37,069 nucleotides of DNA from an uncultured Spirochaetales bacterium (GTDB lineage: Bacteria; Spirochaetota; Spirochaetia; Sphaerochaetales; Sphaerochaetaceae), in assembly GCA_949283305.1 (NCBI GenBank), contig CASDRU010000011.1, positions 1 to 37,069 on the forward strand. The letters run 5' to 3'. A program made the position numbers and the translations under genes. The first letter of the stretch is position 1. Every line of letters begins with the position of its first letter. Below the pieces are notes generated by a model. The model was not told the origin of the DNA and searched no databases. It worked only from the letters and a program-made list of their open reading frames with translations. Below are positions 1 to 37,069 of the stretch, piece after piece.

Positions 1-283
1 ATACTTCCTTATCAGATAGTCTGGGAAAAACAGTGATTGACCTTCGCATACAACAATCATACCATTCCTTATAATAGGAGGCAATATGAGAAATAACAAC
101 AATTCGGTCTCGACACTGCAGTATCATATCGTATGGTGTACAAAGTACAGGCATCCTGTGCTCAATACTATTGTCCGGATTGTGGCCATGTGATTGCCTT
201 CTACAAGACGAAGTGAACTTTGCCGCATTCATCCTGCAGGACAAGCCTGGCAGGTTTTCTGGCGGTATGTCTTATAAATAGCA
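1..283. other. decayed mobile-element region left of ssb
   Basis: No intact gene is visible from 1 to 339. Bases 1-36 could be the tail of an upstream gene or element (an open frame ending in TGA at 34-36). Bases 86-168 are the tnpA relic. Bases 169-283 hold short open stretches (YCPDCGHV, and a frame ending in TAG near 280) that resemble no gene I can name. I read the whole block as debris of one or two insertion sequences. Confidence 0.5.
86..193 (+). pseudogene. IS200/IS605-type TnpA remnant (5' end only)
   Basis: A short reading frame with a good ribosome site (AGGAGG about 6 nt before the ATG) starts with residues containing QYHIVWCTKYRHPVL. This is the conserved N-terminal strand of Y1-type IS200 transposases (HHxVWxxKYRxPVL). 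Similarity stops at about base 168 and the frame ends at 193 after 35 codons, against about 130-150 for an intact TnpA, so the HUH and catalytic Tyr motifs are gone. From 169 another frame reads YCPDCGHV, a zinc-ribbon-like string, suggesting a junction to unrelated DNA or a second decayed element. It is a deletion relic and not functional. Confidence 0.75.
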
Positions 284-313
284 AAAGGCATCCTGTGCTT
301 TCAAGATGCCTTT
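284..313 (-). terminator. terminator downstream of ssb
   Basis: A perfect 9-bp stem (AAAGGCATC at 284-292 with GATGCCTTT at 305-313) encloses a 12-nt loop. Read on the minus strand it follows the ssb stop by about 27 nt and is succeeded by a T-rich tail (TTTTGCTATTTAT), which fits a rho-independent terminator for ssb. It also separates ssb from the insertion-sequence debris. Confidence 0.7.
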
Positions 314-339
314 GGGGATTTATGATGCCGTAAGCTGTT

Positions 340-783
340 TCAAAAACTGTATACTATCTCTTCCTCTTTTGCCTCCTTCTTTTCATCAACCTCATCAAGA
401 ACGAAAAGCTCATCTTCGGAAATCTCCCTCGCCTCGCTCTTCTTCTTCCAGCGGAACTCGACATGACTTGCAACGATTTCAAAAGTCTTCCTTGCTTCTC
501 CGCTCTTTGACGTCCATTCGCTCATCCTGAGCTCACCGATTACACGGACACTCATTCCCTTCTCAAGGCGCTCAATTGCGCTTCTTGACACATCGCCCCA
601 TACAAGAACGGGCATTATGAGCGACTCATCGACAATCTCATCCTTTTTGTTCCTGTAGACCTTATGGCTTGAAATTGAGAACTTCACAAGCCGTCCCCAG
701 CTGTTTCCATCCTTTTCTGTTGCAACCACTTTAGGCTCTTCCAGGAGAATGCCTTCAAGAAGGATGTTGTTCAAATGGTTCAT
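340..783 (-). CDS. ssb: single-stranded DNA-binding protein
   Basis: This 147-residue OB-fold protein binds single-stranded DNA during replication, repair and recombination. The N-terminus MNHLNNILLEGILLEEP is typical of bacterial SSB. It is followed by beta strands including VKFSISSHKVY, MPVLVWGDVS and GMSVRVIGELRMSEW. The tail is short and acidic and ends EEEIVYSF, a variant of the usual DDDIPF-type partner-binding tip. I place the start at 783 because AGGAGG lies 5 nt before this ATG; an upstream in-frame start would add 21 unrelated residues. It is divergent from the UMP kinase gene and followed by its own terminator. Confidence 0.88.
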   Translation of the reverse strand: MNHLNNILLEGILLEEPKVVATEKDGNSWGRLVKFSISSHKVYRNKKDEIVDESLIMPVLVWGDVSRSAIERLEKGMSVRVIGELRMSEWTSKSGEARKTFEIVASHVEFRWKKKSEAREISEDELFVLDEVDEKKEAKEEEIVYSF

Positions 784-837
784 AATAGCCTCCTGTAAAG
801 AAAGAGAAACAAACTTCAATTTTGCCCACTTTTCTGA

Positions 838-843
838 TAAAAT
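838..843 (+). promoter_or_regulatory. leaderless-type promoter -10 of pyrH
   Basis: TAAAAT ends 7 nt before the pyrH ATG and no Shine-Dalgarno is present, so transcription should start at or beside the ATG. The matching -35 (TTCAAT at 815-820, spacer 17) is weak. Confidence 0.5.
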
Positions 844-850
844 CATTTAC

Positions 851-1540
851 ATGAAAACAATAGTTCTTTCACTTGGCGGCTCGATCGTCGCCCCAGACAG
901 CGTTGACACAGCATTGCTTACCTCATTTAAAGAAGCAATAGTATCCTATCTTGAAAAAGACGAGGAAAGAAGAATAATCCTTGTTGTCGGAGGAGGAGCG
1001 CCGGCACGCATTTATCAGAAGGCCGTGAGGATAGTCAATGAAAACATTGACAACAAGAGCCTTGACTGGATAGGAATCAGGGCAACAAGACTCAATGCAG
1101 AGATGGTGAGAGCTTCATTTGAGCCTTATTCTGAAAAAGAAATAGTAACTGATCCTACAGCTGATTTCAGCTTTGAAAAGCGTGTGCTTGTAGCATCAGG
1201 ATGGAAGCCGGGATTTTCAACTGACACGGATGCCGTCTATCTTGCAAAGCGATTCGGCTCATCCACTGTAGTGAATCTGAGCAATATAAAGAAGGTTTAT
1301 ACAGCCGACCCGAAGATCGACAGGAACGCAAAACCGCTGGATTTCATAAGCTGGCCGGACTTCCTAAATATGGTCGGATCAGAGTGGAATCCCGGAGCAA
1401 ATCTTCCTTTTGACCCAGTTGCATCAAAAATTGCAAGCGAAGAGAAGATGCGCGTTGTCTGCATGGATGGGAGAAACATAGATAACCTCATGGCATTCCT
1501 TGAGGGAAAGAGCTTTGAGGGAACTACTATCTCCTTTTGA
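851..1540 (+). CDS. pyrH: UMP kinase, archaeal/spirochaete-type
   Basis: This 229-residue amino-acid-kinase-fold enzyme phosphorylates UMP to UDP in pyrimidine nucleotide synthesis. The P-loop-like start IVLSLGGSIV (residues 4-13), VVGGGAPAR near residues 45-55, and the DTDAVYLAKRF and KKVYTADPK segments identify the family. The short form without the usual proteobacterial N-terminus matches the archaeal-type subfamily also found in spirochaetes. The start at 851 is where homology begins; 34 in-frame upstream codons overlap the divergent ssb gene and are not protein-like. Its 3' end overlaps the convergent radical SAM gene by 14 nt. Confidence 0.9.
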   Translation: MKTIVLSLGGSIVAPDSVDTALLTSFKEAIVSYLEKDEERRIILVVGGGAPARIYQKAVRIVNENIDNKSLDWIGIRATRLNAEMVRASFEPYSEKEIVTDPTADFSFEKRVLVASGWKPGFSTDTDAVYLAKRFGSSTVVNLSNIKKVYTADPKIDRNAKPLDFISWPDFLNMVGSEWNPGANLPFDPVASKIASEEKMRVVCMDGRNIDNLMAFLEGKSFEGTTISF

Positions 1541-2465
1541 CTGAAAGGAAATAAGGACTTGCTGTTGCAAAGGGAGAGGGGAATGGAACATCCTTTTTGA
1601 AATCGGGTATCCACTTATCCTCATCTCCCAGTTCCTGTATGAATCCGTCATCAATCTCATAGTACTCAAGTGCGGATACAAGAGTATCGTATTCTTCCTC
1701 TGTGATTTTATCAAACATGATGCCTGAGCGTGGAGGAACGAACTGCACCATCAGTGAAAGGAAGAAGGAAGACTTGTAATTCCTGCTGTAGTATTCAAGG
1801 AATGAAAGCGTTTCATTGACTGTGCCCGGAAAAACAAGGTGGCGCAGCAGAGTGCCCCTCATTTTATCGAAATCCGTAACCGGGTGAGTCTTTTTCACAT
1901 AGTCCATTACCGGGATTATCACATCAGCATAGCGGGAAGTTGAGCAGAAACGGGAGGCAACAGAGTGGCTGAGAGTCTTGCAGTCAAGAAGATATATGTC
2001 GATATAAGGGTCAATGAGAGAAAGGGCCTCAATGCGCTCATAGCCGGATGAATTCCAGACAACAGGAAGATCAAATCCCATTTTCCTTGCTTCCTCAAGA
2101 GCTGCGATAATTGACGGGATATAATGAGTGCCGGTAATGAGATTCAAGGTATGAGCGCCCATTTTCTTTAAATCCATCATCAGAAGGGCCAGCTCAGCTG
2201 TGCTCATTTCATAACCTATGCTTTCCTTCTCAACTCCGGATATCTGGATATTCTGGCAATATGGGCAATGCAAAGTGCATCCTGTGAAGAAAATTGTCCC
2301 TGATCCGTTTTTTCCTGTAAGTGGCGGCTCTTCACCGCGATGAAGCCCTGCCCATGCGACTGTCGCATTATCTGCTGATCTGCAGAGTCCAAGCTCTCCC
2401 CTGCTTCTGTTTACATGGCACATGTTGGGACATAATGTACATGATGTGTAAGCGCTATTGACCAT
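1527..2465 (-). CDS. PflX-like radical SAM protein
   Basis: This 312-residue radical SAM enzyme resembles the PflX/COG1313 group, which is related to pyruvate formate-lyase activases but of unproven substrate. The [4Fe-4S]/SAM motif GCTLHCPYCQN (CxxxCxxC) lies near residues 62-72. It is preceded by an N-terminal cysteine cluster, CTLCPNMC, plus GELGLCR, typical of this family. The ATG at 2465 has a weak AGAGAG before it; an in-frame TTG 21 nt upstream is an alternative. The gene diverges from the patatin gene with about 40 bp between them and overlaps pyrH tail-to-tail. Confidence 0.8.
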   Translation of the reverse strand: MVNSAYTSCTLCPNMCHVNRSRGELGLCRSADNATVAWAGLHRGEEPPLTGKNGSGTIFFTGCTLHCPYCQNIQISGVEKESIGYEMSTAELALLMMDLKKMGAHTLNLITGTHYIPSIIAALEEARKMGFDLPVVWNSSGYERIEALSLIDPYIDIYLLDCKTLSHSVASRFCSTSRYADVIIPVMDYVKKTHPVTDFDKMRGTLLRHLVFPGTVNETLSFLEYYSRNYKSSFFLSLMVQFVPPRSGIMFDKITEEEYDTLVSALEYYEIDDGFIQELGDEDKWIPDFKKDVPFPSPFATASPYFLSVKRR

Positions 2466-2506
2466 ACTCTCTAAAGATATTACCAATTAAACAGAAAAGA
2501 GCATAT

Positions 2507-3595
2507 ATGAAAAAAGGGAAAGAGAAGAAAACAAGATACATCCTCTCAATTGACGGGGGAGGAATGAGGGGCATAATTCCCGCTTATATTCTGAGCAGGC
2601 TTGACACACTTCTTGAGAAAGAAGGCGATTTAAGGCCTCTTTATTCGCATTTTGACCTCATTGCCGGCACAAGTACTGGTGCTCTTCTTGCTCTTGCCCT
2701 CTCCTGCCCTGCTGAGGGCGGAAAGCTGAAGGCTGACAGCAAGGGCGGCTATCCTGTGTACCAGGAGGAAAGATCATTCTTCTTCAGGAAGAAGGAGATA
2801 TACAAAGGAAGGATAAGATCCTCTTTTGATCCCAAAATAATGGAGGACATATATCTGAAAAACGGGGAGAGAATTTTCCCCCATCAGAAGAGCTTTCTCG
2901 GCCCGATATTCCAGGACAAATATGATGTGCGCCCATTTGAGGCATTCCTGAGGGAAAATCTCCTGGATTATAAAATGAATGACCTTCTTGCTCCGACTGT
3001 GATCGTATCATTTGACACTCTCAGCGGAAATCCCTTCCTTTTCACAAGCTACAGCTCTTCCTACTCTCTTTTTGACGCATCACGGGCAAGCACAGCAGCT
3101 CCGCTTTATTTTCCGCCTCACATTATTGAGGATGAAAAAGGAATAAAGAGGTGCCTGGTTGACGGAGGACTTTGTGCAAACAATCCCGCGCTTGTTGCAT
3201 ATATAGAGGCGAAGAAGCTTTATCCGGATACAGATGAGTTTGTAATCCTGAGCCTCTCCACATGCAAGAAACCTTTTTCATTTGATGCATCAAAGACAGG
3301 GGGCGGTATTACCGGATGGGCCTACCCGATTTTAAAGAGCTACATGTCCGCCCAGGAGAGCATGATGAACCTCTCTCTTGAGAGTCTTCCGGATGCAAGA
3401 TACGTCAGGATCTATTCTGACATACTTGAAAAGAAGATATCTCTGGATGATGTATCCAGAGAAAGCCTTGATGAACTGAAGAGGATTGCAGAGCTTCTTT
3501 ATAACGATCATGAGTGCATAATCAAAGAAATTGTACATGAGATCTCGATGTGCAAGACAGGGGAGAATGTAAAGCTTGAATATACTGACAGCTGA
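2507..3595 (+). CDS. patatin-like phospholipase, cytosolic
   Basis: This 362-residue patatin-family acyl hydrolase has all catalytic elements. The oxyanion-hole motif DGGGMRG is at residues 16-22, the nucleophile elbow GTSTG has Ser56, and the catalytic Asp of DGG is Asp219. There is no signal peptide, so it should act on lipids from the cytoplasmic side. It opens a three-gene operon: the GNAT gene starts within its last codons and the MATE gene within the GNAT gene. The fold resembles the patatin class that includes CBASS CapV effectors, but no cyclase or other defence gene is nearby, so a housekeeping lipid role is likelier. The ribosome site is weak (AAAAGAG). Confidence 0.85.
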   Translation: MKKGKEKKTRYILSIDGGGMRGIIPAYILSRLDTLLEKEGDLRPLYSHFDLIAGTSTGALLALALSCPAEGGKLKADSKGGYPVYQEERSFFFRKKEIYKGRIRSSFDPKIMEDIYLKNGERIFPHQKSFLGPIFQDKYDVRPFEAFLRENLLDYKMNDLLAPTVIVSFDTLSGNPFLFTSYSSSYSLFDASRASTAAPLYFPPHIIEDEKGIKRCLVDGGLCANNPALVAYIEAKKLYPDTDEFVILSLSTCKKPFSFDASKTGGGITGWAYPILKSYMSAQESMMNLSLESLPDARYVRIYSDILEKKISLDDVSRESLDELKRIAELLYNDHECIIKEIVHEISMCKTGENVKLEYTDS

Positions 3596-4055
3596 AAAAG
3601 AAGACATTGATGACATTCTCATAATCTATGAAAAAGCAAAGGCTTTCATGAGAAGAAGCGGCAATAAAAGCCAGTGGAGCAAAGGCTATCCGTCAAAGGA
3701 GCTTCTGTTAAGCGATATTGAAAGAAAAGAACTTTATAAAATCGTTGAAGGGGAAAATATCAGGGCAGTCTTTCTTCTCATGCAGAGGGAAGAAAAGACA
3801 TACAGGGAAATTGAAGGCTCCTGGCTCGAGGATTCTTCTTATCTGACAATACACCGCATTGCAAAGGCAGATGACAGAAGAGGAATATTGCAAGAGGCAG
3901 TGCAGTTTGCAGAAAGGATAAATCCTCACATAAGAATCGACACACATCGCGACAACGTGCCGATGCAGAAGGCGCTTTTGAGCCTTGGTTTCACTTTCTG
4001 CGGGATAATCCATCTTGAGAACGGGGATGAGAGGCTTGCATATGAGAAGACGTGA
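3576..4055 (+). CDS. GNAT-family N-acetyltransferase
   Basis: This 159-residue protein has GNAT topology: an N-terminal strand (MNILTAEKEDIDDILIIY), a central core around SSYLTIHRIAKADDRRGI, and a C-terminal IRIDTHRDNVPMQKALLSLGF, the motif that usually closes the acetyl-CoA site. The substrate is unknown. The start is a TTG at 3576 with GGGGAG about 10 nt upstream, lying inside the end of the patatin gene (20-nt overlap). Translation is therefore probably coupled to the patatin gene. Confidence 0.75.
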   Translation: MNILTAEKEDIDDILIIYEKAKAFMRRSGNKSQWSKGYPSKELLLSDIERKELYKIVEGENIRAVFLLMQREEKTYREIEGSWLEDSSYLTIHRIAKADDRRGILQEAVQFAERINPHIRIDTHRDNVPMQKALLSLGFTFCGIIHLENGDERLAYEKT

Positions 4056-5379
4056 AAGCCTGATTGATGGAAAAATAACACTATCACTTCTCTCTTTCTC
4101 ATCCTTTCTCATTCTCGCATCCCTTTTCCAGCTTGCCTACAATGCGTCAGACAGCATAATACTCGGGCACTTTCTTGGAGAAGATGCACTTGCAGCAAGC
4201 GGAGCGAGCGCACCTGTCAACAACATTATAATTCTTTCGCTTTCAGGACTCAGTACAGGATCGGCAATCCTTACAGCCTATTATTATGGAAAGGGTGATG
4301 GGAAAAGGCTGAAAAACACATATTCAACCATTTTGACAGCGGGCCTGGTTTTCTCTCTGCTGGTTGCCGCCATCGGTGCAGTTTCCTCTCCTTTCATCAT
4401 AAGATGGATGAATACGCCGGATGAGATTGAAAGAATGAGCACATCCTATTTGAGGATACTCTTGCTCGGAACTCCGTTTGCTTTTTCCTACAATGCTCTG
4501 TCATCCACGCTCAAAAGCATAGGAAACGCGAAGGTTCCTCTTTTCTTCCTGCTCCTTTCATCCCTTTTGAACATATTCCTTGACATCATACTGATAGGAC
4601 TTCTCGGCTTTGGAATCAGGGCCAGCGCCGCAACGACAATTTTCTCAGAATTCCTTTCTGCCCTGCTCTGCTTTATCTACATACAGAAAAGAGAAAAGCT
4701 TCTTGCTCTCAGAATACGCGATATGAAAATAGACAAAGATGAGCTCTCGCTTACTCTCAGCTACTCTGTCTCCTCGCTGATCCAGCAGACCATACAGCCT
4801 GTATTCAAGCTCCTGATTCAGGGGGCCATCAACACAATGGGAGTTTCTCAGATTGCTGCTTTCAACATAGCATCGCGGCTTGATGACTTTGCATTTACCC
4901 CAGAGCAGAACATAGCCAGCGCTGAAACCACATTCATAAGTCAGAATCTTGGGGCAGGGAAAAAAGACAGAATCAAAAAAGGAATCATTTCAGGCCTTGC
5001 GATAGAAGCCTGCTATGCTCTTCTTCTATTTTTAATACTTCATTTCTTCTCAGAGCCCATTATTGGAATTTTCATAAGCCGGGATGAAAGTGCGGTGATA
5101 ATGGAGGCTGAAGCATATATCTCATTCATGTCTCTTATATACATCCTGCCTGCATGCACAAATCTGCTTCAGGGAGTGCTGAGAGGCCTCGGCATGGTCA
5201 AAAGCACGATAACAGGCACATTCATACAATCTGGAGCAAGGTGTTTCTTCACATACCTCCTTGTTCCAGAGATGGGCATCCTCGCCGTTGCATTTTCCTG
5301 TATGACAGGATGGCTTTTAATGCTTTTGTTCCTTATTCCCTATACATATTATCATGCACGAAAGCGGACTCAGACATAA
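4042..5379 (+). CDS. MATE-family efflux transporter
   Basis: This 445-residue membrane protein has about 12 predicted helices and the MATE two-lobed layout. The N-terminal motif with NASDSIILGHFLGEDALAASGAS is the family signature for cation-coupled drug/metabolite antiporters. The start at 4042 is chosen because GAGAGG sits 7 nt upstream; it overlaps the GNAT gene by 14 nt. It is the last gene of the patatin-GNAT-MATE operon. Its 3' end overlaps the convergent glutamine synthetase gene by 10 nt with no terminator hairpin seen. The substrate cannot be read from sequence. Confidence 0.88.
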   Translation: MRRRESLIDGKITLSLLSFSSFLILASLFQLAYNASDSIILGHFLGEDALAASGASAPVNNIIILSLSGLSTGSAILTAYYYGKGDGKRLKNTYSTILTAGLVFSLLVAAIGAVSSPFIIRWMNTPDEIERMSTSYLRILLLGTPFAFSYNALSSTLKSIGNAKVPLFFLLLSSLLNIFLDIILIGLLGFGIRASAATTIFSEFLSALLCFIYIQKREKLLALRIRDMKIDKDELSLTLSYSVSSLIQQTIQPVFKLLIQGAINTMGVSQIAAFNIASRLDDFAFTPEQNIASAETTFISQNLGAGKKDRIKKGIISGLAIEACYALLLFLILHFFSEPIIGIFISRDESAVIMEAEAYISFMSLIYILPACTNLLQGVLRGLGMVKSTITGTFIQSGARCFFTYLLVPEMGILAVAFSCMTGWLLMLLFLIPYTYYHARKRTQT

Positions 5380-7457
5380 AAGAGTATGTCTGTATATGTA
5401 GGAATGGGCCAGTAGTCCTTTCCAACTATCATCTCAAGTTCATCGCTTGAGTCCCTGCATTTCTGCATCAGAGGAAGAATGATGTCCTTTGCATAGAATG
5501 CTGCGCTCCTTGCATCATCAGGCATTGCAAGAGCCGCATTCTTGAGAGCTTCGCAATCCAGAGAGAGCCTGTTCACAAGTTCCGTAACATCACGGCATAT
5601 CTTCTCTTCCCCGCTTGCCTTTATTGAAAGGGCTTTCTTGTTTATGAGGCCCTTTGCAATATCATCAGAGTATCTGACAGAAGAAGGGATTATCTGCTTT
5701 GTAAGCATTTCAAGCAGCATCGATGCCTCGATATGCACCTGCTTGCGGTACTCATCAAGAAGAATCTCCTCACGTGAGATTATCTCCTCCCTTGTATATA
5801 CTTTCTGCCTTTTAAACAGCTCCACATTCTTCTCATCATGATAATGCACAAGTGCTTCCGGTGTCGTACGGTAATTTGTCAGCCCCCTCTTTTCAGCCTC
5901 TTCTTCCCACTCGCGGCTGTATCCGTTGCCGTTGAAGATTATTCTCTTGTGTTTCTTGAGCTCTCTTTTTATGAGAGTGTGAAGGGCCTGTTTGAAATCT
6001 CCTGCATTCTCAAGCTCAGATGCGAAGACTGAGAATGTGTCTGCAACTGCAGTGTTTATTATCGTATTGGTACATCCGATGTTGAACGATGAGCCAAGCA
6101 TCCTGAATTCGAACTTGTTTCCTGTAAAAGCAAACGGGCTCGTCCTGTTGCGGTCAGAATTGTCGCGCGGAAGCTGAGGAAGGGATGCAGCTCCTATATC
6201 CAGCTTCACTCCGTTCTTGATCTCAGCCCTTCTTTCTTCGATGATTGCGTTGATCACCTCTTCCAGCTCACTTCCGACAAATACGGACACGATTGCAGGG
6301 GGTGCCTCGTTTCCTCCGAGCCTGAAATCGTTGCCAAGAGAGGCAACAGAAAGTCGCAGCAGATCCTGATAATCATCAACTGCCTTTATCACAGCTGTGA
6401 GAACAAGGAGGAAAAGCGCATTCTCCTGCGGTGTTATTCCCGGATCCAGAAGATTTTCTCCATCGCTTGTCTCAAGTGACCAGTTGTTGTGCTTTCCGCT
6501 CCCGTTTACCCCGCTGAAAGGCTTTTCGTGCAAAAGGCATGCAAAGCCATGACGGTCTGCAACCTTCTTTATTATCTCCATCGTCAGCTGATTGCTGTCA
6601 GTTGCGATATTCACCTTATCGAAAATCGGAGCCATCTCATGCTGGCAGGGAGCAACCTCGTTATGCTCTGTCTTTGCCTTTATCCCAAGCTTCCAGAGCT
6701 CCCTGTCGAAATCCTCCATGAAAGCCTTGACTCTCGGCCTGATAGAACCGAAATAATGGTCTTCCTTCTCCTGGCCCTTTGGAGCGGCAGCCCCGATTAA
6801 TGTACGTCCTGTGAGAATCAGATCCGGCCTTTTTTTATAATCTTCCTTGTCAATTAAAAAATATTCCTGCTCTGCTCCGACTGTCACATTCACGCGACGC
6901 GGATATTTTTCAAAAAGAGCAAGGATTCTCTTTGCCTGAGTGTTAATTGCATCCATGCTCCTCAACAGCGGTGTCTTCTTGTCAAGAATCTGACCTGTAT
7001 ATGAACAGAATGCTGTTGGAATGCAGAGCGTGTTGTCCTTGATGAATGCGAAGCTTGTAGGATCCCATGCAGTGTAACCTCGGGCCTCAAAGGTAGCTCT
7101 CAGTCCGCCGGAAGGAAAACTTGAAGCATCAGGCTCTCCCTTGACAAGCTCCTTTCCTGAAAAATCCATTATGATGCTTCCGTCTCTCTGTGCAGTGATG
7201 AAGCTGTCGTGCTTTTCTGCGGTGATTCCTGTCATGGGCTGGAACCAGTGCGTGAAATGAGTAGCGCCTTTCTTCAAGGCCCACTCCTTCATGGCAGATG
7301 CGACAACATCGGCAATCTTCTCATCAAGTCTCTTGCCATCGTTTATTGTCTTCAAAAGCTCTTTATACACTTCCCTTGGAAGCATGGAGCGCATCACAGC
7401 ATCGTTGAAAACCATCGATGCGAAAAGATCCGGAACATTCTTTTTCTCTTCAGTCAT
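5370..7457 (-). CDS. glnN: glutamine synthetase type III
   Basis: This 695-residue enzyme is of GSIII length (about 700), not the 440-470 of type I. It makes glutamine from glutamate, ammonia and ATP. Recognisable GSIII stretches are FEARGYTAWD (residues 123-132), VTVGAEQEYFLID with the metal-binding glutamates, EVAPCQHEMAPIF, GVNGSGKHNNWSL and the RLGGNEAPPAI segment. No classic ribosome site precedes the ATG at 7457; the region just upstream is short, only 31 nt after the MATE stop, so it may be read from the MATE promoter. No PII or glutamate synthase gene is adjacent. Confidence 0.92.
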   Translation of the reverse strand: MTEEKKNVPDLFASMVFNDAVMRSMLPREVYKELLKTINDGKRLDEKIADVVASAMKEWALKKGATHFTHWFQPMTGITAEKHDSFITAQRDGSIIMDFSGKELVKGEPDASSFPSGGLRATFEARGYTAWDPTSFAFIKDNTLCIPTAFCSYTGQILDKKTPLLRSMDAINTQAKRILALFEKYPRRVNVTVGAEQEYFLIDKEDYKKRPDLILTGRTLIGAAAPKGQEKEDHYFGSIRPRVKAFMEDFDRELWKLGIKAKTEHNEVAPCQHEMAPIFDKVNIATDSNQLTMEIIKKVADRHGFACLLHEKPFSGVNGSGKHNNWSLETSDGENLLDPGITPQENALFLLVLTAVIKAVDDYQDLLRLSVASLGNDFRLGGNEAPPAIVSVFVGSELEEVINAIIEERRAEIKNGVKLDIGAASLPQLPRDNSDRNRTSPFAFTGNKFEFRMLGSSFNIGCTNTIINTAVADTFSVFASELENAGDFKQALHTLIKRELKKHKRIIFNGNGYSREWEEEAEKRGLTNYRTTPEALVHYHDEKNVELFKRQKVYTREEIISREEILLDEYRKQVHIEASMLLEMLTKQIIPSSVRYSDDIAKGLINKKALSIKASGEEKICRDVTELVNRLSLDCEALKNAALAMPDDARSAAFYAKDIILPLMQKCRDSSDELEMIVGKDYWPIPTYTDILFYV

Positions 7458-7488
7458 GAAGATATTCTGTTGCTTTTGAAAAAATCAA

Positions 7489-8835
7489 TCAAGATTTTCT
7501 GAACAATCTCAGCAATTTAGAGAGAAGAATCAGGGATAAAAGGAGAGTAAGCAGCCCGGAGGATGCCATATTCGCATATATCCCGTTTACTCCGAATGGG
7601 AATATGAGCAAGAAGCAGATGACCGGGAATACTATTGCCTGGGCAATGCTTATTAGCGTTGCATAAAGAGGCATTCCGATTGCGGATGCAAAGCTTTGAG
7701 TCGAGAAGTTTATCCATCTTGTGATATATGTGAATGAGAATATCACTATCGCAGTCCTTGCCGCGCTTATGAAGCTCTCATCCATTGAAGAGAAGAATAT
7801 ATTCATTATCTGAACTGGGAATGCAAGAAGAATGACGAAAGAGAGTGCTGAGATTATCAAGGCAACGCTGTAGCACACTGTTTCAATCTTCTTCACTCTC
7901 TTCAAGTCTCCCCTTCCCCAGTTATAGCCGACAGCAGGCTGAAGGGAATCACAGAGCCCATATAAAAACGGCATGATAAAACCGTCAATCTGCATCAGGA
8001 CTCCGTAAATCGAGACGCTGTCTGCTGTGGAAACAAGCAGCAGTATGCTGTTGATGAATATGCTTGTAAGCCTGCTTGCTGTTGTTGCAAGGAACACAGG
8101 AAGCCCGGATGAGAATATATCCCTAATATGATCAAGCTTAAGGTGCAGACGTGTGAATGTGAGCACTGTTTTCTTCCTAATGAAAGGAAAGAGTCCGATG
8201 ATTGTGCATATTGAAAGCGAAATCGATGAGCCAACAGCAACAGAGCCGACTCCCATGCCAAAAACAAAGAGGAAAAGGAAATCCAGAGTGAAAGCAAGAA
8301 GGGACATTATGATGTTTATCGCCATGCTGTACTTCACCTTTCCGGATATCTTCAGATAGTTGTCCACTGCAAAGAAAAGAGCAGTAAGAGGAGCAAAGAG
8401 CGCATAGCCGCGCAGATATGCAACCGCATCTGGAATGAGTGTCTCATCTGCATTCATCAGACGGAAGAAAAATGGGCCTCCGAAATACAGAAGAAGGAGC
8501 ATCAAAAAAGATGTGAAGGCAATTAAGAACACCGCCATGGTGAATATCTCGTTTGCCGCTTTTCTGTCATTCTGCCCCAGCTTGATTGAAATTCTCACTG
8601 AGCTTCCGACTCCTATAAAGTCAGAGAGCGCGAAATTGATGTAGACAAGAGGAAGTGCCAGGTTGAATGCCGCGAATGTAGTGCTTCCAAGTGCCCTTGA
8701 AACAAGAAGGCCCTCCACAATCCAGAAAATATTTGTGGCAATCATGCCAATTGATCCTGGAACGGACACCTTCAGAAAAAGCTTTGGCATGCTTGTGTTC
8801 TCAAATAATCTTATGCTCTTATCATTCTCGTCCAT
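7489..8835 (-). CDS. MATE-family efflux transporter (second copy)
   Basis: This 448-residue, roughly 12-helix protein starts with SMPKLFLKVSVPGSIGMIATNIFWIVEGLLVSRALG, the MATE/DinF-type entry helix. It is only distantly similar to the MATE protein at 4042-5379, so it is not a recent duplicate. The ATG at 8835 has GGTGAG a few bases upstream. It precedes the glutamine synthetase gene by 31 nt on the same strand, so the two may be co-transcribed. The substrate is unknown. Confidence 0.87.
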   Translation of the reverse strand: MDENDKSIRLFENTSMPKLFLKVSVPGSIGMIATNIFWIVEGLLVSRALGSTTFAAFNLALPLVYINFALSDFIGVGSSVRISIKLGQNDRKAANEIFTMAVFLIAFTSFLMLLLLYFGGPFFFRLMNADETLIPDAVAYLRGYALFAPLTALFFAVDNYLKISGKVKYSMAINIIMSLLAFTLDFLFLFVFGMGVGSVAVGSSISLSICTIIGLFPFIRKKTVLTFTRLHLKLDHIRDIFSSGLPVFLATTASRLTSIFINSILLLVSTADSVSIYGVLMQIDGFIMPFLYGLCDSLQPAVGYNWGRGDLKRVKKIETVCYSVALIISALSFVILLAFPVQIMNIFFSSMDESFISAARTAIVIFSFTYITRWINFSTQSFASAIGMPLYATLISIAQAIVFPVICFLLIFPFGVNGIYANMASSGLLTLLLSLILLSKLLRLFRKS

Positions 8836-8919
8836 AAACTCACCGCAGACAGTCTAAGCTAACATATGATTTTCCTCAAGGGGCACAATATGTGGGAAGC
8901 CTAAAAGGAAAAATCCGGC

Positions 8920-8925
8920 TATAAT
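8920..8925 (+). promoter_or_regulatory. leaderless-type promoter -10 of the cyclo-ligase gene
   Basis: A consensus TATAAT ends 7 nt before the GTG start, with no ribosome site between, so the transcript should begin at about the start codon. No convincing -35 is visible. Confidence 0.55.
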
Positions 8926-8932
8926 CAGAGCT

Positions 8933-9433
8933 GTGGATAAAAACAGTGCAAGAAAAGAGGCAAAGAGAATAATAGCCGGGATTGATGAAAGAAGGAAAAA
9001 GGATATCCAGATAATGGAAAGAATTATAAGCCTTCCTGTATTCCGCTCAGCGGATGTGATCCTTTCATACTGCGCGCTTGCTGATGAGGTGGATATTTCT
9101 GAAATCTTTGACTCCCGCTTTCTTTTTCCTTTTCTGGAAGGAAATGATATGTTCTTTTCCAGAGCACCGCTGAAAAGAGGAAGGTTCTCAATTTTCGAGC
9201 CCTTGGAAAGAACAGAGCTTCCATATGAGAATGCGCTGCTGCTTGTTCCAGCCCTTTCTTATACAGAGTCAGGCATAAGGCTTGGCCGCGGCATGGGATA
9301 TTATGACCGCTATGCAAGGAAAAACAGAAAAAGGATATTCACCTGCGGAATCATATATTCTGACCTGATAATGGATTTTGAGACAGAAGAACATGACATG
9401 AAAGCTGACGCGCTCATCTCTGATAGCATCTGA
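8933..9433 (+). CDS. fau: 5-formyltetrahydrofolate cyclo-ligase
   Basis: This 166-residue enzyme converts 5-formyl-THF to 5,10-methenyl-THF with ATP in one-carbon metabolism. The N-terminal basic helix (SARKEAKRIIAGIDERRKKD), the centre with LSYCALADEVDI, and the C-terminal RLGRGMGYYDRYAR motif (ATP/phosphate loop) are diagnostic. The start is GTG at 8933, placed by homology and by the consensus -10 box exactly 7 nt upstream. The gene ends 20 nt inside the convergent EIIA gene. Confidence 0.88.
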   Translation: MDKNSARKEAKRIIAGIDERRKKDIQIMERIISLPVFRSADVILSYCALADEVDISEIFDSRFLFPFLEGNDMFFSRAPLKRGRFSIFEPLERTELPYENALLLVPALSYTESGIRLGRGMGYYDRYARKNRKRIFTCGIIYSDLIMDFETEEHDMKADALISDSI

Positions 9434-9884
9434 AATCCTGGCTGGCAAGGATTTTCAGAAACTCCTTTGCCTTTCCCTTTTCAAAATCGCACTTCATGAA
9501 CTCATGACGGAAATCATCATCATGGACCCAGGAAAGAATGGCAGAAACGGCATGAAGATACTCAGCCTGGCGTGTCCTTGATGAGGCAATGACGAAGATG
9601 AAGTGCACCGGGTCAGGATAGCGCTGGTCAAAGATGATTCCGTTTTTTGAAAAGCCAAGTGCTATATGGCACTTTTCCAGATGGTCAATCTTGCCATGCG
9701 CAATTGCAACTCCGTGTCCGACTCCGGTGGACTCTGTTCTCTCACGGCGCTCCACCTTCTTCCTGAAAGACTCCTTGTCTTCAAGAAGATCAAAGACCGT
9801 GCATTTCTGTATGATCTGGTTGAATGCATCAAACTTGTTATTTGCATCAACAAATGTGAAAACGCTTTTTAACCCTCTGAGCAT
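9414..9884 (-). CDS. PTS EIIA domain protein, fructose/nitrogen type
   Basis: This single-domain 156-residue EIIA protein of the PtsN/FruA group has the phosphorylation motif STGVGHGVAIAHGK, with the final His of AHGK as the expected phospho-acceptor. No EIIB/EIIC or HPr gene is near, so a regulatory, PtsN-like role is likelier than sugar uptake. It starts 16 nt inside the nfnB gene and has GAGAG before the ATG, so it is the third gene of the nfn operon. That link between phosphotransferase signalling and redox supply is inference from layout. Confidence 0.78.
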   Translation of the reverse strand: MLRGLKSVFTFVDANNKFDAFNQIIQKCTVFDLLEDKESFRKKVERRERTESTGVGHGVAIAHGKIDHLEKCHIALGFSKNGIIFDQRYPDPVHFIFVIASSRTRQAEYLHAVSAILSWVHDDDFRHEFMKCDFEKGKAKEFLKILASQDFRCYQR

Positions 9885-11338
9885 AATCTCTCGTTTATCG
9901 CGCTGGCGGCTTTTCTGCCCTGCCCCATTGCAAGTATCACAGTTGCAGCTCCAAGGACGATGTCCCCGCCAGCATACACATTCCTCATGCTTGTCTCATT
10001 TGTCTCTTCATTGACAATGAAGTTTCCCTTCCTGTTCACCTCAATCTCATCCGTTGTCATCTTTATTAGCGGATTGGATGCATTTCCGATAGCGACTATA
10101 ACAGCATCATAGCTTCTTTCATAATCACTTCCTTCAATCTCAACAGGACTTCTTCGGCCTGACTGGTCAACTTCACCAAGCCTGCATTTCCTGATCACAA
10201 GGGAGGACACCTTTCCATTCTCGTCGCTCTTTATCTCAACCGGCTGGGAAAGCTCAAGAATATTGCAGCCCTCCTCAACAGCATGGCTCACCTCTTCTCT
10301 TCTTGCCGGCATCTCGGCCCGGGTTCTCCTGTATACTATATCGACAGACTCTGCACCAAGGCGGAGTGCTGTGCGGGCTGCATCCATTGCAACATTCCCT
10401 CCCCCGAGCACAGCTACACGGCGTGCGCTGAATATTGGAGTATGGGACTTTTCCTTGTCATAAGCCTTCATCAGGTTGGACCTTGTCAGATATTCATTTG
10501 CAGAAAATACCCCGACTGAATTCTCTCCCTTTATCCCCATAAAGCGGGGCAGTCCGGCACCGCTGGCGACAAAGACAGCATCAAAGTGTTCATCTTCCAT
10601 CAGCTGCTTTATGCTTATTGTCCTTCCGACAAGAACATTTTTCTCAATCTTCACACCCATCATGTCAAGCTTGGCAAACTCGCGCTCAACAAGACGCTTC
10701 GGAAGACGGAACTCAGGAATTCCGTAGCTTAAAACTCCTCCAGTCTTGTGAAGGGCCTCGAAAATCACGACCTCATGCCCTTCTTTTCTCAAATCGGCTG
10801 CACAGGAGATTGCAGCAGGTCCGCTTCCGACAATGGCAACCTTCTTCCCGCTGGGCTCCTTTATTTCAGGGAGAATCATATTCGAGCTGTTTATATCAGC
10901 GACAAATCGTTCCAGACGCCCGATCTGAACTGCCTTGTCAACGCTCTTCAAAGCCTTGCCGAGAGTACAGTACTTCTGGCACTGGTTTTCCTGCGGGCAT
11001 ACTCTGCCGCAAATTGAGGGAAGCAGGCTGTCACGGTTAATCACCCGCAGGGATCCCTGATAATCCCCCTCTCTTATCTTCTCGATGAAAAGAGGTATGT
11101 CTATCTTTACAGGACAGCCCTGGATACATGGCTTATTCTTGCAGTTAAGACATCTTTCAGCCTCTGCACGTGCAATTATCTCAGAGTATCCGAGCGCTAC
11201 CTCATCCATATTCTTTATTCTTTCACCAGGCTCCTGGCTGGGCATGTCAAACGGCTCAATTGCCATTCTGTCCTTTACACTCAGAGCACCCTCAGCTGCA
11301 CGGGAAACGACTAATCTTGCTCTCTCCTCATCTCTCAT
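9869..11338 (-). CDS. NfnB-like NADPH/ferredoxin oxidoreductase large subunit (GltD-like)
   Basis: This 489-residue flavoprotein belongs to the glutamate-synthase-small-subunit/SudA/NfnB family. Two cysteine groups for [4Fe-4S] clusters lie at Cys63/66/71/75 and Cys110/114/120/124. The FAD fold VAIVGSGPAA is near residue 170, and a second nucleotide fold VAVLGGGNVAMDAARTALRLGA near residue 310 is followed by YRRTRAEMPAR, typical of NADPH binding. No GltB large subunit is present. The adjacent NfnA-like gene overlaps it by 4 nt, so the pair is best read as the bifurcating NADH-dependent reduced-ferredoxin:NADP+ oxidoreductase of anaerobes, with sulfide dehydrogenase or similar as alternatives. 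Confidence 0.85.
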   Translation of the reverse strand: MRDEERARLVVSRAAEGALSVKDRMAIEPFDMPSQEPGERIKNMDEVALGYSEIIARAEAERCLNCKNKPCIQGCPVKIDIPLFIEKIREGDYQGSLRVINRDSLLPSICGRVCPQENQCQKYCTLGKALKSVDKAVQIGRLERFVADINSSNMILPEIKEPSGKKVAIVGSGPAAISCAADLRKEGHEVVIFEALHKTGGVLSYGIPEFRLPKRLVEREFAKLDMMGVKIEKNVLVGRTISIKQLMEDEHFDAVFVASGAGLPRFMGIKGENSVGVFSANEYLTRSNLMKAYDKEKSHTPIFSARRVAVLGGGNVAMDAARTALRLGAESVDIVYRRTRAEMPARREEVSHAVEEGCNILELSQPVEIKSDENGKVSSLVIRKCRLGEVDQSGRRSPVEIEGSDYERSYDAVIVAIGNASNPLIKMTTDEIEVNRKGNFIVNEETNETSMRNVYAGGDIVLGAATVILAMGQGRKAASAINERLCSEG

Positions 11339-12180
11339 GCCAGGCCCTCCTCAATCTGCATATCTATATGGCACTTGTGATGTTTTTCCTTCTCGTAATC
11401 AGAGAAGGTCCTTGCTCTTTTCATCATATTGTCCCAGTTTACAAGCGATCCGTCGAATTCAGGACCGTCGACACATACAAATTTGGTCTCGCCGCCGATT
11501 TGTACACGGCAGCCTCCGCACATTCCCGTGCCGTCAATCATGATGGTATTTAAGGAAACAAGAACTTTTGTTCCGTATTTCTCACTGACCTTTGTACAGA
11601 ATTTCATCATCACAGCAGGACCTATTGCAACAACAAGATCAGCCTTCTCTCTCAAGAGCTCCTCAAGAGGCTCAGTGACAAGAGCCTTGCGCCCCGCACT
11701 CCCGTCATCCGTTGTCACGATAAGCTCAGGATCGAGAGCTCTCATCTCTTCTTCCTCTAAAATCAGGTCCTTGTTTCTTGCCCCGATAATTATTCTTACA
11801 TCGTTTCCTTCTTCCTTGAATGCTTTTGCTATCGGGTAAAGAGGAGCAACTCCGACTCCGCCTCCGACACAGATCACTTTGCCGACCTTCTCAATATGAG
11901 TCGGCTTTCCAAGCGGTCCGAGGACATTCTCAATGTAATCTCCCTCCTCAAGGCGGGCGAGCATGTGTGTTCCTTCTCCCACAGCCTGGAAGACTATCTT
12001 TATATTTCCCTCTTTCTCATCTGCATCTGCAATCGTGAGGGGAATCCTCTCGCAGTAGTCGCCGCCCTGCTGGATCACGACAAACTGGCCGGCCTTCCTT
12101 CTTTTTGCAATAAGGGGTGCATATAGCGTATAGCGAAAGACTTCTGCTGACAGCCTTTCCTTCTTGAGTATCCTGTACAT
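11335..12180 (-). CDS. NfnA-like ferredoxin:NADP oxidoreductase small subunit
   Basis: This 281-residue protein has a ferredoxin-NADP reductase fold: FAD-binding RIPLTIAD near residues 45-52, NAD-binding VICVGGGVGVAPLYPIAKA near 102-120, and a C-terminal [2Fe-2S] site with Cys221, Cys224 and Cys236 in GMCGGCRVQIGGETKFVCVDGPEFDG-like context. It matches SudB/NfnA/PyrK relatives. Its stop overlaps the nfnB start by 4 nt. GGAG lies about 8 nt before the ATG. A near-consensus promoter with a palindrome over its -10 lies just upstream, so the operon is probably repressor controlled. Confidence 0.85.
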   Translation of the reverse strand: MYRILKKERLSAEVFRYTLYAPLIAKRRKAGQFVVIQQGGDYCERIPLTIADADEKEGNIKIVFQAVGEGTHMLARLEEGDYIENVLGPLGKPTHIEKVGKVICVGGGVGVAPLYPIAKAFKEEGNDVRIIIGARNKDLILEEEEMRALDPELIVTTDDGSAGRKALVTEPLEELLREKADLVVAIGPAVMMKFCTKVSEKYGTKVLVSLNTIMIDGTGMCGGCRVQIGGETKFVCVDGPEFDGSLVNWDNMMKRARTFSDYEKEKHHKCHIDMQIEEGLA

Positions 12181-12204
12181 AATCTGTCTCCGAAAATAAA
12201 TCTA

Positions 12205-12220
12205 TTTCACTATAGTGAAA
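12205..12220. promoter_or_regulatory. palindromic operator over the nfn promoter
   Basis: TTTCACTATAGTGAAA is a perfect 16-bp palindrome centred on the -10 hexamer. A dimeric repressor bound here would block RNA polymerase. It resembles no operator I can assign with confidence; it is not the TTGTGA-type Rex box. Confidence 0.65.
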
Positions 12221-12237
12221 ATATCAGGCAGTGTCAA
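12209..12237 (-). promoter_or_regulatory. strong sigma-70-type promoter of nfnA-nfnB-EIIA
   Basis: On the minus strand a perfect TTGACA (12237-12232) is followed by a 17-nt spacer and TATAGT (12214-12209), 28 bp before the nfnA start. This is the best conventional promoter in the window. Confidence 0.75.
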
Positions 12238-12272
12238 AAACAGAGAAAGGGAAAATCATTATGAAAGGTCAT

Positions 12273-12301
12273 AAAAAATCCCGGGTATACTGGACCCGGG
12301 A
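12273..12301 (-). terminator. terminator of the hsp20 operon
   Basis: The minus strand forms a perfect 8-bp GC-rich stem (TCCCGGGT with ACCCGGGA, 7-nt loop) followed directly by TTTTTT. It lies 7 nt beyond the second hsp20 stop. Confidence 0.9.
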
Positions 12302-12307
12302 AAAGCG

Positions 12308-12703
12308 TCAGTTAATCTTGACTTCGATTTTCTTTGCTTCCGGCTTCTTGATCTTCTTGATGGAAAGGATCAGAAGTCCGTTCTTGTGCAGTGCCTCGAT
12401 AGCATTCTCATCTGCATCGCTTGGAAGAGAGAAGCTCCTTGAGAAAGAAGGATGGAAAATCTCCTTCTTGAGGTATTCATTCTTATCCTCTTCCTCCTCT
12501 GCAGAAATTGTCAGGACCTTGTCCTTGCTTGAGACATTGATTTTCTCTGGATCATAGCCCGCAACTTCAGCCTCCAGCACATATGCATCATCATTTTCAT
12601 ATATATCCACACGCGGGAAACGTGATTCAGAAAGCGGTGCAAAAAAATCATCAAAAATATGATCGAAATCAAAAAGACTTGGAATATTGTAGTAGTATCT
12701 CAT
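12308..12703 (-). CDS. Hsp20/alpha-crystallin small heat-shock protein (second of pair)
   Basis: This 131-residue small heat-shock chaperone holds unfolding proteins in an ATP-independent way. The alpha-crystallin domain spans about residues 30-120, with VDIYENDDAYVLEAEVAGYDPEKI, the strand block SFSRSFSLPSDAD and a C-terminal NGLLILSIKKIKKPEAKKIEV. I start it at 12703: an earlier ATG at 12709 abuts AAGGAGG with no spacing, whereas the second ATG gives 6 nt. The ribosome site overlaps the stop codon of the upstream hsp20, so translation is coupled. Confidence 0.88.
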   Translation of the reverse strand: MRYYYNIPSLFDFDHIFDDFFAPLSESRFPRVDIYENDDAYVLEAEVAGYDPEKINVSSKDKVLTISAEEEEDKNEYLKKEIFHPSFSRSFSLPSDADENAIEALHKNGLLILSIKKIKKPEAKKIEVKIN

Positions 12704-12714
12704 TTTCATCCTCC

Positions 12715-13137
12715 TTAGTTCTCACTTTTAACTTCAATTTTCTTGACTTCAGGCTCGCTCTTTACAATCTTAGGAATGACTAGAGTCAGGATTCCATGCT
12801 TGAATGCGGCTTCTATCTTCTCCTCATCTGCATCCTCAGGAAGAGTGAACGTTCTTGAGAAGCTGGTAGTGCTTCTTTCTCTCAGAAGATAGTTTCTCCC
12901 ATCTTTCTTCTCTTTATCTTCCTTTGAATCTGCACTGATTGTGATTGAGTGCTTTTCAACGCTTACAGAAACATCGCTCTTGTCAAAGCCTGCAAGCTCT
13001 GCCTTGATAAGATATTCCTTATCCTTGTCCATGATGTCCACACTTGGCATCTTCATATCAGATGAGAAGAATCTGTTCATCATCCTGTCAAACTCCTTCA
13101 TCTCTCTGTTTCTGTTGTATCTTGTAATTGCTGCCAT
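12715..13137 (-). CDS. Hsp20/alpha-crystallin small heat-shock protein (first of pair)
   Basis: This 140-residue small heat-shock protein has an alpha-crystallin domain at about residues 30-130 (VDIMDKDKEYLIKAELAGFDKSDV, SFSRTFTLPEDADEEKIEAAFKHGILTLVIPK). It is clearly related to the next gene, so the pair is likely an old tandem duplication that could form hetero-oligomers. AAGGAGG lies 7 nt before the ATG. A sigma-54-type promoter sits about 40 bp upstream, instead of a CIRCE element or sigma-32 box, neither of which I can see. Confidence 0.88.
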   Translation of the reverse strand: MAAITRYNRNREMKEFDRMMNRFFSSDMKMPSVDIMDKDKEYLIKAELAGFDKSDVSVSVEKHSITISADSKEDKEKKDGRNYLLRERSTTSFSRTFTLPEDADEEKIEAAFKHGILTLVIPKIVKSEPEVKKIEVKSEN

Positions 13138-13173
13138 ATCCGGCCTCCTTATATTTTCGTTTACACAAATTCA

Positions 13174-13192
13174 TTTGCAAGGGGCGTGCCAA
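13174..13192 (-). promoter_or_regulatory. sigma-54 (RpoN) promoter of the hsp20 operon
   Basis: The minus strand reads TTGGCACG-CCCC-TTGCA, matching the -24/-12 consensus TGGCACG-N4-TTGCW at every defined position. It predicts a start near 13165 and a leader of about 28 nt that contains AAGGAGG. Confidence 0.8.
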
Positions 13193-13257
13193 CTTTTATA
13201 ATTCATTGTATTACAAGCAATTATCATTCTTAATATTTTTACTTATTCATCTGTTTT

Positions 13258-13308
13258 TGTCAAAATGACACAGATGTATCATTTTTTCTCTCTTTTTGTG
13301 TCATTTTG
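13258..13308. promoter_or_regulatory. inverted repeat upstream of the sigma-54 promoter (putative enhancer)
   Basis: CAAAATGACACA (13261-13272) and its exact complement TGTGTCATTTTG (13297-13308) are separated by 24 nt. The left arm also sits in a smaller dyad, TGTCA-AAA-TGACA (13258-13270). The repeat lies about 95-145 bp upstream of the predicted hsp20 start, the usual place for sites of AAA+ sigma-54 activators. It also lies 70-120 bp before the divergent helicase gene. Confidence 0.65.
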
Positions 13309-13367
13309 CTTTTTAATTAAAACAAAACAGGAAAATATGTGTCTTGTTTATTCTCCCTCATTTTCTA

Positions 13368-13373
13368 TATCCT
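13368..13373 (+). promoter_or_regulatory. leaderless-type promoter -10 of the DEAD helicase
   Basis: TATCCT ends 7 nt before the ATG and no ribosome site is present. TTGTTT at 13344-13349 is a possible -35 (spacer 18). Confidence 0.4.
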
Positions 13374-13380
13374 GATAGCT

Positions 13381-15087
13381 ATGGAAAACAGAGAAGAATT
13401 CTTATCACTCGGACTGAGTGAGAACACGATAAAGAGCCTTGAGGAAAAGGGCTTTGAAAGGCCGACAGAGATCCAGCGCCTTACAATACCTCTTTTATTA
13501 AGAGAAGGAACAGAAGTGATTGCCCAGGCAGAGACAGGAAGCGGAAAGACCGCCGCATTCAGCCTTCCTGTGATCGAGACGCTCAGCAAAAGCAGAAACA
13601 CAGAGGCCCTCATTCTCTGTCCTACAAGAGAGCTCGCAATACAGGTCAACGCTGAATTCAATTCGCTTAAGGGAAAGAAGGATCTGGTAACGCTTCCGCT
13701 GTATGGAGGAGCAAGCATCGAAAACCAGATAAGACTTCTCAAAAAGGGAGTGAATGTTGTAATAGGAACTCCGGGACGTGTGCTGGACCACATAAAAAGA
13801 GGAACGCTCATACTTGATAAAATCAAGTTCTTCATCCTCGATGAGGCTGACCAGATGCTCGACATGGGCTTTATTGATGATATAAAAGAGATATTTTCCC
13901 ATACCAGAGCCGCACGTACTCTTTTGTTCAGTGCAACTATTCCAGAAGACATCCTGTCCATTGCAAAGGAGTTTTTGCATGAATATGAAATCATCAGGAC
14001 AGAAAAGAAAGCAAAGGCGAACATAAATGCGAAGCAGAGATACTATGTCGTTTCTAGAGAGGACAAAATCGAGGTTCTCAAGAGGATTGCTGACATGAAT
14101 CCTGATTTCTATGCTGTTGTCTTCGTGCGCACCAAGGCAGAGAGCGATGAGATTGCAGAGAACCTTGTAAAGCAGGGCTACAGAGCCTCATCCTTAAACG
14201 GGGACCTTACGCAGAGAGAAAGGGAGATAGTGCTGAAAAGGATGAGGGAAAGGAGCATCGACATACTTGTTGCAACAGATGTCGCAGCCCGCGGCCTTGA
14301 TATAAACGGGCTTACTCATGTAATAAACTACTCTCTTCCAGAGGAGGCTGAAACCTTCATACACAGGGTCGGAAGGACCGGAAGAGCCGGAAAGAGCGGA
14401 GAGGCAATCACATTAATCACAAGAGGGGAAAAACGTCGTTTTGAATATATCCTCAGGGCCACGAAGAGCAATGCAGAGGAAGACAGCATTCCCTCACTCG
14501 AGCAGATTATGGCAGTAAAGCGTGATGAACTGGTCAGAAAGGCAAGAGAAATCATCAAGAGGGATGCCGGAGATGAGTACAAGAAACTTGCACTTGCGCT
14601 TTTTGATCATGTTGATAATCCGCTTGATGCTGTCTCATCTCTGCTTGAAGCTATGTTCAAAGCAGAATTTGACCCTTCACGCTACAGGAAAATAAGGGAA
14701 GAAAAAGAAGAAGACAGGAGAAAGGACAAAAGGAAAGAGAATGATGTGGAAAGCAAAAGCATCCGCATATTCATAAGCCGCGGCAGGAAAGCCGGGCTGA
14801 CAAAGAAAGCTCTTGCTTCTTTAATCTCAGATGGTGCAGAAATAGAATACAGCAGCATAGACGATGTGCAGGTTCTTGATGACTTTTCTTTTGTAAACGT
14901 GAGGAAAGAGGATGCAGAGAGTGTTCTTGCTCTATTCAACAAGGGAAAGAAAAAGGGGCCTAAAATTGCCACCCTTGCCAAGAAAGACAAGAAAGGATCT
15001 GAAATAAAAGGCAGGAAGGCTAAAGGTGCAGATGGTCGTCGTAAAGGGAAGAAAAGTAACGCCTCAAAAAGCCGTCCTTCTTTTTGA
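13381..15087 (+). CDS. DEAD-box RNA helicase with DbpA-type RNA-binding domain
   Basis: This 568-residue ATP-dependent RNA helicase shows the Q motif (FERPTEIQ), motif I AETGSGKT, PTRELAIQ, TPGR, DEAD, SAT, ATDVAARGLDI and HRVGRTGRAG. After the two RecA folds (to about residue 370) come a charged linker, a DbpA/CsdA-type RNA-binding domain (from SIRIFISRGRKAGLTKKAL, about residues 460-530), and a Lys/Arg-rich tail. It probably works in ribosome assembly or RNA decay. Homology begins at the ATG at 13381; an alternative start 42 nt upstream adds hydrophobic residues unlike the family. The basic tail overlaps the convergent TrpR-like gene by 68 nt. Confidence 0.9.
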   Translation: MENREEFLSLGLSENTIKSLEEKGFERPTEIQRLTIPLLLREGTEVIAQAETGSGKTAAFSLPVIETLSKSRNTEALILCPTRELAIQVNAEFNSLKGKKDLVTLPLYGGASIENQIRLLKKGVNVVIGTPGRVLDHIKRGTLILDKIKFFILDEADQMLDMGFIDDIKEIFSHTRAARTLLFSATIPEDILSIAKEFLHEYEIIRTEKKAKANINAKQRYYVVSREDKIEVLKRIADMNPDFYAVVFVRTKAESDEIAENLVKQGYRASSLNGDLTQREREIVLKRMRERSIDILVATDVAARGLDINGLTHVINYSLPEEAETFIHRVGRTGRAGKSGEAITLITRGEKRRFEYILRATKSNAEEDSIPSLEQIMAVKRDELVRKAREIIKRDAGDEYKKLALALFDHVDNPLDAVSSLLEAMFKAEFDPSRYRKIREEKEEDRRKDKRKENDVESKSIRIFISRGRKAGLTKKALASLISDGAEIEYSSIDDVQVLDDFSFVNVRKEDAESVLALFNKGKKKGPKIATLAKKDKKGSEIKGRKAKGADGRRKGKKSNASKSRPSF

Positions 15088-15343
15088 GGATCTTTGATCC
15101 CCTTGTGATCTTGCAAAGACTGAGCGAGCGCTCTTTTGCAATAAGGCGCTGGCTCTTTCCTTTATAGATATCGTCCATCAGGGCAAAGCGGAGAATGAAG
15201 TCATCGATTTCTGCAGCAGTGAAAAGGTCTTCAAAAAGGGATGCCATCTCCTTACTGTCTGTGGTTCTAGCAAAGAGAGCAATCATCTCGCTCGCTTTTT
15301 TCTTTCCTTCATCGCTTTCCATCATGCTGTGAGCCTTTCTCAT
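15020..15343 (-). CDS. TrpR/YerC-family DNA-binding protein
   Basis: This 107-residue helical protein matches the TrpR/YerC/YecD family: LFEDLFTAAEIDDFILRFALMDDIYKGKSQRLIAKERSLSLCKITRGSKILKK contains the conserved helix-turn-helix. I split that description here only to name it; the key residues are the AEIDDF and IAKE...ITRGSK segments near residues 45-90. True Trp repressor function is not implied, as no trp gene is present. AGGAGG lies 5 nt before the ATG and overlaps the stop of cls. It is the last gene of queH-cls-this operon and runs 68 nt into the helicase gene. Confidence 0.78.
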   Translation of the reverse strand: MRKAHSMMESDEGKKKASEMIALFARTTDSKEMASLFEDLFTAAEIDDFILRFALMDDIYKGKSQRLIAKERSLSLCKITRGSKILKKKDGFLRRYFSSLYDDHLHL

Positions 15344-15352
15344 ATCATCCTC

Positions 15353-16882
15353 CTAGAGTGCCGGACTGAACATTCGGTAAAAATACCTGAACAGCCTTCT
15401 GATTATATTGATCTTCTCGTGAGAATCTCTCTTCATTCTCTTTGATACGTCCATTATAGCAAGGAAATCTTCTTTCACACTTTTGCACATCGATGATGAA
15501 TAGAACAGAACTGAAAGCTCAAAGTGCAGATAGAAAGAACGGTAATCCATATTAGTCGTACCGACAATCGCCCTGTTGTCATCAGACAAGAACATCTTGG
15601 TATGTATGAAACCAGGAGTATATTCATAAATCTTCACTCCTGCTTCAATGAGATTCTTATAGTTGCTTCTGGACACCTCGTGCACCTGCTTCTTGTCCGG
15701 AACGGATGGAGTTATTATCCTGACATCGACTCCGCCAAGAGATGCGTTCTTAAGTGCGTTTATCATCGTGTCATCCGGAATGAGATATGGTGTTGTTATC
15801 CAGAGATATCTGCGTGCTGAGTTGACCATCTCGATATATGCGTTCTCTCCAACCGGAATGTCAGCAAACGGATTTGACCCGAATACCTGCACCACACCGT
15901 CCGATGGAGAAAGATAGCCTGGACGGAAGAGCATCACATCCTCTTTTATTCCCTTAAGAGCATCCCACATGGACAGAAAAAGACGGGTAAGAGAAAATAC
16001 TGCAGAGCCGGAAAGCCTTATCGCATTATCCTTCCAGTATGAAAAGCGGATCTCATCATTTGTATATTCATCTGCTATGTTGAGCCCGCCTGTATAGCCG
16101 ATATCGCCGTCGATGACAACAATCTTCCTGTGATCGCGGAAATTCAGACGCGGGTTGACATGAAGGCGGAGCGGATTGAACTTTATGGTCTTTATCCCAT
16201 CCTTTTCAAGGTCCCTGTCATAGCGGTAGCTGACAGAGTTGATGCTTCCCATGTCATCATATATCAGGCGCACATCAAGCCCTTCCCTGGCTTTCTTTGA
16301 AAGAATTTTCCTCACATCGGATAAAAAGCGTCCTTCTCCTATTATGAAATACTCTATGAATATGAACTTCTTTGCATTCTCAAGCTTGATAAGAAGGTCG
16401 TTGCGGAACTCGGTTCCTGTCTCGAAATACATGCTCTCCGTGTTCTGGCACGCGGGGAAAAGCGTTGTGTTGTATATATAGTTCTCAAGTCTCTTTATCT
16501 GGTCCTCCCCTGTTGCCTCAATTGATGCGCTGTGACTGATCCTGTCATCGAGGAAGACCTCCCTGTTTTCTGCGTTCCTGTACTTCAAAAGCTTTCTTGC
16601 AGAAAGCCGTCCTATCTGCTTGTTTCCAAAAAGCAGATACATGACTCCACCGAAAACGGGAACAAAGGACACGATTGCAATCCACACCATCTTGTATGAG
16701 GGATTTTCCTTCCGTGAAAGGACTATGAGAATGACAAGCATGGAAATCAGATAGAAAACAAGGAAGAATCCTTTTGTATATGCGGCCCAGTACACAAGAA
16801 GAGCGAGCATCACGAATTCAGAGAGGAAAAGAAGAAGTGTCCATACAAGACGGCTTGTCAGTATCTTTATAAGCTTACCCAT
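15353..16882 (-). CDS. cls: cardiolipin synthase
   Basis: This 509-residue membrane enzyme condenses phosphatidylglycerol to cardiolipin. Two N-terminal membrane helices (about residues 8-60) are followed by two phospholipase-D HKD motifs: HRKIVVID with His251 and HTKMFLSD with His427. Both are intact and the length is normal for bacterial Cls. The start at 16882 is preferred over the adjacent ATG at 16885 because it gives a 5-nt gap to GAGGAG. It overlaps the queH end by 8-11 nt and shares its operon. Confidence 0.9.
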   Translation of the reverse strand: MGKLIKILTSRLVWTLLLFLSEFVMLALLVYWAAYTKGFFLVFYLISMLVILIVLSRKENPSYKMVWIAIVSFVPVFGGVMYLLFGNKQIGRLSARKLLKYRNAENREVFLDDRISHSASIEATGEDQIKRLENYIYNTTLFPACQNTESMYFETGTEFRNDLLIKLENAKKFIFIEYFIIGEGRFLSDVRKILSKKAREGLDVRLIYDDMGSINSVSYRYDRDLEKDGIKTIKFNPLRLHVNPRLNFRDHRKIVVIDGDIGYTGGLNIADEYTNDEIRFSYWKDNAIRLSGSAVFSLTRLFLSMWDALKGIKEDVMLFRPGYLSPSDGVVQVFGSNPFADIPVGENAYIEMVNSARRYLWITTPYLIPDDTMINALKNASLGGVDVRIITPSVPDKKQVHEVSRSNYKNLIEAGVKIYEYTPGFIHTKMFLSDDNRAIVGTTNMDYRSFYLHFELSVLFYSSSMCKSVKEDFLAIMDVSKRMKRDSHEKINIIRRLFRYFYRMFSPAL

Positions 16883-17414
16883 CATTTCTCCTCATGCTGA
16901 ATTCACAGCCGCAGTAGGACTGACGGTAAAGCTCCAGCTGGCGTGAAAGCTCTATAGAGCGGGCAAACCCGTTCTTTTTCTTGAAGTCTATTGCACAGAA
17001 CCCATCATATTTTTCCCCGACAGAGAATATAAGGGGACTGCTTTTGAATCTTGAGACGGTAAGGGTTGTCGTGAAATAAGGAATACCGAGCTCTCTTGCC
17101 TTCATGTATGTCCTTTTCATGTTGTAGTCAAAGCAGAGGGCACATCTCTTTCCTCCCTCCTCTTCTCCTTCAAAACCCTTTATGTGACTCAGCCACGCAT
17201 CATGATCCTGCTCCTCTCTTATCATCTCCAGAGCATAGAAAGAAGCGACACGGAGGGCATTTGCATATCTTTTCTCAAATTCAGATTCAGGATAGATATT
17301 GCTGTCTGAAAAAAACAGGAGCGGAATGTAATCCATTGAGAGCAGACGCTCTATGCTACTGGTCGAGCATGGACCGCAGCAGACATGCAGCAATATTTTC
17401 TCTTTTTCTTCCAT
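16875..17414 (-). CDS. queH: epoxyqueuosine reductase QueH
   Basis: This 179-residue enzyme performs the last step of queuosine synthesis, reducing epoxyqueuosine in tRNA. Motifs are HVCCGPCS (Cys12, Cys13, Cys16), the second pair KRCALCFDYNM and the terminal SYCGCEFS, which together supply the Fe-S ligands of the QueH (DUF208) family, the non-cobalamin alternative to QueG. I start it at 17414, where homology begins and where a consensus TATAAT ends exactly 7 nt upstream. A 24-nt longer in-frame start at 17438 has no ribosome site. No other que gene is present in the window. Confidence 0.88.
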   Translation of the reverse strand: MEEKEKILLHVCCGPCSTSSIERLLSMDYIPLLFFSDSNIYPESEFEKRYANALRVASFYALEMIREEQDHDAWLSHIKGFEGEEEGGKRCALCFDYNMKRTYMKARELGIPYFTTTLTVSRFKSSPLIFSVGEKYDGFCAIDFKKKNGFARSIELSRQLELYRQSYCGCEFSMRRNDG

Positions 17415-17421
17415 AAAAGAG

Positions 17422-17431
17422 ATTATATAAT
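17422..17431. promoter_or_regulatory. symmetric bidirectional -10 between queH and the TPR-like gene
   Basis: ATTATATAAT is a 10-bp palindrome that contains TATAAT on both strands (minus 17427-17422, plus 17426-17431). The minus reading ends 7 nt before the queH ATG (leaderless geometry). The plus reading would give the divergent gene a leader of about 22 nt carrying AAGGGG. Confidence 0.6.
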
Positions 17432-17459
17432 ATTTCATGGCTATTATTAAGGGGCATTC

Positions 17460-18434
17460 ATGTTAAGAAAATATTCACGTTTCATCTTCTTTGCTGTATT
17501 TCTGGTTCTGTTTGCTTTGATCCTGCTTTTCTCATTCTCAAGACCTGTCAGGATAATCCTCCTCATTTTCGCACTTGCCGCGCTGCTGCTGATGAATGTG
17601 GGATCATTTTATTATGCAAGGGCAGAGAAGATAATGAGGAACATGAGAAAGAAAGACATAGCCCTTCTCTCTTCCTATCTGGATAAGGCACTCTCATGGG
17701 ACATCAAGAGCTCTCAGCGCATCAATGCCCTTATTATTCTGCTCGACTACAAGAAAGGAGAGAAAAGCGAAAGAATGCTTGAAAGCATCGTAGACAGAAA
17801 AGAAGGAAAAGAAAGAACAAGATGCGCATCAGCTCTCTTGAGAAGCTACACCAGAGAAGGGAAAAATCAGGATGCCCAGAGGATGATCAACATACTAGCA
17901 GCGGACAAAAGCGCTTCATCTCTGCTTTCCCAGATGCGCTTTTTCATCAGCCAGGCTGATGATGAGAATTTTGCAGCTAAGGCATCAACTGCCCTGTCCC
18001 TTTACATGAACGGAGCAGAAATCAGGGACGCATGTGCATCCTATGCCGCATCAAATGGAGATTTTGCTGATGCAGGATGTATTTTGAAATCTGTATTTGA
18101 AAATTATACCCCGTTCTTCCCAGAAGTCTTTGTACACATGGCACTTGTCTATCTTGCTCTTGATGACTATAAGAGCGCTCTCTTATATCTGAACGGGGCA
18201 CTTGAGAATGCGATATTTGCAAACACATCTCTTTATTCAGAAGAATATGTCCGCTCTCTTAAAGACAAAGTCTCAGATGCGTCATTCTTCTTCAAGAAAG
18301 ATGAGATAATGCGTGCATCAAGAGGAAAAGAAATCTCTTTTACCTCTGCTGAGGAAGGAAAGAGGGATGCAGATACCTCCCTTTCATCAAAGGCAAGCAC
18401 AGCAATTCTGCTTAAAATGAAAGCCAGCTTCTAA
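17460..18434 (+). CDS. membrane-anchored TPR-like protein of unknown function
   Basis: This 324-residue protein has two N-terminal membrane helices (about residues 8-52, rich in F/L/I) and then a soluble helical region. The helix pairs resemble tetratricopeptide repeats, for example FPEVFVHMALVYLALDDYKSALLYLNGALENA near residues 220-250 (split by family consensus A-x-Y-x-A-L). I cannot name a function; a scaffolding role at the inner membrane is a guess. AAGGGG lies 6 nt before the ATG. Its stop overlaps the convergent patatin-barrel gene by 4 nt. Confidence 0.7.
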   Translation: MLRKYSRFIFFAVFLVLFALILLFSFSRPVRIILLIFALAALLLMNVGSFYYARAEKIMRNMRKKDIALLSSYLDKALSWDIKSSQRINALIILLDYKKGEKSERMLESIVDRKEGKERTRCASALLRSYTREGKNQDAQRMINILAADKSASSLLSQMRFFISQADDENFAAKASTALSLYMNGAEIRDACASYAASNGDFADAGCILKSVFENYTPFFPEVFVHMALVYLALDDYKSALLYLNGALENAIFANTSLYSEEYVRSLKDKVSDASFFFKKDEIMRASRGKEISFTSAEEGKRDADTSLSSKASTAILLKMKASF

Positions 18435-20368
18435 AACCTTGTAAAACAGGAGAGAGAAAAGAGGAAGCTTTCAGATCCAGAATCATAACCGAGTGCGACT
18501 GAGAAGGGAACACCCACCATTCCGATCAGAGAACTGGAGATTTCAAACCTGAGTCCTGTGATGAACTCAAAGCTGTTTTCATATATCAGGGTATTGAAGA
18601 AGAGCCCGACTGTAAGTGACTCTATTATGAACAGCTCGCTGAATGTCGGGCTGAAGGGAAGACGGTATCCGAATTCTATTGACGGGGTCACAAAATATGG
18701 AGAGGCAAGATCTTTTCCTGTAGCTGAATCAACAGTATTTGAGAAATACCCGTCGGCAAGGAAGAGCGGGACACTCTTTTTCCCATCAAGTGTGAATCTT
18801 GATGATGCTGTTATGTCCAGATATAGGGAGAAAGGAAGAGAAAAGCGGCTCTTTGCATCGATGTATGCATAGCTTGAGTATTCAGCAAAAGAAGAGCCCC
18901 CTGATTGATAACCTGCTCTGATGCTGCTCTCCCCTATGCTGTACTCAAAAGATGCGTCAAAGAGAAGAGAGAGCATGTAACGCATTTTCTTTTCTTTCAC
19001 GCTTCTGTATTCAAAGGACTGGACAAAGCCTATATCCATATAATCCGATGAATAGAATCTGTAATCGAAAGACTGAGCAAGATAATAATCAGGGCGAGGA
19101 GAATCTGAAAAATAAAGGGAAGCATCAAGAGCTATCCTCATTCTCGCAAAAGGATAGAATGAGAGATTTACAGACGTATCGCTTGATGCAGAGTACTCTT
19201 TGCCGGAAAGATTGAACGCACCTCCGACATTCAGTGAGAAATCGATGAAACGGTAGCGCATGAGATAGGTTGCATCCAAAATCGTAGAATTATTTAAAAA
19301 GAGCATCTTGCCCTCAGCATAGCTTCCGCCTCTGAATGATATTATGTTCGCCACATCGGCTGTCTCAACACGATGGAAATACCTTATGTTGTCTATTGCC
19401 CTGCCGACCCTCTCCTCATAATATGTCCTTTCATCAGCAAGGCTTGAGCCGCTTCTGTATATATCTTTCAGCAGGTCAGCAGAAGCCTTTGCCGATTCAT
19501 ATCCTATCTTTCTCATCTCATCGACTTTCTTGAAATCCATGAATGAGTATCCTTCCACTGCACATCTGATCCAGATAAGGTCCTCATGCGCCTTGATTGC
19601 AGAAGCAGAGCGCTGGTTCTTTCCTATTGAGAATGCAGTGTTGAGCACTGTAATAGGACTCAGGATATTCAGATTGTCATTTGAATAGAATGTCGTTGAT
19701 AGAATCACAGTATCAGAAAACTCGTATGCGGCATTCACTGGAGCAAGCTCGATTACTCCACCGTCAATAAGGTAATGCCCCCTGTATTCAGCAGGTGCAA
19801 AATATACGGGCATGGCAAATGCAGCTGCAAGCACATCCGCAAAATTGCCTTCCATTATCCTGACCTCCCTTTCTGTCACAAGATCATCACAGATGACCAT
19901 CACAGGAATCGGAAGATCCTTGATATCCATGTCCTCTCCTACTATGCTTTCAATCACGCTCTTGAAGCTTGTGTTGTCAATGAGCCCTCCCTTGTAGGGA
20001 ATAGTGAGGGCAAAGTAATCAGAAAGGTCTGCAGATGACAGAAGGTTCACAATCTGCTGGCTGTCCAGCCCTGCAGAATATAAAAGTGCGATTATGGAGC
20101 CCATGCTGTTTGAGATTATGTAATCGGGCTCAATGTTCTCTTCTTCAAGGTACTCAAGCACTCCCAGGTGTGCCAGAGCTCTCGCGCTGCCCCCTGTAAG
20201 CACAAGTCCCACAGGATCTCTCTTTCCTTCCGTACGCTCAAGGATGCGCTGGCGGAAACTGTCTTCTCCATAGGAAACAGGAACATCGGATAAAAGTATG
20301 TCCGATGAGGAGAAGATGGAAGATGAAAGCATCATCAGTATAAAAAGCGCAAGAAGAAATCTTTTCAT
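18431..20368 (-). CDS. secreted patatin-like protein with C-terminal outer-membrane barrel
   Basis: This 645-residue protein has a signal peptide (about residues 1-22), a patatin domain (about 50-290), then a long stretch of alternating aromatic/polar beta strands ending in Phe (CFTRF), the mark of outer-membrane barrels. The layout matches type Vd autotransporters (PlpD-like), in which the lipase is exported by the barrel. Ser88 and the Asp202 of DGG are kept. However, the glycine-rich loop reads GGSARALAHLG (family GGGARGxAHxG) and the elbow SNSMG (family GxSxG), so activity may be altered. The start at 20368 begins the signal peptide; a good promoter lies immediately upstream. Confidence 0.82.
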   Translation of the reverse strand: MKRFLLALFILMMLSSSIFSSSDILLSDVPVSYGEDSFRQRILERTEGKRDPVGLVLTGGSARALAHLGVLEYLEEENIEPDYIISNSMGSIIALLYSAGLDSQQIVNLLSSADLSDYFALTIPYKGGLIDNTSFKSVIESIVGEDMDIKDLPIPVMVICDDLVTEREVRIMEGNFADVLAAAFAMPVYFAPAEYRGHYLIDGGVIELAPVNAAYEFSDTVILSTTFYSNDNLNILSPITVLNTAFSIGKNQRSASAIKAHEDLIWIRCAVEGYSFMDFKKVDEMRKIGYESAKASADLLKDIYRSGSSLADERTYYEERVGRAIDNIRYFHRVETADVANIISFRGGSYAEGKMLFLNNSTILDATYLMRYRFIDFSLNVGGAFNLSGKEYSASSDTSVNLSFYPFARMRIALDASLYFSDSPRPDYYLAQSFDYRFYSSDYMDIGFVQSFEYRSVKEKKMRYMLSLLFDASFEYSIGESSIRAGYQSGGSSFAEYSSYAYIDAKSRFSLPFSLYLDITASSRFTLDGKKSVPLFLADGYFSNTVDSATGKDLASPYFVTPSIEFGYRLPFSPTFSELFIIESLTVGLFFNTLIYENSFEFITGLRFEISSSLIGMVGVPFSVALGYDSGSESFLFSLSCFTRF

Positions 20369-20375
20369 ATATTCA

Positions 20376-20404
20376 AATATAGAATATGACTTTTGTATTT
20401 TCAA
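20376..20404 (-). promoter_or_regulatory. leaderless promoter of the patatin-barrel gene
   Basis: On the minus strand TTGAAA (20404-20399), a 17-nt spacer and TATATT (20381-20376) are followed 7 nt later by the ATG. Both hexamers and the spacing are good, and no ribosome site exists. This is the best-supported leaderless promoter in the window. Confidence 0.65.
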
Positions 20405-20452
20405 CAAGCAAAAGAAGAATTGCCATGATTAATGCGTTGCAACAAATTGCAA

Positions 20453-20458
20453 TATAAT
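20453..20458 (+). promoter_or_regulatory. -10 of the tRNA-Leu promoter
   Basis: TATAAT lies 15 nt before the mature tRNA 5' end. Two TTGCAA palindromes (20437-20442 and 20447-20452) occupy the spacer; the expected -35 position (20430-20435) is poor. Confidence 0.55.
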
Positions 20459-20473
20459 CTAAACTACAGCAAG

Positions 20474-20556
20474 GCCGGTGTGGTGGAATGGTAGACACAG
20501 CAGACTCAAAATCTGCCGGGAGCAATCCTGTATCGGTTCAAGTCCGATCACCGGCA
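20474..20556 (+). tRNA. tRNA-Leu(CAA)
   Basis: Acceptor arms GCCGGTG (20474-20480) and CACCGGC (20549-20555) pair perfectly. The D-arm GGTGGAATGGTAGACAC, a five-pair anticodon stem (GCAGA/TCTGC) with loop CTCAAAA (anticodon CAA at 20507-20509), a long variable arm as expected for a class II tRNA, and the T-loop GGTTCAAGTCC are all present. It reads UUG codons. CCA is not encoded. An open reading frame begins only 7 nt after the discriminator base. Confidence 0.96.
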
Positions 20557-20563
20557 TCACGCT

Positions 20564-21796
20564 ATGCCTTTCTCATTCATTACAGACAGAATAATCGAAG
20601 AAAAGAACAAGCTTATTGAGGAAATAGAAAGCAATGGCTCTTACTCATTTCCTCCTTCTGACGAATTCAAAAAAGATGATCTCTTTGCATCGAAAAAAGG
20701 AATGATGTTTGCAATCCTGACAGCCAGGGATGAAAGTGGAAGAGAGACTGTAATACGTGCATACTCAGGAGAAAAGGACATAAAGGGCTATGCAAATCCC
20801 TGTTACAGCAGAAATGAATTCAGAAAAGTGACAGAAAAATGGAGTGCAATCATAAAAAACGCTCCGCAAAGCGAGATAAAATTTCTTACAAAAGAAGCTC
20901 TGACTGAGATATATTCGCTTTACTCATTCACTGATGCATGGAAAAATGAATTCTCCCTTTCTGATGTCTTTTCTTCATTTGCTCCAAGCGGAAGCGGAGA
21001 CTGTGCGGGAATAAAGTGCCTTAATGCCGCATTCAGGAAGAATCTCAGGATCACAGGCTTTGGCGAGTTCTACTATGGAAAGGATACTGAGACAAGAAAG
21101 AGCGGAGCATTCTATCCGCCTTGCAGAGAAAGATGCGAGAAGATAATAAAGAGAATGACGGGACTTTCCTTCATCTACGTTGACCAGGATATTGCTGTGA
21201 TAAACAAGCAAAGCGGACTGCTTTCTGTGCCGGGAATCGGAGAAGAGAAGCTCGATTCAGCCTCAGAGAGAATAAAAAAGGTGCTTTACACTGATTTGAA
21301 GTCTCCGTTTGTCCACCGCCTGGACATGGGCACATCGGGCATTCTTGTCTTTGCACTCAATAAAGATGCGCATAGAAATCTTTCACGTCAGTTTGAAAAC
21401 CGCACAATCAAAAAAGAATACACTGCGCTGCTGGAAGGCAAAATCGAGAAAAAAAGCGGAAGGATATCCCTTCCCCACCGTCTGGATACAGAAAGAAGAC
21501 CTTATCAGGTTGTTGATTATGTAAACGGCAAGGAAAGCATAACCGACTATGAAATCCTTTCATGGGAAAGCAGGAACAGCATGCCTGTCACAAGAGTGCG
21601 TTTTCTTCCACATACCGGAAGGACTCATCAGATAAGAGTCCATTCAGCATACGCACTTGGTCACCCGATACTTGGCGAAAGGCTCTATGCAGATGAGAAA
21701 AAAGGAGAGCGCCTTTTTCTTCACGCATCGAAGATAACATTCATCCATCCCAGAAGCGGGAAGGAAATCACAATCATTTCTGATCCGGATTTCTGA
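20564..21796 (+). CDS. RluA-family pseudouridine synthase with long N-terminal domain
   Basis: This 410-residue protein joins an N-terminal domain of about 195 residues (with SGSGDCAGIKCLNAAF and FYPPCRERC, features of the longer RluA-like proteins) to a C-terminal RluA catalytic domain. The catalytic Asp is Asp254 in HRLDMGTSG, followed by RTHQIRVH-like substrate-loop residues. It isomerises uridine in rRNA or tRNA; the exact site cannot be told. The start at 20564 lies 7 nt downstream of tRNA-Leu with no ribosome site. It overlaps the convergent PHP gene by 23 nt. Confidence 0.88.
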   Translation: MPFSFITDRIIEEKNKLIEEIESNGSYSFPPSDEFKKDDLFASKKGMMFAILTARDESGRETVIRAYSGEKDIKGYANPCYSRNEFRKVTEKWSAIIKNAPQSEIKFLTKEALTEIYSLYSFTDAWKNEFSLSDVFSSFAPSGSGDCAGIKCLNAAFRKNLRITGFGEFYYGKDTETRKSGAFYPPCRERCEKIIKRMTGLSFIYVDQDIAVINKQSGLLSVPGIGEEKLDSASERIKKVLYTDLKSPFVHRLDMGTSGILVFALNKDAHRNLSRQFENRTIKKEYTALLEGKIEKKSGRISLPHRLDTERRPYQVVDYVNGKESITDYEILSWESRNSMPVTRVRFLPHTGRTHQIRVHSAYALGHPILGERLYADEKKGERLFLHASKITFIHPRSGKEITIISDPDF

Positions 21797-22577
21797 ACTT
21801 CAAAGATGAAGAGAAATAAGGCTCCGCTCTTTTTATGTCCACGCTTTTTATGAACTCATCCATCAAGGGAAAGCTCTTTGTCAGATTTTCAACACTATGT
21901 GCATCGCTTGAGCATACTGCTTTATCTATGCCCATCGAGCGGGCAAGCATCCAGAAATCTTTTACAGGGTATGCCGGGCGCAAAAAGAGTGATGGCCTGA
22001 TCAGTCCGTTGCCGTTTATCTCAAGTTCTGCCCCGCTTTTCATTGCCTCTTCTATTATGATGCGGCTTGCTCTTTCTGCCGTGCTGTCAAAATCCTCATA
22101 GCCTATGAAGAAAACATCGGGATGGGCTATGAAATCGAAAAGACGGGTCGATGCTGCCTCTGCAGTCCGCTCAGCAACATTCAAAACCTCGCTTTGAGTG
22201 AGCTTGCCGTTAAAAAGGCTCTTAAATCCATCCTCGCATATTTTATAATGTGTGCCGCAGATTATATAGTCGCTTTCTGCCTTCACGTCCTCAAAATAGC
22301 TCTTATAAGAGGAAAAGTAATCGCATTCCCAGCCCAAAAGTATTTCAAGCCCTTTTTCTCGGTACTCATCCCTTACTCTTTTCACATCCTCCTCGTATTC
22401 CTTCTTCGCCGAATAAGGCATTCTTGTACGGCTCAGTTTGTCATCAGGAAAAGGAAGATGCTCCGTAAAGCCCAACAGCCCGAGTCCTTTTTCAAGGGCT
22501 TCTTCAGCATATTCTCTTATACTGCCCTTGCCATGTCCGCAGTAGAATGAATGAGTATGAAGATTGTATTTCTGCAT
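21774..22577 (-). CDS. PHP-family histidinol-phosphatase-like hydrolase
   Basis: This 267-residue metal-dependent PHP-domain phosphoesterase shows LHTHSFYCGHG at the N-terminus, GFTEHLPFPDD, GTHY, IAHPDVF and CSSDAHSVEN, the full set of metal-binding His/Asp residues. This pattern and length match HisK-type histidinol-phosphatases (L-histidinol phosphate to histidinol), but no his gene is nearby, so another phosphomonoester is possible. The start at 22577 has no ribosome site; TATCAT lies 6 nt upstream. Confidence 0.83.
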   Translation of the reverse strand: MQKYNLHTHSFYCGHGKGSIREYAEEALEKGLGLLGFTEHLPFPDDKLSRTRMPYSAKKEYEEDVKRVRDEYREKGLEILLGWECDYFSSYKSYFEDVKAESDYIICGTHYKICEDGFKSLFNGKLTQSEVLNVAERTAEAASTRLFDFIAHPDVFFIGYEDFDSTAERASRIIIEEAMKSGAELEINGNGLIRPSLFLRPAYPVKDFWMLARSMGIDKAVCSSDAHSVENLTKSFPLMDEFIKSVDIKRAEPYFSSSLKFRNPDQK

Positions 22578-22583
22578 ACTCAG

Positions 22584-22589
22584 ATGATA
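22584..22589 (-). promoter_or_regulatory. leaderless-type -10 of the PHP gene
   Basis: TATCAT on the minus strand ends 6 nt before the ATG; no convincing -35 and no ribosome site are seen. Confidence 0.4.
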
Positions 22590-22598
22590 TGTGTTTTA

Positions 22599-22628
22599 TT
22601 GACAAAAGAAAACAGAAAATTATATCCT
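22599..22628 (+). promoter_or_regulatory. promoter of the DbpA-domain protein / hydrolase operon
   Basis: TTGACA (22599-22604) is followed after 18 nt by TATCCT (22623-22628), or after 16 nt by TATATC. The predicted leader of about 27 nt contains AAGGAG (22648-22653) 8 nt before the ATG, so this is a conventional leadered gene. Confidence 0.6.
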
Positions 22629-22661
22629 CAAAAGAGCAATTTTTACTAAGGAGCATTCCTG

Positions 22662-23183
22662 ATGGAAGATACAAACGGGCAGTCATTTGACGAAAGCGCC
22701 CTCATTAGAAGCATAGAGGAAATCAAGAACAGAATTAAGCTTGATGATATAAAAAAAGCTGAAGAGCTTGAGAACATAAAGAAAGTTGTGAAGAAGAATG
22801 TGCCTTTCTTCATGAGAAGCGCTTTCACAGCATATATTCTCCGCGAGGCTCTCTCTTTCACACCCGGTGCAAAGAAAAGAGAGAGAAAGAATGTGAGAGA
22901 TGTGAAGGAAGAACCAGCCAAGGCAGAAATTCCTTCAGATGCAAGGACTCTTTATCTGAATATAGGCAAAATGAAGCATCTATATGCGAAAAACCTTTCT
23001 GAGATACTGCAGAAGGAACTTGAGATCTCAAGATCAGATATTATGTCAATAAGAATCCATGACAAATATTCATTCATAACAATGAGCCAGACAAACTGCG
23101 AAAAAGCAATTGAGAAGATGAACGGCATGGACATTAACGGAAGAAAGGCTCAGATCAGCTACGCAAGCAGAGAGGCAAAGTGA
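22662..23183 (+). CDS. stand-alone DbpA-type RNA-binding protein
   Basis: This 173-residue protein has no helicase core. Residues 1-60 are helical and charged, followed by VPFFMRSAFTAYILREAL, a basic linker (KKRERKNVRD), then a C-terminal domain (about 95-170, starting TLYLNIGKMKHLYAKNL) that matches the DbpA/CsdA RNA-binding fold found at the end of DEAD-box helicases. It presumably binds structured RNA. AAGGAG lies 8 nt before the ATG, and it overlaps the following hydrolase gene by 4 nt. Confidence 0.7.
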   Translation: MEDTNGQSFDESALIRSIEEIKNRIKLDDIKKAEELENIKKVVKKNVPFFMRSAFTAYILREALSFTPGAKKRERKNVRDVKEEPAKAEIPSDARTLYLNIGKMKHLYAKNLSEILQKELEISRSDIMSIRIHDKYSFITMSQTNCEKAIEKMNGMDINGRKAQISYASREAK

Positions 23184-23794
23184 AGATAAACAGATTTGTA
23201 CTCTCAGAAATGAGAGTCAACTGTTATGTTGTTTATGACTTTGATGAAAACAGGGCAATATTAATCGATGCCCCCTCCGGCATTGCCCCCGTTATTTCCT
23301 TTATAAAGGAGAACTCTCTTGCTCTTGAGGCAGTTCTCCTGACCCATGCCCATTTTGATCATGTTCAGGGGCTTTATGAACTTGATCATGAATTTAAAGA
23401 TCTCGATATCTATCTTTCAGAGGATGATGAGGAGCTTTTCCGCTCTGGAAACAAAAAGATACTGAAAGATTTCGGCATGCTCAGCAAAGAGACAGACAAA
23501 GAATTCTCCTGTATTGAGAAAATCAGGACAAAAAGGCTTCCTGAGAATATCTTCGGCTTTGATGTGATTAAAACAAGCGGGCACACGAAAGGAAGCGTGT
23601 GCTTCTACTCTGAAAAAGAAAGCATACTCTTTTCAGGAGACACCCTCTTCCTTTACGGATACGGGCGCTATGACCTTGGAGGCTCAATGACTGAGCTTTT
23701 TGCATCCCTCAAGAAAATAGAAGCCTTAGACGGAGAGACAATGCTCCTTCCGGGGCATGGAGAGTGCGGAAAATTAAAAATGCATCTCGACTGA
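23180..23794 (+). CDS. metallo-beta-lactamase-fold hydrolase (glyoxalase II-like)
   Basis: This 204-residue hydrolase carries the metal motif THAHFDHVQG (HxHxDH), TSGHTKGSVCFY, SGDTLF and a terminal LPGHGE. Family members hydrolyse thioesters such as hydroxyacylglutathione; the true substrate is unknown. The GTG start at 23180 sits within the last codons of the RNA-binding protein gene (4-nt overlap). Its stop codon lies in the loop of a bidirectional terminator. Confidence 0.86.
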   Translation: MKINRFVLSEMRVNCYVVYDFDENRAILIDAPSGIAPVISFIKENSLALEAVLLTHAHFDHVQGLYELDHEFKDLDIYLSEDDEELFRSGNKKILKDFGMLSKETDKEFSCIEKIRTKRLPENIFGFDVIKTSGHTKGSVCFYSEKESILFSGDTLFLYGYGRYDLGGSMTELFASLKKIEALDGETMLLPGHGECGKLKMHLD

Positions 23795-23807
23795 GATGCA
23801 TATTTTT
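23780..23807. terminator. bidirectional terminator between the hydrolase and DksA-like genes
   Basis: ATGCATCTC (23780-23788) and GAGATGCAT (23793-23801) form a perfect 9-bp stem with a GACT loop. It is flanked by ATTTTT on the plus side and TTTTTAATTTT on the minus side, so it can stop both convergent genes. The hydrolase stop codon is inside it. Confidence 0.88.
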
Positions 23808-24157
23808 CAACCCATTTTTTCATTCTGGCTCTTGCATTCAACGCACAGCACTGCAGACGGAATGGCACGAAGTCTTCCCTCGGGAATCCTCTTTCCACAC
23901 TGAAGGCATATACCATAGCGGCCTTCACCTATTCTCTTCAGTGCACCCTCGATAGCCTTGAGACGCTGGGCATCCATAGCATTAAGTGCTTCCATTTTCC
24001 TGTAAGCCGCATCATCGCTTGCAAGATCACTTGAATCCTTTCCGGATGAAAGCTGAGCTTCTTCAGCAAAGTTATTACCCTCTGAGTTGAGCTTCTTTAC
24101 TAGCTCCTCCCTTTCCTGTAACAGCTTCTGCTGCATTTCCTGAGTGAAAGCATCCAT
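23807..24157 (-). CDS. DksA/TraR-type zinc-finger protein
   Basis: This 116-residue protein has a helical N-terminal half (EMQQKLLQEREELVKKLNS) and a C4 zinc finger, GICLQCGKRIPEGRLRAIPSAVLCVEC. This matches the DksA/TraR/YteA superfamily, whose members bind the RNA polymerase secondary channel and tune transcription. It is shorter than enterobacterial DksA (151), and its coiled-coil tip cannot be assigned with certainty. It has a typical sigma-70 promoter and a GGGGGA-like ribosome site. Confidence 0.8.
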   Translation of the reverse strand: MDAFTQEMQQKLLQEREELVKKLNSEGNNFAEEAQLSSGKDSSDLASDDAAYRKMEALNAMDAQRLKAIEGALKRIGEGRYGICLQCGKRIPEGRLRAIPSAVLCVECKSQNEKMG

Positions 24158-24205
24158 CTTTCAATCCCCCTTTACTTTTTATAAAATCCCCTAAGGGATA
24201 ATACG

Positions 24206-24234
24206 AAAATACAACAGAGAGTGGCTCTGGTCAA
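24206..24234 (-). promoter_or_regulatory. promoter of the DksA-like gene
   Basis: On the minus strand TTGACC (24234-24229), 17 nt, TATTTT (24211-24206). The leader of about 40 nt includes a small dyad, ATCCCTTAGGGGAT (24187-24200). Confidence 0.6.
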
Positions 24235-24241
24235 GGAAAAA

Positions 24242-24457
24242 TTACTTTTCTTCACCTTTTTTCTCACTTTCACGCAGCGCAAGGAAAAAACGCCTTGTCG
24301 TGAGAATGAGAAAATAAAGGACAAAAAGATAGATCAGGAATATAGCGAACACAAGCAGCCTGGAGCCTGAGAAGGTGATGAGAAGCAGGAAAAACCCGAT
24401 GCTCATGAAGATTATGAGAAAGGCAACGGATAATGCTGTTTTCGTGCTTCTTCTCAT
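24242..24457 (-). CDS. small two-helix membrane protein
   Basis: This 71-residue protein has two hydrophobic helices (about residues 8-28 and 33-53) flanked by basic residues, and a charged C-terminus (LRESEKKGEEK). I do not recognise a family. Its ATG overlaps the thrH stop by 4 nt, so it is translated with thrH; a functional link to ThrH is only suggested by that coupling. Confidence 0.6.
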   Translation of the reverse strand: MRRSTKTALSVAFLIIFMSIGFFLLLITFSGSRLLVFAIFLIYLFVLYFLILTTRRFFLALRESEKKGEEK

Positions 24458-25053
24458 TCTGCTGCCCTTATTTTTTCAAGAAGCTCAGAATATGTGTCCA
24501 CACATTCTATATCGCTTCTTTCCTTTCTGATGTTCTCAGGAGCGCGGAACAAAACTCCCCAGTCTGCCTCATCGATCATTGAAATGTCGTTATAGCTGTC
24601 CCCGGATGCGAAAACAGAAAAGCCTATGCTCTTGAGAGCCTTCACACTCGCCTTCTTTCCATCTTCAATCCTCATCCTTATGCTTCTTATGTATCCTTCA
24701 TCATCTGTCAGAAGAGAGTTTGAGAATATTGTCGGCCATGAAAGCTTTCTCATCAGGGGAGAAGCAAACTCACAGAACGTGTCAGAAAGGATTATTACCT
24801 GGAAATTGCTTCTTAGGGCATCAAGAAAATCCTTTGCACCCTCAAGGACATCCATTTTATCTATCACATTCTGGATATCCTTCAGCCTCAGGTGATTCTC
24901 TTTAAGGATATCAATCCTGTATCTCATCAGTTTGTCATAATCAGGCTCATCCCTTGTAGTACGTTCAAGAGCCTTAATTCCAGTGTATCGGGCGAACTCA
25001 ATCCAGATTTCAGGAACAAGCACACCTTCAAGATCAAGTGTTACAATTTTCAT
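24454..25053 (-). CDS. thrH: ThrH-type HAD phosphatase/phosphotransferase
   Basis: This 199-residue HAD-family protein has motif I TLDLEGVLVPEIW (nucleophile Asp7, characteristic ThrH form DLEG), motif II ILSDT, a Lys in EDGKKASVKAL and motif III GDSYNDISM. ThrH dephosphorylates phosphoserine and can transfer the phosphate to homoserine, linking serine and threonine synthesis. The start at 25053 is set by homology; a consensus TATAAT ends 6 nt upstream. An in-frame start 36 nt further upstream adds non-family residues. Confidence 0.85.
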   Translation of the reverse strand: MKIVTLDLEGVLVPEIWIEFARYTGIKALERTTRDEPDYDKLMRYRIDILKENHLRLKDIQNVIDKMDVLEGAKDFLDALRSNFQVIILSDTFCEFASPLMRKLSWPTIFSNSLLTDDEGYIRSIRMRIEDGKKASVKALKSIGFSVFASGDSYNDISMIDEADWGVLFRAPENIRKERSDIECVDTYSELLEKIRAAE

Positions 25054-25059
25054 ATCCTG

Positions 25060-25100
25060 ATTATAGGAAAGTAGAAAGAAAAAAACCACATTGCTATAAT
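25060..25100. promoter_or_regulatory. back-to-back leaderless promoters of thrH and the DMT gene
   Basis: TATAAT on the minus strand (25065-25060) ends 6 nt before the thrH ATG, and TATAAT on the plus strand (25095-25100) ends 6 nt before the transporter ATG. The plus box is an extended -10 (TGC before it). Only 53 bp separate the two start codons. Confidence 0.6.
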
Positions 25101-25106
25101 TGACTC

Positions 25107-26003
25107 ATGTCAAAAACAATAAGCTATCTTGTCGCATTCCTGACAGGGGCCGTGATTGCCATCATGGTCGTATTCAACACAGAATTCGGTAAGCTCACTT
25201 CAAGCGAGGTTTCCCTGATTATAAACCAGATTGTGGGCATCATCACCCTTAGCCTCATAATGCTTGTTTTCAAAAAAAGTCCGGCTGTCAATCCGCAGAA
25301 GAAGGAAGCAAGATGGTACAATTACTTCGGAGGACTTTTTGGCGTATTCATAATATCTTTCAATTACCTTACAGTGACAGGGACAAATGCGACAATTGCC
25401 ATGGCAGGAGCTGTTTTCGGACAGAGCCTCATGGGCCTCGTATTTGACATGACAGGCTTCATGGGCGTAAAAAAGGAAAGACCTGACAAGAAAAGATACA
25501 TTTCCCTTTTCATCTCCCTTCTGGGAATAATAATGCTTTTCATATCAAAAGAGCATTTTAATGCACTTTATCTCATTCCCGCAGTCGCTGCAGGAATACT
25601 CACAATGATCCAGATGGTATACAACAGCCATCTTGCATCTCTAAAAGGTGCATTCTACTCAGCAAGAGTTAATGTAATCAGCGGTCTCTTTGGCTCTCTG
25701 CTCTATTCTTTCATTTTCTTTTCTGAAAGCACAGCAAAGGGATTTTCTCATTTATCCTCCACTCCGTTTTATGTGATAGTGATGGGAGGCCTTCTTGCAT
25801 GCGTTGTAGTCGTGAACACGAATATCGTGATTCCGAAGATTCCTGCAGTCTTTTCTGCTCTCCTGCTTTCTGCCGGGCAGCTGATTGCCGCAGTGCTGAT
25901 TGACTACTTCCTATATGGAATTTTCACGCTCAACCAGCTTATCGGTGCACTTGTGATACTAATTGGAATTGCAATGGGGAACATCAGGAGTCAGAAGGGT
26001 TAG
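25107..26003 (+). CDS. DMT-family transporter (YdcZ/DUF606-like)
   Basis: This 298-residue membrane protein has about ten helices in two homologous halves (first half from YLVAFLTGAVIAIMVVFNTEFG, second from AGILTMIQMVYNSHLAS). It belongs to the DUF606/YdcZ branch of the drug/metabolite transporter superfamily. The fused double-domain form may transport without a partner, unlike the short paired forms. The substrate is unknown. It overlaps the convergent AI-2E gene by 20 nt. Confidence 0.82.
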   Translation: MSKTISYLVAFLTGAVIAIMVVFNTEFGKLTSSEVSLIINQIVGIITLSLIMLVFKKSPAVNPQKKEARWYNYFGGLFGVFIISFNYLTVTGTNATIAMAGAVFGQSLMGLVFDMTGFMGVKKERPDKKRYISLFISLLGIIMLFISKEHFNALYLIPAVAAGILTMIQMVYNSHLASLKGAFYSARVNVISGLFGSLLYSFIFFSESTAKGFSHLSSTPFYVIVMGGLLACVVVVNTNIVIPKIPAVFSALLLSAGQLIAAVLIDYFLYGIFTLNQLIGALVILIGIAMGNIRSQKG

Positions 26004-27147
26004 ATCCTTCCGGCATCTCGACATCGAATGTCTCACCTTTTCCGCCCTTTCTCTTTGCCTTTCTTGCTTTCTCATCCTTTACTTCACGGAACTTTCCTGT
26101 AGAAAGGAAGACTGCTATGAACTTCACAGAAGGTATATTTGCGCAGATTATCTGGATAATGCTCGTTAAAGGAACAGCAAGGAACATTCCGAGTATTCCC
26201 CATATGTAGCCCCAGAGAGCAAGGGATATCAAAATGACAATCGGAGATATGTTAAGCTGCACGCCCTGAAGCTTCGGGTCTATTATGTTTCCCATTATCA
26301 TCTCGACCATAATCATCAGAAAAGCTATGAATATCACGGTGCCCCACTGAGGAAGGAACTGGATCACTGCCATGAGTATCGTACCGCCTGTCACCACAAT
26401 GGAACCGATTGTAGGAATGAAATTCAGGACAACTGCAAGGACTCCCCATACAAGTGCAAAATCAAGACCAGTAAAGAGAGCTACAAGATAGAACATCACA
26501 CCGCTTATAAGGGAAATCACAAGCTTCAGGAACACGTATTTCGATACCTGCCGGTTCACCCTTAAAAGCATTGTCGATATTCTCTGCGCCTTCTCAGAAG
26601 GGAATGTCTGCTGAAGCTTTGGTGAAAAACTCTTTCTCTCAAGAAGAAGGAACAGAAGATAAATGAGAACCATCATCACATCAGAGAGAATCGAGATGAA
26701 TTTTGTTGAAAACGATGCCAGGTAGCTTGTCGCAATCCCGATCCAGTCTATGTTCAGCGATGCAAGAAATGAATAGCTTTCCGGATTCTTCACATCAAAA
26801 AAGCGTGCTGCGTAGACACTCAGAAGCCTGTCAAGCTCAGCAAGGCGCTGGGCATATCGGGGAAGCCCCGAGGCCACCATGTTGACCATCTGGAAGACAA
26901 GATATGCTGCAAGAAGGAACACAGTAAGCACTATTGCCATTACGGCGATGATGCTCAGCACATTCGGGACCTTCAGGCGGTCCATATGAGATAGAATCGG
27001 GTTAACAAGAACAAAAAGAAAGACAGCCACAACAAGAGGAAGCAATATGCTCTGTGCTATCTTGAATATGGCAAGCACGAGCACGACAAGAAAGAAAAAC
27101 ATTATGCTTCTTATCTGTCCGTACCTTGCATTTCCTTCTTTTTCCAT
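25984..27147 (-). CDS. AI-2E family transporter
   Basis: This 387-residue membrane protein has the AI-2E/TqsA/PerM layout: paired N-terminal helices (about residues 14-45), a soluble segment around residues 90-140, and a C-terminal block of helices with the conserved NFIPTIGSIV and NIIDPKLQG motifs. Members export small molecules or act as Na+/H+ antiporters; the substrate cannot be told. Homology starts at the ATG at 27147; a further start 36 nt upstream is unlikely. TATGAT ends 7 nt before the chosen start. Confidence 0.85.
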   Translation of the reverse strand: MEKEGNARYGQIRSIMFFFLVVLVLAIFKIAQSILLPLVVAVFLFVLVNPILSHMDRLKVPNVLSIIAVMAIVLTVFLLAAYLVFQMVNMVASGLPRYAQRLAELDRLLSVYAARFFDVKNPESYSFLASLNIDWIGIATSYLASFSTKFISILSDVMMVLIYLLFLLLERKSFSPKLQQTFPSEKAQRISTMLLRVNRQVSKYVFLKLVISLISGVMFYLVALFTGLDFALVWGVLAVVLNFIPTIGSIVVTGGTILMAVIQFLPQWGTVIFIAFLMIMVEMIMGNIIDPKLQGVQLNISPIVILISLALWGYIWGILGMFLAVPLTSIIQIICANIPSVKFIAVFLSTGKFREVKDEKARKAKRKGGKGETFDVEMPEGSNPSDS

Positions 27148-27154
27148 ACTCAGA

Positions 27155-27196
27155 ATCATAGCCGGTATGGTCAAAAAAAACAATATTAATTAAAAT
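27155..27196. promoter_or_regulatory. back-to-back leaderless promoters of the AI-2E gene and trmJ
   Basis: The minus strand carries TATGAT (27160-27155), 7 nt before the AI-2E ATG. The plus strand carries TAAAAT (27191-27196), 8 nt before the trmJ ATG. Neither gene has a ribosome site. Candidate -35s are TTGTTT (minus, 27183-27178) and TGGTCA (plus, 27168-27173). Confidence 0.5.
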
Positions 27197-27204
27197 CTCC
27201 ATGT

Positions 27205-27960
27205 ATGGAAAACGAATATCTTGACAGGATTGAGATAGTTCTTGTCGAAACACAGGATGCAGCTAATATTGGCTCAGTATGCCGCGCAATGAAGACCATG
27301 GGAATCACGCATTTATGCCTCGTTACCAATGAGGAATATGATGAGAACCGTGTAAGAACGCTTGCCCTGCATGCTTCTGACATATGGGAGAAAAGAAGAG
27401 TTGTCAAATCGCTCAGCCAGGCACTATCTGACAGCGTGTTTTCTGTTGCTTCGACAAGAAGAAAAGGTAAATTCAGAAAACTGAGCTCATACACTCCATC
27501 TGATCTTGCAAAGAGACTCCAGACATGTGCAAACGGCAAGGTGTCAATAGTATTCGGCCGTGAAGCAGATGGGCTGAGGGATGATGAGGTGAACCTCTGC
27601 TCTTCTGTAGTCACAATTCCCACAAGCGAGCTTTTTCCTTCTTTGAATCTTGCTCAGGCAGTGCAGATTGTCACATACAATCTCTTTCTTGAATCAAAAG
27701 TGTATAAGCCGGGTCTGGTAAGCGTAAGCCACGAAAGAGTAAATGAAGTTACAAGATGCATCTCAAATAGTCTTGAGAACATCGGCTACTACAAGTGGGA
27801 TGAAGAGAAGAAATGGACAGAAATCCTCATCCGCGATACCCTTGAAAAAGCAACGCTTTCAGAAAGCGAGATAAAACGTTTTCTCAAGATATTTGAGAAG
27901 ATGGAGAAAATCAAAATATACAAGGACAGGGACAATGAGAAAATTCAAGAGCTTTCTTGA
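27205..27960 (+). CDS. trmJ: TrmJ-type tRNA 2'-O-methyltransferase
   Basis: This 251-residue SPOUT (knotted) methyltransferase has the three family motifs: VETQDAANIGSVCRAMKTMG near residue 12, VFGREADGLRDDEV near 115, and IPTSELFPSLNLAQAVQIVTYNLF near 138-160. The C-terminal extension (about 165-250) is longer than in TrmL and fits TrmJ, which methylates position 32 in the anticodon loop. It opens a trmJ-GDPD-DUF362 operon; the GDPD gene begins 26 nt inside it. Confidence 0.87.
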   Translation: MENEYLDRIEIVLVETQDAANIGSVCRAMKTMGITHLCLVTNEEYDENRVRTLALHASDIWEKRRVVKSLSQALSDSVFSVASTRRKGKFRKLSSYTPSDLAKRLQTCANGKVSIVFGREADGLRDDEVNLCSSVVTIPTSELFPSLNLAQAVQIVTYNLFLESKVYKPGLVSVSHERVNEVTRCISNSLENIGYYKWDEEKKWTEILIRDTLEKATLSESEIKRFLKIFEKMEKIKIYKDRDNEKIQELS

Positions 27961-28741
27961 TCCTCTTCCGAGAGTCTGTGCGCACCGTGGAGACAGTCAT
28001 TATTTCCCGGAAAACACAATTGAGGCATTCATATCGGCTAGCAGGATGAGCATAGACATAATCGAGACAGACGTGCATCTTACTAAGGACAACAAGATCG
28101 TGATCTGGCACGATGATACGCTGGAGCGCAATACTGATGGAAAAGGAAGAATAGAGGACCATACTTTAGAAGAGCTGCTGGAATACGATGCAGGATACAC
28201 TTTCACCAAAGACGGAGGAAAGACTTTCCCCTTCCGAGGCAAGGGCGTGAAGATAATGACTCTTGATGAGGCATTAAAGGCGTGCCCTGATGAAAGATTC
28301 AACATCGACTTGAAGACAAATGACACACGGATTGTAGATGAATACATAAAGGTCATAAGGGACAACAAGGCTGAGGACCGCGTGTGCACAGCATCCTTTC
28401 ACCTGAAGAACCTGAAGGCCATGAGGAAAAAAGCTCCTGACATGCTTACTAGCATAACGACTGTGGAGGTTGCTTGGCTTTTATTCCGCCTTTCAGTGAA
28501 TGCTCTTCCTAAGACCTTCAAAAGAAAGATAATCTTCCAGGTTCCGCTCCAGCAGGGACCTGTAAGGATCATCAGCGAGAAATTCATAAAAGAGATGCAT
28601 AAGCGCGGTGCCATCATAATGGTCTGGACTATAAACAACACTGCACAGATGGATGCGCTCTTTGACATGGGTGTTGACACGATAATGACAGATAACCCCC
28701 GCCTTCTGATTGAAAGGGCAAAGGCAAAGAACATAATCTGA
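27935..28741 (+). CDS. glycerophosphodiester phosphodiesterase
   Basis: This 268-residue GDPD-family enzyme releases sn-glycerol-3-phosphate from deacylated phospholipids. CAHRGDSHYFPENTIEAF (catalytic HRG and metal Glu), ETDVHLTKDNKIVIWHDDTLERNTDG and NIDLKT are diagnostic. There is no signal peptide, so it is cytosolic. I start it at 27935 (MRKFKSFLDPL), which lies inside trmJ, rather than at an upstream start with a basic extension out of keeping with the family. Confidence 0.86.
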   Translation: MRKFKSFLDPLPRVCAHRGDSHYFPENTIEAFISASRMSIDIIETDVHLTKDNKIVIWHDDTLERNTDGKGRIEDHTLEELLEYDAGYTFTKDGGKTFPFRGKGVKIMTLDEALKACPDERFNIDLKTNDTRIVDEYIKVIRDNKAEDRVCTASFHLKNLKAMRKKAPDMLTSITTVEVAWLLFRLSVNALPKTFKRKIIFQVPLQQGPVRIISEKFIKEMHKRGAIIMVWTINNTAQMDALFDMGVDTIMTDNPRLLIERAKAKNII

Positions 28742-28758
28742 TAAAGGAGGAGAAAAAC

Positions 28759-29862
28759 ATGAAAAGTGATGTCTACTATTCAGATCTCAGAACAGGATTC
28801 AACAACAGCCTGCTGGATAAACTTACTCGTCTGATGGAGAGAGCCGGGATTTCAAAGATTGACTTCAAAAATCATTATGCTGCCATAAAGCTCCACTTCG
28901 GAGAGCCTGGCAACCTTGCATTCCTTCGACCCAACTGGGCTAAATGTGTTGCTGATGAAATAAAGAAGCTTGGAGGAAAGCCGTTTCTTACTGACTGCAA
29001 CACTCTCTATGTAGGAGGAAGAAAGAATGCTCTTGACCATCTTGACAGTGCAAATGCAAACGGCTTCAATCCGCTTTCCACCGGCTGCCAGATAATAATT
29101 GCAGACGGGCTGAAGGGAACAGATGATGTCGATGTTCCTGTTGATGGGAATCTTGTGAAGAATGCACATATCGGAAGAGCTGTGATGGATGCGGATGTCT
29201 TTATTTCCTTAAATCACTTCAAAGGGCATGAGGCAACAGGATTCGGAGGCGCGCTGAAGAACATCGGAATGGGCTGCGGATCGCGTGCGGGAAAGATGGA
29301 CATGCACTCCCAGGGAAAGCCTGTTGTGAATCAGGATAAATGCATAGGATGCCACAGATGCGAGAAGATCTGTGCCCACTCAGCTCCTACTTTTTCTGAA
29401 AACAAGTGCACTATCGATCTTAATAAATGTGTCGGGTGCGGAAGATGCATAGGAGTATGCCCTGTTGATGCAATCAGTGAGGGAGTAAGCAACAGCAATG
29501 AGATTCTCAATATGAAAATGATGGAATATGCAAAGGCTGTCCTTACAGGCAGACCATCATTTCATATCTCTCTTGCAATCGACATATCACCAAACTGTGA
29601 CTGCCACAATGAAAACGATGCTCCAATTACTCCGAATGTCGGAATGTTCGCATCCTTTGATCCTGTTGCACTGGACCAGGCCTGTGCAGACATGGTGAAC
29701 AGGATGCCTGTGAACAAGAATACTCTTCTTGACGAGGCGGAAAGCCATACTGGAGACCACTTTCATGACGTCCATCCGGACACAAGCTGGAAACAGGGTC
29801 TTGAATATGCTGAGAAGATAGGACTGGGAACAAGGGATTACAATCTGATTAATGTTAAATAA
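28759..29862 (+). CDS. DUF362 protein with two [4Fe-4S] ferredoxin motifs
   Basis: This 367-residue protein has an N-terminal DUF362 domain (AAIKLHFGEPGNLAFLRP, LTDCNTLYVGGRKNALDH, LNHFKGHEATGFGGALKNIGMG). Inserted after it are two clusters, CIGCHRCEKIC and CVGCGRCIGVCPVDAI (about residues 195-240), then the rest of DUF362 ending SFDPVALDQACADMVNR. Its function is unknown; such proteins are often electron carriers or cluster-maturation factors in anaerobes. AAGGAGGAG precedes the ATG, 17 nt after the GDPD stop. Confidence 0.85.
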   Translation: MKSDVYYSDLRTGFNNSLLDKLTRLMERAGISKIDFKNHYAAIKLHFGEPGNLAFLRPNWAKCVADEIKKLGGKPFLTDCNTLYVGGRKNALDHLDSANANGFNPLSTGCQIIIADGLKGTDDVDVPVDGNLVKNAHIGRAVMDADVFISLNHFKGHEATGFGGALKNIGMGCGSRAGKMDMHSQGKPVVNQDKCIGCHRCEKICAHSAPTFSENKCTIDLNKCVGCGRCIGVCPVDAISEGVSNSNEILNMKMMEYAKAVLTGRPSFHISLAIDISPNCDCHNENDAPITPNVGMFASFDPVALDQACADMVNRMPVNKNTLLDEAESHTGDHFHDVHPDTSWKQGLEYAEKIGLGTRDYNLINVK

Positions 29863-29867
29863 GATAA

Positions 29868-29896
29868 GGGAGAGCATCAGCTCTCCCCTGTTTTTT
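29868..29896. terminator. terminator between the DUF362 gene and nagB
   Basis: GGGAGAGC and GCTCTCCC form a perfect 8-bp stem with an ATCA loop, followed by CTGTTTTTT on the plus strand. On the minus strand the same hairpin is followed by TTATCTTATTT, so it can also serve nagB. Confidence 0.9.
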
Positions 29897-29917
29897 CATT
29901 TTCTATTGTGCTTCTTC

Positions 29918-30727
29918 TTAAATTATGTTGGCAGGATCAAGGTTATTCTGCTCGATATCCTTGAAATACTTATATGTATCCACCTTGAGCTCGCCGCATG
30001 CAGGCTCATCACATACTATGATGGCTCTCTTATGCATCTGAAGAGCTGAGCATGTCCACATCTGGGAAACACCACCCTCAACTGTGTGGGCAAGAGCTCT
30101 TGCCTTGTTGTGTCCATTGATGAGCACGAGCACTTCCTTGCTGTCTGTCACTGTCTGGATTCCGACTGTAAGAGCAGTCGAAGGAACCTTGGAAACATCA
30201 TTGTCGAAGAATCTTGAGTTCATGACCTTTGTGTCATATGTCAGGCTCTTCACTCTTGTTCTTGAAGAAAGGGATGAGAATGGCTCATTGAATGCCAAAT
30301 GCCCGTCTGCTCCTATTCCGCCCATGAAGAGATCGATTCCGCCATAGCTCTTTATTTTCTCTTCATAGCGAGCGCATTCTGCCTCTACATCATCTACAGT
30401 GCCATCGAGCATGTTTATGTTCTCAGCAGGAAGATCGATATGATTGAAGAAATTCTCATGCATGAATGTCCAGTAGCTCTGAGGATGATTCCTGTCTAGA
30501 CCGACATACTCATCCATGTTGAATGTTACGACATTCTTGAAAGAGATATATCCGCTTTTGTTGAGCCTTATAAGCTCTTTATAGGTTCCAATCGGGGAAG
30601 AACCTGTAGGAAGTCCGAGAACAAATGGCCTTTTTTCTGTTCTTGAATGTTCCTTGATTCTCTTTGCGATGTATCTTGCTGCCCAGAGTGACAGCTTCTC
30701 ATAATCCGGCTCAATAATAACGCGCAT
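29918..30727 (-). CDS. nagB: glucosamine-6-phosphate deaminase
   Basis: This 269-residue isomerase/deaminase converts glucosamine-6-phosphate to fructose-6-phosphate and ammonia. It is near full length (E. coli 266) and very typical: [48 protein letters not shown] (catalytic His and Glu region) and GHNKARA. The allosteric site appears intact but cannot be judged fully. AAGGAGGA lies 5 nt before the ATG. A candidate -10, TAAAAT (30764-30759), lies upstream. No nagA or sugar transporter is adjacent. Confidence 0.95.
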
Positions 30728-30789
30728 TATTTCCTCCTTGAGTTTATTACCATCTGTTATTTTATCCTAAGTACAGGAATTTGAAAAGC

Positions 30790-31854
30790 TTAATATGCCT
30801 TTTCGATTATTCCGGAGGCAATTATGGCATCACCGCTGTAGACAACCGCACTCTGGCCGGGAGTCAAAGCCTTTGCAGGAGATAAAAAAGTCAGGGAAAA
30901 TCCATCATCTGTTTTTTCAACATGAGCATCAATACCGGCACTTGCAGAACGGATTTTCACAGAATAGATATCCTCGTCAAAATCAAGGGATGAGACATAG
31001 TTGACATTCCTGACTTCTGCCCTGCTCTTGAATGTGTTTTCAACTGTCCCTACTACCACTGTGTTTGTCACATTGTCGATATCAACGACATAAAGAGGTT
31101 CGCTGTATGCTATTTTGAGTCCCTTTCTCTGTCCTATGGTATAGTGCCAGTATCCATCATGCTCAGCAAGAACGCGTCCGTCAGTGAAAACTATATTGCC
31201 TTTCTTATTTTCAAGCCCTATGAGGTCTGTATAATCCCCTCCATAAAAATCCTGGCTCTCCCTCTCCCCTTCCTCATGGAAGCCATATGAGACATCGATT
31301 TTCCTTATCTCATCCTTTCTGTACTCTCCAAGAGGGAAAAGGATATGAGAAAGCTGATCCTGCGACAGACGAGAGAGAAAGTAGCTCTGGTCTTTCTTCT
31401 TGTCAATTGCCTTAAGCAGACAAAACCGCCCGTTTCTCTTTTCTATTCTTGCATAATGCCCTGTTGCAAAATAGTCAAAATCAGTTTCCTCTCTTGCCTT
31501 ATCGACAAGGTATCCGAATTTTATGAGAGTATTGCACCATATGCATGGATTTGGCGTACGCGCACTGATGTATTCTGCTCTGAAATTCTCGAGCACCTTT
31601 GCCTCATACAGATCAGAACAGTCAATGACGCGGTGCTTTATTCTCAGAGCCGAGCATACCTGCTCTATCTTCTCAAGATCCTTTGTCTTGTCAGGATTAT
31701 AACAGCTGTTGGGGCTCACCGGCTCAGGATACTTCGAATCCTTTTTCCAGATGAGCATCGTAACTCCCTCAACTTCATATCCCTGCTCTTTCAAAAGAGC
31801 CGCTGCAACAGAGGAATCTATTCCTCCAGACATCCCGACAAGCACTTTCTTCAT
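30790..31854 (-). CDS. mnmA: tRNA 2-thiouridylase MnmA, variant lacking the second catalytic Cys
   Basis: This 354-residue enzyme places the 2-thio group on U34 of tRNA-Lys/Glu/Gln. The ATP-PP-loop SGGIDSSVAA (residues 9-18), YFATGHYA, DQSYFLSRL and HDGYWHYTIGQRKGL all match MnmA. The first active-site Cys lies in NPCIWCN (Cys104, Cys107). The second, normally in SQxICF, is absent here: residues 200-206 read SQDFYGG, with Tyr204 at the expected Cys. An additional Cys (104) precedes the usual one, hinting at a different Fe-S or sulphur-transfer arrangement. TATTAT lies 7 nt before the ATG. Confidence 0.87.
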   Translation of the reverse strand: MKKVLVGMSGGIDSSVAAALLKEQGYEVEGVTMLIWKKDSKYPEPVSPNSCYNPDKTKDLEKIEQVCSALRIKHRVIDCSDLYEAKVLENFRAEYISARTPNPCIWCNTLIKFGYLVDKAREETDFDYFATGHYARIEKRNGRFCLLKAIDKKKDQSYFLSRLSQDQLSHILFPLGEYRKDEIRKIDVSYGFHEEGERESQDFYGGDYTDLIGLENKKGNIVFTDGRVLAEHDGYWHYTIGQRKGLKIAYSEPLYVVDIDNVTNTVVVGTVENTFKSRAEVRNVNYVSSLDFDEDIYSVKIRSASAGIDAHVEKTDDGFSLTFLSPAKALTPGQSAVVYSGDAIIASGIIEKAY

Positions 31855-31861
31855 ATTAAAA

Positions 31862-31867
31862 ATAATA
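31862..31867 (-). promoter_or_regulatory. leaderless-type -10 of mnmA
   Basis: TATTAT on the minus strand ends 7 nt before the ATG; there is no ribosome site and no clear -35. Confidence 0.4.
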
Positions 31868-31945
31868 GCAGAAATTGAAAAACATAAAAACTGACTCTTT
31901 CAGAGCGCACATGCCTCTGTTAGAATTAATGAAAAGGAGATAGCT

Positions 31946-32305
31946 ATGGCTGAAAAGAAAACTGCAAATGCAAAAAAGGAAAGTGTTGAGAAAAAAGATG
32001 ATGTACAGCTTGAAAATGTACAGACTGAAGAAATAATCGATGTTGATGAAAGCGGGAAGGAAAGCATTCAGAAAACAAAGAACAAGAGAAAGCAGGTAAG
32101 ATATATTTTCAAGGACTCTGAGAAAGGATGGTTTGAAAAAGAAAGGGACAATGTCAGGGTCACAAAATACTACAGAACACAGAAAGAAGCTGTAGAGGCT
32201 GCAAAAACACACATAAGGAATTCAGGCATGCCCGGAAGCATAGTGATCCAGAGCAAGGCAGGAAAGATCAGGGCAAATCAGAAGATAACGACAAAGAAAA
32301 TCTGA
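31946..32305 (+). CDS. DUF2188 domain protein
   Basis: This 119-residue, highly charged protein has a Lys/Glu-rich N-terminal half (residues 1-55) and a C-terminal DUF2188-like domain (about 58-115). The domain shows YRTQKEAVEAAKTHIRN and a terminal SIVIQSKAGKIRANQ, which form the strand-helix pattern of that family. Its function is unknown; small basic proteins of this kind are often nucleic-acid or stress associated. AAGGAG lies 7 nt before the ATG. It abuts the convergent J-domain gene with no gap. Confidence 0.75.
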   Translation: MAEKKTANAKKESVEKKDDVQLENVQTEEIIDVDESGKESIQKTKNKRKQVRYIFKDSEKGWFEKERDNVRVTKYYRTQKEAVEAAKTHIRNSGMPGSIVIQSKAGKIRANQKITTKKI

Positions 32306-33418
32306 TTACACCAGCTTCTCATAAGCCTCATTTATCTCGCTCATCCTCTGCTGGGCAAAATCCAGGAATGCCTTATCAAGATTGAGCGAGGAGATTCCAT
32401 CCGGATGAAAACGTTTGGAAAGGATTCTCCATGCATTCCTTATATCTTCTTTTGTGGCACTCTCATCAAGGCCGAGAACTGAAAGATAGTATGCTCTGTC
32501 TTTCTCTTTTCCCTTCTCTGCTGCCCCTCCAAGTTCATCATAATAGTCAAAGAACCGTGCTCTCTGCTCATCTGTGTCCTGAAAGAATCCCGGGTAGTAT
32601 GAAAAATCAAGAGGAGTGACTGAATATTCCTTTTCATCTCTTTTGCCGATTTCAAGTGAAAAAGCAAAAGGAGCGCTGCTATGTTCCATCTTTTCAAGAA
32701 AGCTCATGTAGGTGACTATATCAGTCTTTTGAAGGCTGCAGGCAAGCGTGATGTTATTCAGACTGTCAAGATATCTTATAAGGGCTTTTCTTATATCGCG
32801 GTCAACATGCTCAGAAAGACTGTCAATGCCAAGGAACACTTCTTTATACGGGCTTGCATCAAAAGGAATGGCCGAGGAAGGGAAAGCACTGATGTAGCAG
32901 CTGCCATCTTCCTTTTTCTCAAGAGTAAGTGTGATGCTGCTTACAGCACAGCGGGATACAGCTGCCAGATAAAGCTTTATCCCCTCCTCATTCCGTCTTA
33001 TCTTCATCCTATCAATCGGGAAATTATCATTTTGCTGTGCAAGCAGACCTTCCCTGACATCATAGCCCGACTGCTTCAAAACCTTGAGAACAGAAAGGGC
33101 GGAAAAAGGTGAGCACTCATAATCATTTATATAATATTTCTTGACGCTTTCTTCCATTTTGAAGACAGTCTTGTGAACATAAATCTCCCTCATCTTCACG
33201 CTTATGAAACTGCCGGTTAAAGAAAATGAATAGAAGTCAGCGCTCCTTTTCTTTCCATCAAGCACTATTTCCTTTTCTATCTCTTCATTTGCACAGAGTG
33301 TCAGCTCACCCGCTGCCCGTGAAAAAAGAGAGAATAGATCCTTCTCAAGTTCTCTTTCCATAAGAAAAATTCTAGATGATGGAGGAAAATTATCAAGAGA
33401 AAAAGACATAGTTAACAT
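32306..33418 (-). CDS. protein with C-terminal J (DnaJ) domain
   Basis: This 370-residue protein has a long N-terminal region with no recognised family (about residues 1-300). A C-terminal J domain follows (about 303-370): YYLSVLGLDESATKEDIRNAWRILSK, then HPD inside SKRFHPDGISS, then QQRMSEINEAYEKL. The intact HPD means it should stimulate a DnaK-type ATPase, and the N-terminal region would supply client specificity. The start is uncertain: ATGs at 33418 and 33409 both lack a ribosome site. No dnaK or grpE is adjacent. Confidence 0.78.
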   Translation of the reverse strand: MLTMSFSLDNFPPSSRIFLMERELEKDLFSLFSRAAGELTLCANEEIEKEIVLDGKKRSADFYSFSLTGSFISVKMREIYVHKTVFKMEESVKKYYINDYECSPFSALSVLKVLKQSGYDVREGLLAQQNDNFPIDRMKIRRNEEGIKLYLAAVSRCAVSSITLTLEKKEDGSCYISAFPSSAIPFDASPYKEVFLGIDSLSEHVDRDIRKALIRYLDSLNNITLACSLQKTDIVTYMSFLEKMEHSSAPFAFSLEIGKRDEKEYSVTPLDFSYYPGFFQDTDEQRARFFDYYDELGGAAEKGKEKDRAYYLSVLGLDESATKEDIRNAWRILSKRFHPDGISSLNLDKAFLDFAQQRMSEINEAYEKLV

Positions 33419-33473
33419 TAACCAGAGATCAAAATGAATAAATCTTACTCTTTTTCCGAAATAAAATGCCGTT

Positions 33474-33479
33474 TACTCT
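33474..33479 (+). promoter_or_regulatory. leaderless-type -10 of the hemolysin III gene
   Basis: TACTCT ends 6 nt before the ATG at 33486; there is no ribosome site. It is a weaker match than the other boxes of this class. Confidence 0.3.
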
Positions 33480-33485
33480 TTGCTC

Positions 33486-34136
33486 ATGAGCTTTATAAGT
33501 AAACACATCAGCCTATGCGAATATGATGAAAGACATGAGAGGGTAAATACCCTTACACATGCCTTCGGTTTTACCCTCGCCCTTTTCGGACTTTTTCTTG
33601 TAATAAAGAGAATTTCAAGCTTTTCAACTCTTGATTTGAAGCTTGGCATGCTTGTTTACGCACTTTCCAACGTGCTTCTTTACGGGGCATCGATGATTTA
33701 TCATGCACTCAGGCCATCCGATGCAAAGAGATTATTCCGCATCCTTGACCACAGCAATATATACATACTCATTGCAGGGACATACTGTCCCCTATTGATG
33801 TATATCGGAAGCACAAAGACGATATACATAAATGTTGCGATGTGGATCATTGTTGCCCTCGGTATCATATCAACACTGCTCTTCTGGAACAGGCTGAGAA
33901 TAATACATGTAGTCTTATATGTGGTTATGGGATGGCTCTGTGTATTTTTCTACAACGACATATTCCCCTCTCTTCCTGAAGGACTTTTCAAATACATCCT
34001 CACAGGAGGGATAGTATATACTCTTGGCCTCTTCTTCTATGGATTCAAGAAGATTCCGTATTATCATGCTATCTGGCATCTATTCACCCTGCTTGGATCT
34101 CTGAGCTTTTTTGTAGGAATCTATCTTTATATCTGA
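33486..34136 (+). CDS. hemolysin III / PAQR-family membrane protein
   Basis: This 216-residue protein has seven predicted membrane helices. The family pattern is clear: HERVNTLTHAFGF at the N-terminus, ASMIYHALRPSDAKRLFRILDHSNIYILIAGTY in the centre and HAIWHLFTLLGS at the end. The conserved His and Asp residues would bind zinc, as in adiponectin-receptor-type hydrolases. The 'hemolysin' name is historical and the role is probably lipid or membrane homeostasis. I start it at ATG 33486; a TTG two codons earlier is possible. Confidence 0.86.
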   Translation: MSFISKHISLCEYDERHERVNTLTHAFGFTLALFGLFLVIKRISSFSTLDLKLGMLVYALSNVLLYGASMIYHALRPSDAKRLFRILDHSNIYILIAGTYCPLLMYIGSTKTIYINVAMWIIVALGIISTLLFWNRLRIIHVVLYVVMGWLCVFFYNDIFPSLPEGLFKYILTGGIVYTLGLFFYGFKKIPYYHAIWHLFTLLGSLSFFVGIYLYI

Positions 34137-34147
34137 TTATTTCCTGT

Positions 34148-34153
34148 TATAAT
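34148..34153 (+). promoter_or_regulatory. leaderless promoter -10 (extended) of the aldo/keto reductase gene
   Basis: TGT-TATAAT is an extended -10 with a consensus hexamer, ending 6 nt before the ATG. No ribosome site is present. Confidence 0.6.
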
Positions 34154-34159
34154 CAGACT

Positions 34160-35278
34160 ATGCAGTACACAGAATTTTGCTCAAACAAGATTTCACGCCT
34201 CGGCTATGGTTGCATGAGGTTTCCTAAAGTCGAAGGCTCTGACTATGAGATTGACGAGAAAAAAGCAAGAGAGCTTCTGGAATATGCCTATGATCATGGG
34301 GTCAATTATTATGATACGGCATGGCCTTATCATATGAGAACAAGCGAGCGCTTTCTCGGCTCATTTTTAAAAACAAAGGACCGCAGCTCTTTCTTTGTCG
34401 CAACAAAGCTTCCGCTGTTTAACTTAAAATGTACAGAAGAGGCAGAGGAGATATTCAACAAGCAGAGAGAAAACCTTGGTCTTGAATATTTTGACTATTA
34501 TCTCTTGCATGCTGTGAACAAAGAGCGCTTTGAAATGATAAAAAGGCTCGATCTCTATGAATTCCTCGTAAAAAAGAAAGAAGAAGGACTAATCAGGAAT
34601 CTCGGCTTTTCCTTCCATGACACGCCTCAGGTGCTTGATGAGATAACAAATACATACAGCTTTGATTTTGCTCAGATTCAGCTCAACTATATTGACTGGG
34701 AGCTGCAGAATGCAAGGCTTCAGTATGAGATTCTTACAAGCAAAGACATTCCTGTGATAGTCATGGAGCCATGCCGCGGTGGAGCACTCAGCTCACTTGG
34801 ATATGAAACAGAGGAAATCCTCACATCCTGCTCTCCTGACAACAGCATATCAAGCTGGGCATTCAGGTATGTAAAAGAGCTTGATAACGTACACGTAGTG
34901 CTCTCTGGAATGAGCAACATGGAACAGCTGAAAGACAATATAAAGACATTTTCTGAGGATAACCCGTTTAAGGAAAAAGAAAGGAAGGCCCTTGATGCCG
35001 CAATACGTTCTTTCCTTTCCAACAGGACGATAAAATGCACAAAATGCAGATACTGCATGCCATGTAGCGTGAAAATAGAGATTCCAGAAGTGTTTTCTGT
35101 CTATAACAGCTATCTACTGTCAAAGGACAGAGCTGCTTTCATCGAATCTTATTCGAAAATGACAGTGAAGGCAAACGAGTGCATAGATTGCCAGAAATGC
35201 GTAAAGGCATGTCCTCAGGGCCTTGAGATAAACAAGCTAGTAAAAGAAGTTGACCGAACCTTTATGGCAATCAGGTGA
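34160..35278 (+). CDS. aldo/keto reductase with C-terminal [4Fe-4S] domain
   Basis: This 372-residue protein has an aldo/keto reductase barrel (about residues 1-275; SRLGYGCMRFPK, catalytic Asp and Tyr in NYYDTAWPY, Lys in ATKLPL, His in YYLLHAVNK). A ferredoxin-like tail follows with CTKCRYCMPC and CIDCQKCVKACPQGLEI (about 292-345). This combination is common in anaerobes, and substrates are mostly unknown. Reducing power may come from ferredoxin through the tail clusters, which is inference. Confidence 0.87.
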   Translation: MQYTEFCSNKISRLGYGCMRFPKVEGSDYEIDEKKARELLEYAYDHGVNYYDTAWPYHMRTSERFLGSFLKTKDRSSFFVATKLPLFNLKCTEEAEEIFNKQRENLGLEYFDYYLLHAVNKERFEMIKRLDLYEFLVKKKEEGLIRNLGFSFHDTPQVLDEITNTYSFDFAQIQLNYIDWELQNARLQYEILTSKDIPVIVMEPCRGGALSSLGYETEEILTSCSPDNSISSWAFRYVKELDNVHVVLSGMSNMEQLKDNIKTFSEDNPFKEKERKALDAAIRSFLSNRTIKCTKCRYCMPCSVKIEIPEVFSVYNSYLLSKDRAAFIESYSKMTVKANECIDCQKCVKACPQGLEINKLVKEVDRTFMAIR

Positions 35279-35284
35279 GAACAA

Positions 35285-35313
35285 GGGACTGCTACTCTGC
35301 AGCCCCATTTCTT
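35285..35313 (+). terminator. possible terminator after the aldo/keto reductase gene
   Basis: GGGACTGC and GCAGCCC can pair with one bulged A around a 6-nt loop, followed by ATTTCTT. The hairpin is plausible but the T-tract is weak. Confidence 0.45.
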
Positions 35314-35322
35314 AGCCATGAA

Positions 35323-35898
35323 TCAGAAGAGACTTGAATTCTCTCCAATTCCAATCAGGACAGCAATACCGCCCTTTGTCTCTTCAAATGAAGGTGTTGC
35401 ATCAAAGTCAGAGAATGCACCCTTAGATGGAACTGTCACAAATCCTCCGATTCCGAATGCTCCAAGATTGGCTGTCACAGCTGCTCTGTAAAGGAGTCTC
35501 TGGCCAGTGAATGCTTCAGAGAACTCATCAACAGGAAGTCCGTTTATAAGCCAGAGATCTCCTGTCTTTGCAAAACCCATCTGCACTCCGACACCCACTG
35601 CGATATCAACGAACTTCAGAGGAACATTGATGTTGGCAGAAGGGAAAAGACTTAAAGTGAAAAGATCATTTCCGAATCCGATTGTTGCAGGAATATCGAG
35701 AGAGAACCAGCTCTTGAAAAGATTCAAGCGGATATCAGCTCCGAAGCTGAAATTGTTTGTGAAGTCCTCAAACTCATCACCTGAAAGCTGTGTGACTGCC
35801 TTGTTGTATGTCATGATTCCGCCAACCTGGAAAACAGGTGCGGCCATCAGAGTAAACGGCAGTAAAACCAAAAGCAAAAGAATAATAACTTTTTTCAT
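35323..35898 (-). CDS. outer-membrane beta-barrel protein (hypothetical)
   Basis: This 191-residue protein begins with a clear signal peptide (MKKVIILLLLVLLPFTLMAAPV, cleavage near residue 20). It continues as alternating hydrophobic/polar strands rich in Gly and Phe (FSFGADIRLNLFKSWFSLDIPATIGFG and similar), ending in Phe. This is the pattern of a small opacity-type outer-membrane barrel of about eight strands. No specific family is recognised. AGGAGA precedes the ATG. Confidence 0.72.
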   Translation of the reverse strand: MKKVIILLLLVLLPFTLMAAPVFQVGGIMTYNKAVTQLSGDEFEDFTNNFSFGADIRLNLFKSWFSLDIPATIGFGNDLFTLSLFPSANINVPLKFVDIAVGVGVQMGFAKTGDLWLINGLPVDEFSEAFTGQRLLYRAAVTANLGAFGIGGFVTVPSKGAFSDFDATPSFEETKGGIAVLIGIGENSSLF

Positions 35899-36080
35899 TT
35901 TTTCTTCTCCTCTATATAAACAAAATTCTTATAAAAAGATTACAATCACCATTTTACTTCTTCACATTCAATTCCTGACTCAAAGCAAATCATATAAACA
36001 TTTGACATCTAATAAGATAACATTGTTATAAAACCTTCATCCAATTGTTTTATGTTTTTTTATTTCTATTTTTATGAAAA
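35899..36080. other. AT-rich intergenic region upstream of the barrel gene
   Basis: About 180 bp of AT-rich DNA (visibly richer in A/T than the rest of the window) separate the barrel gene from the lipoprotein terminator. On the minus strand, TATATAG and TATAAG-like boxes upstream of AGGAGA are candidate promoter elements for the barrel gene, but none is decisive. I see no gene here. Confidence 0.4.
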
Positions 36081-36119
36081 AACCCCTTTTAAGGTTGGCT
36101 AAACAAACTTAAAGGGGTT
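36076..36119 (-). terminator. terminator of the lipoprotein gene
   Basis: On the minus strand AACCCCTTTAAG pairs with CTTAAAAGGGGTT (one bulged A, 14-nt loop) and is followed by TTTTC. It begins about 34 nt after the lipoprotein stop. Confidence 0.8.
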
Positions 36120-36152
36120 ATCTCGGATAACAGTAATATCTGTTTTATTTAA

Positions 36153-36731
36153 TTAAACCTCAGTCGGTTGCACCTGATTTCTGATGTAGTCAATGAAATA
36201 TGTAACCGCATAAGCCTGAGGCTGAGTCATTTCATAAACGAAATCTCCATTAAATCTAATCTGAATGTATTCTAGATTCTCAATATCTGTGAACACCTGA
36301 TAAAGCTGACTTATTTCTTCTTCGTCCAGCAATGTTTTACTTTCACTTCGACTAGTTGCCAGAGCATCAGTGAAATCTCCTAGTAGCAGATCAATTGAAT
36401 CAACAACAAAACGATCTCCTCTACTATTCATGATTGCAACATCAGTAATTAGAAGAGATGTGTTTCCCATAGAATCATACTGGGTGAATGTTGCCCACCA
36501 GTAATCGGAATCATCTCCTGTTGTATATTCAAGCTTCACAGGAAGCACCGAATAATACAAACCAGACTCCTGCATTGTATACTCAGTTTCCATTGTAAAG
36601 TCATCATGTGTTGCTACAAGGGTGTTTACAACATCTGCCTGCCAGTCTCCTCCGCCAAACAACGCACATCCACTCAATGAGAGTACAGCCATTACTGTAA
36701 CAAGAGCCAAAACTGCTTTCTTAAATTTCAT
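36153..36731 (-). CDS. lipoprotein of unknown function
   Basis: This 192-residue lipoprotein has an N-terminal signal peptide with lipobox LSGC (Cys22 is the lipidated residue). The mature part is acidic with no recognised family (YWWATFTQYDSMGN, then helices). AGGAGG lies 5 nt before the ATG. The gene is AT-rich compared with its neighbours, which together with the adjacent insertion sequence suggests an accessory locus. A run of nine G (read in its own direction) lies about 40 bp upstream, next to a TATTCT -10 candidate. Confidence 0.8.
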   Translation of the reverse strand: MKFKKAVLALVTVMAVLSLSGCALFGGGDWQADVVNTLVATHDDFTMETEYTMQESGLYYSVLPVKLEYTTGDDSDYWWATFTQYDSMGNTSLLITDVAIMNSRGDRFVVDSIDLLLGDFTDALATSRSESKTLLDEEEISQLYQVFTDIENLEYIQIRFNGDFVYEMTQPQAYAVTYFIDYIRNQVQPTEV

Positions 36732-36764
36732 TTTTCCTCCTAATTATTAGTTATTAGTAACACT

Positions 36765-36779
36765 AGAATACCCCCCCCC
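36765..36779 (-). promoter_or_regulatory. poly-G tract beside the lipoprotein promoter
   Basis: Nine consecutive C on the plus strand (36771-36779) read as G9 directly upstream of TATTCT (36770-36765), a candidate -10 whose transcript would have a leader of about 26 nt. Homopolymeric G in the -35/-10 spacer is a classic slip-strand switch. Confidence 0.5.
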
Positions 36780-36780
36780 G

Positions 36781-37069
36781 TGTTGAACTAACCCCCAAAA
36801 GGTAGACACAGCAAAGGCCTTTTCACAGGAGGATTTAAAAAGTGAAAAGGAAAAAAGAAGAAACTGTGTCAAAGGCTCCAAAACACAGGGGTGTCAAAGA
36901 AGTCAGCTACGAGCTGAAGCTTAAGGCTCTGGAGCTGTTCCAATCCGGATGCGGATACAGAAAGGTATCATCCCAGCTTGGAATAAAGCTGTACACAGCA
37001 AGGGACTGGGGACGCCGCTTCCATAAGGGGGATGAGGAATGGGCAATACCAAAAAGCGGTAAACCAAGA
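36781..37069 (+). mobile_element. left end of an IS3-family insertion sequence (partial)
   Basis: The terminal repeat starts TGTTGAACTAACCCCC at 36781 and continues into AAAAGGTAGACA, close to IS3/IS150-group ends (TG-start, C-rich block, then GTTAGACA-like). A transposase reading frame begins 61 nt inside, the normal layout. The right end lies beyond the window, so target duplication cannot be checked. Confidence 0.72.
36842..37069 (+). CDS. IS3-family transposase OrfA, N-terminal part
   Basis: A GTG-started frame of 76 codons runs off the window end. AGGAGG lies 9 nt upstream. The sequence YELKLKALELFQSGCGYRKVSSQLGI, then a second helix with YTARDWGRRF, is the helix-turn-helix of IS3/IS150-type OrfA, which binds the IS ends. 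It appears intact as far as it is visible; OrfB, with the DDE site, would follow. Confidence 0.8.
   Translation, partial: MKRKKEETVSKAPKHRGVKEVSYELKLKALELFQSGCGYRKVSSQLGIKLYTARDWGRRFHKGDEEWAIPKSGKPR

Follow-up and report, generated by a model that had tools for sequence, protein, structure and literature searches.

Comparative sequence evidence supports the control by sigma-54 of an operon of two small heat-shock protein (hsp20) genes in an uncultured Spirochaetales bacterium, and it is very probable that the promoter of this operon is worked, via sites located further upstream, by P0004, an activator of the Rrp2 type. In most families of the class that were examined, hsp20 and a gene encoding an RpoS-like sigma factor apparently share this one sigma-54 switch. 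Sigma-54 control of hsp20 had been claimed in a first-pass annotation of the DNA, and it gains support from the presence of rpoN, from the retention in relatives of the promoter's GG/GC doublets and of the upstream site, and from an activator gene elsewhere in the genome.

The window, by which we mean the whole stretch of 37,069 nucleotides that was analysed, contains two hsp20 genes that are separated by 5 bp and belong to the same operon (13137..12308, minus strand). The first gene (12715..13137, minus) encodes a protein of 140 aa with an HSP20 domain and the second (12308..12709, minus) a protein of 133 aa; both proteins score over the HSP20 domain cut-off (Pfam PF00011, E 4.4e-24 and 5.5e-20, respectively) and belong to the HSP20/alpha-crystallin family. 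A predicted intrinsic terminator, consisting of the hairpin TCCCGGGTCCAGTATACCCGGGA and a subsequent T run (12279..12301, minus), is located just past the last hsp20 stop codon, although chance alone would be expected to yield 0.8 terminators of this kind here. A full-consensus -24/-12 element had been proposed to precede the hsp20 pair, and an exact match, TTGGCACGCCCCTTGCA, is indeed present at 13192-13176 (minus), where it is conserved at hsp20. Nothing else in the 37-kb window matches TGGCACGN4TTGCW without mismatches, the runners-up having 2, and, as tested for promoters of this type, the GG and GC doublets of TTGGCACGCCCCTTGCA lie 10 bp apart in TTGGCAC/TG-N4-TTGCA/T. Across the whole genome, TTGGCAYGN4TTGCW has five exact matches (at hsp20, on contig C6, on contig C10 and two before psp genes), and when 1 mismatch is allowed there are 19 sites compared to 1 for the reversed control pattern. 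The look-up of rpoN that the first-pass annotation had recommended showed the gene to be present, as is at least one AAA+ activator gene. No HrcA gene was found in the 96%-complete genome and no CIRCE operator in the 37-kb window, the latter as the annotation had stated.

We considered whether hsp20 could be transcribed mainly with a sigma factor of the sigma-70 family (housekeeping or RpoS-like), with sigma-54 having a minor or condition-specific role as at E. coli ibpB, given that in E. coli the use of sigma-32 has been reported for ibpAB and that of sigma-54 for ibpB (PMC4370416). Sigma-70-like matches do occur near hsp20, e.g. TTGACA-17-AAAAAT at 13263-13235; however, the six matches found are not clearly above chance (3.0 ± 1.8 expected), the TTGACA of this example is part of the predicted activator site itself, and the -24/-12 element is conserved across families. 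We therefore regard a mainly sigma-70-type control as unlikely, and favour transcription from the sigma-54 promoter.

Upstream of this promoter, an exact 12-bp inverted repeat with a 24-nt gap had been described, and its arms, CAAAATGACACA (13261-13272) and TGTGTCATTTTG (13297-13308), are exact reverse complements located 24 nt apart. The proposal that the repeat is an activator site agrees with its sequence but needs to be modified in one respect: the repeat is not one palindrome but parts of two 17-bp sites, TGTGTCA-N3-TGACACA, each arm corresponding to one half and the spacer of such a site. The notion of a single large inverted repeat serving as one operator was thus replaced by that of two 17-bp sites ~40 bp apart. 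The proximal predicted activator site, TGTGTCATTTTGACAAA (13256..13272, minus), has 1 mismatch to TGTGTCA-N3-TGACACA and starts 80 bp upstream of the -24 element; in relatives this distance recurs as 80-82 bp. The distal predicted site (13297..13313, minus), which starts 41 bp beyond the proximal one and thus 121 bp from the -24 element, is a decayed copy in which one half is lost and the other (AAAAGCAAAATGACACA) intact, and is unchanged in the nearest relative. A possible third, degenerate half-site with 1 mismatch, AAAATGATACA (13275..13291, minus), is located between the two, but is weak and may be due to chance. At ≤1 mismatch, AAAATGACACA occurs four times in the window compared to 0.9 expected, and three of the four occurrences are upstream of hsp20. 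A different palindrome in this region, TGRYACA-N2-TGTRTCA (13266-13281), was rejected: it is the sole exact match in the genome, matches with mismatches are no commoner than those of the control, and no copy was seen at the sigma gene. Between the window and the nearest relative, the 59-bp site block shows a single change as against 13 in the adjacent 60-bp spacer, and comparison with related species more widely, as the first-pass annotation had advised, showed that the GG/GC dinucleotides and the site are kept both in this nearest relative and across ~20 families. The arrangement of promoter and sites at hsp20 is not due to chance.

When the genome was searched for the repeat, as had also been advised, the combination of promoter and site was found at exactly one other place. 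The palindrome scan revealed three clustered copies (C6:33341-33437) directly before the exact -24/-12 promoter at C6:33515, and the gene downstream of this promoter, P0003, encodes an RpoS-like protein of the sigma-70 family. Since P0003 scores 248 and is thus below the cut-off of 379 for the NCBIfam RpoS equivalog TIGR02394, we refer to it as RpoS-like only.

The same arrangement was followed across the class in one to three representatives per family, comprising 21 hsp20 and 24 sigma gene upstream regions from non-Borrelia genomes, many of the genomes used being draft assemblies. The -24/-12 promoter was detected for all 21 hsp20 representatives and for 20 of the 24 sigma gene representatives (~0.05 in shuffles in both cases), the other four sigma genes having a low -24/-12 score. 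Sites within 3 mismatches, counted with a consensus that is itself partly derived from these upstream regions, were detected in 19/21 hsp20 and 21/24 sigma gene representatives (~0.3 in shuffles), leaving 2/21 and 3/24, respectively, with no site within 3 mismatches. In the hsp20 upstream regions of relatives TGTGTCA-N3-TGACACA is present in one to three copies. The spacing between sites is narrowly distributed: at the sigma gene 85 pairs are spaced by 40 bp compared to 3 by 41 bp, and at hsp20 a spacing of 39-44 bp dominates in relatives. Likewise, the distances to the -24 element cluster at 80, 122 and 164 bp for hsp20 and at 94, 134 and 174 bp for the sigma gene. Looping by several activator dimers bound to the same face of the DNA would require a geometry of this kind.

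Besides this spacing, the less circular tests are an unbiased scan of the class and an enumeration of palindromes. In the scan, in which 395 genomes of the class were searched for the site together with the promoter, alongside a control pattern, the strictness of the pattern meant that most genomes with looser sites were not matched; 12 matches in 9 genomes were obtained and 0 with the control. The downstream gene was hsp20 in eight matches and the sigma gene in four, the window genome contributed two matches only (hsp20 and the sigma gene), and the named records included several uncultured Spirochaetales and a Treponema bryantii MAG. When palindromes were enumerated with no prior motif, TGTCA-N3-TGACA ranked first at hsp20. 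At the sigma gene the motif was weak, with GTCA-N3-TGAC narrowly heading the 4-bp list and the 5-bp list being uninformative.

An orphan sigma-54 activator gene had been suggested as something to look for; an activator is indeed encoded elsewhere in the genome, but it is not an orphan, as it adjoins a kinase gene and is near the sigma gene. This activator, P0004 (G000:C6:29209-30564, where G000 is the window genome), has a REC-AAA+-Fis architecture (Pfam PF00072, PF00158 and PF02954) with GAFTGA in its sequence. The histidine kinase gene P0007 lies directly upstream of P0004, the two being located 3 kb before P0003, and in most families the genes for the activator and for the sigma factor are likewise linked. 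P0007 is a cytosolic, HK2-like kinase, in which no clear transmembrane segment is seen (hydropathy over 19 residues at most 1.54). Four Sigma54_activat proteins are present in the window genome, namely P0004, P0005, PspF and P0009. Of these, P0009 (contig C8) was rejected as the activator, an AAA+ domain but no Fis/HTH domain having been found in it; this protein (L004, 224-1366 minus) resembles sigma-54 activators and has GAFTDA instead of GAFTGA.

If the sigma-54 promoter is correctly recognised, its activator could instead be P0005 (contig C21), which is the second REC-AAA+-Fis activator of the genome, or PspF (contig C10). Both are present, and since PspF is a regulator of envelope stress genes elsewhere among bacteria, a link to hsp20 would be sensible. 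However, the psp promoters here bear a different palindrome, ATGGTAAAATTTACCAT, on which ground PspF was discarded as the hsp20 activator, and the TGTGTCA-N3-TGACACA sites also adjoin the P0004 locus. Furthermore, genomes G045 and G041 lack equivalents of P0005 and PspF, and in each of them the P0004 ortholog is the one true sigma-54 activator (their other matches are weak AAA+ proteins); yet the sites are kept, at the sigma gene in both genomes and additionally at hsp20 in G045. We consider P0005 or PspF a quite improbable activator of hsp20; since the sites persist where the P0004 ortholog is the sole activator, P0004 is pointed to by elimination, and its recognition helix, GRKTLHRK, is strongly conserved. 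That the repeat is a repressor site, or serves the divergent DEAD-box helicase gene (start ~13382), with no relation to sigma-54, is hardly credible despite its location between two divergent genes, since the distances of the sites to -24/-12 recur both before hsp20 and before the sigma gene, which is unlinked to it, 12/12 unbiased matches have hsp20 or the sigma gene downstream, and no exact -24/-12 element faces the helicase gene.

In the mechanism that we propose, sigma-54 RNA polymerase would transcribe the hsp20 operon from 13192-13176, and P0004, which may be switched through phosphorylation by P0007, would bind the upstream TGTGTCA-N3-TGACACA sites in their ~40-bp register (80 and 121 bp from the -24 element) and bring about open complexes through looping. 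It would also drive, via the same sites, the RpoS-like gene 3 kb from its own gene. Since activator and sites are common to hsp20 and the sigma gene, one signal, which may be protein-folding or a related stress, would raise the chaperones directly and the sigma regulon indirectly.

In a phylogenetic tree, P0004 and Borrelia Rrp2 form one clade (support 100/99) apart from other activators, and the two proteins share 51% identity, which identifies P0004 as the ortholog of Rrp2. The system of the window genome has in common with the HK2-Rrp2-RpoN-RpoS pathway of B. burgdorferi an orthologous REC-AAA+-Fis activator with an adjacent cytosolic kinase, HK2 of Borrelia being cytosolic with a signal reported as unknown (PMC12472547), and a -24/-12 promoter on a sigma factor gene ≤10 kb from the activator gene; it differs in its conserved upstream sites and in having hsp20 as a target. 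In the Borrelia genome used here (G053), assigned to B. turicatae on the basis of its plasmid, kinase, activator and rpoS are located within 10 kb, in an order unlike that of the window genome. The rpoS gene has kept a perfect -24/-12 element and no TGTGTCA-N3-TGACACA site was found upstream of it, while B. turicatae hsp20 has neither the -24/-12 promoter nor the site. A Borrelia rpoS devoid of sites agrees with published results, in which binding assays failed to detect Rrp2 at up to 238 bp from the rpoS promoter of B. burgdorferi, and Rrp2 activated rpoS without upstream DNA, i.e. in an enhancer-independent manner (PMC1976401). Activation of the sigma gene without an upstream site is thus a trait of Rrp2 that does not extend to the window genome, where the sites are present and conserved, and the simplest history would be that the sites were lost in the Borrelia line. 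Borrelia RpoS is too diverged to be placed in a tree (its very long branch, 3.7, precludes establishing orthology in this way), and the equivalence of the two sigma genes therefore rests on neighbourhood and promoter type.

The recognition helix of Borrelia Rrp2, GRKTLHNK, is one residue off the class consensus GRKTLHRK, and the same helix is found in genome G048, which has a perfect site. It is conceivable, if doubtful, that Borrelia Rrp2 keeps the ancestral DNA specificity and exerts its essential role via remaining or decayed sites; in that case its first role would have been to control small chaperones and an RpoS-like factor in response to protein stress, and it would have been turned into the host-switch regulator later. 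As candidates for such sites, 2-mismatch matches in Borrelia genomes were discarded, being about as common as those of the control pattern. One of them, TGTGCCATAATGATACA (L283, 1501-1517; B. turicatae chromosome 571691-571707), has 2 mismatches to the Rrp2-type site, is intergenic, is located 50 bp before a gene and is common to four Borrelia genomes; with a match rate near that of the control it is only a lead.

Further sigma-54 elements of the window genome resemble other systems. A PspF-like activator gene is located between two pspA-like genes (L003, G000:C10:173723-177205), both of which have TTGGCATGCTCTTTGCA and a palindrome of the ATGGTAAAATTTACCAT type, suggestive of a spirochaete phage-shock system under sigma-54. 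This PspF regulon is likewise a sigma-54 stress regulon with the same promoter type, but PspF has no receiver domain and the upstream palindrome is another one. The exact -24/-12 site on C10 precedes what look like non-coding transcripts. In L067 (G000:C10:150000-162000), two sigma-54-type promoters, TTGGCATGCTTGTTGCA (5880-5864) and CTGGCATGGGTTTTGCA (5707-5691), occur within 5607-5880 on the minus strand, each with a terminator-like hairpin within ~75 nt and no ORF; these units resemble two small RNAs in tandem that depend on sigma-54 and carry anti-Shine-Dalgarno stretches, and they have folds with z of -7.0 and -3.4 and no Rfam match. The palindromes TGTGAAGAAAATTCACA and GTGTGAATATTTTTCACAC, between the two promoters, are perhaps P0005 sites.

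A scan of the whole collection beyond the spirochaetes returned many matches in other phyla, including enteric and Vibrio genomes, for which NorR sites (GTCA-N3-TGAC) are a probable cause. NorR sites share the core spacing and core letters of TGTGTCA-N3-TGACACA; in contrast, their flanks and target genes differ, and no activator of the window genome reaches the NorR equivalog cut-off.

Both sigma-54 promoters on heat-shock genes and the Rrp2-RpoN-RpoS pathway in Borrelia are already known. A sigma-54 promoter has been reported for E. coli ibpB (PMC4370416) and for heat-shock COGs of Bacteroidota and Planctomycetota (PMC12316311), so that small heat-shock or chaperone genes under sigma-54 promoters are common to these systems and to the one described here. 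However, they belong to other phyla, the survey naming no Spirochaetia for this cluster (PMC12316311), whereas here a candidate activator, its putative site and a predicted sigma-factor co-target are identified. In the open-access literature, to which our search was confined (subscription papers being outside it), we found no description of an Rrp2 site, or of hsp20 as an Rrp2 target, in spirochaetes.

These results thus reveal a bacterial group in which small heat-shock genes are apparently controlled via sigma-54 and not via HrcA or sigma-32. Published work describes the activation of rpoS by Borrelia Rrp2 as independent of any specific DNA site, and treats both the signal of Rrp2 and its essential function as unknown (PMC1976401, PMC12472547). 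A candidate for the DNA site of the ancestor of Rrp2, seemingly lost in Borrelia, can now be named, and the class-wide site, the chaperone co-target and the fixed geometry together provide a hypothesis for what Rrp2 may originally have recognised and which stress it may have answered.
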